Shown: positions 1 to 38,405 of the stretch, piece after piece
Numbering within the stretch: the first letter of the stretch is position 1
How the letters are laid out: each line of letters opens with the position of its first letter
Origin: a virus
Reading direction: 5' to 3' (one strand)
Length of the DNA: 38,405 nt
IMG/VR virus record: IMGVR_UViG_3300032050_000349
Coordinates: 1-38,405 of that record
Program-made: the position numbers and the translations under genes
The notes under the pieces: generated by a model
What the model was told of the DNA's origin: nothing
The model's database searches: none
Seen by the model: the letters and a program-made list of their open reading frames with translations, nothing else

Positions 1-131
1 GCGGTTCTGGTGTAGGGCTTGCCTGTCAGGGGGTTAATGTATTTCTTGGCAATGCTGGTAAGGCTTTCTGGGCTTCTGTTGGTGGCCAGGGCAAGTAGGG
101 CTTCATCCAGGGTATCATCCCTTTTGGTTCT
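1..131. repeat. left copy of terminal redundancy (circle closure)
   Basis: Bases 1-131 match 38275-38405 with an offset of 38274 and a single difference (T at position 5, C at 38279); 6-131 are identical. This is the signature of a circular or circularly permuted molecule assembled with overlap, or of a short direct terminal repeat. It lies inside a protein-coding gene that reads through the junction, which favours circular closure. The one mismatch changes a Thr to an Ala codon in that gene and may be a sequencing error or population variant near a contig edge. Confidence 0.93.
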
Positions 132-347
132 TAAAAGAGGCCCGCTGATCTCTGTTTGGATGGTCTCTTCAACCACTTGTGCGGCCATCTTTGCCAGTTC
201 ATCCAGGCCAATGCCAGGATTCATGCCCTTCATCTGGGCAAGCCTCTCCTTAACCACATCCTCCAGGGTATCAATCTGGGAGGCCATGTCTGGGGTGTAG
301 CTGGCCAGGATGGAATCTGCTGGGTCTTGTTGATTGCCAATGCTCAT
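1..347 (-). CDS. 5' part of junction-spanning basic protein (180 aa in total)
   Basis: The ATG at 347 opens a frame that runs off position 1 and continues, after circular closure, to a TGA at 38079-38081, giving 180 aa. The start directly follows the AAAAACGGT motif and lies 8 nt after the stop of the upstream 3D-domain gene. The N-terminal half is acidic to neutral and helical (begins MSIGNQQDPADS). The C-terminal half is rich in Arg, Lys and Gln, ending with a run of basic residues, as expected of a nucleic-acid-binding protein. A stretch around RSPESLTSIAKKYINP resembles a helix-turn-helix used to sense repeated-site DNA, but I do not recognise the family. Function unknown; the real 3' end is listed at 38079-38405. 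Confidence 0.8.
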   Translation of the reverse strand, partial: MSIGNQQDPADSILASYTPDMASQIDTLEDVVKERLAQMKGMNPGIGLDELAKMAAQVVEETIQTEISGPLLRTKRDDTLDEALLALATNRSPESLTSIAKKYINPLTGKPYTRT

Positions 348-356
348 ACCGTTTTT
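347..356 (-). repeat. AAAAACGGTA motif, copy 1
   Basis: Minus-strand AAAAACGGTA; the last A is the A of the ATG start codon at 347. One of five exact copies, all in the same orientation, found only around the circle closure (others at 815, 37147, 37706 and 38097). It takes the place where a Shine-Dalgarno sequence would be expected. Confidence 0.75.
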
Positions 357-759
357 AATTCTCAACCTCCACCCAGGCATACCTGCCAATCTTGCCTAGC
401 TCTGCCATGGCCTGCTTCTGGGTGGCAAAAAACAAATCCACAACTGGCAGTTTGCCCCTGCTGGCTTTCCTGGCCACAACTGCTGTGCCTGTGTCCTTTG
501 CAATGTAAGTCTTGCCCTTAATTCTAACTTTGGAGCCATACCTAATTATTCTGGGGTCGACTGCACAGGATTTTCCACTAACCAGCCTCTTGCCTGTTGA
601 ACTTTGGTATTTGGCTGTCCATGGGTCTTGCTTTGGGTAAGCCCAATAAGCTGTTATCCTGGCCTTCAGCACCTTTTTTGGCTTGGGGTTTGGGTCTATC
701 AGTATGTTTGCCCCATGGCATGGAGCCAGAATGAGCATTAGCATGGCCAGAATCCTCAT
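355..759 (-). CDS. exported 3D-domain (MltA/RlpA-type) protein
   Basis: 134 aa. Residues 1-17 form a hydrophobic signal peptide (MRILAMLMLILAP then CHGA). The rest matches the 3D fold, the double-psi beta-barrel of MltA C-termini and RlpA-like proteins. The three defining Asp are visible: D68 in CAVDPRIIRYGSKV, D89 in AKDTG, and D108 in VVDLFF. Known 3D/MltA proteins are lytic transglycosylases or peptidoglycan-binding factors, so a cell-wall role outside the cytoplasm is likely. It sits in the early block, far from the lysis cassette, so it may act at the envelope early in infection rather than in lysis; that is inference. The start overlaps the upstream HTH gene by ATGA. Confidence 0.8.
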   Translation of the reverse strand: MRILAMLMLILAPCHGANILIDPNPKPKKVLKARITAYWAYPKQDPWTAKYQSSTGKRLVSGKSCAVDPRIIRYGSKVRIKGKTYIAKDTGTAVVARKASRGKLPVVDLFFATQKQAMAELGKIGRYAWVEVEN

Positions 760-1052
760 TGGTCTGCTCCCCTGGCATCAATCCAATGTGCAAATCTGCT
801 AGGCTTAACAATCTTACCGTTTTTTTCTAGCCACCTGGCGTGGTATTGAACTGCTCCCTGGCCAAGTTTAAGCACCCTGGCAACCACAGCAGTTGGGATT
901 CCCTCAACCAGAAGGATGGCAATGGCCTGTCTCAACAAATCAATCTTTTCTTGGCTCCTGTTTTTGGCCGTAAGCTTCTTGAACTCTGTGCTGTCTGGGC
1001 AGAGTTCATTCAAAAGCCTTTCAGCTTTCAGTTGGGCTGATTCAATGGCCAT
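756..1052 (-). CDS. small helix-turn-helix DNA-binding protein
   Basis: 98 aa, ATG start. Residues about 35-75 form a clear HTH-like pattern: a helix around LLRQAIAILLVEGIP, a turn at TAVVARVLKLGQ, then a recognition-like helix GAVQYHARWLEKNG. The family is not certain; the layout resembles small phage HTH proteins that act as regulators or terminase-like adaptors. It contains motif copy 2 near its 3' end and overlaps the 3D gene by ATGA. It is preceded by a 51-nt gap with a TTGACAC element at 1081-1086. A regulator for the adjacent repeated motifs is an attractive but untested idea. Confidence 0.7.
   Translation of the reverse strand: MAIESAQLKAERLLNELCPDSTEFKKLTAKNRSQEKIDLLRQAIAILLVEGIPTAVVARVLKLGQGAVQYHARWLEKNGKIVKPSRFAHWIDARGADQ
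815..826 (-). repeat. AAAAACGGTA motif, copy 2
   Basis: Minus strand reads seven A then CGGTA. It lies within the coding sequence of the HTH protein, in the frame AAA-AAC-GGT-AAG (Lys-Asn-Gly-Lys). Copies 4 and 5 are translated in a different frame, so the conservation is at DNA level and not of a peptide. Confidence 0.75.
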
Positions 1053-1103
1053 CTGTTTTGCCTAGCTTTGGTCTTTGTGGTGTCAATGTTGGTGGTTTCT
1101 TTG

Positions 1104-2006
1104 TCACAGGTTGCCCACAGGCTTCTTGTGGCCTTCTGAAATAATCATTGGGGTTGTGTTCTGCCACTTGATTAGGTGGTGAACTCTGGGGTTGCTGGTG
1201 TTCATCATGGAAACCTTCACACTTGATGGGTGCATCATCACCGTGGTGAAGGCTTTGCAAAATGTCCCATACCTCAAATACATATCTGTGATTCCACTTT
1301 TCTGGCTCTGGGTGGCTGTCTGCACCAGGCTTACCATTGGGATTGTTCCAAACAGCACACCCCGTGAGCCAAGGGTGACGTAGGTGTTCACATCCTCATT
1401 CATTGCCCCAATAAATTGGAATGGCCTGTCTGTAGAGCATATGAAAGAGTTCATGCATTTTCTGATTAGGGGCTTCTTGGTTGCGTATCTGTTTTCAACT
1501 CCACCAATGAAGTCTCCGCCCTGGGCAAAGGCAATGCTTGAGAAGCCTGTTGCCTTGAAGAATCCAAGGTAAAGCTCAAGGATGGAGTCCAGGTTGGTTA
1601 CTCTATGCACGTTAAGCTTCTGGCCACACTTGCTTACATACCTGTATTCAAAAGAGATGTAGTCGTCATCAAGCTCCATGAAGTATTTTAGCCCCTTGTT
1701 TTTGGCTATTTGGAAACAGGCATTCCTGGCATGGGTGATTGTCCTTCTCTCATCAAAGTTGTTGCCCTCATCCACTTGGTCTGCCATCTGCTTTTTGTTG
1801 AAAACAACAACCCTGTCCTTGCCAAAGTTGGCAATGTATTTGTCCAGGGTCTTGTCCTCGTCATCCACAACCAGGTAAAGACTTCCTGTATAGCCAGCCC
1901 TTTGTAGGGTGGCCATGGTCTTTACATTGGTTGGTCTGCCGTGGGTGAGTATGAAAATGGCAAAATCAGTCTGTATGCTCAAGGTATTGGCTCTTGATCT
2001 CTTCAC
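1104..2006 (-). CDS. TET-associated-type glycosyltransferase (TAGT/GREB1-like), putative DNA base glycosyltransferase
   Basis: 300 aa from a GTG at 2006, or about 292 aa from a TTG at 1982; the start is uncertain because it overlaps the upstream gene. The pattern matches what I recall of the TET/JBP-associated glycosyltransferases: ILTHGRPTNVKT followed by GYTGSLYLVVDDEDK (residues 19-52), a THARN motif (91-95), and an acidic LDDDY metal-binding motif at 112-116, then a C-terminal NEDVN segment and conserved GHKKP tail. In that family the substrate is proposed to be hydroxymethylated DNA bases. The two upstream coupled genes (136-aa conserved protein and methyltransferase) form one cassette with it. 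No TET/JBP oxygenase or hydroxymethyltransferase is recognisable in this genome. Confidence 0.72.
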   Translation of the reverse strand: MKRSRANTLSIQTDFAIFILTHGRPTNVKTMATLQRAGYTGSLYLVVDDEDKTLDKYIANFGKDRVVVFNKKQMADQVDEGNNFDERRTITHARNACFQIAKNKGLKYFMELDDDYISFEYRYVSKCGQKLNVHRVTNLDSILELYLGFFKATGFSSIAFAQGGDFIGGVENRYATKKPLIRKCMNSFICSTDRPFQFIGAMNEDVNTYVTLGSRGVLFGTIPMVSLVQTATQSQKSGITDMYLRYGTFCKAFTTVMMHPSSVKVSMMNTSNPRVHHLIKWQNTTPMIISEGHKKPVGNL

Positions 2007-2376
2007 AAAGCTTTACATATCCATTCTGGATAGCCTTCCCAAAGTCTATGATGACCAGGGCAGACTTCTCCATAAGGGCTTGAACATCTGGTGATGCATG
2101 GGAGTAGTAGTCTGCAATCTTTTCATAATTGAACACACTATGCCTCTTGGCCGCCTCAATCAGAAACTCCTTCACATCTTGTGGAATGTCTGAAGCAATG
2201 ATCTCCCTAATAAGGCTGTTTGTTTTTGATAAATCAACCAGTTCCATCAGATGTGGCTTCTTGTTCTTTGGCTCGTAGATTGGGGCTTCAATCTTTCCAG
2301 AATACTTTGCATCATCCTGGTCTGGCTCAAGCTCACCGCCAAACAAGCTGGCCTGTTTGTGAATGGCATCACTCAT
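1966..2376 (-). CDS. conserved phage protein of the DNA-modification cassette
   Basis: 136 aa from the ATG at 2376, chosen because it overlaps the methyltransferase stop by ATGA and follows a GAGAGGG ribosome site; a longer frame to 2454 would overlap by 82 nt. The C-terminal half is well structured (FNYEKIADYYSHASPDVQ, then LMEKSALVIIDFGKAIQNG). I remember this signature from phage proteins encoded beside ParB-like and modification genes, but its biochemical role is unknown to me. It is sandwiched, translationally coupled, between the methyltransferase-like and glycosyltransferase genes, so a role as partner or specificity factor in the same pathway is inferred. Confidence 0.7.
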   Translation of the reverse strand: MSDAIHKQASLFGGELEPDQDDAKYSGKIEAPIYEPKNKKPHLMELVDLSKTNSLIREIIASDIPQDVKEFLIEAAKRHSVFNYEKIADYYSHASPDVQALMEKSALVIIDFGKAIQNGYVKLCEEIKSQYLEHTD

Positions 2377-3110
2377 TCTGCCCTCTCCCAAATGGCTGGC
2401 CTGTTGTTGTAGAATCCTGTCTCGACTCTTTTGTAGCCATTTTTCTTTAGCCATTGGCCAAAGTGCCTGCCTGTCTCTTTGTTTGTAAATACTGAATCAC
2501 CAATCTTGTATTCTGGGAAATGCCCAACAGCCGTAGCCCCAAACGAGTTTGCCATTACAAGCAACCTGGGCTTTTGGCTTATGATTGTTTGCAGATGTTC
2601 TGTTGGGCATTTGAAATGCTCCAAGTAGTCCAGCATGAATACAGCCGAGCCAGGATTGCTTTGCATTGAATCTGCTATTTTGAATCCACATTCCCTGCCA
2701 AACATTTCAGCAATCTTCCTTTGTTCTGATGGTAGTTGTGTGCCAAACACATATGCCCCTGGGAACAAAAGCTTGAGAAGGGCTGTTGATGCTCCAATGC
2801 CACATCCCAAATCCCAAATTTCATCAACCGGCCACTTGCCCTCAATGAAGCTTGATGCTGTCTTTATGTATCTTTTTGCATACACCAGGTAACAGGCCGT
2901 TGCCTCTGGAACATATCTTTCCCCATCATATATTGAAAAGTCTGGGCTTCCAGATTGAACAGACCTATACCACCCAGCCTCAAAGTCTGTCTGTGCTGTG
3001 CTTCTTTCCCTGTAATGCTTGGTCATCTGCCAGCACAAGGATTCCATTTCTGATGAGCCACCAGATACTTTTTTGATAAGCATATCTGTTGTCATTAGGG
3101 CAACATTCAT
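2373..3110 (-). CDS. class I SAM-dependent methyltransferase-like protein of modification cassette
   Basis: 245 aa. Motif I is clear at residues 100-107 (DLGCGIGA), followed by a motif-II-like FGTQL and an acidic motif IV-like AVFMLDYLEHF. Motif IV is not the DPPY or NPPF of typical base-N methylases, and there is no PC motif of 5mC methylases, so it is not an ordinary restriction-type DNA methylase. The N-terminal segment (FEAGWYRSVQSGSPDFS) is familiar from phage methyltransferases found next to TAGT-type glycosyltransferases. It begins in an ATGA overlap with the 65-aa gene and ends in an ATGA overlap with the next gene. It could alkylate a modified base or a small-molecule donor; substrate unknown. 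Confidence 0.75.
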   Translation of the reverse strand: MNVALMTTDMLIKKVSGGSSEMESLCWQMTKHYRERSTAQTDFEAGWYRSVQSGSPDFSIYDGERYVPEATACYLVYAKRYIKTASSFIEGKWPVDEIWDLGCGIGASTALLKLLFPGAYVFGTQLPSEQRKIAEMFGRECGFKIADSMQSNPGSAVFMLDYLEHFKCPTEHLQTIISQKPRLLVMANSFGATAVGHFPEYKIGDSVFTNKETGRHFGQWLKKNGYKRVETGFYNNRPAIWERAE

Positions 3111-3304
3111 TCAACCACCTCCCATCCTTTGTCTGTTCTTTTGACTATCCTTGACCTTCCAGCTTTTGGAGCCTTCAGCTTTGCAAGTGCAAGGGATTCA
3201 TAGGCAGTAGGAAGTTCTTTCCAGGTAAGCAGGTTCCGGTCGCAGACCTGTATTTTATACAGAATCACTTCCTTCCTTTTGGTTGGCAGGTCTTTAATCA
3301 ACAT
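3107..3304 (-). CDS. hypothetical 65-aa protein
   Basis: 65 aa from the ATG at 3304, which overlaps the end of the upstream HTH gene (stop at 3294). Begins MLIKDLPTKRKEV and is basic, with a central YKIQVCDRNLLTWKELPTAYESL segment that looks like a small alpha/beta fold. A longer frame from 3412 exists, but its N-terminal part is antisense-like composition inside the HTH gene. It ends in an ATGA overlap with the methyltransferase, so it is co-translated with the modification cassette. No family recognised. Confidence 0.6.
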   Translation of the reverse strand: MLIKDLPTKRKEVILYKIQVCDRNLLTWKELPTAYESLALAKLKAPKAGRSRIVKRTDKGWEVVE

Positions 3305-3569
3305 AGTATTGGGCAATCTTCTTGCCTGTTTCAGTCTCCACATCCCTGCTCTTGATGGCAATGCCATTCTTTTTGAGGTCATGGATTCTGCTGGCCAGCC
3401 TAAAAATCCCATAAAGCTTTAAGGCTTCCAGGGCTGTGATTGGCTTCCCACTCTGCAAGTGGGATAGAACCTGCTGGCATTGCTTTGAGCCAATGGGTTT
3501 GATTGGGTGGTGGGTTTCACCAGGCTCCACAAATGGCATGGTGAGTTGTGATGCAAAGTGGAAGCTCAT
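3294..3569 (-). CDS. phage helix-turn-helix protein (HTH_39-like)
   Basis: 91 aa. Residues about 28-75 follow the pattern of the HTH_39 phage family: SKQCQQVLSHLQSGKPIT, then ALEALKLYGIFRLASRI and HDLKKNGIAI, i.e. a winged-helix that reads as two helices plus wing. Such proteins lie in phage replication regions and are thought to bind DNA near the initiator. It starts in an ATGA overlap with the DnaA-domain-like gene, keeping the four replication genes coupled. Likely regulator or replication accessory factor. Confidence 0.72.
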   Translation of the reverse strand: MSFHFASQLTMPFVEPGETHHPIKPIGSKQCQQVLSHLQSGKPITALEALKLYGIFRLASRIHDLKKNGIAIKSRDVETETGKKIAQYYVD

Positions 3570-4006
3570 TTGGCCACCACCTTGGGCTTGTAGGACTCCC
3601 AGTTCCTTGCCTTGGCATTCAGAATTGTGGAATGGTCACAGCCCCAAGCCCTGGCAATCACAGAAGCTGGAACTCCAGCATTGTATTGATCTCTCCACAT
3701 TGCCCAGCGTCTGGCCACAATCTCTGCTGTTCTGTTCTTTGAGGCATTGAAGAACTTCTTGCCCTTCTTAAACTTCCTTCCCTTGGCAAAGGCCAATGCC
3801 TCTGGAACAATGATCTCTTGCATGGGCTTACCCTCCATGGTTGGTAAAGATTCCTTCACCACCATACAGGCCTTTATCTGGTTCAGTTGTGTTCCAATGG
3901 ATTGGTTTGTGTTATCAATCCTATCCATGATCTCTTTAATTTTCTTCTCCAGTTCACCCACCCTGTAAATGGTGGCTGGCAATGCTAGCTCTGGATTGGT
4001 CATCAT
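3566..4006 (-). CDS. replication accessory protein with DnaA domain-IV-like C-terminus
   Basis: 146 aa from the ATG at 4006 (ATGA overlap with the initiator stop); a longer frame to 4195 is out-of-frame overlap with the initiator gene. An N-terminal coiled-coil (about 15-45, VGELEKKIKEIMDRI) is followed by a basic linker (AKGRKFKKGKKFF) and a C-terminal helix-turn-helix at 93-140. The DHSTILNA sequence (124-131) closely mimics the DnaA signature DHSTVLHA, which contacts DnaA boxes. There is no AAA+ ATPase domain. Its place directly after the initiator suggests it binds origin DNA or competes with host DnaA; that is inference. Confidence 0.72.
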   Translation of the reverse strand: MMTNPELALPATIYRVGELEKKIKEIMDRIDNTNQSIGTQLNQIKACMVVKESLPTMEGKPMQEIIVPEALAFAKGRKFKKGKKFFNASKNRTAEIVARRWAMWRDQYNAGVPASVIARAWGCDHSTILNAKARNWESYKPKVVAK

Positions 4007-4776
4007 GACACAGGGGCTCCGGCATTCTGCCATTCTTGATAGCTGGAGAATCCCATCACCCTGTAAAGGGGTGCTGATTCGCAAGAGGATTTGTATTGAG
4101 GTTTTGGTTTCATTGTTTGCTGTGTTCCTTTTTGTAGTGTGTTGTTGTTTCTGTTTGCCGACATTCTGTGACAATTCCTTGCACAAGCTTTCCAATCCTT
4201 AACAGGGGCTTTCCCACCAACTCTCCATCCGTTGGCCTGGTAATGGTCAAAAGCCATTTCTGCATCTGCCTTGTTCCATCCAATTTCTGAACCATAGGCA
4301 ACCCAATCAGCCAACGAGGGACGCACCAGCGTCCTCTCTCTCTTTTCTAGCCTCTGGCCTCTAGCCTCTAGCCTCTGCCCCATTACATTTGCATTACAAC
4401 CACGTTTCATTTGCATTACATCTGGCATTACATGGCCATTTCTAAAGCGTAACACCCTATCCCTGTTTGACTTACGGCCATACTCATCCTTCACCATTCT
4501 CCTTGAGAATATAAAGTCTTTATCAAGGGAATACACTCCAGCCTGTGCAAGTTCAATCAGCAACTCCGATGTCTTTTCAAGGGTTTCACCAAAGATTCTT
4601 GCAAGCTGTTCTGCCCCCATTGGCCTATCACCAGCCATCAGATAGCCGTGCCTTTTGCTTTTGGCCATCAAGCAAATCATATCAACCCAAAGCCCCCTTG
4701 CTGATGGACTACAACCCCGCAAGGCTTCATCTGAAAGCCAATCACCAGGAAAGAACTTAAGCCATGGCAACTTCAC
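4003..4776 (-). CDS. phage replication initiator (O/DnaD-like)
   Basis: 257 aa. The N-terminal domain (MKLPWLKFFPGDWLSD, then GCSPSARGLWVDMICLMAK) is the winged-helix typical of phage replisome organisers, including DUF1376-like and lambda O-like proteins. The C-terminal part has WVAYGSEIGWNKADAEMAFDHY followed by NGWRVGGKAPVKDWKACARN, the usual helicase-loader-facing tail. The middle linker is unusual: it is encoded by four ATTACA-type iterons and a 7-bp tandem repeat, listed separately. That matches lambda, where the origin lies inside gene O. The phage has no helicase or polymerase of its own, so this protein must recruit the host replisome. Confidence 0.78.
   Translation of the reverse strand: MKLPWLKFFPGDWLSDEALRGCSPSARGLWVDMICLMAKSKRHGYLMAGDRPMGAEQLARIFGETLEKTSELLIELAQAGVYSLDKDFIFSRRMVKDEYGRKSNRDRVLRFRNGHVMPDVMQMKRGCNANVMGQRLEARGQRLEKRERTLVRPSLADWVAYGSEIGWNKADAEMAFDHYQANGWRVGGKAPVKDWKACARNCHRMSANRNNNTLQKGTQQTMKPKPQYKSSCESAPLYRVMGFSSYQEWQNAGAPVS
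4351..4378. repeat. four tandem 7-bp repeats (CCTCTRG)
   Basis: Plus strand reads CCTCTGG, CCTCTAG, CCTCTAG, CCTCTGC back to back, inside the replication-initiator gene. Because the unit is 7 bp, gain or loss of one copy shifts the reading frame. It encodes the repetitive QRLEARGQRLE segment. It directly abuts the iteron array, so it may be part of origin structure or a slippage-prone tract. Confidence 0.8.
4380..4432. repeat. iteron-like array, putative replication origin
   Basis: Four copies of (G/C)CATTACA on the plus strand start at 4380, 4391, 4413 and 4425, i.e. 11, 22 and 12 bp apart, close to whole helical turns. They lie in the linker region of the O-like initiator gene, as iterons do in lambda O. 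The translated linker is a Met/Asn-rich stretch with little sign of a fold, consistent with DNA-level constraint. Confidence 0.62.
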
Positions 4777-4985
4777 TTCTTTGCCCTCTTCTCCAGTTCA
4801 ATCTTCTGATACTTCTTTGCCCTGGCCAACAACTCCTTGGCCATAAGCTCTGCAAGGTCGGCGTGCTGAAGAATGTCCTTGAAGCTTTTCTCTTCTGCAT
4901 GGCTCCAATGCCTCTTCAAATCATCCAGCCTTTTGGTTGTGTATTTCAAAAGGTCATTCAAATAGGTTAGTCTTTTTACGCTCAT
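4773..4985 (-). CDS. hypothetical helical 70-aa protein
   Basis: 70 aa, charged and almost wholly helical (MSVKRLTYLNDLLKYTTK then a heptad-rich Lys/Glu/Leu region, ending KKYQKIELEKRAKK). Preceded by a strong AGAAAGGAA ribosome site shared with other early genes. It ends in an ATGA overlap with the replication initiator, so it is probably made with it. No family recognised; a coiled-coil accessory protein is the most that can be said. Confidence 0.6.
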   Translation of the reverse strand: MSVKRLTYLNDLLKYTTKRLDDLKRHWSHAEEKSFKDILQHADLAELMAKELLARAKKYQKIELEKRAKK

Positions 4986-5118
4986 ATTTTTCCTTTCTTA
5001 TTTGATCGTAGGCGTAGCCAACTGCGGCAAATACCCCAGCACCCAAGCCCACTAAAACTCCAATAAAAATACCTAGCCCCACCAAACTCTTCCCTATGGA
5101 AAAAAGGGAATCTATCAT
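4954..5118 (-). CDS. small membrane protein (54 aa)
   Basis: 54 aa from the ATG at 5118, which overlaps the upstream stop by ATGA; a longer frame to 5157 is less likely. One long hydrophobic, Gly-rich segment at about 11-36 (GLGIFIGVLVGLGAGVF) is followed by a strongly basic tail (RKEKYERKK), predicting a single-span inner-membrane protein with a cytoplasmic C-terminus. It lies in the early block next to replication genes. Membrane tethering or superinfection control are possible; function unknown. Confidence 0.62.
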   Translation of the reverse strand: MIDSLFSIGKSLVGLGIFIGVLVGLGAGVFAAVGYAYDQIRKEKYERKKTNLFE

Positions 5119-5342
5119 TGATGTGGCCTTGGTGCTTCTGGCCAAAAAGCCCACCAAGAAACCTGCTCAATGCGGTTCCAAGTGTTAGCATAGAAAGAGC
5201 CGGAAAGGTAGCGACCAGCCACAACCTCCCCCCTCCCTGTGACAGCCAGAATCTTTTGATTGTCTGTTGGTGTTTCATTGGGTTTTCTCCATTGGATGAA
5301 TCCAAATCTTTGCTGTGGAACCTCAACCTCAATAGCTGGCAT
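5115..5342 (-). CDS. DUF551-like small phage protein
   Basis: 75 aa. Pattern MPAIEVEVPQQRFGFIQWRKP, then ILAVTGRGEVVAGRYL and the aromatic WNRIEQVSWWAFWPEAP ending resembles the DUF551 family of small phage proteins, whose C-terminus commonly reads WxPLPEPP. The start is supported by an AGGAG site 7 nt upstream and a 14-nt overlap with the preceding gene. DUF551 proteins have no firmly known role; they are common accessory genes of early phage regions. Confidence 0.65.
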   Translation of the reverse strand: MPAIEVEVPQQRFGFIQWRKPNETPTDNQKILAVTGRGEVVAGRYLSGSFYANTWNRIEQVSWWAFWPEAPRPHQ

Positions 5343-5553
5343 GGCTCATTCTCCTAATGGCCGTGGCTGTGTCTCCAAGAATGTCTCTTGCAATGGGGTC
5401 TTCGTGGCCATCTCTCAAGGCATCAATGAGACTTGCACACCTTTCCCTTTCAGCCTTTGCCACACTACTGCACAACTCATGAAGTTTATTATCTACTTGC
5501 TTCAACATATTTTCCTCTAGGGTTTTGATCTCTGGGTTAGAATGGTATTTCAT
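5329..5553 (-). CDS. hypothetical 74-aa protein
   Basis: 74 aa from the ATG at 5553, with GAGG 9 nt upstream inside the end of the previous gene; ATGs at 5562 and 5568 are alternatives. Helical and charged (LEENMLKQVDNKLHELCSSVAKAERERCASLIDALRD in two adjoining helices), ending IARDILGDTATAIRRMSHASY. The ERERCASLIDAL segment recalls the small phage proteins that carry an AExERCAxI motif, typically of unknown function. Overlaps both neighbours, so co-translated with the annealing protein candidate. Confidence 0.58.
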   Translation of the reverse strand: MKYHSNPEIKTLEENMLKQVDNKLHELCSSVAKAERERCASLIDALRDGHEDPIARDILGDTATAIRRMSHASY

Positions 5554-6301
5554 CTTTTTCATCCTCATCAATAACAGCCTTGATGACTGCCCGTAGTTGC
5601 ACATCCTTCTTATAGGGCTGACCATCTGGGGCATTCTTCATTGGCTGTTCATTCAGCCACATCAGCCAGGAGAATCCTTCAGATGATCTGGCAATCTGTC
5701 TGACCGTCTGGCCTTTGTATTTGCCAAAGCCCACAACCATATCCTTAATCTCTGAATCCTTGGTGACTTTTTCAGAGACAAGCTGGGCAGTAATCTCCTT
5801 CACCTCTGCCTTGGTTGGCTCCTCGTATTTGTCTGTGTTCAGTTCCCTTGATTCCTCAAACCCACCCATGGGAACTTCCTCTGCTGGTGTTGTGGATAGG
5901 TTGCGGTCAATTAGAACAACAACATGGGCAAATGCGGAGCGACACGCCCTGCTGATGGCTCTTGTCTGGCACATGGCTCTTCGGGCATAGGTGGGACGTT
6001 TTGCCCACATCTCCTCGTCATCACCAAGGAAGCCCTCTGCTGTGGCAATCACCTGGCCATTGTCCATTCTCCTTACCTCACCAATGCATCGCCAGCCACC
6101 CTCAACCCTCTCAACATCCCTGGCTGATGCAACACAGCCGTGGGCAACTGCTATGCTTTGCCAGCCCTCGACCTTAACATAATCTTTGCTTCCAATCCTC
6201 TGGGCTGTGGCCTTGACTATTTCCCTGCAAGCTCCAGCCACATCTGTGGCCTGTCGGATATGCTGGGCAACTCCTGTGTTGGTAACTGCTAGTTCACTCA
6301 T
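5537..6301 (-). CDS. putative single-strand annealing/recombination protein with GKYKG tail
   Basis: 254 aa. The N-terminal 140 residues (VEGWQSIAVAHGCVASARDVE, a GWRCIGEVRRMDNG strand pair, then WAKRPTYARRAMCQTRAISRACRSA) follow the layout I know from phage Rad52/ERF-type proteins: a beta-rich core plus an RARAISRA-like basic helix. Residues 191-215 carry FGKYKGQTV and SWLMWL, the DUF3820/exonuclease-X-C-terminal motif often attached to such proteins. A role in annealing single strands for replication-linked recombination is likely. Preceded by a strong AGAAAGGAA site. The alternative is an unrelated nucleic-acid-binding protein; a profile search would decide. Confidence 0.6.
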   Translation of the reverse strand: MSELAVTNTGVAQHIRQATDVAGACREIVKATAQRIGSKDYVKVEGWQSIAVAHGCVASARDVERVEGGWRCIGEVRRMDNGQVIATAEGFLGDDEEMWAKRPTYARRAMCQTRAISRACRSAFAHVVVLIDRNLSTTPAEEVPMGGFEESRELNTDKYEEPTKAEVKEITAQLVSEKVTKDSEIKDMVVGFGKYKGQTVRQIARSSEGFSWLMWLNEQPMKNAPDGQPYKKDVQLRAVIKAVIDEDEKDEIPF

Positions 6302-6322
6302 TGTGTATTCCTTTCTGTTGGT

Positions 6323-6694
6323 TTATTCGTAGGGAAGCCTTTCCCTTGTCTCTAAAATCCAATGATCTCCATGCTCTTTCCTGTAATCCCAATAGCCTGG
6401 TAATCCATCAATATACCTGGGTGTGTATGGCCTTTTGTTCATTAGGCAGAACATTTCATGCTCAAGCTCTTTGGCCAGTTCCTTGAAATGAAGTTGTGGA
6501 TTGTTGTGGAACATCTCAATGAGTTGCTTATTGGCAATCTTCATGTTGGCTTGCTTCTCTGCCTCTTTTTCCTCTTTGGTCTTTTGTCCAGCATGGGAAT
6601 CCTCAACCCTCAAAAACCTCTCCCTCCAATCAACAAAGGCTTGACGCCTCATGTCATTGTTCTCTCTCTGATATTCTTCAAAGAAGGCTGGCAT
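6323..6694 (-). CDS. hypothetical charged protein (123 aa)
   Basis: 123 aa, very rich in Glu and Lys. An N-terminal charged coil (FFEEYQRENNDMRRQAF, then KTKEEKEAEKQANMK) is followed by a compact C-terminal domain with LHFKELAKELEHEMFCLMNKR and YIDGLPGYWDYRKEHGDH. I do not recognise it. Lies between the nuclease and annealing-protein genes, so a role in the recombination/replication group is plausible but only by position. Confidence 0.6.
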   Translation of the reverse strand: MPAFFEEYQRENNDMRRQAFVDWRERFLRVEDSHAGQKTKEEKEAEKQANMKIANKQLIEMFHNNPQLHFKELAKELEHEMFCLMNKRPYTPRYIDGLPGYWDYRKEHGDHWILETRERLPYE

Positions 6695-6695
6695 A

Positions 6696-7046
6696 TTAAA
6701 CTTTCTTTAGCAGTTTTAGGTAGGCCATGGAGCCACCCCTGTTGATGCAGTCATAGATTGGTGCAAGCCACTTCAATGTTATTTCATGGGCTGGAACCCT
6801 AAAAAGAAGCACGCCCCTTTCTGCCAAGGCATTGTATTTTTCCATGTCTGCCAGAAATCCAGAACCCCTGGTGTGCCGTCCTCTTGTCCATACAGAACCC
6901 TCCACCTCAATGGCCACACCAGAGTTGTGCCAGTAGTCCACCCTCCATTTTCTGGTTGGGTGGAACTTGTATTCAGCAACAAGCTCCGGCCCCCTCATTG
7001 CCCTCCACACCAACTCAAACTGCTTATGGGATTTCAAGGATTTCAT
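6696..7046 (-). CDS. VSR/DUF559-like PD-(D/E)XK nuclease
   Basis: 116 aa from the ATG at 7046, chosen for a perfect TAGGAG site five bases upstream. Pattern AEYKFHPTRKWRVDYWH and VAIEVEGSVW, then RHTRGSGFLADMEKYNALAERGVLLFRVP matches the single-domain nucleases related to Vsr and DUF559, which phages use as Holliday-junction or repair nucleases. Expected catalytic residues are E25, D37 and E47/E49. Located in the early block beside a likely annealing protein, so recombination or host-DNA processing is the probable role. Confidence 0.75.
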   Translation of the reverse strand: MKSLKSHKQFELVWRAMRGPELVAEYKFHPTRKWRVDYWHNSGVAIEVEGSVWTRGRHTRGSGFLADMEKYNALAERGVLLFRVPAHEITLKWLAPIYDCINRGGSMAYLKLLKKV

Positions 7047-7053
7047 TAGGCTC

Positions 7054-7278
7054 CTAGTTTCTGCCAAACCACTTTGGTTGTGGTTCAACCATGGCCTCTG
7101 CCTCATCAATCATCCTGTTGTTCTCTTTGATTGCCTTGTCCAGCCTGTCCAGCTCTTGGGCAACCAGGAGGGCAAATCTTTCCCTCTCATGCTCATTCTG
7201 TTGGATGGCGTTGCCAAGCCTGTGGAAGAACAGGCAAAGCCCAAGGCCAAAGACAATTAGGAAGATTCCTAGAATCAT
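7054..7278 (-). CDS. membrane-anchored coiled-coil protein
   Basis: 74 aa from the ATG at 7278 (ATGA overlap with the 29-aa gene). A hydrophobic N-terminus (ILGIFLIVFGLGLCLFF, about 2-18) acts as a signal anchor, followed by a charged coiled coil (NEHERERFALLVAQELDRL then KAIKENNRMIDEAEAM). Topology resembles a small Rz-like spanin subunit or a scaffold at the inner membrane, but the position is in the early block, away from lysis genes. A longer frame to 7425 starts with TTG in the promoter-like gap and is rejected. Confidence 0.62.
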   Translation of the reverse strand: MILGIFLIVFGLGLCLFFHRLGNAIQQNEHERERFALLVAQELDRLDKAIKENNRMIDEAEAMVEPQPKWFGRN

Positions 7279-7364
7279 TTGCACAGCAACTCCAGCCAGG
7301 AATAAATTCCCATGCCAATGAAGATGCCAAGCATGACTAGATTGTAGGTTTTGATTGCTTTCAT
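7275..7364 (-). CDS. membrane micropeptide (29 aa)
   Basis: 29 aa, begins MKAIKTYNLVMLGIFIGMG and ends YSWLELLCK. Too short for automatic calling, but strongly supported: an AGAAAGGAA site lies 8 nt upstream of the ATG and the stop overlaps the next start by ATGA. One predicted membrane span at about 8-26. Together with the following gene it forms a coupled pair of small inner-membrane proteins in the early block. Function unknown. Confidence 0.6.
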   Translation of the reverse strand: MKAIKTYNLVMLGIFIGMGIYSWLELLCK

Positions 7365-7417
7365 TTTGTGTTCCTTTCTTGTTCTGTGCTGGTGTGGTTA
7401 ATGTGTCAATGACTTTT

Positions 7418-7576
7418 TTAGTCAATAATATACTTGGCCTTGTTGAACTTTTGGGAGTTCATCAAAGCCTCTGCCATTCTCTCAAGGATTTCATTGGATA
7501 CCACAGAGGAAACTCCATGGGCATCATGGATGTATTCAATGATCTCTGCCACCTGGTTGAAGTCTTTAATGCTCAT
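7418..7576 (-). CDS. hypothetical helical 52-aa protein
   Basis: 52 aa, MSIKDFNQVAEIIEYIHDAH then GVSSVVSNEILERMAEALMN and a short basic end. Helical, soluble. A strong GAAGAGG ribosome site precedes the ATG by 5 nt and the gene begins just after the stop of the previous one. After its stop there is a TTGACAC element (7404-7409), so it may mark the end of a sub-operon. No family recognised. Confidence 0.6.
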   Translation of the reverse strand: MSIKDFNQVAEIIEYIHDAHGVSSVVSNEILERMAEALMNSQKFNKAKYIID

Positions 7577-7578
7577 GC

Positions 7579-7845
7579 TTACCTCTTCCCATCATCAATG
7601 GCCTTCATTCTTTGAAGCATCTTGTCTTTCTTGCTGTCCATCCAATCAAGAATAGATTCAAGAGTGTAGCCACCAGAGGCAAAGTATTGTTTCTTGTAGT
7701 AGGCAGTCCAGCTATCCCTCTCCTCTCCCATTGCTCCGCTCAAGCTCATGGGGATGCATTTGCTCTTAACAAACTTAACCCCTTTTCTTTCCCAATACTT
7801 CTGGTTTGCTGGCTTCTGTATTTTAGGCATTTCTATTGGTTGCAT
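7579..7845 (-). CDS. hypothetical 88-aa protein with MQPIE leader
   Basis: 88 aa from the ATG at 7845 (AAGGAA site 9 nt upstream). Begins MQPIEMPKIQKPANQKYWE, then a basic, aromatic segment (DSWTAYYKKQYFASGGYTLE) and a helical end. The first residues are almost the same as in the next gene upstream (MQPIETPKA), including the leader DNA. Likely a small soluble, basic accessory protein; no family known. Confidence 0.58.
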   Translation of the reverse strand: MQPIEMPKIQKPANQKYWERKGVKFVKSKCIPMSLSGAMGEERDSWTAYYKKQYFASGGYTLESILDWMDSKKDKMLQRMKAIDDGKR

Positions 7846-7865
7846 TGTGTGTGTTCCTTTCTTGG

Positions 7866-8099
7866 TTAGTAAGTTCTGCTGTCTGGGGATTTGGCAAGCT
7901 CCATCAATATCCAATCAAAGGCAGACCATTTTCCATCTTGAAACCCAACCTGCCTTTCCTCACTCCATGTGCATTCTGGGTCTGGCTTGGCCTTTTCAGC
8001 AGCCTCCCGCATCTCACAAATCATATCAATGAACTCTTGCTTGCTATTGCAAGATTGGCTGAACTTTCTTTTGGCTTTAGGTGTTTCGATTGGTTGCAT
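7866..8099 (-). CDS. hypothetical 77-aa protein with MQPIE leader
   Basis: 77 aa from the ATG at 8099. Begins MQPIETPKAKRKFSQSCN, followed by an acidic helical centre (EFIDMICEMREAAEKA) and an aromatic C-terminus (GFQDGKWSAFDWILME). Preceded by AAAGAAAGGAAATCCT, identical over 14 bases to the leader of the next gene at 8364. A longer upstream frame is antisense-like and rejected. Unknown function. Confidence 0.58.
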   Translation of the reverse strand: MQPIETPKAKRKFSQSCNSKQEFIDMICEMREAAEKAKPDPECTWSEERQVGFQDGKWSAFDWILMELAKSPDSRTY

Positions 8100-8118
8100 A
8101 GGATTTCCTTTCTTTATT

Positions 8119-8364
8119 TTAGACCAAACCCATCTTGCTATTAAACTCGCGATCTTCCGACAAGGCTTGCGCCTTGAGGTAGGCATAACGAGCCTTCTCG
8201 CCTTCAACATCGCGGTAGGTGTGAACCCACGCACCACCATCCTCATAGCCTTCATAGGCAAGCCACTCCGAATACAAATAGATTCCAGAGCGACCGGAGA
8301 AATCAATGGGATTTCCCTTGGGGGATTTCTTAAGCTTCTTTTTGGTTTGCTCGATTGTGTTCAT
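8119..8364 (-). CDS. first gene of early operon, hypothetical 81-aa protein
   Basis: 81 aa from the ATG at 8364, with the AGAAAGGAAATCCT leader and the candidate promoter 42 nt upstream. Begins MNTIEQTKKKLKKSPKG, then an aromatic acidic core (YLYSEWLAYEGYEDGG) and a helical tail ending KMGLV. The coding sequence has many CpG dinucleotides, unlike its neighbours on either side, suggesting separate acquisition. As the promoter-proximal early gene it is a candidate host-takeover protein, by position only. Confidence 0.6.
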   Translation of the reverse strand: MNTIEQTKKKLKKSPKGNPIDFSGRSGIYLYSEWLAYEGYEDGGAWVHTYRDVEGEKARYAYLKAQALSEDREFNSKMGLV

Positions 8365-8405
8365 AGGATTTCCTTTCTGGTTGGTTTCTTTTTCCATCTT
8401 CACCA

Positions 8406-8433
8406 AGTTTAATATATATTGGTGGTTTGTCAA
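8406..8433 (-). promoter_or_regulatory. candidate early promoter
   Basis: Minus strand has TTGACA at 8428-8433, a 16-nt AT-rich spacer, and TAAACT at 8406-8411, followed by the ribosome site of the 81-aa gene. It sits in the 108-nt gap between the end of the late block and the start of the early block, the only place where a leftward early promoter is expected. The -10 is imperfect (TATATT further upstream is an alternative). Confidence 0.5.
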
Positions 8434-8465
8434 TGGTTTTTCTGCAAAAGGATTTCATTGAACAC

Positions 8466-8476
8466 CAACAACTTAC
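8466..8476. promoter_or_regulatory. operator-like 11-mer shared by both control gaps
   Basis: CAACAACTTAC on the plus strand occurs here, overlapping the stop of the winged-helix gene just upstream of the early promoter, and again at 36797-36807 in the late control gap. A chance match between two such short gaps is unlikely, so a shared regulator site is suspected. Confidence 0.4.
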
Positions 8477-8766
8477 GAAGGCTTGGCGATTTTGTAGTGG
8501 CTGATTGGGGTAATTCTGCGTCCCGAACCATCGAAAATTCTAAAATCCTTTTTCTCCAAAAATCCCTCTTCGACCATGCGGTTCAAGAGTTTGTTTCTCT
8601 GGCCAGAGGATGAGCCCATCAAGCCCATTTTTCGAAGAGCCTTGTCGCCAGTCAGCCAGCCGCTGGGAACATCTTCCTGTTGTTTCGACATAAAACTTTG
8701 AAGGGTCTTTGCCCACTCGCCATTAAATTTCTTTTTACTCCATCCAACGCTGGGGGATTTTTTCAC
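8473..8766 (-). CDS. small winged-helix DNA-binding protein, last gene of late block
   Basis: 97 aa from a GTG at 8766 that overlaps the metallophosphoesterase stop (GTGA), with GGAG nine bases before. The longer frame to 9051 is rejected. Pattern GWLTGDKALRKMGLMGSSSG, then NKLLNRMVEEGFLEKKDFRIFDGSGRR is a winged helix: three helices and a beta-wing. It lies directly beside the early promoter, so it could regulate the switch between early and late transcription; that is inference. CpG-rich relative to flanks. Confidence 0.62.
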   Translation of the reverse strand: MKKSPSVGWSKKKFNGEWAKTLQSFMSKQQEDVPSGWLTGDKALRKMGLMGSSSGQRNKLLNRMVEEGFLEKKDFRIFDGSGRRITPISHYKIAKPS

Positions 8767-9500
8767 AATGGGAATCTCCACTCTCCTTTGCTGGTTGGTG
8801 AAAGAACATTCACAATGCAATCGTGATCGTTGTATTCTCCCCAGGCAATGCCGTGTTGCCATCTGGTGACACTCCTGTTTCTCCTGGCGTAGTGCATGGA
8901 ATCCACATTGGCCAAGCATCCAATAGTCCACCCAACTGGTGCGCCCACACTTCTGCCAGCCGCCCTGTCCACCCTGTGCAGATGCCCAATCACAACTGGC
9001 TTCTTCATCATTTCGACATGGTCGCGAACGGCGTGCTCGTTGAACATCCACCCATGACCAAAGAGGGTTCCACCAAACTCTCTCCAGCCTTTCATGATGT
9101 CGTATTGAACAATCTCTGCCCTCAAATCTTTACAGACTTGGTGAAGGTCAGCCAAGCAACTGGTGGCACAATGGGCAAGGATGGCATTGGGGGAATACTG
9201 GTGTTCGTAAACTCGATGTTCGTGGTTACCAATAAAAAAAACATTTGGCTCTAAAAGCTGTAAAAAGTTTATGCCCGCATTAAAATCTTCAGAGATGCTT
9301 GCGGCCCTGTCTGCTGAATCTGGGGAACGCATAGCACCAGCCCTAAAGGCGGCCAGGTCAATGGCATCGCCAAGATGCAAGGTAAGGTCTGGCTTCCACC
9401 TCTTCTTAAACTCCAGCACAGCCTTGGTTGCCCTGGCGTCTGCCAAGTGGCCATGGGAACAGGAGACAGCCAGGAACTTCTTAAATTTTTGCACCGTCAT
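8763..9500 (-). CDS. calcineurin-like metallophosphoesterase
   Basis: 245 aa. All signature blocks of the metallophosphoesterase family are present in order: SCSHGH (13-18), GDAID (44-48), FFIGNHEH (88-95), GHGWMF (148-153) and GHLH (172-175), which together bind two metals. Family members cleave phosphodiesters or phosphomonoesters, including cyclic nucleotides and RNA ends. In phages such genes have been proposed to counter nucleotide-signalling defence or to trim modified nucleotides; here that is not shown. The gene overlaps both neighbours. No signal peptide, so cytoplasmic. Confidence 0.88.
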   Translation of the reverse strand: MTVQKFKKFLAVSCSHGHLADARATKAVLEFKKRWKPDLTLHLGDAIDLAAFRAGAMRSPDSADRAASISEDFNAGINFLQLLEPNVFFIGNHEHRVYEHQYSPNAILAHCATSCLADLHQVCKDLRAEIVQYDIMKGWREFGGTLFGHGWMFNEHAVRDHVEMMKKPVVIGHLHRVDRAAGRSVGAPVGWTIGCLANVDSMHYARRNRSVTRWQHGIAWGEYNDHDCIVNVLSPTSKGEWRFPL

Positions 9501-9837
9501 CTCTGCCTGTAATCACATACCATATTGTTCTGCAATTCTCCCTGGCAGTCAAAGCACAGACTGAATCGTCTTTCATGCCCTCGTACGCAAGCTCCATTAT
9601 GATTCTCATTTGCTGGCGCATGGTCAAAAGGTATGTGAGTTGATCCGTCGCCTCTTCCAAAGATGACTCAACAATCTTTGCTGTGGGTGTTGCCCATAGG
9701 CTACCCCCATGCTCGGCCTGGCCTCTTTTGTATTTGGTTTCAAGCATATCAGAAGCGGCCATTTGTATCTGGTGAAGATGTTGGGCGTGGGCGTCAGTAA
9801 ATTCATTGTCTGCCACAACCTTTATCTTCTTTGTCAT
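9481..9837 (-). CDS. MazG-like nucleotide pyrophosphohydrolase candidate
   Basis: 118 aa from the ATG at 9837 (TTG at 9843 is an alternative). The core KYKRGQAEHGGSLW followed by VESSLEEATDQLTYLLTMR is the arrangement of a MazG-like all-alpha NTP pyrophosphatase: a KxxxGxxEHGG helix then an ExxDxxxY helix. The later VCALTARENCRTIWYV segment is less conserved. It may clean the dNTP pool or hydrolyse alarmones. Lies beside the phosphoesterase, making a two-gene nucleotide-metabolism pair after the lysis cassette. Confidence 0.6.
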   Translation of the reverse strand: MTKKIKVVADNEFTDAHAQHLHQIQMAASDMLETKYKRGQAEHGGSLWATPTAKIVESSLEEATDQLTYLLTMRQQMRIIMELAYEGMKDDSVCALTARENCRTIWYVITGRDDGAKI

Positions 9838-9839
9838 TT

Positions 9840-10346
9840 TCAACGACTAGCCCAGGGGTTTTTTTTGGCAATGGATTTGGTTTTCTTTTCCACAGCCTTT
9901 TGGATTTCTTTCTTTGGAATGGAAACCAGTTCTCTCCAGCCAGAAACATTGGCATCCTCAAAGTGGGGTGTTTCCCAATCGAGATACCGGAGGCCATGCT
10001 TTTCTGCAATCTTCCTCATGATGCCGTAAGTCACTTCGTCATCCCAAGCCGTGAAGTATCCACCGGCCTCCGATCGCGCCAAGGGGACGGCGTCAATGGC
10101 CTTTCCGTGGATGTGGAGGCTCTGGGCTGGCTTCCCCCTGGCATTGGTTACTTTTGCCCCAGGCTTGGTTCTTCCCCTAGCGTATAGCTCCTCCTGTTCC
10201 TCTGGCGTCCTTGTGGAGCAGTAAATTAAAACAGGAATCTTTTTATCGAAAAGCTCTTTATACCACTTGGCTACCCTCTCCCCAAAAGATGGCTCTAGCT
10301 TGGCAATGTGTTCATTGCTTCTCTCAATGGCCTGTCTGAAGGTCAT
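9840..10346 (-). CDS. endolysin, M15 (VanY/Csd-type) peptidase
   Basis: 168 aa. An M15 zinc peptidase domain fills residues about 1-140. The SLHIHGKAID motif (76-85) gives zinc ligands H78 and D85, and the third, H128, is in ETPHFED. Phage M15 enzymes such as T5 endolysin cleave L-Ala-D-Glu or D-Ala cross-links. The C-terminus is a strongly basic Lys-rich tail (about 143-168), often used for binding wall or membrane. No signal peptide, so it needs the upstream holin to escape. Its start overlaps the lipoprotein stop by ATGA, completing a classic lysis cassette. Confidence 0.88.
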   Translation of the reverse strand: MTFRQAIERSNEHIAKLEPSFGERVAKWYKELFDKKIPVLIYCSTRTPEEQEELYARGRTKPGAKVTNARGKPAQSLHIHGKAIDAVPLARSEAGGYFTAWDDEVTYGIMRKIAEKHGLRYLDWETPHFEDANVSGWRELVSIPKKEIQKAVEKKTKSIAKKNPWASR

Positions 10347-10588
10347 TTGGAGTTAAGCTGTGCCTTGAGTTTGTCTGTCTCCTCAAGGCTTCTGGAAAGG
10401 GATTTTAGGGCTTGGGCGTAGAGCCTTCTGTATTCGTCCTGGCTGGCCTTCTGCCTGTCCAGGGCATCCCATCGCATAATAAAATCTGTGATGGAATCAG
10501 AGGATGGTGCAACGCCATCATCAATCCTGGTGGTGGCACAGCCTACAAGTGCAACACTAGCGATTAAGCCAAGAATCAATCTGCTCAT
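10343..10588 (-). CDS. Rz1-like outer-membrane lipoprotein (o-spanin candidate)
   Basis: 81 aa from the ATG at 10588, preceded by AGGGAGG. The signal peptide MSRLILGLIASVALVGC has the lipobox LVGC, so Cys17 should be lipidated. The mature part is helical and charged (ITDFIMRWDALDRQKA then YRRLYAQALKSLSRSLEET). It starts inside the preceding small membrane gene in a different frame, as Rz1 starts inside Rz. It is larger and more helical than lambda Rz1. An outer-membrane lipoprotein implies a Gram-negative host. Confidence 0.72.
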   Translation of the reverse strand: MSRLILGLIASVALVGCATTRIDDGVAPSSDSITDFIMRWDALDRQKASQDEYRRLYAQALKSLSRSLEETDKLKAQLNSK

Positions 10589-10715
10589 CCCTGGCCTCCC
10601 TTTGCTTGCGAATCTCATCCCTCTCAAGCTCCTTCTTGCTCTTTGCCCTGTTCTGCAACCACCAAAGGATGATGGCAAGAATGGTTCCCCCTATGGTGAG
10701 GGAAGCTTCAAACAT
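10557..10715 (-). CDS. Rz-like membrane protein (i-spanin candidate, very short)
   Basis: 52 aa. MFEASLTIGGTILAIILWWL is a signal-anchor-like membrane segment; the rest is a highly charged helix (NRAKSKKELERDEIRKQRE then ARDEQIDSWLNR). It begins at TAATG with the holin stop and extends 32 nt into the lipoprotein gene in another frame. The layout is that of Rz/Rz1, but usual i-spanins exceed 100 aa, so a periplasmic rod this short would need its partner's helices to span the gap. A second holin or antiholin is the alternative. Confidence 0.6.
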   Translation of the reverse strand: MFEASLTIGGTILAIILWWLQNRAKSKKELERDEIRKQREARDEQIDSWLNR

Positions 10716-10885
10716 TATTTGCGGGAGAACTTGGCCAGGAAATCCACCACTTTCTGAAGGGTGTTCTCTGGCTCATCTCCAGGGATGAGTTGAGCAACTG
10801 CAATGACAGCACCCAGAAGGGCGGTCACAGCACCAAGCCAAGCAATCCAATCCTGTGAGGTGATGAAAGAAATGATGGAATCCAT
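10715..10885 (-). CDS. holin candidate, single membrane span
   Basis: 56 aa. MDSIISFITSQDWIAWLG leads into a hydrophobic segment AVTALLGAVIAVAQLI (about 19-34), then PGDEPENTLQKVVDFLAKFSRK, an amphipathic helix with a basic end. The LIPGDEPEN...LxKVxDFLAKFS tail is familiar from small predicted holins. It is the first gene of the lysis cassette. The start follows AAAAGGC and a TTGACAC element, and TAATG couples it to the next gene. Confidence 0.65.
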   Translation of the reverse strand: MDSIISFITSQDWIAWLGAVTALLGAVIAVAQLIPGDEPENTLQKVVDFLAKFSRK

Positions 10886-10904
10886 GCCTTTTGCCTAGTG
10901 TCAA

Positions 10905-11513
10905 TTAGGCAGGGAGGCCAGTTGATGTGTTCCAAGTTCCACCATAAGACCAATACTCATTCACTTCAATAGAACCCAATTCTGGGCTACCTCTAACATC
11001 AAAAGCATATAAATCAATTTCTCCAAGCCCAAGGAAATTATATGTTGAATATACATAATAATCTATATCTATTTGTAATGAAAAAAATTGACCGACTATT
11101 ATTGTTGAGCCGCCGGGGTCAAAATCTTGATCTATGAAAGATAGTTGTATATTGGGATAGTATAAATCATTATATTTATAAATAAATGGGCTTTGAAAAA
11201 ACATACTTAAATCAGTATATCTTAATATTTCTGTGGTAAAATATGATGCAGTTCCAGCAATAGGGTTTGGGGTGCATACCAAAAACTCCTCTGATTGTTT
11301 TGTTGATTCTGCAAATGCTGTGGCTGATGCCCTTGGAGTAGTTAATTTTATTTTTTTCATTCTCCAATATAACTTCATTGCATTTTCCAAAGACATCCCA
11401 AGCGGGTAAATAGTCCCACTTCCAACCACACTCCCCTCCTCTGTTGGCTCTGGGGCTTCCTCAATGCAGAATGGAAAATACCCGCTGTAACTAGCGTGAA
11501 GAACCTTGCCCAT
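10905..11513 (-). CDS. tail/virion protein, unknown (202 aa)
   Basis: 202 aa, ATG start. Begins MGKVLHASYSGYFPFC, then a short Met-rich helix and a long beta-rich, Tyr/Phe-rich C-terminus (many strands such as YYVYSTYNFLG). No family recognised. It lies after the large fibre-like protein and before the holin, where tail-tip or fibre-tip proteins are usually encoded, so a receptor-binding tip is plausible by position. Base composition is more AT-rich than in the neighbours. Confidence 0.6.
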   Translation of the reverse strand: MGKVLHASYSGYFPFCIEEAPEPTEEGSVVGSGTIYPLGMSLENAMKLYWRMKKIKLTTPRASATAFAESTKQSEEFLVCTPNPIAGTASYFTTEILRYTDLSMFFQSPFIYKYNDLYYPNIQLSFIDQDFDPGGSTIIVGQFFSLQIDIDYYVYSTYNFLGLGEIDLYAFDVRGSPELGSIEVNEYWSYGGTWNTSTGLPA

Positions 11514-11531
11514 GGGATTTCTTGGGCTTGT

Positions 11532-13160
11532 TTAGTAGCCTATGACCGTGACCCTGTATGTTTGGGCAGATTGAGTTTTGCTTGTATTGATTCCATTAAC
11601 AGCATCAATTTCAATAACATCTGCAGTTGTAACATGACCGTAAAAGGAAAGCCCAGCGCATAAAGAATTGGGAAGTCCAAGCAAGACAATGTCGTTTATG
11701 TTTGAGCCTGTAATGGTTGTTGTAACTGAAGTTGTGTCATTGGCCGCAACGGTTCCAAATGTGAGAGTAACAGAGGTTGTGATTGTCTTGATCGACCCTG
11801 GTAAAACTCCATAGGTTGATGAAGATGCAATAAGTCCAAGGGAAATAGCATTGGAAATAACATTCGGGCCTGTTGGCTGGGCAGTTGCGGTAACTCCAAA
11901 GAAGCCAAGCCCCTGATCGTATCGAAGAACTTCATTTCCAGAGGCATTGTATAGCTTCCTAGATTCCCAAGATATTGATTGAACCACACCAGAATCAATC
12001 AACTCCCTATTGGTTGCATCCACATTAAGAGCATCATCCTCCACAAAAAGGGCATCAGCTTCAGACTTTGTGTAATAGCTGGCTTGTGCGGCCGGAACAA
12101 CTGAACCCGTGGTAATTAAGTCTCTACGAACAACAATGTCATTTTGATAGACCGTCTTTGGCGTTCCACCGCTGGTTAGCTCAATCTCCAAGGTGGGGCT
12201 GATGGTGTCTGTGCCAGCTTCAGCAAAAAGCTCATCCAGTTCCGCCGTGGCCATGGTGACGGTGGATTCTAGGAAATTGGCAAAGATAACCCCAGATGTG
12301 TCCACAGAGAGGGCTGTGGCGATGTTGGTTGCACCAAGGGCACGGACAAATGAAATGGTGTATTCATTCAAATTGTCCCCAGAATCAACAGAAATGTTGT
12401 TTGCACCAATGCCTGTGACAGCAGACAGGGCTTCTTTAAAGCTAACTGCTGAAGAGCCAATGGGGATGGCTGTGGTTGAGTTTGTGCCGTAGTTAAGAAC
12501 CACTCCACCACCCTCTGCATCTCTTCCAATGGTCAGCTTGTAGGTTTCGTTTAGGGCTGAAGCCGCGGAGCCATCCTGGGTTTTGACTATATTTACAACC
12601 CCAGAAACAGAACTTTGAACAAAGCTGTCTGCATAAACAGCAGGGTTTCTGCGAAGCTTAACAATCTGCTGTGCCTCAACCCCAACAGCGGGAAATCTCC
12701 TGGTGCTGATAAGAACAGAACTTGTTGGAAACAGGGTGAATGAACTTCCTCCAAAAGACATGGCCGTATTGGGCTGGGTGGCTGTGAGAATGTATGAATC
12801 TGGCTCAAGCCCATAGGTGACTACCGTGGAAACATTGTTTGAAACTGCTGTGTAAATATAGCCAGCAACCGTGGCCTCATCAGCATTGTAGGTGATGGCA
12901 TTGGATGTGACTCCGTTGATAACCAGCTTGAAGGCTCCAGAAGTTGGGCCGTCATCAATTTCACCAATCCCAAGCTTTACAGAGGAGCCTGTGGTGTTGA
13001 TGTCCCGAAGGTTGTTGTTGGTGTCTCTCTCTTGAAGCCGAACCCTAAAGGTATAGGAATCGTTCCTGGTTAGAGTAGGAAGAACCCCACTCTGAACAGA
13101 GCCAGCGGCCACAACCTGGCCATTGCTTACATCAATGTAGAAATCAAGGGTTTGAGCCAT
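11532..13160 (-). CDS. tail fibre/baseplate protein with repeated beta domains
   Basis: 542 aa. The N-terminal 40 residues hold a repeat-like beta domain (NDSYTFRVRLQERDTNNN). Two similar domains follow (GAFKLVINGVTSNAITYNAD; then NETYKLTIGRDAEGGGV), each with a F/Y-x-L-x-x-x-G pattern typical of modular tail proteins. A YYTKSEADALFVED motif near 365 is the collagen-like or trimerisation collar common in tail fibres. The C-terminus is beta-rich with TTIT-type repeats. Likely the tail fibre that meets the host. Starts after a TTGACACTAGGAG leader. Confidence 0.72.
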   Translation of the reverse strand: MAQTLDFYIDVSNGQVVAAGSVQSGVLPTLTRNDSYTFRVRLQERDTNNNLRDINTTGSSVKLGIGEIDDGPTSGAFKLVINGVTSNAITYNADEATVAGYIYTAVSNNVSTVVTYGLEPDSYILTATQPNTAMSFGGSSFTLFPTSSVLISTRRFPAVGVEAQQIVKLRRNPAVYADSFVQSSVSGVVNIVKTQDGSAASALNETYKLTIGRDAEGGGVVLNYGTNSTTAIPIGSSAVSFKEALSAVTGIGANNISVDSGDNLNEYTISFVRALGATNIATALSVDTSGVIFANFLESTVTMATAELDELFAEAGTDTISPTLEIELTSGGTPKTVYQNDIVVRRDLITTGSVVPAAQASYYTKSEADALFVEDDALNVDATNRELIDSGVVQSISWESRKLYNASGNEVLRYDQGLGFFGVTATAQPTGPNVISNAISLGLIASSSTYGVLPGSIKTITTSVTLTFGTVAANDTTSVTTTITGSNINDIVLLGLPNSLCAGLSFYGHVTTADVIEIDAVNGINTSKTQSAQTYRVTVIGY

Positions 13161-13187
13161 TTCAATGTTCTCCTAGTGTCAATATCT

Positions 13188-13421
13188 CTATTCTTCTGGA
13201 ATAGATAGAACAACCAATGTATCTGGCGTTCCATTACTGCATACATTTAGTGTTACAGAGTTTGCAATTAGTCTAATAATAAATCCATCATTGGTCTGAA
13301 TGGCAGTTATTGATGTGCTACCGAGGGGTTTTGTGCATTCGATTCTTCTTATTACACTATTAAAAAAGCCTAGGGCAAGCCTTGATGGGCTTTTAAGTTC
13401 TTTAAGCCTTGGTTCTATCAT
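13188..13421 (-). CDS. small tail-region protein (77 aa)
   Basis: 77 aa, ATG in an ATGA overlap with the upstream tail gene. Begins MIEPRLKELKSPSRLALGF, then beta strands with a cysteine (VTLNVCSNGTPDTL). Small, neutral, no membrane span. It lies between the 224-aa tail protein and the fibre, so it is probably a tail-tip or assembly component; no family recognised. Confidence 0.55.
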   Translation of the reverse strand: MIEPRLKELKSPSRLALGFFNSVIRRIECTKPLGSTSITAIQTNDGFIIRLIANSVTLNVCSNGTPDTLVVLSIPEE

Positions 13422-14092
13422 ACACTTCGACTATTTCTAAAAACACTTTTTTCTGCAAATGTTGCCCTTACAACATTAAATTGTCCTCTAGTTGTTACAT
13501 CAATGGAATCAGAAAAACAATATCCTTCATAAATATCAACTATATCAATAACACCACCAATCGTTGATGTGCGTGATCTATTGTATGGCTCTTGAGGATT
13601 TGATGGCATTCTTGTTCCATTGATAAAAGATGGCATTCGTACGAATCGTGTATATTGTCTGGGCGGTGGAGGTGCAGATAAAGAAGAAAGCCTGTATTTT
13701 ACTATTTCTGCAACTGATAAATCTGAAACAAGCTCTGCCACTATGGATATTGGCGGGCCAAATACAGCCTCAAAGCCAGGAACCAAGGAGACGATTGCTG
13801 GAGGCAGTCCCTTTTCAGAAGTAAGCCCAACAAATGAAACATTCATTTCTGAAACTCCTCCCTCCATTTCATTGTAGGAAACAGATTCAACTGCAAGTCT
13901 TTTATACTTTTCTGATGCTGTTGAAAAAGAGAAGTGCGTTGTGTCTTTTGCTGGTGAAATGCTTATCACATCAGATGTTCTTACAACGTAAGTTTCAATC
14001 ATCATTTCAAGGCCGTTCATCTCCCTAGAGTATTGTTGCCTTCTCAACACTTTTTGGCCAGATGATGGAGAACCAGCTATTAAAAAACCCAT
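13418..14092 (-). CDS. tail-tip/baseplate protein (224 aa)
   Basis: 224 aa, ATG start, stop overlapping the 77-aa gene. Beta-rich with a conserved-looking start MGFLIAGSPSSGQKVLRRQQ, a Pro-rich loop (LSAPPPPRQYTRFV) and a final VTTRGQFNVVRATF strand pair. In siphophages the gene after the tape measure usually encodes the distal tail protein or a minor tail protein; that is the likely identity, by position and fold impression, not by recognisable motif. Confidence 0.6.
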   Translation of the reverse strand: MGFLIAGSPSSGQKVLRRQQYSREMNGLEMMIETYVVRTSDVISISPAKDTTHFSFSTASEKYKRLAVESVSYNEMEGGVSEMNVSFVGLTSEKGLPPAIVSLVPGFEAVFGPPISIVAELVSDLSVAEIVKYRLSSLSAPPPPRQYTRFVRMPSFINGTRMPSNPQEPYNRSRTSTIGGVIDIVDIYEGYCFSDSIDVTTRGQFNVVRATFAEKSVFRNSRSV

Positions 14093-14094
14093 AT

Positions 14095-15501
14095 TTAACT
14101 CCCACTTGTAACAAGGGGTGCAACAGAAAGCGTCTGCAAAATATTTTCGACTTTTTTCAATAAGTTTGGAAGCTCTTGCCCCTCTGCCTTCATTCTGCTT
14201 TCAGCAACGCTTCTGGAGACTTGAGATGCATCAAGCCCAGATGCGCTAGCTTGAAGCTTTTCGGCCAAAGCAGGTGATTCTCCAGCCGCAACCCTCTTTG
14301 CAATTCTATTCCTAATATCTTGTTTTGTTACAACCCTGCCCTCAATCTTTGAGAGTCTTGATGCCTCTGCACCAAGGATTGCATTTTGAGTTCTGAAATC
14401 CTCTCTTTTAAGTTGAAGCTCCCTTCTCCGTCTTGCTTCTGGCAAGATTCTTTCCTTGCCAGCCCTTGAGCCTCCAAGAACATCAATATCGGCTTGCTGT
14501 GCAATTCTTGATTGCTCTGCCGCCTGTTGGTCTGATTTCTGTATTGATTCAGAGGCTTTTCTTGAGGATTCCAAAATCTTTTTATTTGCCTCTTCTGCGG
14601 CTTTTACTTTTTCATCTTGAGACTTTTTGTAGTTTTCAGCATTTTTCTTAAACAATTCATCTTCTTGCTTGATTAGGCTTTCGTTTATCTTTAATGATAT
14701 TTTTACAAATTCTTCATCAGACTTCTTTTTTTCTTCAAAAATCTTTTTGTTTGCGTCTTTTTCTTTTTCAACCCTTAATTGCCTTAATTTGTCTGACTGC
14801 TCCTCTCTTGCAAGCTCTGATTGTTGTGCCTTTTGTTGGGCAGTTAGATTGTCATTTGCCTCAATTTGGGAAAGCTTTTTTCTTGTTTCAAGGTTTATCT
14901 TAAAAACCTTTGCCATCTCATCATCCAAACCCATGATAATTTTCTGCTGTGCAATTCTTTCAGCCTCTTGTTGGGTAAGCTTGTCTCCAAGGGCAATCCT
15001 TGTTTCAACTGCCTTCTCAAAGGCTTTGGCCGCTTTGTCTGCATCATCATTGAAAAAGAATGCGGCAATGGAGTTCATGATTCCCTGCTTGCCAATGGCT
15101 CCCCTGGTTTCATTGATGACACTTGTGAGGGATTGCATTTTCTGGGTGGTTCCCTCAATGCTGTCTGCCGCTTTTGCACCAACTGCCTTATTGAGAGATT
15201 CAGCCAGCTTGTCTGACTCTTCTTGGGCTGTGACAATCCCCCTGGTCATCTTATCAACGGCAAGATATGCGGCCGCTCCAAATCCACCAAAGCCAGCCGC
15301 AGAGGCCAGCCCCTTAATCACCCTTCCAAGAGAAGCACCCTTGGCATTGGCCATGAAGATGCTTTTGGCAAGTTGATCTAGGCTGGTTCCTGTCCTTTGA
15401 GATTCTGCCCGCAGGCTGGCGAGGTATTGCCGAAGGCTGTCCACATTTTGGCCAGACTTCTGGGTATGAACAAGAATCTCCCCCTCTGCAATCTTCCTCA
15501 T
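14095..15501 (-). CDS. tape measure protein
   Basis: 468 aa, short for a tape measure. N-terminal part (RKIAEGEILVHTQKSGQNVDS, then LAKSIFMANAKGASLGRVIKGL and an Ala/Gly-rich hydrophobic stretch GLASAAGFGGFGAAAYL) is the usual tape-measure pattern with membrane-active segment. Residues about 160-340 are long charged coiled coil (many EEKKKSDEEF and KAAEEANKK repeats). Length roughly predicts a short tail, if about 0.15 nm per residue as in other siphophages. It lies after the frameshift chaperones, as expected. Confidence 0.85.
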   Translation of the reverse strand: MRKIAEGEILVHTQKSGQNVDSLRQYLASLRAESQRTGTSLDQLAKSIFMANAKGASLGRVIKGLASAAGFGGFGAAAYLAVDKMTRGIVTAQEESDKLAESLNKAVGAKAADSIEGTTQKMQSLTSVINETRGAIGKQGIMNSIAAFFFNDDADKAAKAFEKAVETRIALGDKLTQQEAERIAQQKIIMGLDDEMAKVFKINLETRKKLSQIEANDNLTAQQKAQQSELAREEQSDKLRQLRVEKEKDANKKIFEEKKKSDEEFVKISLKINESLIKQEDELFKKNAENYKKSQDEKVKAAEEANKKILESSRKASESIQKSDQQAAEQSRIAQQADIDVLGGSRAGKERILPEARRRRELQLKREDFRTQNAILGAEASRLSKIEGRVVTKQDIRNRIAKRVAAGESPALAEKLQASASGLDASQVSRSVAESRMKAEGQELPNLLKKVENILQTLSVAPLVTSGS

Positions 15502-16217
15502 GACATTAGGCTTTTGTCAGCCCTCTCCTTTAGTTTTCTGTTTATATAAACCATCATGTCTGCTGTCTCTTCATCAACAGCTTTTTGCAATGCTGTGTTA
15601 AGTCTCTTATCAATTGAAACCGGGCCTCTGGCAAAGGTTCTTGGGTTGGCTGTTGAATAGAAATAGCTTCTGATAATATCACCAGGCTTGGCCTTGGTTC
15701 CACCTCCAAAGCTGGCAGTTCCCTTCTTGCCTTTAAGTTTAGCCGTATCAACAGCCCCACCGCTTGCCTTAAAAACTCTTAATGCTGGTATCCACCCAGA
15801 TTTCAAATATCCAACTGCACTACCCAAAGCCCTAAATGTTTTTCTAATATAAGCCTTCATGGATGCACCGCCAAGCCCACCACCAGGAGGATTGCCTGTT
15901 GGCCTTCTACCCATTTTTATATTCCTTCTATAATTGGCTATTCTGTAACCATCCAAGGTTCCCCTAATAACCTTCTGCCTTGGTTTGGTGAATCTTGTTA
16001 TGCCTGTTTTCCTTGATGTGGTTGGCCTCATGACCGTGGCAGACTTGCTAAAGATAGCTCTTAAAGCCCCAAGGCTGGCCTTTTCTGTGTTCCTTATGGC
16101 TTTCATAAGGATATTGGCAGAACGCCTGTTTAGCTCATCTGCAATGTCTTTTCTGGCCAATGGAATATATTGTTCCAGCCTTCTCTCAAACTGCCTTGTA
16201 TCTAACTTGAAACTCAT
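15498..16217 (-). CDS. basic minor tail/head-tail protein (239 aa)
   Basis: 239 aa. Starts where the frameshifted chaperone ends (ATGA at 16214-16217). N-terminal helix RQFERRLEQYIPLARKDIADELN, strongly basic centre (RNIKMGRRPTGNPPGGGLGG), Gly-rich loop with KGKKGTASFGGGTKAK, then a helical end. Shape resembles HK97 gp10/tail-completion proteins, which begin with a helix and have basic loops. Position between chaperones and tape measure is unusual for that family, so a minor tail protein is equally possible. Confidence 0.58.
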   Translation of the reverse strand: MSFKLDTRQFERRLEQYIPLARKDIADELNRRSANILMKAIRNTEKASLGALRAIFSKSATVMRPTTSRKTGITRFTKPRQKVIRGTLDGYRIANYRRNIKMGRRPTGNPPGGGLGGASMKAYIRKTFRALGSAVGYLKSGWIPALRVFKASGGAVDTAKLKGKKGTASFGGGTKAKPGDIIRSYFYSTANPRTFARGPVSIDKRLNTALQKAVDEETADMMVYINRKLKERADKSLMS

Positions 16218-16797
16218 AGACCTAGTTGTTTTTCAAGCTCCTCAAATTTTGTGGCCTCAAGATATGCTCTCCTTCTCAACTTAACTCCAGACATCCAAAG
16301 ATGCACATGGTTGGATTGGTGGAATAAGCTCATTGGAAGCTCCCACAAGATGTAGTCAATGCTCCAGCCTGTCCTTTGTGCCAACGAGAATACAGAAGCC
16401 GCTATTCCCGTTGGCGGTGTCAGTTTCCCTGGGTTGTTGCCCCTGGGGTTGGGATTGGCTCAACTTGGCCTTTGTTAGCCTCATCCAGAATGGAGGCAAC
16501 CAGGTTGCTGGCTGTTTCCCTGTCTGCCTCTGTCTTGTCTACAATCCAATCCAGAACAGCTTCCCTAAATAGGTCTTTGTTCCAGCAAAGCCTAATGGCC
16601 TCTTTCCTGTTTTTCTGAAGCTGAATATGGAGGAATACAAAAGCCCACACAAAGAATGGGGTGGAATCCTCATCACTCCTGGCCTGTATCATAAGAAGCC
16701 TTGAACCTTCTGTGTATGGGGCAAGGGCTTCTCCTTTGTATTGCCTTTCTGGGGAAACAAAGGCGGATTCTAGTGCTTCTTGTAGGATGTCATTCAT
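16214..16797 (-). CDS. tail assembly chaperone GT fusion made by -1 frameshift
   Basis: The upstream frame (G, 125 aa) meets a GGGAAAC heptamer just before its stop. A -1 slip there continues for 69 more codons (LTPPTGIAASVFSLAQRT then WSIDYILWELPMSLFHQ and the basic GVKLRRRAYLEATKF), ending at a TGA in an ATGA overlap with the next gene. That overlap and the 207-nt open frame in the otherwise empty gap show it is translated. Total 194 aa. This copies the G/GT logic of lambda and most siphophages, in which GT recruits tail tube and tape measure. Confidence 0.85.
16420..16797 (-). CDS. tail assembly chaperone G-like
   Basis: 125 aa, ATG overlapping the upstream gene by ATGA. Helical: LQEALESAFVSPERQYKGEALAPY, then a core around FFVWAFVFLHIQLQKNRKEAIR and LVASILDEANKG, ending in a Pro/Thr linker. 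It resembles the phage tail chaperones that precede the tape measure. The unshifted product should outnumber the GT fusion. Its last two codons form the second half of the slippery site. Confidence 0.8.
   Translation of the reverse strand: MNDILQEALESAFVSPERQYKGEALAPYTEGSRLLMIQARSDEDSTPFFVWAFVFLHIQLQKNRKEAIRLCWNKDLFREAVLDWIVDKTEADRETASNLVASILDEANKGQVEPIPTPGATTQGN
16423..16429 (-). promoter_or_regulatory. programmed -1 ribosomal frameshift site
   Basis: GGGAAAC, read in frame as G-GGA-AAC then TGA, fits X-XXY-YYZ. Slipping back gives GGG-AAA and opens the downstream 69-codon frame. The lambda G/GT site is GGGAAAG, differing only in the last base. A stop codon directly after the heptamer should help pausing. 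Confidence 0.85.
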
Positions 16798-17171
16798 ATA
16801 TGTCTTAAAAGTGCCTTCTTTCGTTCTAGGCTGGCATTCTCCGGCACCATGAGGGTTTGCCCACCTATTTGTATAATTCTAATTGGTTCAGCCCTTTTAA
16901 CCAATCCTAGCAATGTTTCCCGATTCTCAAGAGCCGCCCTAACATATCTGATTGGGGCTTCTTCATCTGACTGCATCTCCACCCAAGTTCTCTCCATTTC
17001 CTTTTTGGGAATGTCTCCATTCCCATCAGAAATAAACCAGAATGTTACCTGTTCCCTGCCATCCCTGATTACCCTAGTAACAGGGTCGACAGGGCGAAGT
17101 TTTGCACCAAAGGCCGCAACAGCAGAAGCAACCTTTAGATTGGTGGTTCCCCAGAAAGATTGGCCTTCCAT
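16794..17171 (-). CDS. tail protein upstream of chaperones (125 aa)
   Basis: 125 aa, begins MEGQSFWGTTNLKVASAVAAFGAK, then beta strands (FWFISDGNGDIP), a helical middle (MERTWVEMQSDEEAPIRY) and a basic end. It has no obvious motif. It lies between the tail tube candidate and the G chaperone. I cannot identify the family; a tail-tube-associated or completion protein is likely from gene order. The leader overlaps a hairpin (17188-17204). Confidence 0.6.
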   Translation of the reverse strand: MEGQSFWGTTNLKVASAVAAFGAKLRPVDPVTRVIRDGREQVTFWFISDGNGDIPKKEMERTWVEMQSDEEAPIRYVRAALENRETLLGLVKRAEPIRIIQIGGQTLMVPENASLERKKALLRHI

Positions 17172-17187
17172 TTTAGGATTTCATTGT

Positions 17188-17204
17188 CTGGGGCTTGAAC
17201 CCAG
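17188..17204 (-). other. T-arm-like hairpin in short gap
   Basis: Minus strand CTGGGTTCAAGCCCCAG folds as a 5-bp stem with a 7-nt loop TTCAAGC, exactly like a tRNA T-arm. No acceptor, D or anticodon stems fit around it, so it is not a tRNA gene. It could be the remnant of an attachment site, or a leader hairpin of the downstream gene, which starts 17 nt later. Confidence 0.4.
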
Positions 17205-17214
17205 ATTGCCCAAT

Positions 17215-17559
17215 TTAGCTTACGTTAGGGTAGCCAGTTGCAGAGATGTCCACCGTCACAAAGGCATCATTGCTCTTGTTGAGGGTGATGGAATCAATGC
17301 GGGTGGTTCCAAGGGTGGTGGCATTGGCCAAGGCGGCCAGGGCGGCACCAGCAGTCACATTATAGGAACCAGTTACAGCAACAGATAGGCTGTATCCTGT
17401 GGTGGCATTGTAATAGGCCACACCAACAATATCGCCAACATTGTTGCGAATTTCATTTTTCTCAATGTTGCGAGTTTCGCTGAAGCTTTGAACCAGGCCA
17501 ATGCCTTCAGTTGTTACTCCAAACACCAAGCCAGCTTGTCCAATCGTTACGGCCGCCAT
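17215..17559 (-). CDS. major tail tube protein candidate (114 aa)
   Basis: 114 aa, ATG start, with a TAACAAAGGA leader of the kind also found at other abundant structural genes. Almost wholly beta-strand with alternating Gly/Ala/Val/Thr (GLVFGVTTEGIGLVQSFSE, then YSLSVAVTGSYNVTAG and a hydrophobic TRIDSITLNKSND). This composition suits a self-assembling tube protein. Size is small for a tail tube protein, and no motif proves it. Position before the chaperones is right. Confidence 0.65.
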   Translation of the reverse strand: MAAVTIGQAGLVFGVTTEGIGLVQSFSETRNIEKNEIRNNVGDIVGVAYYNATTGYSLSVAVTGSYNVTAGAALAALANATTLGTTRIDSITLNKSNDAFVTVDISATGYPNVS

Positions 17560-17586
17560 ATAATTATCTCCTTTGTTATGTCAAGT

Positions 17587-17811
17587 TTAGTGGTTAAGAA
17601 GTCTAACTTTAATGATTTCCCAAGCCGCCGCCAGCACCCCGAAAACGATGGTGGAGATCAGCCAGACCCGGCCCTTGATCGTGCCGGCCTCGCTCTCGAG
17701 GGCCTTCATCTTGCCCTTGTGGTCCTCGAATAGTTCCAGAATGTGGATCTGGCGCTGCTCAATCCTCGCCACGGCGATGCGGAGCTCGGTCAAAATATCG
17801 GAATCACTCAC
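17587..17811 (-). CDS. single-span membrane protein, hemolysin XhlA-like
   Basis: 74 aa from a GTG at 17811, which overlaps the upstream stop (GTGA); a GTG at 17820 is an alternative. A heptad helix (LTELRIAVARIEQRQ, HILELFEDHKGKMKALE) leads into a C-terminal membrane span (WLISTIVFGVLAAAWEI). This is the coil-then-TM layout of XhlA-like phage lysis accessories. It belongs to a set of four coupled mini-genes with much higher CpG than the rest. A second holin or lysis modulator is a reasonable guess. Confidence 0.62.
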   Translation of the reverse strand: MSDSDILTELRIAVARIEQRQIHILELFEDHKGKMKALESEAGTIKGRVWLISTIVFGVLAAAWEIIKVRLLNH

Positions 17812-17945
17812 ACCTCGCACTCCTCTGCGCCCTCACAGATACGGACGCACTCCGCCCCGGTCTCGTCAAAGAAGCGCTCGATGTAGCCCTCGGCCTCAAG
17901 ATATTCAAGCGCGGCAAGAAAATCGCCGTATGTGTAGGCCGTCAC
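17808..17945 (-). CDS. hypothetical acidic 45-aa protein
   Basis: 45 aa, GTG start in a GTGA overlap with the lipoprotein stop, and its own stop overlaps the next gene by GTGA. Acidic, with a helical front (TYGDFLAALEYLEAEGY) and Cys residues late (ECVRICEGAEECEV). The double coupling is strong evidence that this tiny gene is real. No family recognised. Confidence 0.6.
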   Translation of the reverse strand: MTAYTYGDFLAALEYLEAEGYIERFFDETGAECVRICEGAEECEV

Positions 17946-18073
17946 GGCTGAATTTTCCCAGCATCAGCGGCAGCCCCCATGTCGCTGTAGTTTGGCAGCT
18001 GACCTTGATTTGCCTGCCTTGGAGAGCATGAGGAAAGGCAGAAAAAGGCGGCAACAATCACAAACCAATTCAT
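17942..18073 (-). CDS. small lipoprotein (43 aa)
   Basis: 43 aa. Signal MNWFVIVAAFFCLSSC with lipobox LSSC, Cys16 lipidated; the mature part is only about 28 residues (SPRQANQGQLPNYSDMG then AAADAGKIQP). It begins in an ATGA overlap and ends in a GTGA overlap. Small phage lipoproteins can block receptors (superinfection exclusion) or aid lysis as short spanins. Which applies here is unknown. Confidence 0.65.
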   Translation of the reverse strand: MNWFVIVAAFFCLSSCSPRQANQGQLPNYSDMGAAADAGKIQP

Positions 18074-18222
18074 GGCCTCGACTTTTCGGCCAGCTGTTCC
18101 TCAATCGCCTGTGCAATCGGCAGTGCCAAGACGGAGGCGTTCAGCCCTCCCGCCTTTACAGCAACGTCGAGGAGTTGCATGGCGTTTTTGGCCTGTTCTT
18201 CGGTGAGGGTTATTTGTTTCAT
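18070..18222 (-). CDS. hypothetical 50-aa helical protein
   Basis: 50 aa, MKQITLTEEQAKNAMQLLDV then AVKAGGLNASVLALPIAQAI and EEQLAEKSRP. Helical, soluble, Ala-rich. It is the first of four coupled mini-genes, all CpG-rich. Resembles small phage proteins with a TEEQAxxLxxLLDxAVKAGGL pattern commonly encoded near lysis genes; I recall the pattern but not a function. Confidence 0.62.
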   Translation of the reverse strand: MKQITLTEEQAKNAMQLLDVAVKAGGLNASVLALPIAQAIEEQLAEKSRP

Positions 18223-18225
18223 AAA

Positions 18226-18891
18226 TTACCAAGTGGCAATCGCCACCCGCTTCCAAGTGTTTGCGGAAGTGCAAACATAAATGTAATCAGCATTATATCG
18301 AACATCACCAGCCGTACCTGTTGCTCCTGCCGTGGCTGGAGCAGTCCCTTGAAGTCTTATTTGTGCGTCTAGTGTTGTGTATCCAGAATCGTCAGCGAGT
18401 CTAACTTGAAGAATTGCAGAACTTCTTTTTAATGACGGAAATGATGAACTCGTTCCGCCAAGTTTTAGCATATTAAAATTGTTAAAATTTGAGTTTTGAA
18501 ATATCAATGTTCCGTTTGAATCCGATCCGCCGTAAAATGCTGCTTGCCTAGTAATGATACCATCAAGAGTTGAATTTTGTGTGCAAGTAAAACTTAATGC
18601 CGTCAAGTTTCCAGATTTGTCTATTTTTGCCCTAGACGTTCCTCCTGTTTGTAAATCTAAAAGCAAGCTACCAGAAGCCGAAGCCGTATCGGTTACGTTG
18701 GCTCGCAAGGCCGTAAACACCACGCCTGCGCTGTTCCATGTCTGGGCAAGAGTAAAGGCTGGAGAACTTGAGGTCAGCGTTCCATTGTTTGCCGACAGCG
18801 TGGTAAACGCTCCAGTGTTCGGCGTAGTGGAGCCGATGGCCGAAGGACTGGCCAGATCCACGCCACTGCCGCCGCCGCCAAAGAATCCCAT
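18226..18891 (-). CDS. fibre-like surface protein (221 aa)
   Basis: 221 aa. Begins MGFFGGGGSGVDLASPSAIG, then STTPNTGAFTTLSANNGTL, a pattern at the N-terminus of many phage fibre-like proteins. The middle has sugar-binding-style beta repeats, and the C-terminus GTAGDVRYNADYIYVCTSAN then WKRVAIATW is a well-known ending of tail-fibre and head-fibre tips. The N-terminal third of the gene is rich in CpG, the C-terminal two thirds AT-rich, suggesting a recombination join within the gene. It sits among other surface proteins between head and tail genes. Confidence 0.68.
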   Translation of the reverse strand: MGFFGGGGSGVDLASPSAIGSTTPNTGAFTTLSANNGTLTSSSPAFTLAQTWNSAGVVFTALRANVTDTASASGSLLLDLQTGGTSRAKIDKSGNLTALSFTCTQNSTLDGIITRQAAFYGGSDSNGTLIFQNSNFNNFNMLKLGGTSSSFPSLKRSSAILQVRLADDSGYTTLDAQIRLQGTAPATAGATGTAGDVRYNADYIYVCTSANTWKRVAIATW

Positions 18892-18894
18892 GGC

Positions 18895-19668
18895 CTACCC
18901 TTCCAGGATCGAGAAGTTCGATCCCGTGGTGGATGACAGCCACCAGACCCCGCCGGTCGGGCAAAACGCATCGAAGGTCAGCCCGGCTCCGGCCGTCAGC
19001 TGGATGCCCTGGGTGGTGGTGGGGGCAAAGCCGATCCCGATCGTCACGGTGCTGGTGGCGATGTTTTGGACGAGGAGAAATTTTCGGGAAGCATTGGTCA
19101 CGCAGCTGGTTAACTGGCTGGTATTTGCAGTCGTGACGGAACCGAACCGGGTGGTCAGTGCGCCGGATGGATTGTTGGCCGTGACTGTGCCTTGAACTGG
19201 AAGGCCAGATGTATCTGAAACAATGATAAACTCTGTTTGACTATTATATCCCAATCTAATCCCAACCGTATCATTAGGCCCACCGTCTACTTGAACTGCT
19301 GTTCCATTTTGAGGGAAAAGGCTTGCCGTGACCGTGCCGGAAATGGCGGGAATGTTGTTTATGTAGTTAATTTCATCAATAACAACTCCGTCCCTTCCTC
19401 CCGCGAGGTAAACAGGAACTCCCTGCGTAACCCCGCTGGCAAGAGTGGCATCAACAAGCGGAACATTTGCCGTAACCGTCCCCGCAATCGTCTGGGTGGA
19501 GGGGAAGTTGGAGATGGAGACAACGCTTCCGCTGACTGCACTCCTAACATCTGTGATGGCTTGGGAGCCTAGAGAAACAACCGTGTGGGCGGGGATATGC
19601 TCACCACCTGTTAAGACCGTGGAAAGGGTGGCGGCTGTCTGGTTGCCGTCAAGAATGGGGAGTGCCAT
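18895..19668 (-). CDS. beta-rich surface/decoration protein (257 aa)
   Basis: 257 aa. Almost wholly Thr/Val/Ala/Gly beta strands with repeats of SGTVTA and AGTVTAN type, and a mixed C-terminus (LTFDAFCPTGGVWWLSSTTG). It has a TAACAAAGGA leader like other abundant structural genes. CpG is high in its 3' part. Likely a fibre or decoration protein of the capsid or the neck; no exact family. Confidence 0.65.
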   Translation of the reverse strand: MALPILDGNQTAATLSTVLTGGEHIPAHTVVSLGSQAITDVRSAVSGSVVSISNFPSTQTIAGTVTANVPLVDATLASGVTQGVPVYLAGGRDGVVIDEINYINNIPAISGTVTASLFPQNGTAVQVDGGPNDTVGIRLGYNSQTEFIIVSDTSGLPVQGTVTANNPSGALTTRFGSVTTANTSQLTSCVTNASRKFLLVQNIATSTVTIGIGFAPTTTQGIQLTAGAGLTFDAFCPTGGVWWLSSTTGSNFSILEG

Positions 19669-19684
19669 ATCTGAATGTCCTTTG

Positions 19685-20176
19685 TTAAATAGTGGCTATA
19701 TAGAAGCTGTTCAAGGCTTCACTAAAGTCATAGTCTCTCAAGCCGTCAGCGGTTGCCTCTGGTGTGGCAAACACATTGATTGTTAGCCCCCTAACCCAAG
19801 CATCCCTATCAGACCTAATTGATGGGGTTTGGCCGGTAATCCTAGCCATATATATCTTTGTATTCAAAATATCATCTTGTATCTTAACTGCTAGGGCTGG
19901 AGTTTCTTCATAGAAAGAGTCAAAAATTTGGCAATACTTCTCATCAAACTGCTCTTGGGTAATCTTGGCCGCTGTGTCGGAATAATTTACAGCCACATTC
20001 AAATCATATACCCCTGTGAAGTTGCCCAAAAGCTGACCATTGATGCTGGTTTGGATGGTAATATAGGGCATCAGCCTTCTGCCAATCCTGTTGGCTGTAT
20101 AGACATTAACCCCAGAAACCCCTGCCAGAAGGCTGGCAATGGCATTCTCAAGGTTATATTGGATACTTTGGCTCAT
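19685..20176 (-). CDS. tail completion/terminator-like protein, second copy
   Basis: 163 aa from the ATG at 20176, which overlaps the upstream stop by ATGA. It is clearly a paralogue of the 138-aa protein just upstream. Shared landmarks in the same order are a front helix, a RxMPYxxxQ box, LGxFTGVxxL, FDxKYQ/C and a final V-x-A-T. It is longer at the C-terminus (RDYDFSEALNSFYIATI). Family impression: phage tail-completion or minor tail protein U-like. Confidence 0.68.
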   Translation of the reverse strand: MSQSIQYNLENAIASLLAGVSGVNVYTANRIGRRLMPYITIQTSINGQLLGNFTGVYDLNVAVNYSDTAAKITQEQFDEKYCQIFDSFYEETPALAVKIQDDILNTKIYMARITGQTPSIRSDRDAWVRGLTINVFATPEATADGLRDYDFSEALNSFYIATI

Positions 20177-20589
20177 TTCTTTGCTGTGGCCACGATGTCC
20201 AGGGTAATGGCTTTTTGCCATGACCTATTATTGGAATTGATGGTTGGTTCCTCTTGGGTGATCTTGGCCTGGTAAACCGTGATGTTGGTTGCCTCTGTCA
20301 TATAGGCTGGAAGGTCTGGGTTCCTGTATAGCTCATCAACCAAGGATTGGTATTTGGAGTCAAAAGCCTGTCTGCTTGTATCATCTGCCCTTGCAACATA
20401 AGTAAGGCTGGCAGATAGCCCAAAAACGCCTGTAAACACCCCTAGTTGCTCATTTGCTATGGAAGCCTGGGCAAGCACATAGGGCATTGTCCTGGCTGTG
20501 CCTCTTTCACTTGTGAACTTGTTTAGTCCAGAAATGGCAGAAACAGCATTGAGAAGCCCATTCTCGACCTCACGCTCAATGGAGGCCAT
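20173..20589 (-). CDS. tail completion/terminator-like protein, first copy
   Basis: 138 aa. Front helix IEREVENGLLNAVSAISGLN, then RTMPYVLAQASIANEQLGVFTGVFGLSA split across two strands, FDSKYQSLVDELYRNPDL, and a C-terminal VYQAKITQEE. The following gene repeats these landmarks. Position after the FII-like candidate fits a head-tail or tail terminator. Tandem duplication suggests the ring or cap may be a heteromer, or one copy has gained a new role. Confidence 0.68.
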   Translation of the reverse strand: MASIEREVENGLLNAVSAISGLNKFTSERGTARTMPYVLAQASIANEQLGVFTGVFGLSASLTYVARADDTSRQAFDSKYQSLVDELYRNPDLPAYMTEATNITVYQAKITQEEPTINSNNRSWQKAITLDIVATAKK

Positions 20590-20593
20590 GGCT

Positions 20594-20911
20594 TTAAGTG
20601 GTAATCTCTGCCAGGTCTATGGTGTATGAAAGGCCGTCTGTGGATTCTGTGAACCCAGCGATCATCCTCTCAACACCAGAGACCGTGCAAAGGCTACCAA
20701 TTACAGGGGCAGAAACCATGGAAGCACAAACAACCACACTTTGGGTGATTCTAAAAACCTCTCCACCCACATCCAGTTCAGAGGAGGTGGCCAAGTCTGT
20801 GACACTTGCAGAAACAGCATTTGAGCCAAGCCCTGTGACAGATTGCCACAAGTCTGTTATCATGTAGTTCAAATCTGTGCCAAAATAGGAAGTTGGGATG
20901 GAGCCACCCAC
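20594..20911 (-). CDS. head-tail joining candidate (105 aa)
   Basis: 105 aa from GTG at 20911, with an ATG at residue 17 as alternative start. Pattern GTDLNYMITDLWQSVTGLGSN, then beta strands VGGEVFRITQSVVVCA and ERMIAGFTESTDGLSYTIDLAE. Size, fold impression and position before the tail terminator pair suggest an FII-like stopper/connector. Family is not certain. Confidence 0.55.
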   Translation of the reverse strand: MGGSIPTSYFGTDLNYMITDLWQSVTGLGSNAVSASVTDLATSSELDVGGEVFRITQSVVVCASMVSAPVIGSLCTVSGVERMIAGFTESTDGLSYTIDLAEITT

Positions 20912-20926
20912 AACCCACTATACCTG

Positions 20927-21598
20927 TCAATCTATATGCACAAGCCCCTCAAATGGCGGGCAGTTATCTGTTTCAAATCCATTTTTCTGCCCCCAGAATC
21001 TTGTTTCCTTGCCCTTCCTGGTGGCATTGGCCAGGACAATAGGGCTTGAGTTGATAGCCCAAAATTGTTCAGCATCCCTAATTGCCTTTGCCATTTGTTC
21101 AACTGAAGGGGCCGTATAGGTTGCAAGGCCATCAATCTTAAATTCTGGTGGGCATAAAATAATTATGTTTTCTTTCCCAAGCTCTTTAACGGCCATTTGA
21201 ATTATATCTATTGGGTTTCTTGGGTAGCCCTGGGAAATGCCAAATGGTGCAATTAGGTGGTATTTATCTGGAAGCCCAATGGCTCTCTCGTCCCCAAGTC
21301 TATCTAAAACAATGCTATTTTTATCTGCGTCTTTTATTGAATGGTGGGAATATACAAAATCAGTCCAGCTTTTCTTGCTATTTCTATATTCATTGTATTT
21401 ATTTGGCCAGATTTCTAGGTCAATGACCGGCCCCTGCCTGTGGCCAGCCTTCACATAGGAAACCATTTCAAAAACTCCGTGATATTGGGCAAAGCAATCA
21501 AAAAATACTTTGTGACCTTTATCTGCCAAATACTTGCAGGCTGGCAAACATAGAAGCACATCGCCAAGCCTTTGGGAGTATTTAATTGTTATATTCAA
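20927..21598 (-). CDS. GT9 (heptosyltransferase)-like protein
   Basis: 223 aa, TTG start overlapping the previous stop. The start IKYSQRLGDVLLCLPA is the typical GT9/ADP-heptose transferase nucleotide-fold entry (IKxxxxLGDVxxxLPA). The middle YHLIAPFGISQGYPRNP and IIILCPPEF fit the second Rossmann domain, and the FWAINSSPIVLANATRKGK segment matches the donor-binding loop region (usually SGPxHLAxAxGxP); here it reads NSSPIVLANATRKGK. Shorter than cellular GT9 enzymes (about 330 aa). Likely transfers a sugar in the virion-region glycan module. Confidence 0.72.
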   Translation of the reverse strand: MNITIKYSQRLGDVLLCLPACKYLADKGHKVFFDCFAQYHGVFEMVSYVKAGHRQGPVIDLEIWPNKYNEYRNSKKSWTDFVYSHHSIKDADKNSIVLDRLGDERAIGLPDKYHLIAPFGISQGYPRNPIDIIQMAVKELGKENIIILCPPEFKIDGLATYTAPSVEQMAKAIRDAEQFWAINSSPIVLANATRKGKETRFWGQKNGFETDNCPPFEGLVHID

Positions 21599-22221
21599 AA
21601 TTTAATTCCAGCCATGGTTAAAATGTTGGGCAGGTCGCTGGTTGGCCTTCTTATTTCATCTTCTGGGTTTCCGTGCCATATTGGAGTAAATCCAGCCCTC
21701 TCCATTATGGTTGCAAGACCAGATGGAGAGAAGTGGTGGAAATGCTCGTTTTCCCTTCTGTGCTTCCAGCGAAAAAACCAATCATCCCCAATGTGATGAT
21801 ACCATGGAACAGAAATAAGTATTTGGTTTGTATAAAGTCCAGCAAGAAAGTCCTCAAGATTTCTTTCTTGAAGATGCTCTATTGAGTCAAAAAATGTTAT
21901 TAAATCAACCTCAATCCCATAGGTTATTGCTCTTACAATTCCTGGCTTTAATGGATAGTCTGAAATATCGTAACCATAGCATTCAATTCCATTTTCATTA
22001 CATATATTCAGAAAGCTCCCGTTGCCATATCCAAAATCAAGGATTGAATTAAATCTAAAAAACTTTTTTGCAATTTCAAATCTCAACTTGGACATTTGTT
22101 GGGTTGTTTGATATTTGTCATAAGTTAATTCAGAGTATTCCCTTGAATAAACTGGTGTTTCTCCGGTAATTTTATCCTGGTATATGTGACCTTCAGAAAT
22201 TTTTATATATCCATTTATCAT
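21595..22221 (-). CDS. SAM-dependent methyltransferase of the glycan module
   Basis: 208 aa. Motif I ILDFGYGNGSFLNIC and downstream YGYDISD, then LITFFDSIEHL and LISVPWYHH define a Methyltransf_23-like enzyme. The front holds a partial zinc-ribbon-free leader (GHIYQDKITGETPVYSREYSE). Such enzymes methylate sugars or sugar-nucleotides in glycan clusters. AT-rich, low CpG; starts with an ATG 7 nt after the previous stop. Confidence 0.75.
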   Translation of the reverse strand: MINGYIKISEGHIYQDKITGETPVYSREYSELTYDKYQTTQQMSKLRFEIAKKFFRFNSILDFGYGNGSFLNICNENGIECYGYDISDYPLKPGIVRAITYGIEVDLITFFDSIEHLQERNLEDFLAGLYTNQILISVPWYHHIGDDWFFRWKHRRENEHFHHFSPSGLATIMERAGFTPIWHGNPEDEIRRPTSDLPNILTMAGIKF

Positions 22222-22227
22222 TTTATT

Positions 22228-22725
22228 TTATGCTTTATTGAATCCAACAACAGAAAAAGACCAATACAAGTCTCTTTCGCTGTTAATTACATTCTTAAAT
22301 CCAACATCACATAATACCTTTTTAATGTTTTCTGGATAAAACAAATGATAGTGTTTTCTGTTGTTTTGAGGGTTCCAATACTCCATGTCTGGATGGGGTA
22401 GATATAGGAACAATACACCGTTGTTCTTTATGTGAGATTTCCAGTATTCTATTGCGTCAATATATTTTGGAAGATGCTCTAGCGTGTGACTGCTAAAAAT
22501 ATAGTCAAACTTTTTATTTGGAAGATTGAAGGCATCATATTCGTCGTCAATAAGTATATTGATTGGTCTTGCCCCAGGAAGAACCCAGCCAGAAATTCCA
22601 CCAATATCAAGCCCGTCTCCAACACAGAATTGCTTTGCAGTTTGGGCAATAAATGAACAGGCATTTCCAGTTTTAATGTATGATGGGTATAAGACATTTT
22701 TATACTTAAAGATCATCTTTTTCAT
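22228..22725 (-). CDS. SAM-dependent methyltransferase, second of the glycan module
   Basis: 165 aa from the ATG at 22725 with a GGGG ribosome site. VGDGLDIGGISGWVLPGA is the motif-I region, then INILIDDEYDAFNLP, FDYIFSSHTLEHL and LFLYLPHPDMEYW; a Methyltransf_11/23 pattern. Slightly short, with a truncated N-terminal lid. Its sugar or peptide target is unknown. AT-rich. Confidence 0.72.
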   Translation of the reverse strand: MKKMIFKYKNVLYPSYIKTGNACSFIAQTAKQFCVGDGLDIGGISGWVLPGARPINILIDDEYDAFNLPNKKFDYIFSSHTLEHLPKYIDAIEYWKSHIKNNGVLFLYLPHPDMEYWNPQNNRKHYHLFYPENIKKVLCDVGFKNVINSERDLYWSFSVVGFNKA

Positions 22726-22764
22726 TAAGCACCCCAATCTTTTTTGTTGCCAGACTCGGCCTTT

Positions 22765-24420
22765 CTAGCTCCAAGAATTGGCTTTTCTTTTTTCATAGAT
22801 GGCTTTACCTTTTTCATAAAACTCTGGCTTGTTGTGGTTCACTAGCTGTTTATCCGCTTCCTTCTGGGTGTAAATAGGATTCTCATGCACAAACTTCAAA
22901 TCCCTTGCCTCAACCACCACACCGTCGGCATAAGCCCTTTCTGTGAATTCATTGTCTGAATATAGCCCATCTGATTCTTGGTAATCCGGATGGAAGAGCC
23001 AGCCCCCCTGGGTTTCCAGCCTCTTTTTGTTTAGAATGGCCATACAAAGGAGTTTATCTGTTCGGTAGCCATCTGATACTGCCAGAACCTTATCCTCATT
23101 TTTAGAGCCAATTAAAGAGCAAATAGAGGCATCCCAATGTCTTGGCGGGCTCCAATCGTCAGACATCTGCACAATAATATCACTTTTGGCCAATTTTGCC
23201 CCATGGTTCCAGGCATTGATAATGCCACCAGGATTGCACCTAATGGCTTGGTGGGGGGTGTAGTCAATGGCGTCATCATGATCTACCATGAACAGCCATT
23301 CAACCTCCAGGGGCTTTTGAGCCAGAGAAAGCCATTGAAACCTTCTTTGCCATGCCACCTGTGGCCTTCCCTTGGTTGCATGAACCATGGTGATTCTGGG
23401 GGCTGGCTTCATCTTCTTCATCTTGTTTGCCTCATCTGTCTTGCCAACACAGACAGAGGCAGTTTCATATAAATCCATGGCTTGCCAGTTATAGATTGCT
23501 TCAACCTGGTTCCAGTAGTGGGAGGATGGCCTTGGTAGGCTCATGGCCGCCCTAGCAGAACCCCAAGCCTTAACCCATTGCCCCCTGCCAGCATACTCAA
23601 GCCCCGCCCAATAATAAGCCTCTCTCCTGTCTGGTTGCAGGGTGATGGCTTGGCCAAGGTATTTAAGCCTCTCTTCTGGCTTGGAACATCTGCCCATGTT
23701 GCAGAGAACATCATATCGAAGTGTGTCCTCAAGCTCTGGAAACATCAGAGCCATTGCCCCAAACTCAAGACACTTCTCCCAATTCATGGAAAGAAAGTAT
23801 TCTTGCTGGGTGTAGTAAAGGCTGTTGGGTGCTGGCTCCAGGGTGTCTTTTAGGATTGCAAAGTTTCTGTCTGCTGAAGCCTTTTTGTAGCCATGGGGCT
23901 TGTGAACCCTAACCACCTTATCAATCCCAAACATCTTTGTTGAATCCTTGGCCACCAGCATTTCATGAACCCTGTTCTTCCAATGGCATTTGCCTTTTCT
24001 GCTGGCCATTTCACGCAAAGGGATTAGGCCGGCGTTTTGAACATCGTATCTAAAGGCAATCAAATCAGCCCCTCTTTTGTTGGCCTCTTCAATGGCATCA
24101 TCCACCAGGGCTTCTGCCCCTGGTTGCATTACATCATCGGCATCTACCCACAATGCCCATTCATTCTTACAGGCTTCCAGGGCTGTGTTCCTGGCAGAAG
24201 CAAAATCGTCTATGTGCTTCCAATCAGTCTTTTTATTTTTGTAATGAACAACTCTAGCCCCGTGAGCCAATGCAATTTCTTCAGTTTTGTCTGCCTCAAG
24301 GCTCCCCCTAGAGATGCAAACAACAAACTCCTCTGCCATGGGCTTAAAGGATTCAAGGCATCTGCCAATGTAAGCTTCTTCATTTCCACAAATCAGATAA
24401 ATGCTGATGGGGTTTTTCAA
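22765..24420 (-). CDS. double GT2 glycosyltransferase with TPR linker
   Basis: 551 aa from TTG at 24420. First GT2 domain (1-200): ISIYLICGNEEAYIGRCLES, RNTALEACKNEWALWVDADD with DxD-like motif at 93-96. Middle (about 200-330) is TPR-like helical repeats (KYLGQAITLQPDRREAYYWAG). Second GT-A domain from about 342: ITMVHATKGRPQVAW with VDHDD at 379-383, WNHGAKLAKSDIIVQMSDDW and a C-terminal part. Both halves look catalytic, so two successive sugar transfers are possible. It lies right after a lipoprotein gene; acceptor is unknown, cytoplasmic. Confidence 0.82.
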   Translation of the reverse strand: MKNPISIYLICGNEEAYIGRCLESFKPMAEEFVVCISRGSLEADKTEEIALAHGARVVHYKNKKTDWKHIDDFASARNTALEACKNEWALWVDADDVMQPGAEALVDDAIEEANKRGADLIAFRYDVQNAGLIPLREMASRKGKCHWKNRVHEMLVAKDSTKMFGIDKVVRVHKPHGYKKASADRNFAILKDTLEPAPNSLYYTQQEYFLSMNWEKCLEFGAMALMFPELEDTLRYDVLCNMGRCSKPEERLKYLGQAITLQPDRREAYYWAGLEYAGRGQWVKAWGSARAAMSLPRPSSHYWNQVEAIYNWQAMDLYETASVCVGKTDEANKMKKMKPAPRITMVHATKGRPQVAWQRRFQWLSLAQKPLEVEWLFMVDHDDAIDYTPHQAIRCNPGGIINAWNHGAKLAKSDIIVQMSDDWSPPRHWDASICSLIGSKNEDKVLAVSDGYRTDKLLCMAILNKKRLETQGGWLFHPDYQESDGLYSDNEFTERAYADGVVVEARDLKFVHENPIYTQKEADKQLVNHNKPEFYEKGKAIYEKRKANSWS

Positions 24421-24456
24421 GGATTTCTTTTAGGATTTCAGATGGGTTTGTGTCAA

Positions 24457-24582
24457 TTATTCAAAAGGATTTTCCCACACTCCATTCACAGGGGTTTCTG
24501 GGTATTTTGTTTCTGGTAGCTCCTCATGCTGGATGGGCTTTTGGCAACCAGAAAGAATCAATACCAAGACAAGCCACTTCAT
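24457..24582 (-). CDS. small lipoprotein (41 aa)
   Basis: 41 aa: signal MKWLVLVLILSGC with lipobox LSGC, followed by QKPIQHEELPETKYPETPV, acidic and Pro-rich. Not long enough for routine calling, but it starts in an ATGA overlap with the upstream surface-protein gene. Predicted lipidated Cys13. A membrane-anchored inhibitor of receptor or superinfection is possible. It ends at a TTGACAC element. Confidence 0.65.
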   Translation of the reverse strand: MKWLVLVLILSGCQKPIQHEELPETKYPETPVNGVWENPFE

Positions 24583-25388
24583 CAGAGATTCAGTCCTTGA
24601 CCTATGGTTCCCCTATATAGCTCGTAGATATTAGTGTTAAGGGCTATATCTGATGCTGAACCACTCTGCTGAATCATTATGAATGCTATTTCAACATCCT
24701 TATTTGCACCATTTGAGCTAGTATTGTTTCCAATCAAAAGCGGGGTAACTTGTGCGGTTCCAGCATTGCCAGTATTTACAGAATTATTTATCCCTATCGC
24801 AGAACTCGCTCCATTGCCTTTTGCTGAAACCCAGCATTTTTGAGGTGAGGCTGGGTAGGTTGCGGTAGATGTGAGGATGGTTGCCCCAGTAGAAAGAGTA
24901 AGCTGTGAGGAAGCATTGGTCTGGCAAATTATTGGGCTTCCGCCAAATACACTTCCACTAAAAATAATTCCTCCAGATACGGCTGGAAGGTGAACTGCCG
25001 CATAAACATTAAAAGGCTGTCCCCTAAATAGTGATTGAGTATTTACTCTGGATGTCGTGTCTCCAGTAAGGAAGTTTAGACCATTCTGATTTCTTATTGG
25101 CCTTGTGGTTGTTGCATTAAGTGTTGCGGTTGTTAGCCCTCCAGAGTCCCCACCTAAAACATATAATGTATTTCCAGATGGTGTGTTTTGCCCCTGCCTT
25201 AATAATAGGCATGAACTGGTAGTCCACATCCCAAGTTGCTTTAAGCCCTTTACAAAATCATTGATTTGTATTTTTGTAGAAAGATCAGTTATGGATGCCG
25301 TGCTAAAATATGCCAGCGCATTAGCATCGAACTGATGTATCATCGGGCTGGATTTTAGCCCGAATCCATAGCGAAGGCCGTAGCCCAC
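24582..25388 (-). CDS. beta-rich (LamG/concanavalin-like) virion surface protein
   Basis: 268 aa from GTG at 25388 with GGAG nine bases before. Opening GYGLRYGFGLKSSP, then beta strands (FNVYAAVHLPAVSGGIIFSG) and a C-terminus IAFIMIQQSGSASDIALN then EIYxLY-type ending, which is the pattern of a concanavalin-like lectin fold used in phage surface proteins. Sits immediately after the 96-aa base protein, so a fibre attached by it is likely. Possible target of the neighbouring glycan enzymes. Confidence 0.66.
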   Translation of the reverse strand: MGYGLRYGFGLKSSPMIHQFDANALAYFSTASITDLSTKIQINDFVKGLKQLGMWTTSSCLLLRQGQNTPSGNTLYVLGGDSGGLTTATLNATTTRPIRNQNGLNFLTGDTTSRVNTQSLFRGQPFNVYAAVHLPAVSGGIIFSGSVFGGSPIICQTNASSQLTLSTGATILTSTATYPASPQKCWVSAKGNGASSAIGINNSVNTGNAGTAQVTPLLIGNNTSSNGANKDVEIAFIMIQQSGSASDIALNTNIYELYRGTIGQGLNL

Positions 25389-25392
25389 GGGA

Positions 25393-25683
25393 CTAGTCTC
25401 CGATGGCTAGAACAATGCCAGAATGAATCTGGAATGACGAGACATCCCCAGCTAGGTAAGTGCCGGCGGGAATCGTAATGGCGTTGGCAAGAGTAACGCT
25501 TGCAAAGCTGGACATTCCAGTAACCACAGAGGTAATGGCATAAAACTTTGCATCTGTGATTGCAACCAGGCCGGCAAAGCTTCCAGATACTGCACTTCCA
25601 GTTGTGGAAACATATTGTGTCCCCTCCCTGGCGGCGTGAGAGATTTGGTCGTAGTAAGGTTCAGAAGTGGAAATATCTGCCAT
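25393..25683 (-). CDS. small surface/fibre-base protein (96 aa)
   Basis: 96 aa with an AAGGAG leader after TTGACAC. Begins MADISTSEPYYDQISHAARE, then beta strands rich in Ala, Thr, Val ending IHSGIVLAIGD. The TYLAGDVSSFQIHSG ending is a pattern of small phage head-fibre base or spike proteins. Rich in CpG at its 3' end. Its promoter-proximal place after the terminator means expression depends on read-through. Confidence 0.6.
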   Translation of the reverse strand: MADISTSEPYYDQISHAAREGTQYVSTTGSAVSGSFAGLVAITDAKFYAITSVVTGMSSFASVTLANAITIPAGTYLAGDVSSFQIHSGIVLAIGD

Positions 25684-25702
25684 GGTATTGTTCTCCTTGT
25701 GT

Positions 25703-25739
25703 CAAAAAGAAGGGGCTAGAGTTTTTAGGCTCTAGCCCC
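25703..25739 (-). terminator. intrinsic terminator after major capsid gene
   Basis: Perfect 10-bp stem GGGGCTAGAG/CTCTAGCCCC (arms 25712-25721 and 25730-25739), an 8-nt loop and then TTCTTTTT on the minus strand. It ends the capsid transcript but leaves the genes after it in the same direction, so it should act as a partial terminator that lowers expression of surface and tail genes. Confidence 0.85.
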
Positions 25740-25765
25740 CTCAAGGAACACACAATCAGCAATCT

Positions 25766-26731
25766 TTAGGCGTAGCTGGTGGTGATACGAACACCTGCAT
25801 TCGCGTCAATGATCTTCTCGCTGGTGTTCATGCGAACACGGAGAACATTGGAGCGGCGGGCTTCATCACGATAGCTTTCGGAGACAAAGCCTCCGGGAGC
25901 ATCAGCAGACCACACCAGAGTCCGGCCAACTCCACCAGCCGTGAACTGACCACTCTGCACATTGGCGACAATGATCTGGCTGTTGGGAACAATGAAGCCA
26001 CCGGAGTAGCTTTTGTTCTTGTTGGCAGAATTGATGGCGGCCCGGCCCACGAGAACCTGCTCAACCCCGAGGGCGGCGGCAATCTCACTCTCGCTCAAGA
26101 GGCGGCCCTTGGTGTCAGAAATAACACCGAAGAACTGGTTCTGGAGTTTGGTGGTGCGGCGGATACGCTCAAACACAGGGGCAGACATGATGACTGTGTT
26201 GGCCTCATAACCAAGCTTGTTCAGCTCGGTGCGAGCGCCAGCCACATCACCAGCCACATCAATGTTGGCCAGGTTGGCGTTCGTGTAGGCCGAAATCGCG
26301 CTCTGGTCAGCAGTAGTGAATGGGGTGTTGGTGGCAAACAACAGGTCGCTCACACGCTTCTCATGGCCAAGTTTGATTTGGCGAAGGAGGAAGCGAGCCG
26401 AGGAAGCTTCAAGGTCAAAGAAGCGATCCGCATCACTACGGAAGCTATCATCAATAAGTTCCTCGAGGCCATACTCGATCGTGTCGTACGTGTCAGTTCC
26501 AAAGGAACGAGTAACACGCCCGTAGTCAGAGCCAGCCGCGCGGGGCTTGGAATCGTTGTTCAGAAGGTCAGCCTGTGCAAGCTGAACCTTGAGGTATTGG
26601 CCGCTCTTGGCAGAGACAGGGAGAAGAGGGAAAACCTCGGCCCCGATCAAGCCAGTATCGGCGTTAGGGGCTTCCACCAACGCTTGGTTGATGTCTGCCC
26701 GAATGGTGGTTCCACCAGAAATAAAGCTCAT
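25766..26731 (-). CDS. major capsid protein, lambda gpE-like
   Basis: 321 aa. Begins MSFISGGTTIRADINQALVE, then the gpE-family core: FPLLPVSAKSGQYLKVQ, a YGLEELIDDSFRSDAD helix, LLRQIKLGHEKRVSDLLF, VIMSAPVFERIRRTT, and the C-terminal SESYRDEARRSNVLRVRM. lambda gpE is 341 aa. CpG content and use of CGN arginine codons are much higher than in most neighbouring genes, as expected for a very highly expressed gene or for a recombination block. No signal; assembled around the nested scaffold. Confidence 0.9.
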   Translation of the reverse strand: MSFISGGTTIRADINQALVEAPNADTGLIGAEVFPLLPVSAKSGQYLKVQLAQADLLNNDSKPRAAGSDYGRVTRSFGTDTYDTIEYGLEELIDDSFRSDADRFFDLEASSARFLLRQIKLGHEKRVSDLLFATNTPFTTADQSAISAYTNANLANIDVAGDVAGARTELNKLGYEANTVIMSAPVFERIRRTTKLQNQFFGVISDTKGRLLSESEIAAALGVEQVLVGRAAINSANKNKSYSGGFIVPNSQIIVANVQSGQFTAGGVGRTLVWSADAPGGFVSESYRDEARRSNVLRVRMNTSEKIIDANAGVRITTSYA

Positions 26732-26756
26732 TATATTATTCTTTCTTGGTTAGGGT

Positions 26757-27119
26757 TTAGACCAGGGGAACAGCCACTTCGATCACAGCAGAAGTCGCGG
26801 TGGCGGCTTCCAGAGCAATCCCGGCAGTCACAAGGTTCGCCGCCAGGGTCGTCACCTGACCAGCAGAATCAAACTTCAGCACATCGCCAGCGGCACAAGT
26901 CCCGGAGACGGTTGCGAAGAAAGTGGGGTGGAACAGCTTCACGGTCACATAACCGTTGGCCGCCACATCTTCAATGGTTGAACCAATGGCTTTGGTCGCA
27001 CCAGTCACAGCCACATCAACACCACCAGCGGTGGTCGTGGAAGGCTGGACAAAGCGATAAGCCGAGATTGCGGACGAAGTGGAGAACGTCCGGAACCCAT
27101 TATCAATATTCGAGCTCAT
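26757..27119 (-). CDS. head decoration protein
   Basis: 120 aa. Beta-rich: STSSAISAYRFVQPSTTTAGG, then VKLFHPTFFATVSGTCAAGDV and the end VTAGIALEAATATSAVIEVAVP. The AGDVLKFDSAGQVTT and final AATATSAVIEV block is the pattern of DUF2190-type capsid decoration proteins. Located between scaffold and major capsid as gpD is in lambda. Has a TAACAAAGGA leader. Confidence 0.78.
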   Translation of the reverse strand: MSSNIDNGFRTFSTSSAISAYRFVQPSTTTAGGVDVAVTGATKAIGSTIEDVAANGYVTVKLFHPTFFATVSGTCAAGDVLKFDSAGQVTTLAANLVTAGIALEAATATSAVIEVAVPLV

Positions 27120-27135
27120 TATTATTTATCCTTTG

Positions 27136-27564
27136 TTAGATGTTCTTGATGCCGCGGCCAAGGGCTTCAGCATACTCTTTGGGGTTGGAAAGCATGACGG
27201 CCTTCATAGCCTTCAGCTTCGAAGTCTTGTATTCCGGGTGAGCAGAAACCAAGGCTTCAAAGTTCTTTGGCTCTTCCTTTTTCTCGGAGGCCACTTCAGC
27301 AACAGGGGAGGCAGGGATGGGCTTGATGCCAAACTCGGTGAGAACTTTCTTCACCACTTCAGCCATCTCAACACCCTCTTCCTCTTTTTCCTCTTCCTCT
27401 TTTTCAACAACAATGGTGGGAGCAGATTCGGCTTTCACCTCTTCTTTTTTCTCCTCTTCCTTCACCATTTCGTCTTTGGGTTTCATCGCCTCTTCCAAGG
27501 CGGACAGACGAACCTTAATTTCGTCCATATCCTTTTTGTAGTCGTAACCTTCTTTGTTTTCCAT
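27136..27564 (-). CDS. nested scaffold protein from internal start
   Basis: The ATG at 27564 inside the protease gene follows AAGAAGGAGAAGCA, the best ribosome site in this stretch, and TTGACA at 27580-27585. Product 142 aa: MENKEGYDYKKDMDEIK, a Glu/Lys coiled-coil body, and a C-terminal KAMKAVMLSNPKEYAEALGR basic helix expected to touch the capsid. Same principle as lambda Nu3 within C. Confidence 0.72.
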   Translation of the reverse strand: MENKEGYDYKKDMDEIKVRLSALEEAMKPKDEMVKEEEKKEEVKAESAPTIVVEKEEEEKEEEGVEMAEVVKKVLTEFGIKPIPASPVAEVASEKKEEPKNFEALVSAHPEYKTSKLKAMKAVMLSNPKEYAEALGRGIKNI

Positions 27565-28257
27565 TGCTTCTCCTTCTTTTGTCAAACCATCACCTTCAAC
27601 AACTGCATTGGGCAGGTCGATGGGAACTGGCTTTCCTCCGGCCATATAGCCGAACTTTTGCATAAATTTTACAACCTCTTCAAACAGGCCATTGGTGGCC
27701 GCAGGGCTGGAAACCAGGTCAGCAGAGGCAATGCTTTGGGGGCGAATGTAGTCCTTGCCCTCAATGGTTTCACTTTCATTCACAAAGGCCAAAGAGATTC
27801 CAAACTGATCTGGGGCTTCATCAGCCATTTCCTTAATCAGCCCGTAGTGGGGGCTGTTCTTCAGAAGCTTCAAATCTGCCACCAGCTTATCCCCCTCAAT
27901 CCTGGCATTCCTGGCAAAGCCAACGACAGCGTCCAAACCAGAGCCGTGATTCATCTTTACCTTCACACCATTGGGAGCCTTCTTCATAATCTCCATGGCT
28001 TTCTCTAGGCTCATCTTGTCCACAAAGAGGTCGTGGCCTTTGGCCTCCCCAATCTCAAGAATGCTTACCCCACCAAAATCAGTTTCCTCCATCTCACAAT
28101 CCCCACACTCCATTTCCTCTTCATCCCTATAAGTCTGGTAGGCAACAGCCGCCCTCTGGGTTTCATCTGGAAACTTGCTTACAGCTTCTTCATCTCCCAT
28201 GAACCTAGAAACAAACTCCTGTTCAGATTCGTCACCACGAGGTAGGGGAAGGGGCAT
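27136..28257 (-). CDS. prohead protease with C-terminal scaffold
   Basis: 373 aa. Residues 10-45 (SEQEFVSRFMGDEEAVSKF then PDETQRAAVAYQTYRDEE) is the short motif that precedes many phage proteases. Residues 64-190 form the protease: VKMNHGSGLDAVVGF with H104, QFGISLAFVN with S154, ADLVSSPAATNGLF. H104 and S154 are my best catalytic candidates. From 232 a Lys/Glu coiled coil follows, serving as scaffold and also made alone from an internal start. lambda C/Nu3 has the same plan. Confidence 0.8.
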   Translation of the reverse strand: MPLPLPRGDESEQEFVSRFMGDEEAVSKFPDETQRAAVAYQTYRDEEEMECGDCEMEETDFGGVSILEIGEAKGHDLFVDKMSLEKAMEIMKKAPNGVKVKMNHGSGLDAVVGFARNARIEGDKLVADLKLLKNSPHYGLIKEMADEAPDQFGISLAFVNESETIEGKDYIRPQSIASADLVSSPAATNGLFEEVVKFMQKFGYMAGGKPVPIDLPNAVVEGDGLTKEGEAMENKEGYDYKKDMDEIKVRLSALEEAMKPKDEMVKEEEKKEEVKAESAPTIVVEKEEEEKEEEGVEMAEVVKKVLTEFGIKPIPASPVAEVASEKKEEPKNFEALVSAHPEYKTSKLKAMKAVMLSNPKEYAEALGRGIKNI

Positions 28258-28288
28258 AAAAGCATCTTTTGTGTCAAAGCATTAAAAG

Positions 28289-28549
28289 CTAATAAACTGC
28301 ATTACCCTTTGCTTCTTCTTCCTCTGTATCTGATACTTCTTCTATTTCTGCGCCATAGTTATTTAACTGCATTGCCATATATCCACCAAAGAAGCCGTCA
28401 GAAGGTCCGTAATTTCTAACAGCACGGGCATATATTTTTTTAATAATTTCAACAAGTTGATCGTATTTAGAATCAATGGAAATTCCATCATCATCTATGG
28501 TTATCAATGTTTTTTCATCATTGTAAAAAATAGCAACTATTTTAATCAT
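28289..28549 (-). CDS. hypothetical acidic 86-aa protein
   Basis: 86 aa. Begins MIKIVAIFYNDEKTLITID, alternates beta strands and helices, contains YGPSDGFFGGYMAMQLNNYG and an acidic tail (SDTEEEEAKGNAVY). Placed between the portal fusion and protease, AT-rich compared to them. No family recognised; perhaps an accessory inserted into the head operon. Confidence 0.6.
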   Translation of the reverse strand: MIKIVAIFYNDEKTLITIDDDGISIDSKYDQLVEIIKKIYARAVRNYGPSDGFFGGYMAMQLNNYGAEIEEVSDTEEEEAKGNAVY

Positions 28550-28557
28550 AAAATCAA

Positions 28558-31500
28558 TTATTCAACCCCTCTTGTTTTCTTTAGCAATCTACCTGTTGCA
28601 ATTCCAGTAACTAAATCAAACCATTCTGGATCGACTTGGGCAAATTTTGCTGGGTTTCTGTGAAGCAACTCCATTCCCATCGAATAAACTTCTGTCGAAC
28701 CAATATACTTTGAGCTAACACCAAATGGGGTGTCGTCATATCTTTTACCTGTATAATATGCGCGGTTGTTTGTGTCATATTCTGGAAAAATTTCTGCGTG
28801 GGCTTTCCCAAAGCCATCAGAAGAGCCTTTTTCATCTCTTTTATACCTATATCCTGGCATGGTCTTTTGGAATCTCTGAATCTTTTCTCCAGCAGTTCTT
28901 TTATCCAAGAAGTCTTTGCATAGGTCTTTTGCCTCTACATTCCCATCTTCAATCTGATGACCATATTCATGGACATAGGTTTCAATCTTTGAATCAATTC
29001 TAACCCTTATCCCGCCCCCTGTTGAGTATCTTGTTCCATCTGCAAATTGCACCGTTGTTGCGGTTGAATCTGCTCTTTTTTCCCCCCAATATGTAACTGG
29101 TTTTGTTAGTGATTCAGTATGAATGTTTGGGTTGCATATCTCTGCCAATGCGCCTTGCGCCGCATCTCTTTTTTCCTTAACATATTCAATGGAACTATCT
29201 TTTATAGATTTTCTGTCGTTAGCAATCGCTGATTGTTGTTTTTCTTTTAACTCTTGAGTTGCCTTTGCTAGTTGCTCTGATGAAAAGCCGTCTTGTTTAT
29301 TCACGGCAAGCATATCTTTTTTAATTTCAGCAAATCCAATTTGCCTAGCTTTTGCATTTGCTATTTTAATCTTCTTTTCTTGCTCTTCGATGTTTTCTTC
29401 TAGTTTGTTTATTTTTGCGTATTCAGCATCTAAAGTTCTTTTTATTTCAATATACTTCTTTGGGTCTGATTCTCTATATTGCTCGGCCTCTGCTCTTAAT
29501 GGTCTTGTTTTTAGTCTAATTTCATCTGCTTGTTTTTTTGATTCGGCAATGCTGTTTTTTGCAGAATCTATTTCTTTTAGCGTATCCTCTGATTTCTTAA
29601 TAACTGCTTGCCTTACTGAATCAAGCTCCTTTTGGTTGCCCTTAATGGCTGATTCAAGAGAAGCCTTTTCCTTGCTGTCATAATCCTTTTTTGAATTTGG
29701 AAATTTAGACCCCTTTTCTTCCACCGGCTTTGTGCCTCCTGGCAGGGGAGGTGGAGGAAGCGGCTTGGGCGGTAGTGGTTTTGGTGGTAGGGGCTTTGGA
29801 GGGAGTGGCTTGGTGGCTACCTTGGGAATCTTTCCACCTGGTCTTTTTGGCTTATACCCTCCAACAAGCTTTGGCCTTCCATATCCTGTTGAACAGGTAT
29901 TTTCATCATCAAATGTTCCATCGTCTTTCATGCCACATGGGTTTAGTCCATCACCAGCCGCAAGCTCAATTTTCCCTATCTCACAACCAAAGCCCTCCCC
30001 AAGCAGGTCGCCGTCTGCCTTTCTGTAAGATTCTTTTACTTTGCCGCCGCCAGCCATAACCAGAAACTTTGATACCCTAGCCAATGCCCATGCATTCCTA
30101 GAGTTGGGCTTCCCACCACCAATGGTTGGCCTAAAGCTGGTTGAGTAAGCACCAGCACCCCTTCTGAACACTTTCTTGAGGGTTCCAAGGGATGGGGCTT
30201 TCTTGTTTGGGTTCTTTTCTTTCCATTCCTTCAGCTTGTTCTTGATGGATTCTTCTGCCCCTTCCCCAATCTCAATCTTGCCCCCTGTGCTTTTGGTGGC
30301 CGCAGAACCAGGCTTGTTTTGCTCTGAACCTTTGATTCTTTCCTTGGCTGGGGCTGGGGTTTGGGCGGCAGACTTCGGCCCAGGTCTGGCCAATTCGGAA
30401 AACTTTTCATCTCTGGCCTCCATCTGCCTAACCACTTTTCTTGCCCAAGCATAACCAGCATCTCCACCCCACCCATTCCAGGCTTGCCAGCCCTTGCCCT
30501 GCTCATCCCAGGTTTCACCTTTCTTGTCCACCTCATGGCGATCGAAGAATGCCTTCATGCGGCGCACGGTGTCCGGTGAAAACTTTACCCCATTGATTAA
30601 GTCTCTTGCCCTGGCAATGCCCACAGCCGTCATTCCTTTTTGGCTGGCTGGCTTCTTTTCCCTTACATCCAAAGCCCTCTTGGCGGCCTCTCTTGCTCCT
30701 TCTGGGGGCGTGAAATCAATGCCATCATACTTGCCTAACTCAATCCCACCCATCATTCCAGCAATCAGCATTTTCCATTCATGCTGATTAAGATTCTGAA
30801 GGGCTTCTAAATTACTTTTTTTTTGAGCCAGCCCTGTGGGGGCAACGGGAGACTTGGGTTCTTCTGGAACTGCTGAACCACCATCGCCCTCTTCTTGCTG
30901 TCCATCTTGGGCGGCTTGCTTCTCTTTCTCTGTGGTGGGAATGATTTTTCCAGACTGCACACCAGCAACAATGCCCATGGCCTGTTCCCTTGAAATGGTT
31001 GGGAAGGCGGCCGTGATAACTGAAACTGCACCTTCCTTGGATAATGCACCAGCGGCAACTGCATTGATAACATTGATGAGGGAGGCCACCTGTGCGCCGT
31101 TGAGGCTTTGACCAATAAGGTCTGGCTGGCCTTCCACTTGCTGGCCATCCTGGGCGGGCTGTTCTGCCTGTGCTTGGGGCTGGCCTGTGGGCAAAAGAAT
31201 CTCTGAAACAGCCTGGGGAGGCACGCCATATTCTTTGGCCAAGTCTTGAATCATCTTGGTTTCAATGGCTCTTGCCCTCAATGCGGCCTCCACATCCATA
31301 CCCCTTTCAGAGTAGATGTCTGAAGCCGTCCTCAATCCAGCCTTAAACTCTGCAATGGCTGAAGCGGATTCCCGCCCCAGGTCGATGGAAACATTGGCTC
31401 CAAAGTTGAAAAATCCCTTGGTGGTTGTCTTGCCATTGCCCTTGATGATTCCCCTGGCAACTGCATCAGCAACTACAATGTTCTTGAGGGGGCGAAGCAC

Positions 31501-32631
31501 CTTGTCGTCCAGAAGCTTCTGGTATCTCTTGAAGGTTCTCCCTGCCTGTTGCATTTCAAGGCGTGCCGTTGGGCCGGACATTGAGGATGGGTCGACCGCA
31601 AAGCTGTAAGGAATTCCAAGCCCCATGCAAATGTTTCTCAATAGAATCTTGTGGAACTCTGCAAAAGCCCCACTAGGTCTGCTGGGGCCGTCAGGGAAAA
31701 CAATATCCTCACCTGGCTCAAGGTAGCTGATCTTGCCAGATTCCATGGATTCAAGCTTGATTGGCTGGTTATCAAAGTTTTCCTCTGTGGTGAGGGTGGA
31801 AAGGTCAGAGGCATTGTTGTTGGTTCTTTTAACAATGGCACTTTGGGAACTGGCAACCTTGGCGGCCAGCTTCTCAAAGTTCACAATGTCGTAAATGTCT
31901 GTGGCATCATTGATGGCTGTATGGAAGGCAGAGATGCCCCTGTATTGGTCAATTCGAAGTGGGTCAAAATAGTGGAAGGCTTGGCTTGAGGGAATGGTGA
32001 TTTGGTAGGTGTAAAAATCCCCAATGCTCCTGTTGTAAATGTCGTAGGCTGTGGGTGCGCCTGTGTCCCTATCGATGTGGATGCCCCCAATCAGTTCCAG
32101 GCTGGTGTAAGTTTTGTAAGGGTCACCGAGTCTGTCGGCCTCAATTCCTTGAAGGCGCAAATCTCCATTCTTGTCTCTGACCAATACAAAAAGGAAGTCG
32201 CCGTCACGAAGCATGGAGACGGTTGCCACTTGCATGAGGGTGGAGCCTGTGTGCCTGGTGGATAGGTCGCAATTCTCAAACCACTCGTTCCAGTAAGCCT
32301 CAATCTCTGTATTGGCCTTGGGGCTTTCAGTTCTGGCCTGGTAGGTAATGTTGGCGGCCACATGGCTGGCAAATTTGAGAAGCAAAGAGCGAACCAAGCC
32401 ATTGTTTTCTGCCAAGTCTCTTGCCCTCTTCATCAACTCCACACGGTCATAGTTTGAGCGATAATCTTCAGCCCCAGATAGGTTGCTCGGCCCCCGCCTC
32501 TCCCTGGTGTATTTTACTGCATCATATTCAAACTTGGTAAGGGCTTTCTTGGCCATCATCCTCTGCACCCCAGCCTGTGGGCTTACAAAGGAAACCAGCT
32601 TATCCAAAAATGTCTGCTTAATCTTGCTCAC
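28558..32631 (-). CDS. portal protein fused to DUF domains, coiled coil and metallopeptidase-like domain
   Basis: 1357 aa from GTG at 32631 (GTGA overlap). Residues about 1-500 are a lambda GpB-type portal (NGLVRSLLLKFASHVAANI, DGDFLFVLVRDKNGDLRLQ, GISAFHTAINDATDIY, LLRNICMGLGIPYSFAVD, RTFKRYQKLLDDKVL). About 640-740: a phage domain with EGAREAAKRALDVREKK and GIARARDLINGVKFSPDTVR. About 830-880: DUF5824-like. About 945-970: PPKPL repeats. About 990-1180: coiled coil. End: YVHEYGHQIED with HEYGH at 1221-1225 and TEVYSMGMELL (E1314), a zinc-peptidase set. lambda GpB is 533 aa, so 850 extra residues ride on the portal. Confidence 0.85.
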   Translation of the reverse strand: MSKIKQTFLDKLVSFVSPQAGVQRMMAKKALTKFEYDAVKYTRERRGPSNLSGAEDYRSNYDRVELMKRARDLAENNGLVRSLLLKFASHVAANITYQARTESPKANTEIEAYWNEWFENCDLSTRHTGSTLMQVATVSMLRDGDFLFVLVRDKNGDLRLQGIEADRLGDPYKTYTSLELIGGIHIDRDTGAPTAYDIYNRSIGDFYTYQITIPSSQAFHYFDPLRIDQYRGISAFHTAINDATDIYDIVNFEKLAAKVASSQSAIVKRTNNNASDLSTLTTEENFDNQPIKLESMESGKISYLEPGEDIVFPDGPSRPSGAFAEFHKILLRNICMGLGIPYSFAVDPSSMSGPTARLEMQQAGRTFKRYQKLLDDKVLRPLKNIVVADAVARGIIKGNGKTTTKGFFNFGANVSIDLGRESASAIAEFKAGLRTASDIYSERGMDVEAALRARAIETKMIQDLAKEYGVPPQAVSEILLPTGQPQAQAEQPAQDGQQVEGQPDLIGQSLNGAQVASLINVINAVAAGALSKEGAVSVITAAFPTISREQAMGIVAGVQSGKIIPTTEKEKQAAQDGQQEEGDGGSAVPEEPKSPVAPTGLAQKKSNLEALQNLNQHEWKMLIAGMMGGIELGKYDGIDFTPPEGAREAAKRALDVREKKPASQKGMTAVGIARARDLINGVKFSPDTVRRMKAFFDRHEVDKKGETWDEQGKGWQAWNGWGGDAGYAWARKVVRQMEARDEKFSELARPGPKSAAQTPAPAKERIKGSEQNKPGSAATKSTGGKIEIGEGAEESIKNKLKEWKEKNPNKKAPSLGTLKKVFRRGAGAYSTSFRPTIGGGKPNSRNAWALARVSKFLVMAGGGKVKESYRKADGDLLGEGFGCEIGKIELAAGDGLNPCGMKDDGTFDDENTCSTGYGRPKLVGGYKPKRPGGKIPKVATKPLPPKPLPPKPLPPKPLPPPPLPGGTKPVEEKGSKFPNSKKDYDSKEKASLESAIKGNQKELDSVRQAVIKKSEDTLKEIDSAKNSIAESKKQADEIRLKTRPLRAEAEQYRESDPKKYIEIKRTLDAEYAKINKLEENIEEQEKKIKIANAKARQIGFAEIKKDMLAVNKQDGFSSEQLAKATQELKEKQQSAIANDRKSIKDSSIEYVKEKRDAAQGALAEICNPNIHTESLTKPVTYWGEKRADSTATTVQFADGTRYSTGGGIRVRIDSKIETYVHEYGHQIEDGNVEAKDLCKDFLDKRTAGEKIQRFQKTMPGYRYKRDEKGSSDGFGKAHAEIFPEYDTNNRAYYTGKRYDDTPFGVSSKYIGSTEVYSMGMELLHRNPAKFAQVDPEWFDLVTGIATGRLLKKTRGVE

Positions 32632-32864
32632 GGGCCAAACTTTGCGTAGGTGGTTCTGATTCTGGTTCCAGCCGCAGATTCAATGGCAAGGGTCAATTCA
32701 GCAATGATTTCCCGAACTTCAGACAGATTGGCTCTGCTGAAAGAACGGCCAGCTATGGAATAGCTTGCCCCTGCCACCGCAATCGCCTCAAGACACTCAA
32801 TATACTTTGAGCGTAGCGAGTTTAGGGTGGCAACAGGTAAGCCAACAAAATCACCCCTCGCCAT
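32628..32864 (-). CDS. gpW-like head-tail joining protein
   Basis: 78 aa from ATG at 32864, chosen for the GAGGAGG site; a TTG two codons earlier gives MSMARG. Pattern MARGDFVGLPVATLNSLRSK, then AVAGASYSIAGRSFSRANLS and IRTTYAKFG. gpW proteins (68 aa in lambda) are alpha/beta head-completion factors between terminase and portal genes, as here. Overlaps TerL's end by 14 nt and the portal start by 4 nt. Confidence 0.78.
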   Translation of the reverse strand: MARGDFVGLPVATLNSLRSKYIECLEAIAVAGASYSIAGRSFSRANLSEVREIIAELTLAIESAAGTRIRTTYAKFGP

Positions 32865-34626
32865 GCTCAACCTCCTCTGTCAAATTTGCTGGCATGATTT
32901 TCAACCTCTTATGCAGAGCCGCACCCACAATGTTCATGCATTCACAATCCAATAAGTGGTTATGCTTCCCAATCTGCTTCCAAACCCTCCTGGTTCTTCC
33001 TGTCATGGGGTTTCTCACTTCAACCTTGGTTTCAGATGAAATGTGAACTTTCCAAACTTCTGGAGTATCCTCTGCAATGAAGCCCTCTGTTTTGAGAAGG
33101 TTGGCCAAGATGTCCTTAATGGCTGGGTTTGACCACCTCCAGACAGGGCAAAGCTTCCACTTCCATCCCTCCCTGGAGCCTACATTTTTACCGCTAAAGG
33201 GGTCTCCGTTGGCAATCCTGGCGTAAGGTCTTTGAACCTTCTGATCTCCCACAATCTCTGAAAAGCTGGTTCTGTCTGAACCTACAAGTGCAATGAAACC
33301 CCATTGGCAACAATGTAAATAAACATCCCTGGTCTGATCTCCAGAATCAATTAGCACAGCCCTTGGTTCAACATTGAACTCATCTGCCTTGGCCTTGATG
33401 TCTCCCCATGTTTCAAGCCTTCCAGTCCAAACCAATCTGCTCTTGCCATCCAAATCCCAAGCCCTCACAACACACCAGGCATGGAAGCCACCAGCCTCTT
33501 GAATGTCGCAGGCCATAATGAGTTTTTCACCCATCTTTACCTCACCCATCTTGTAGGGGCCGGGAATAATTTCCACCCTCTCTTGGTCATGCTCCATCCA
33601 TGGTTCTGCCAGAACCCTGTTCACAAAATCTTGAAGCCCTATGATTCCACTATGCTTATCTTGTAGAAACTTTACCGCAAGGCTCCCAAATGTTACCCAC
33701 GGTGGATAAAGGCCATTCAAGTGATATGACCTTCTCCCTGGCTCCCCCTTTGGGTTGGTTGGCCTCCACTCTCCTTGCCTCAACATCATGGTTTTGTGGC
33801 CATCCCTAATTGGTTTCTGGCAGTTTTCGCACTCATAGTAGGCTGAATTTTTCACAATCCCAAAGTCGTAAACGCCATCCTCAAGCCTGGCCTTATCATC
33901 CCATTTGACTCTCTCCCAAATCAGCTTTTGTTTGTGGCCACAATGGGGGCATGGAACAAAGTAAAACCTCATGTCCCCCTTCTGCCATTCTGCCCAAATG
34001 ATTGAATCCGCCGTGGTGGGTGTGCTGGTGGAAACAACCAAGTGGTTTGGGTAGGTTGCAACTCTGGCCTCTGCCAACTGCAAGGCTCCAGCTTCTTTTG
34101 AGTTTGTGCCATCGCTGAACTTGTCCACCTCATCGAGCATCAGAAGTGAAACCGACCTAGAGGACAAATTCGCTGGGCTGTTTGAGCCTACAAACCAAAG
34201 GCTCATCTTTCTGAAATGCTGTTCCAGAATCTTGATCTTGTCTGTGTTCTCTGGCTTTTCCTTGGCCAAGATTGGGCAGTCGTCCACCATGGGCAACCAC
34301 CTGGTTTCTGAAAACGATCTGGCTAAAGCCTCTGAAGGCATCACCCAAAGTGCTGGACAAGGTTGTTCTGCAAGCCTGTAAGAAAGCCCTGCAAGGATGG
34401 TTGTTGTTTTAGATGTCTGTGCGCCCCATACCAGGGTGATTCTCCTTACAGAATCATTCCCAAAAGCCTCCAATGGCTCCCTCACATAAGGGGTTAGATT
34501 GGTGCTGTAAGGGCCGGGTATGTTGGTGATTCTGGGGGAAAGAACTAGGTTCTGCTCACACCATTCTGAAATTGATAATTGCTTCTTGGGAATCAAGAAG
34601 CCCTTCATGAAGGGAACAAGTTTCAT
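32851..34626 (-). CDS. terminase large subunit, GpA-like
   Basis: 591 aa. ATPase: GAQTSKTTT (Walker A, 68-76), LLMLDEVDKF (Walker B, 161-170), a C-motif-like VSTSTPT. Zinc-finger-like CPHCGHKQ and CENCQKP near 240-280. Nuclease: VLIDSGDQTRDVY (central D) and a C-terminal NHLLDCECMNIVGAA. lambda GpA is 641 aa and cuts cos, so cos-type packaging is probable. Motor protein at the portal vertex. Confidence 0.92.
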   Translation of the reverse strand: MKLVPFMKGFLIPKKQLSISEWCEQNLVLSPRITNIPGPYSTNLTPYVREPLEAFGNDSVRRITLVWGAQTSKTTTILAGLSYRLAEQPCPALWVMPSEALARSFSETRWLPMVDDCPILAKEKPENTDKIKILEQHFRKMSLWFVGSNSPANLSSRSVSLLMLDEVDKFSDGTNSKEAGALQLAEARVATYPNHLVVSTSTPTTADSIIWAEWQKGDMRFYFVPCPHCGHKQKLIWERVKWDDKARLEDGVYDFGIVKNSAYYECENCQKPIRDGHKTMMLRQGEWRPTNPKGEPGRRSYHLNGLYPPWVTFGSLAVKFLQDKHSGIIGLQDFVNRVLAEPWMEHDQERVEIIPGPYKMGEVKMGEKLIMACDIQEAGGFHAWCVVRAWDLDGKSRLVWTGRLETWGDIKAKADEFNVEPRAVLIDSGDQTRDVYLHCCQWGFIALVGSDRTSFSEIVGDQKVQRPYARIANGDPFSGKNVGSREGWKWKLCPVWRWSNPAIKDILANLLKTEGFIAEDTPEVWKVHISSETKVEVRNPMTGRTRRVWKQIGKHNHLLDCECMNIVGAALHKRLKIMPANLTEEVEHGEG

Positions 34627-34929
34627 TCATCGAAGAACCAAGTATCCCTTGGCGTAAGCCTCAAGAGGGTTTCTGTGAATCCACTCATGGCATCCATGGC
34701 AAATGGCCATGAAGTATTCCATATCGTTTAGGCGTTCTTGGAATCTGCCCCTTTTGTGGTGAATCTGTGTTGCCTTGCTCCCACATCTTTCACAGGCTGG
34801 GTGATTGGTCAGATATAAATTTCTGTAAATCGAATAGGTCTTGTTCTGCTTGGCTCTTTTCTTTGAAACAGGCCGCAGTCTGCCCCCTCTTTTTAGTGGT
34901 GTTTTTCTTTTAAGTGGGGAGCGCTTCAT
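34627..34929 (-). CDS. HNH endonuclease
   Basis: 100 aa. A basic front (KRSPLKRKTPLKRGGRLRP) precedes the HNH core: zinc CERC (46-49), HH (57-58), then CHGCHEWIH (77-85). In many phages an HNH enzyme beside the terminase is needed for cutting at cos. It starts inside the upstream nuclease gene by 20 nt and ends directly at the TerL start. Confidence 0.85.
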   Translation of the reverse strand: MKRSPLKRKTPLKRGGRLRPVSKKRAKQNKTYSIYRNLYLTNHPACERCGSKATQIHHKRGRFQERLNDMEYFMAICHGCHEWIHRNPLEAYAKGYLVLR

Positions 34930-35479
34930 GTGAATAGCAAATTATTTCACCCATCAATTCTGTCCAGCTTTTTGCTTTGTGCCGAAGATTTTTGTTGGGG
35001 ATTTCATAGGTATCAGCCCTCATTTGAAAGCTGGTTCCATCATTTCTTAATCTTTCTGTTCCCTTGGCATACAAAATTGAATTTGAATAAACCTCTTCCA
35101 TTGGCAACCACCCACATACTGAAAGAATCATCTTCAGCTTATTTAGGCTTAAAAAAAGATAGGCATCTGGCTTGAAGTGGGTTTGTGATTCAATCAAATT
35201 ATTTACAAAATCAATCTTTGGCTCAACCGCCCTGCCCATGGTTTTTACATCAAAGTTAAGGCCAAAAATGTTCCAATCAGAGCCTCCATCAAATCCAGAC
35301 TTCCCCTCCATGATGCCTCTTCCAAGCATCATTCCAACCATATTTTGGCCTATGATTCCAACAAGCTGTTGTTCTTGGTTCCCATCTGAACCATCTCCCC
35401 TGTGGCCAAGATTGTTAGACATTGCATATTCTTTTGATGCCCTAACAATGTATTCTGGAATCTGTAAGCAGAATGCCAT
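34910..35479 (-). CDS. PD-(D/E)XK nuclease-like protein
   Basis: 189 aa. The motif FGLNFDVKTMG gives D77-x-K79, with D68 (FDGGSDWN) and E36 (QEQQLVGIIGQ) upstream; together a restriction-endonuclease fold. The front IPEYIVRASKEYAMSNNLGH and end KAKSWTELMGEIICYSHE are less telling. Homing, defence or packaging roles are all possible. Being between the small terminase and HNH, packaging or cos processing is the inference. Confidence 0.65.
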   Translation of the reverse strand: MAFCLQIPEYIVRASKEYAMSNNLGHRGDGSDGNQEQQLVGIIGQNMVGMMLGRGIMEGKSGFDGGSDWNIFGLNFDVKTMGRAVEPKIDFVNNLIESQTHFKPDAYLFLSLNKLKMILSVCGWLPMEEVYSNSILYAKGTERLRNDGTSFQMRADTYEIPNKNLRHKAKSWTELMGEIICYSHEALPT

Positions 35480-35480
35480 A

Positions 35481-35552
35481 TTACTCTGTCATTGAAAGAA
35501 TAACGCAAGTGACGATGAACCCGCCAAGAATAACCATAAAACATTCGTTCAT
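35481..35552 (-). CDS. membrane micropeptide (23 aa)
   Basis: 23 aa: MNECFMVILGGFIVTCVILS then MTE. One hydrophobic span. Start overlaps the small terminase stop by ATGA and the next gene starts 2 nt after its stop. Tight coupling supports it, but no ribosome-site evidence other than coupling. Unknown. Confidence 0.45.
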   Translation of the reverse strand: MNECFMVILGGFIVTCVILSMTE

Positions 35553-36157
35553 TTGAAAGCCTCATCTTCTGTTTTTTGGATGGTCAGCATCAACTGATCT
35601 ACTGCATCTTGGATGGCTTTTTTTGCACAATCTGGGTCGCTGGGGTTTGCCCTTGTTGCGACACTTGATGGCATAGCATCCAATAGTGAACGGATTTGAG
35701 AGAGGAATTTAGAAAGAGTTTCTTGAACTTCGTCAGCCGAAAGTGTTTGTCGAAGCCTAGCCTTTTCCTCTTCATGGCATCTCTTGGCATCTTCATAGCC
35801 TTTTCTAGCCTCATTGTGGGCATGAATGGCGGCCTTGATGTGAAAGACATTGTTTGTCTTGAGGGCTTTTCCAACTTTGCTGGCCGCTGATAGCTCAATT
35901 CTTTCTGCTCGCAGAACTCTTCCAAGGCTGGTTGGTGCTGAAAAATCTTCATTAGAGAAATCTGCTGATTCTGATTCTTCTTGGTTTTCTTGGCTTGGCT
36001 CCATTGGAATGGAATGCTTTTTTGGCATCTTCATGTTCTCCAGCCTCCATCTCATGGCTGAAGCCTCTGAATCTAGGGGCATTCCTCTTTTGACCATTCT
36101 TGAAACCTGACCTGGGCTGTATCCCCATTTCTGGCAAAGCTCTTTTTGACTTATCAT
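35549..36157 (-). CDS. terminase small subunit, Nu1-like
   Basis: 202 aa. N-terminal MISQKELCQKWGYSPGQVSR then MVKRGMPLDSEASAMRW is the MerR-like winged helix of Nu1-type small terminases. A disordered Ser/Glu linker follows (about 50-75), then helices (AERIELSAASKVGKAL) and a C-terminal oligomerisation/TerL-binding region. Nu1 recognises cosB next to cos. It lies before the large subunit cluster, separated by nuclease genes. Confidence 0.78.
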   Translation of the reverse strand: MISQKELCQKWGYSPGQVSRMVKRGMPLDSEASAMRWRLENMKMPKKHSIPMEPSQENQEESESADFSNEDFSAPTSLGRVLRAERIELSAASKVGKALKTNNVFHIKAAIHAHNEARKGYEDAKRCHEEEKARLRQTLSADEVQETLSKFLSQIRSLLDAMPSSVATRANPSDPDCAKKAIQDAVDQLMLTIQKTEDEAFK

Positions 36158-36193
36158 AAACTAGTTTTACTGCTGAAGGGTAATCTTCATTCA

Positions 36194-36673
36194 TCACAAT
36201 GGTCTGCCACAGGCTTGGCATTTTTCACCCTCTTCTTTTTTCCCCTCATCCTCTGGGGCTGTCTGCTCCATTAGCTCTGCCAGTTCCTCTGCACCAAAGC
36301 CTGTAATGTCCAAATCAACTTCCCCTGTATCCAGTTCTTCAATTAGGTCTTTGAGTTGGGGCAAATCAAACTCTCCACTCAATTTATTCAATGCAATGTT
36401 GGCTGTCTTTTCCTGTTGCTCATCTAGCCAGACAGCCCAGACATCCACAACATCCACACCCATGGCCATATAACATTTCAATCTTTGGTGGCCTCCAACA
36501 ATCCTGTTGGTTTTTGCGTTCCAGGTAATGGGCTGAAGATTCCCAAGCTCATGCAAAGATTTTGTTAGTCTGCCCAAAGCATCAGAAGAAATTTTTCTTG
36601 GGTTGTAAGACGCTGGCAGAAGTTCAGAGATTTTTTTCTGAACTAACATTGGGAATTTTTCTTTTTCTTTCAT
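36194..36673 (-). CDS. stand-alone ParB/Srx-fold protein
   Basis: 159 aa. ISELLPASYNPRKISSDAL, then GRLTKSLHELGNLQPITW and RIVGGHQRLKCYMAMG (GGHQR 60-64) define the ParB N-terminal nuclease/CTPase-like fold. No DNA-methylase or ParB HTH follows; a short acidic helix and a CQACGRPL half-knuckle end it. Phage stand-alone ParB-like proteins may nick, bind nucleotide or act with modification enzymes. First gene of the late block. Preceded by the control region. Confidence 0.78.
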   Translation of the reverse strand: MKEKEKFPMLVQKKISELLPASYNPRKISSDALGRLTKSLHELGNLQPITWNAKTNRIVGGHQRLKCYMAMGVDVVDVWAVWLDEQQEKTANIALNKLSGEFDLPQLKDLIEELDTGEVDLDITGFGAEELAELMEQTAPEDEGKKEEGEKCQACGRPL

Positions 36674-36844
36674 AAAGTTTTTTAGTTTAGGTTTTTACAA
36701 AATGGTTTTTTCAGAAACTCGCACAAAGAGTCGTCGGCTCGGAACCTGTCGGGCAGAGATTTTTGGTGTAAAAAGTTATCTAAATTACTTACGCAACAAC
36801 AACTTACACAACATATTACTTTATTTGTCATAAGTGCCTATACA
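36674..36844. promoter_or_regulatory. late control region (intergenic, 171 bp)
   Basis: Largest gap in the genome. Contains an imperfect palindrome GAGTCGTCGGCTC (36728-36740), two 12-bp direct repeats ACTTACGCAACA / ACTTACACAACA (36787 and 36802, 15 bp apart), and an AT-rich run. The 11-mer CAACAACTTAC (36797-36807) recurs at the early control gap. No clean -35/-10 pair for minus strand; TATGACA at about 36829 is the nearest. Also the place where the early block stops, without a clear terminator. Confidence 0.6.
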
Positions 36845-37117
36845 TCAACCAGTCAGCTTCTGTAAGTAGTGCCTAGCAATGCAACCCATTGATATTGAAG
36901 CCCTTACCACAAGCCAGACAACCAGGCCAATGCTCATGCCCACTAATAGTAGGGCTAAACCCAGCCCCCTGTATAGGGGCGTGTCCTCAAGCCCTATGCC
37001 TTGTGGTGCATGGTAATAGATGGGCTTGGCATCTGTAACACCCCTAATGGTAGTGGTTTGGGTAAGACATGGCTCTGCACCATTGCCTGGGCTTGCCTCT
37101 GTAAGTGGTTGATACAT
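36845..37117 (-). CDS. membrane protein, 90 aa
   Basis: 90 aa. An extracytoplasmic-like polar front (MYQPLTEASPGNGAEPC, then TQTTTIRGVTDAKPIYY) precedes one span: LGLALLLVGMSIGLVVWLVV (about 53-71). C-terminal short. Last gene of the early block. Motif copy 3 lies 30 nt before its ATG. Unknown. Confidence 0.62.
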   Translation of the reverse strand: MYQPLTEASPGNGAEPCLTQTTTIRGVTDAKPIYYHAPQGIGLEDTPLYRGLGLALLLVGMSIGLVVWLVVRASISMGCIARHYLQKLTG

Positions 37118-37146
37118 GATTGGGGTGGCTCCAGGGATGTTGGGGC

Positions 37147-37159
37147 TACCGTTTTTTTT
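37147..37159 (-). repeat. AAAAACGGTA motif, copy 3
   Basis: Minus strand reads eight A then CGGTA, in the 156-nt gap between the 90-aa membrane gene and the 164-aa gene; the only fully non-coding copy. Rest of that gap holds no supported gene. Confidence 0.75.
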
Positions 37160-37273
37160 CTGCCCAGGTGGGTGTTTCCAGGCTACCCTTGGTGGGGCTT
37201 GGCTGGTGTCCCCACCCTACCCTGCTGGTGCAAGGCTTGTGGTCGGGCTCCCAGGGGGCTTTATGGGCATCCT

Positions 37274-37768
37274 TCAAAGCCTACCCCCTGCCTCCACCCA
37301 GGCTTCCACCAGGGGCTTGGCCTCCTCCACAAACTCAAGCCTTTGGGCTTCTGTCCATTGGGTGGGGCTTTTCTTGGCCACCCATTGCTTGGCCTTAAAG
37401 ACATAGGCAAGCCAATGGGCTTGTGGTCTGGGGCTGGAGCCTTCAATGGGGTCGGGCAGAATCCCTGCCCATAGGCACAATTGCTTGAGTTCCCCAGGCT
37501 TGGGGTTGGTCAGCATGGCCTTGGATTTGGCTACCCGCTCCAGCCTCCGCCCCTCTTCACCGTTTATTCCACCCACTTTCAGAACTGCCTCCACATCAAG
37601 CCCCTCACTCCTGGCTGAAAGGAGCAACTGCCCTGCATCTGCGGCTAGGCTGATGGCCTCTGCCATGTCTTGGATTGCCTGTTCCCTGGCCTGGCGTAGC
37701 TTGCCTACCGTTTTTTGTAGCTCCATTCCTACCCGCTTCTCGTTGTCCTGGCTGATGGCCTTGCTCAT
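37274..37768 (-). CDS. hypothetical helical protein (164 aa)
   Basis: 164 aa from ATG at 37768, with AAGGAG 9 nt upstream; a longer frame to 37810 overlaps the previous gene and is less likely. Helical: MSKAISQDNEKRVGMELQK, then QAIQDMAEAISLAADAGQLLLSARSEG split by Gly, GINGEEGRRLERVAKSKAM, and an aromatic C-terminus. The middle recalls DUF3102-like phage proteins (AAxAGxLLLxARSxG) but not enough to name it. Motif copy 4 is inside its 5' part. Confidence 0.6.
   Translation of the reverse strand: MSKAISQDNEKRVGMELQKTVGKLRQAREQAIQDMAEAISLAADAGQLLLSARSEGLDVEAVLKVGGINGEEGRRLERVAKSKAMLTNPKPGELKQLCLWAGILPDPIEGSSPRPQAHWLAYVFKAKQWVAKKSPTQWTEAQRLEFVEEAKPLVEAWVEAGGRL
37706..37716 (-). repeat. AAAAACGGTA motif, copy 4
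   Basis: Minus strand reads six A then CGGTA, inside the 164-aa gene, translated Q-K-T-V-G. About 52 nt after the start codon. Confidence 0.75.
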
Positions 37769-37779
37769 GTGTATGCTCC

Positions 37780-38082
37780 TTATGCTGTTGCCAATTCTTC
37801 CTGGGGGCATTCGGCCTCCTGGGCGTCCTCGGCTGGTGGTTCTAGCTCCCTAAATCTGTGCTGGGAAAAGCCTCTTTCTGGGTGTGGTGGGACTGAAGAG
37901 CATGGGTTCTGAAGCCCCTCCAGGTAAACCACCACCTCTCCTGGCTGTCCGTCCAGGCTGATGCCCACCCCCATTCCCCTCACCAGGTAAACCTTATCCT
38001 TAATGGGCAAGCTGTTGTAGTGCAAGAGCAGGTCTGTGGGGAACCTGTCATCCACACATATAACCTTGCTCCCCTGCCTCAC
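37780..38082 (-). CDS. hypothetical 100-aa protein
   Basis: 100 aa from a GTG at 38082, which overlaps the junction gene's stop by GTGA and has AGGGGG upstream; an ATG at 38148 would overlap by 70 nt. Beta-rich front (QGSKVICVDDRFPTD, then DKVYLVRGMGVGISL and EVVVYLEGLQNP), then HRFRELEPP and an acidic tail. Resembles small phage proteins with a VGxxVVCVDD...YxVRxV...LEG pattern, function unknown. Confidence 0.65.
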   Translation of the reverse strand: MRQGSKVICVDDRFPTDLLLHYNSLPIKDKVYLVRGMGVGISLDGQPGEVVVYLEGLQNPCSSVPPHPERGFSQHRFRELEPPAEDAQEAECPQEELATA

Positions 38083-38405
38083 TTTTTCCCCCTGGCTACC
38101 GTTTTTTTGATGCCCTTTTGCCAGGCTCCCTTTGGCCATTTGGGACATTCCTGGCGTCTCCTCTGGTGAACCCTCAAGGCTCTGGCCTTGTAAATCTCCC
38201 TAACCCTTTGAGATCGCTGAACCCTCAACACAAGCCCTGTCCTTTGTGATAGCTCTGAAAGCCGTGCAGACAGGGCGGCTCTGGTGTAGGGCTTGCCTGT
38301 CAGGGGGTTAATGTATTTCTTGGCAATGCTGGTAAGGCTTTCTGGGCTTCTGTTGGTGGCCAGGGCAAGTAGGGCTTCATCCAGGGTATCATCCCTTTTG
38401 GTTCT
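38079..38405 (-). CDS. 3' part of junction-spanning basic protein
   Basis: Continues the frame that starts at 347, through the circle closure (38280-38405 equal 6-131), to TGA at 38079-38081. The C-terminus is Arg/Lys/Gln-rich (RTGLVLRVQRSQRVREIYK, then RVHQRRRQECPKWPKG), fit to bind nucleic acid. Stop overlaps the next gene's GTG. The region after 38274 is redundant with the left end. Confidence 0.8.
   Translation of the reverse strand, partial: RTKRDDTLDEALLALATNRSPESLTSIAKKYINPLTGKPYTRAALSARLSELSQRTGLVLRVQRSQRVREIYKARALRVHQRRRQECPKWPKGAWQKGIKKTVARGKK
38097..38108 (-). repeat. AAAAACGGTA motif, copy 5
   Basis: Minus strand reads seven A then CGGTA, in the last codons of the junction gene (K-K-T-V-A) and about 15 nt before the GTG start of the next gene. 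Confidence 0.75.
38275..38405. repeat. right copy of terminal redundancy (circle closure)
   Basis: Same sequence as 1-131 with one mismatch (38279 C against 5 T). Removing it gives a unit of 38274 bases. Confidence 0.93.

Follow-up and report, generated by a model that had tools for sequence, protein, structure and literature searches.

We analyzed the window, a stretch of 38,405 nt that makes up an IMG/VR-type virus record from an uncultured phage family. The two ends of the window share a 131-bp overlap with 1 mismatch, which closes the record. Around the closure, genes HTH, B, C, D, E and F lie in that order on the minus strand and make up the right-end operon. The HTH gene (756..1052) encodes a 98-aa protein with a weak winged-HTH match (PF24266, E=0.00027, below the curated cut-off). 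Gene B (355..759) encodes a 3D-domain, lytic enzyme-like protein (PF06725, E=6.5e-9). Gene C runs over the closure (1..347 plus 38079..38274), and its 180-aa product is basic and looks HTH-like by eye. Gene D (37780..38082) probably starts with GTG at codon 23 of a long ORF; in relatives this position is ATG or GTG. Gene E is a 178-aa ORF (37274..37810) with a probable start near 37768, and gene F (36845..37117; 90 aa, membrane-protein-like by eye) is the last gene before cos. A TAGT DNA glycosyltransferase gene (1104-2006) adjoins the array of sites described below. The genome also encodes a lambda-type terminase (PF05876/PF20454; TerL), a portal protein (PF05136) and a ParB-like protein (36194-36673) that matches PF02195 ParB_N (below the cut-off) and ParB-like PHROGs, through its N-terminal domain only.

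We found five exact copies of AAAAACGGTA by scanning both strands of the whole window (347-356, 815-824, 37147-37156, 37706-37715 and 38097-38106). All five are on the minus strand, which is the coding strand, and there is none at any other position in the 38,405 nt. The number expected by chance, from 100 dinucleotide shuffles, was a mean of 0.09 and a maximum of 2. Given the closure, the five sites fall within ~2.0 kb of the circular map. The exact count agrees with the initial annotation, which had described five same-strand copies around the closure and nowhere else. The A-tract of 5-8 before CGGTA was likewise seen at the five sites, and the CG of the word stands out, as had been claimed, in a CpG-poor region (CpG observed/expected of 0.15-0.19 near the sites).

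The sites fall in different sequence contexts. S1 (AAAAACGGTA; 815..824) is in the 3' end of the HTH gene, in codons AAA AAC GGT AAG, 56 nt before the HTH/B junction. S2 (TTAAAAACGGTATG; 347..356) spans the stop codon of B (TAA) and the start codon of C (ATG). S3 (38097..38106) is 16 nt short of the C/D junction, within the 3' end of C. S4 (37706..37715) is in the 5' part of E, in codons AAA ACG GTA, 53 nt past the D/E junction. S6 (37147..37156) is in the non-coding gap between E and F, upstream of the start of F. That is, the word is read as AAA-AAC-GGT in the HTH gene and as AAA-ACG-GTA in C and E, and the two other sites are at a stop/start junction and in a non-coding gap. These contexts indicate that conservation acts on the DNA letters and not on a peptide, as the earlier reading had it. 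A look-alike, AAACGGTG, is on the minus strand inside E (37558..37565; codons for I-N-G-E). We did not retain it as a member of the conserved set: L008 and L092 have lost its CpG (ATC AAT GGT).

The core of the word is AAACGGTA; in relatives its 5' side is merely A-rich. Six non-homologous site positions had only AAACGGTA and two A's 5' of it in common, and comparison of these six revealed no second element that recurred convincingly beside it. This argues against a two-box promoter, which would have a second box at fixed spacing. A -1 frameshift signal (A AAA AAC) was also discarded; it is compatible with just one coding frame. Hairpins around single sites were visible by eye at some sites and were not conserved.

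Conservation of the sites in relatives

Relatives were found by searching with the TAGT glycosyltransferase and the HTH protein. The close relatives (L006-L013, L086-L096 and L099), here called clade A, have AAACGGTA at positions homologous to the window sites. S2 is in every clade-A genome with gene B and is gone where B is gone; the S3 position reads AAACGGTT in L093, L095 and L096. We counted the word in five large clade-A records (G002, G003, G005, G006 and G008), a comparison called for by the initial annotation. AAACGGTA was limited to this region and always lay on the coding strand, never on the opposite one. The many copies elsewhere that would have spoken against the sites did not appear; two of the records (G003 and G006) had one further copy, in the TAGT gene ~480 bp upstream. 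When 7- and 8-mers from the last 2.7 kb of five clade-A genomes were ranked de novo, AAACGGTA headed the list in four; in G008 it was third, after the overlapping words AAAACGGT and AAACGGT.

The sites have been kept against a strong loss of CpG. In an alignment of ten clade-A genomes, the site CpG was retained at S1, S3 and S6 in 10/10 genomes each, at S4 in 9/10, and at S2 in 6/6 (the genomes with gene B). In contrast, the mean retention of 92 other CpG columns in the same alignment was 0.28, and only 3 of these were fully kept, one of them in cos (Fisher P=5e-5). The possibility that the sites would lack conservation in relatives, raised at the outset, was thus not borne out. At S6, AAACGGTAG was invariant in 10 genomes and its flanks had diverged. 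Clade A has CpG at 0.27-0.49 of the expected level, with TpG and CpA up at 1.2-1.36, compared to 0.77-0.86 and about 1.1 in the other clades. This dinucleotide pattern is what methyl-CpG decay would leave, and the CpG loss looks mutational. Such decay serves as a natural clock that marks sites under selection. Clade A, marked by this CpG depletion and TpG/CpA excess, has the TAGT DNA glycosyltransferase; a scan of window ORFs turned up neither a TET nor a cytosine methylase.

It is conceivable that the array is simply a by-product of protein coding or base composition. Some sites do encode conserved peptides (K-N-G, K-T-V), and both the additional TAGT-gene copy and the AAACGGTG look-alikes fall in coding sequence. 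However, the use of two frames plus one non-coding site and one junction site, the retention of CpG at the sites, and the strict confinement and strand in the five large records make this explanation extremely improbable.

The strong array is restricted to clade A. Clades B, C and D, which have normal CpG, contain AAACGGTG, AAACGGCG or AAACGGTT in the corresponding region. At first, it seemed attractive that the motif had shifted in concert across the family, with TA in clade A, TG in clades B and D, and CG in clade C. This reading was weakened later because copies in clades B-D are often on shared codons, the look-alike codons in clade D are just modestly above average conservation, and no comparable word leads the 7-/8-mer ranking in clade D. 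In loci L146-L200, AAACGGTT is in the 3D gene (codons G-K-R-L), and its AAA CGG is present in ~90% of clade-D loci, somewhat above the mean codon conservation of that gene (0.77). Locus L175 is clade-D-like with intermediate CpG, and its E/F end is clade-A-like with AAACGGTA, a mix that suggests recombination at the right end.

One site per cistron junction

The gene order HTH, B, C, D, E, F has five junctions, and each has one site within 56 nt. From HTH to F, the distances between site and junction are 56, 0, 16, 53 and 0 nt. Five random positions conform to this rule with P=0.0001, in a test that was designed after the map was seen and that uses the probable starts of D and E. Relatives without gene B are also missing the B/C site and have four sites for four junctions, with distances of 53, 15, 53 and 0 nt (P=0.00076); the B-containing and B-less types have four sites in common. 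An intercistronic element, one of the possibilities offered initially, fits this arrangement, which is conserved in relatives.

One site for each cistron junction is also what would be seen if the word acted in the mRNA, as a translation-initiation context, a processing site or the target of an RNA-binding protein, similar to the start-associated sequences (SAS) of mycobacteriophages discussed below. Every site is in the sense strand, and in clade-B locus L111, AAAACGGTGA is on the start codons (GTG) of C, an inserted gene and D. However, the position of the clade-A sites varies, from 56 nt ahead of a junction to 53 nt past it; S2 alone overlaps a start codon, and only S2, S3 and S6 are close upstream of one.

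A second observation against an mRNA element comes from word counts in the left ~35 kb of the genomes, pooled over clades and compared with shuffles of synonymous codons. AAACGG was under-represented in this genome body (40 seen vs 116 expected), and its complement CCGTTT was scarce too (13 seen vs 80 expected), which an RNA signal does not predict. The scarcity by itself proves little because the family avoids hundreds of words, most of them restriction-site-like. As a mild argument, scarcity on both strands favors AAACGGTA being read as double-stranded DNA. Taken together, we consider an mRNA-level element somewhat unlikely.

Among the words avoided in various clades (the window and G012-G032) are GCAGC, GATCC, GGWCC, CCWGG, CTNAG, CATG, ACGT and GCGC, all far below the synonymous-shuffle expectation. 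This avoidance suggests that the hosts belong to a group with many restriction systems. Loci L207-L218 (clades B, C and D) carry differing modification genes, for a Mom-like protein, a C5 methylase and an N6/N4 methylase.

The array and a probable right cos end

We identified a probable 10-nt cohesive end, GGTTCCGAGC, at 36737-36746 on the minus strand. Contigs G003 and G006 each have GGTTCCGAGC at both ends. Both ends of G018 carry GGTTCCAAAC, and those of G014 a 9-nt form. The sequence is kept at the same place in circular records. Contig ends repeated in this way would be expected if 10-nt 5' cohesive ends had been filled in. With cos at this position, the array would be in the last ~0.4-2.4 kb of the linear genome, with every site pointing 5' to 3' toward the right cos end. 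In clade A the array stops ~390-410 bp (~0.4 kb) before cos. The remaining gap holds TAAAAAGTTATCTA (36769-36782; coding strand TAGATAACTTTTTA), 22 nt from cos; the ten clade-A right ends compared have no longer invariant run. The words ACTTACA and ACTTATG recur in this gap. The last ~2.7 kb of G014, G015 and G019 contain G runs of 8-12, which are almost absent elsewhere in these relatives.

The place of the array so close to cos, together with the lambda-type TerL, could indicate a signal for the terminase as it nears the right end, either cosQ-like or a set of slow-down sites. We regard this as very unlikely. The cos signals known so far are nearer, within about 0.2 kb of the cut, and the sites here travel with genes; the B/C site vanishes along with gene B.

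The sites might instead be Chi-like octamers for a host RecBCD/AddAB-type enzyme that enters the right cos end, where they would promote recombination or limit degradation. Several properties are shared with Chi: the word is a short, polar, isolated octamer without a partner box, it is used in any reading frame, and its 5' to 3' direction toward the right end would be the active orientation, the one in which known Chi is read by an enzyme arriving from the 3' side. Chi words described so far measure 5-8 nt and are recognized only 30-40% of the time (PMC5959072), so several copies, here 0.4-2.8 kb from the cos end, would make sense. AAACGGTA has CGG in common with AGCGG and GAAGCGG, and the published Chi table (PMC5959072) does not list it. 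We compared AAACGGTA with a reversed control word in ~470 genomes, some of mixed taxa and others from Verrucomicrobiota, Cyanobacteriia, Burkholderiales and Bacteroidia; in most of this sample, which may not include the host of the phage, AAACGGTA was not clearly enriched. In addition, Chi does not predict one site per junction, clade D is without a comparable outstanding word, and degradation up to a site would still take away cos. We judge Chi-like function to be unlikely. The fuller version, in which the octamers are host Chi that act in the active orientation at the right cos end to give recombination and in which the retained CpG may carry a cytosine modification, is quite doubtful.

A candidate reader and comparison with known systems

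The AAACGGTA array is very probably a working control site. Our preferred reading, held tentatively and at a little less than an even chance, is that the sites are sequence-specific, orientation-dependent regulatory sites, one for each right-end cistron junction, that act in a manner similar to stoperators. A phage DNA-binding protein would bind AAACGGTA on double-stranded DNA, and the bound sites would slow or stop transcription stepwise. The right-end operon runs toward cos and, in the circular genome, onward into the ParB, terminase and structural genes, so transcription would be checked before it crosses cos into them.

The first choice for the reader, as a guess, is protein C, because sites are over its own start codon and at the 3' end of its gene. 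The 98-aa HTH protein, put forward in the initial annotation, is a possible reader, and C is at least as good a candidate. C is 71-90% identical across clades (tblastn hits), with a nearly invariant middle. Its structure model was of low confidence and gave no PDB match below E=1, its neighbors yielded no family assignment, and a search with protein C found no prophage or cultured relatives. The system is small: five sites, 2 kb and three candidate DNA-binding proteins (C, HTH and E).

Of the known systems proposed at the start, parS was set aside. The sites are isolated, non-palindromic octamers rather than palindromes, and the "ParB-like" protein matches the ParB N-terminal domain without the HTH domain.

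The stoperators of Cluster A mycobacteriophages (sites for L5-type repressors) are asymmetric, are present in several copies and have an orientation that follows transcription (PMC9283540). The sites here are similarly asymmetric, in one orientation relative to transcription and at or between cistrons. The layout proposed in the stoperator comparison (one orientation, several frames, junctions, presence in relatives) stood. The genome-wide spread of stoperators was not seen: stoperators are 13-mers across the genome, whereas here an octamer core is present in five copies in the right-end region only. Unlike stoperators, the sites are also inside coding ends. Stoperators are repressor sites; here, no repressor or lysogeny genes were identified.

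The SAS of Cluster K mycobacteriophages are asymmetric and gene-linked, almost always face one way and are conserved among relatives (PMC3203893), features that the array shares. The paper describing SAS leaves open which protein reads them (PMC3203893). In contrast to the sites here, SAS (GGGATAGGAGCCC) are immediately upstream of starts, and their sequence is unrelated to AAACGGTA. In layout, the array resembles stoperators or SAS, and we assign it to neither. Polar, repeated junction sites, known from a few mycobacteriophage groups, are here found in an unrelated family of uncultured phages.
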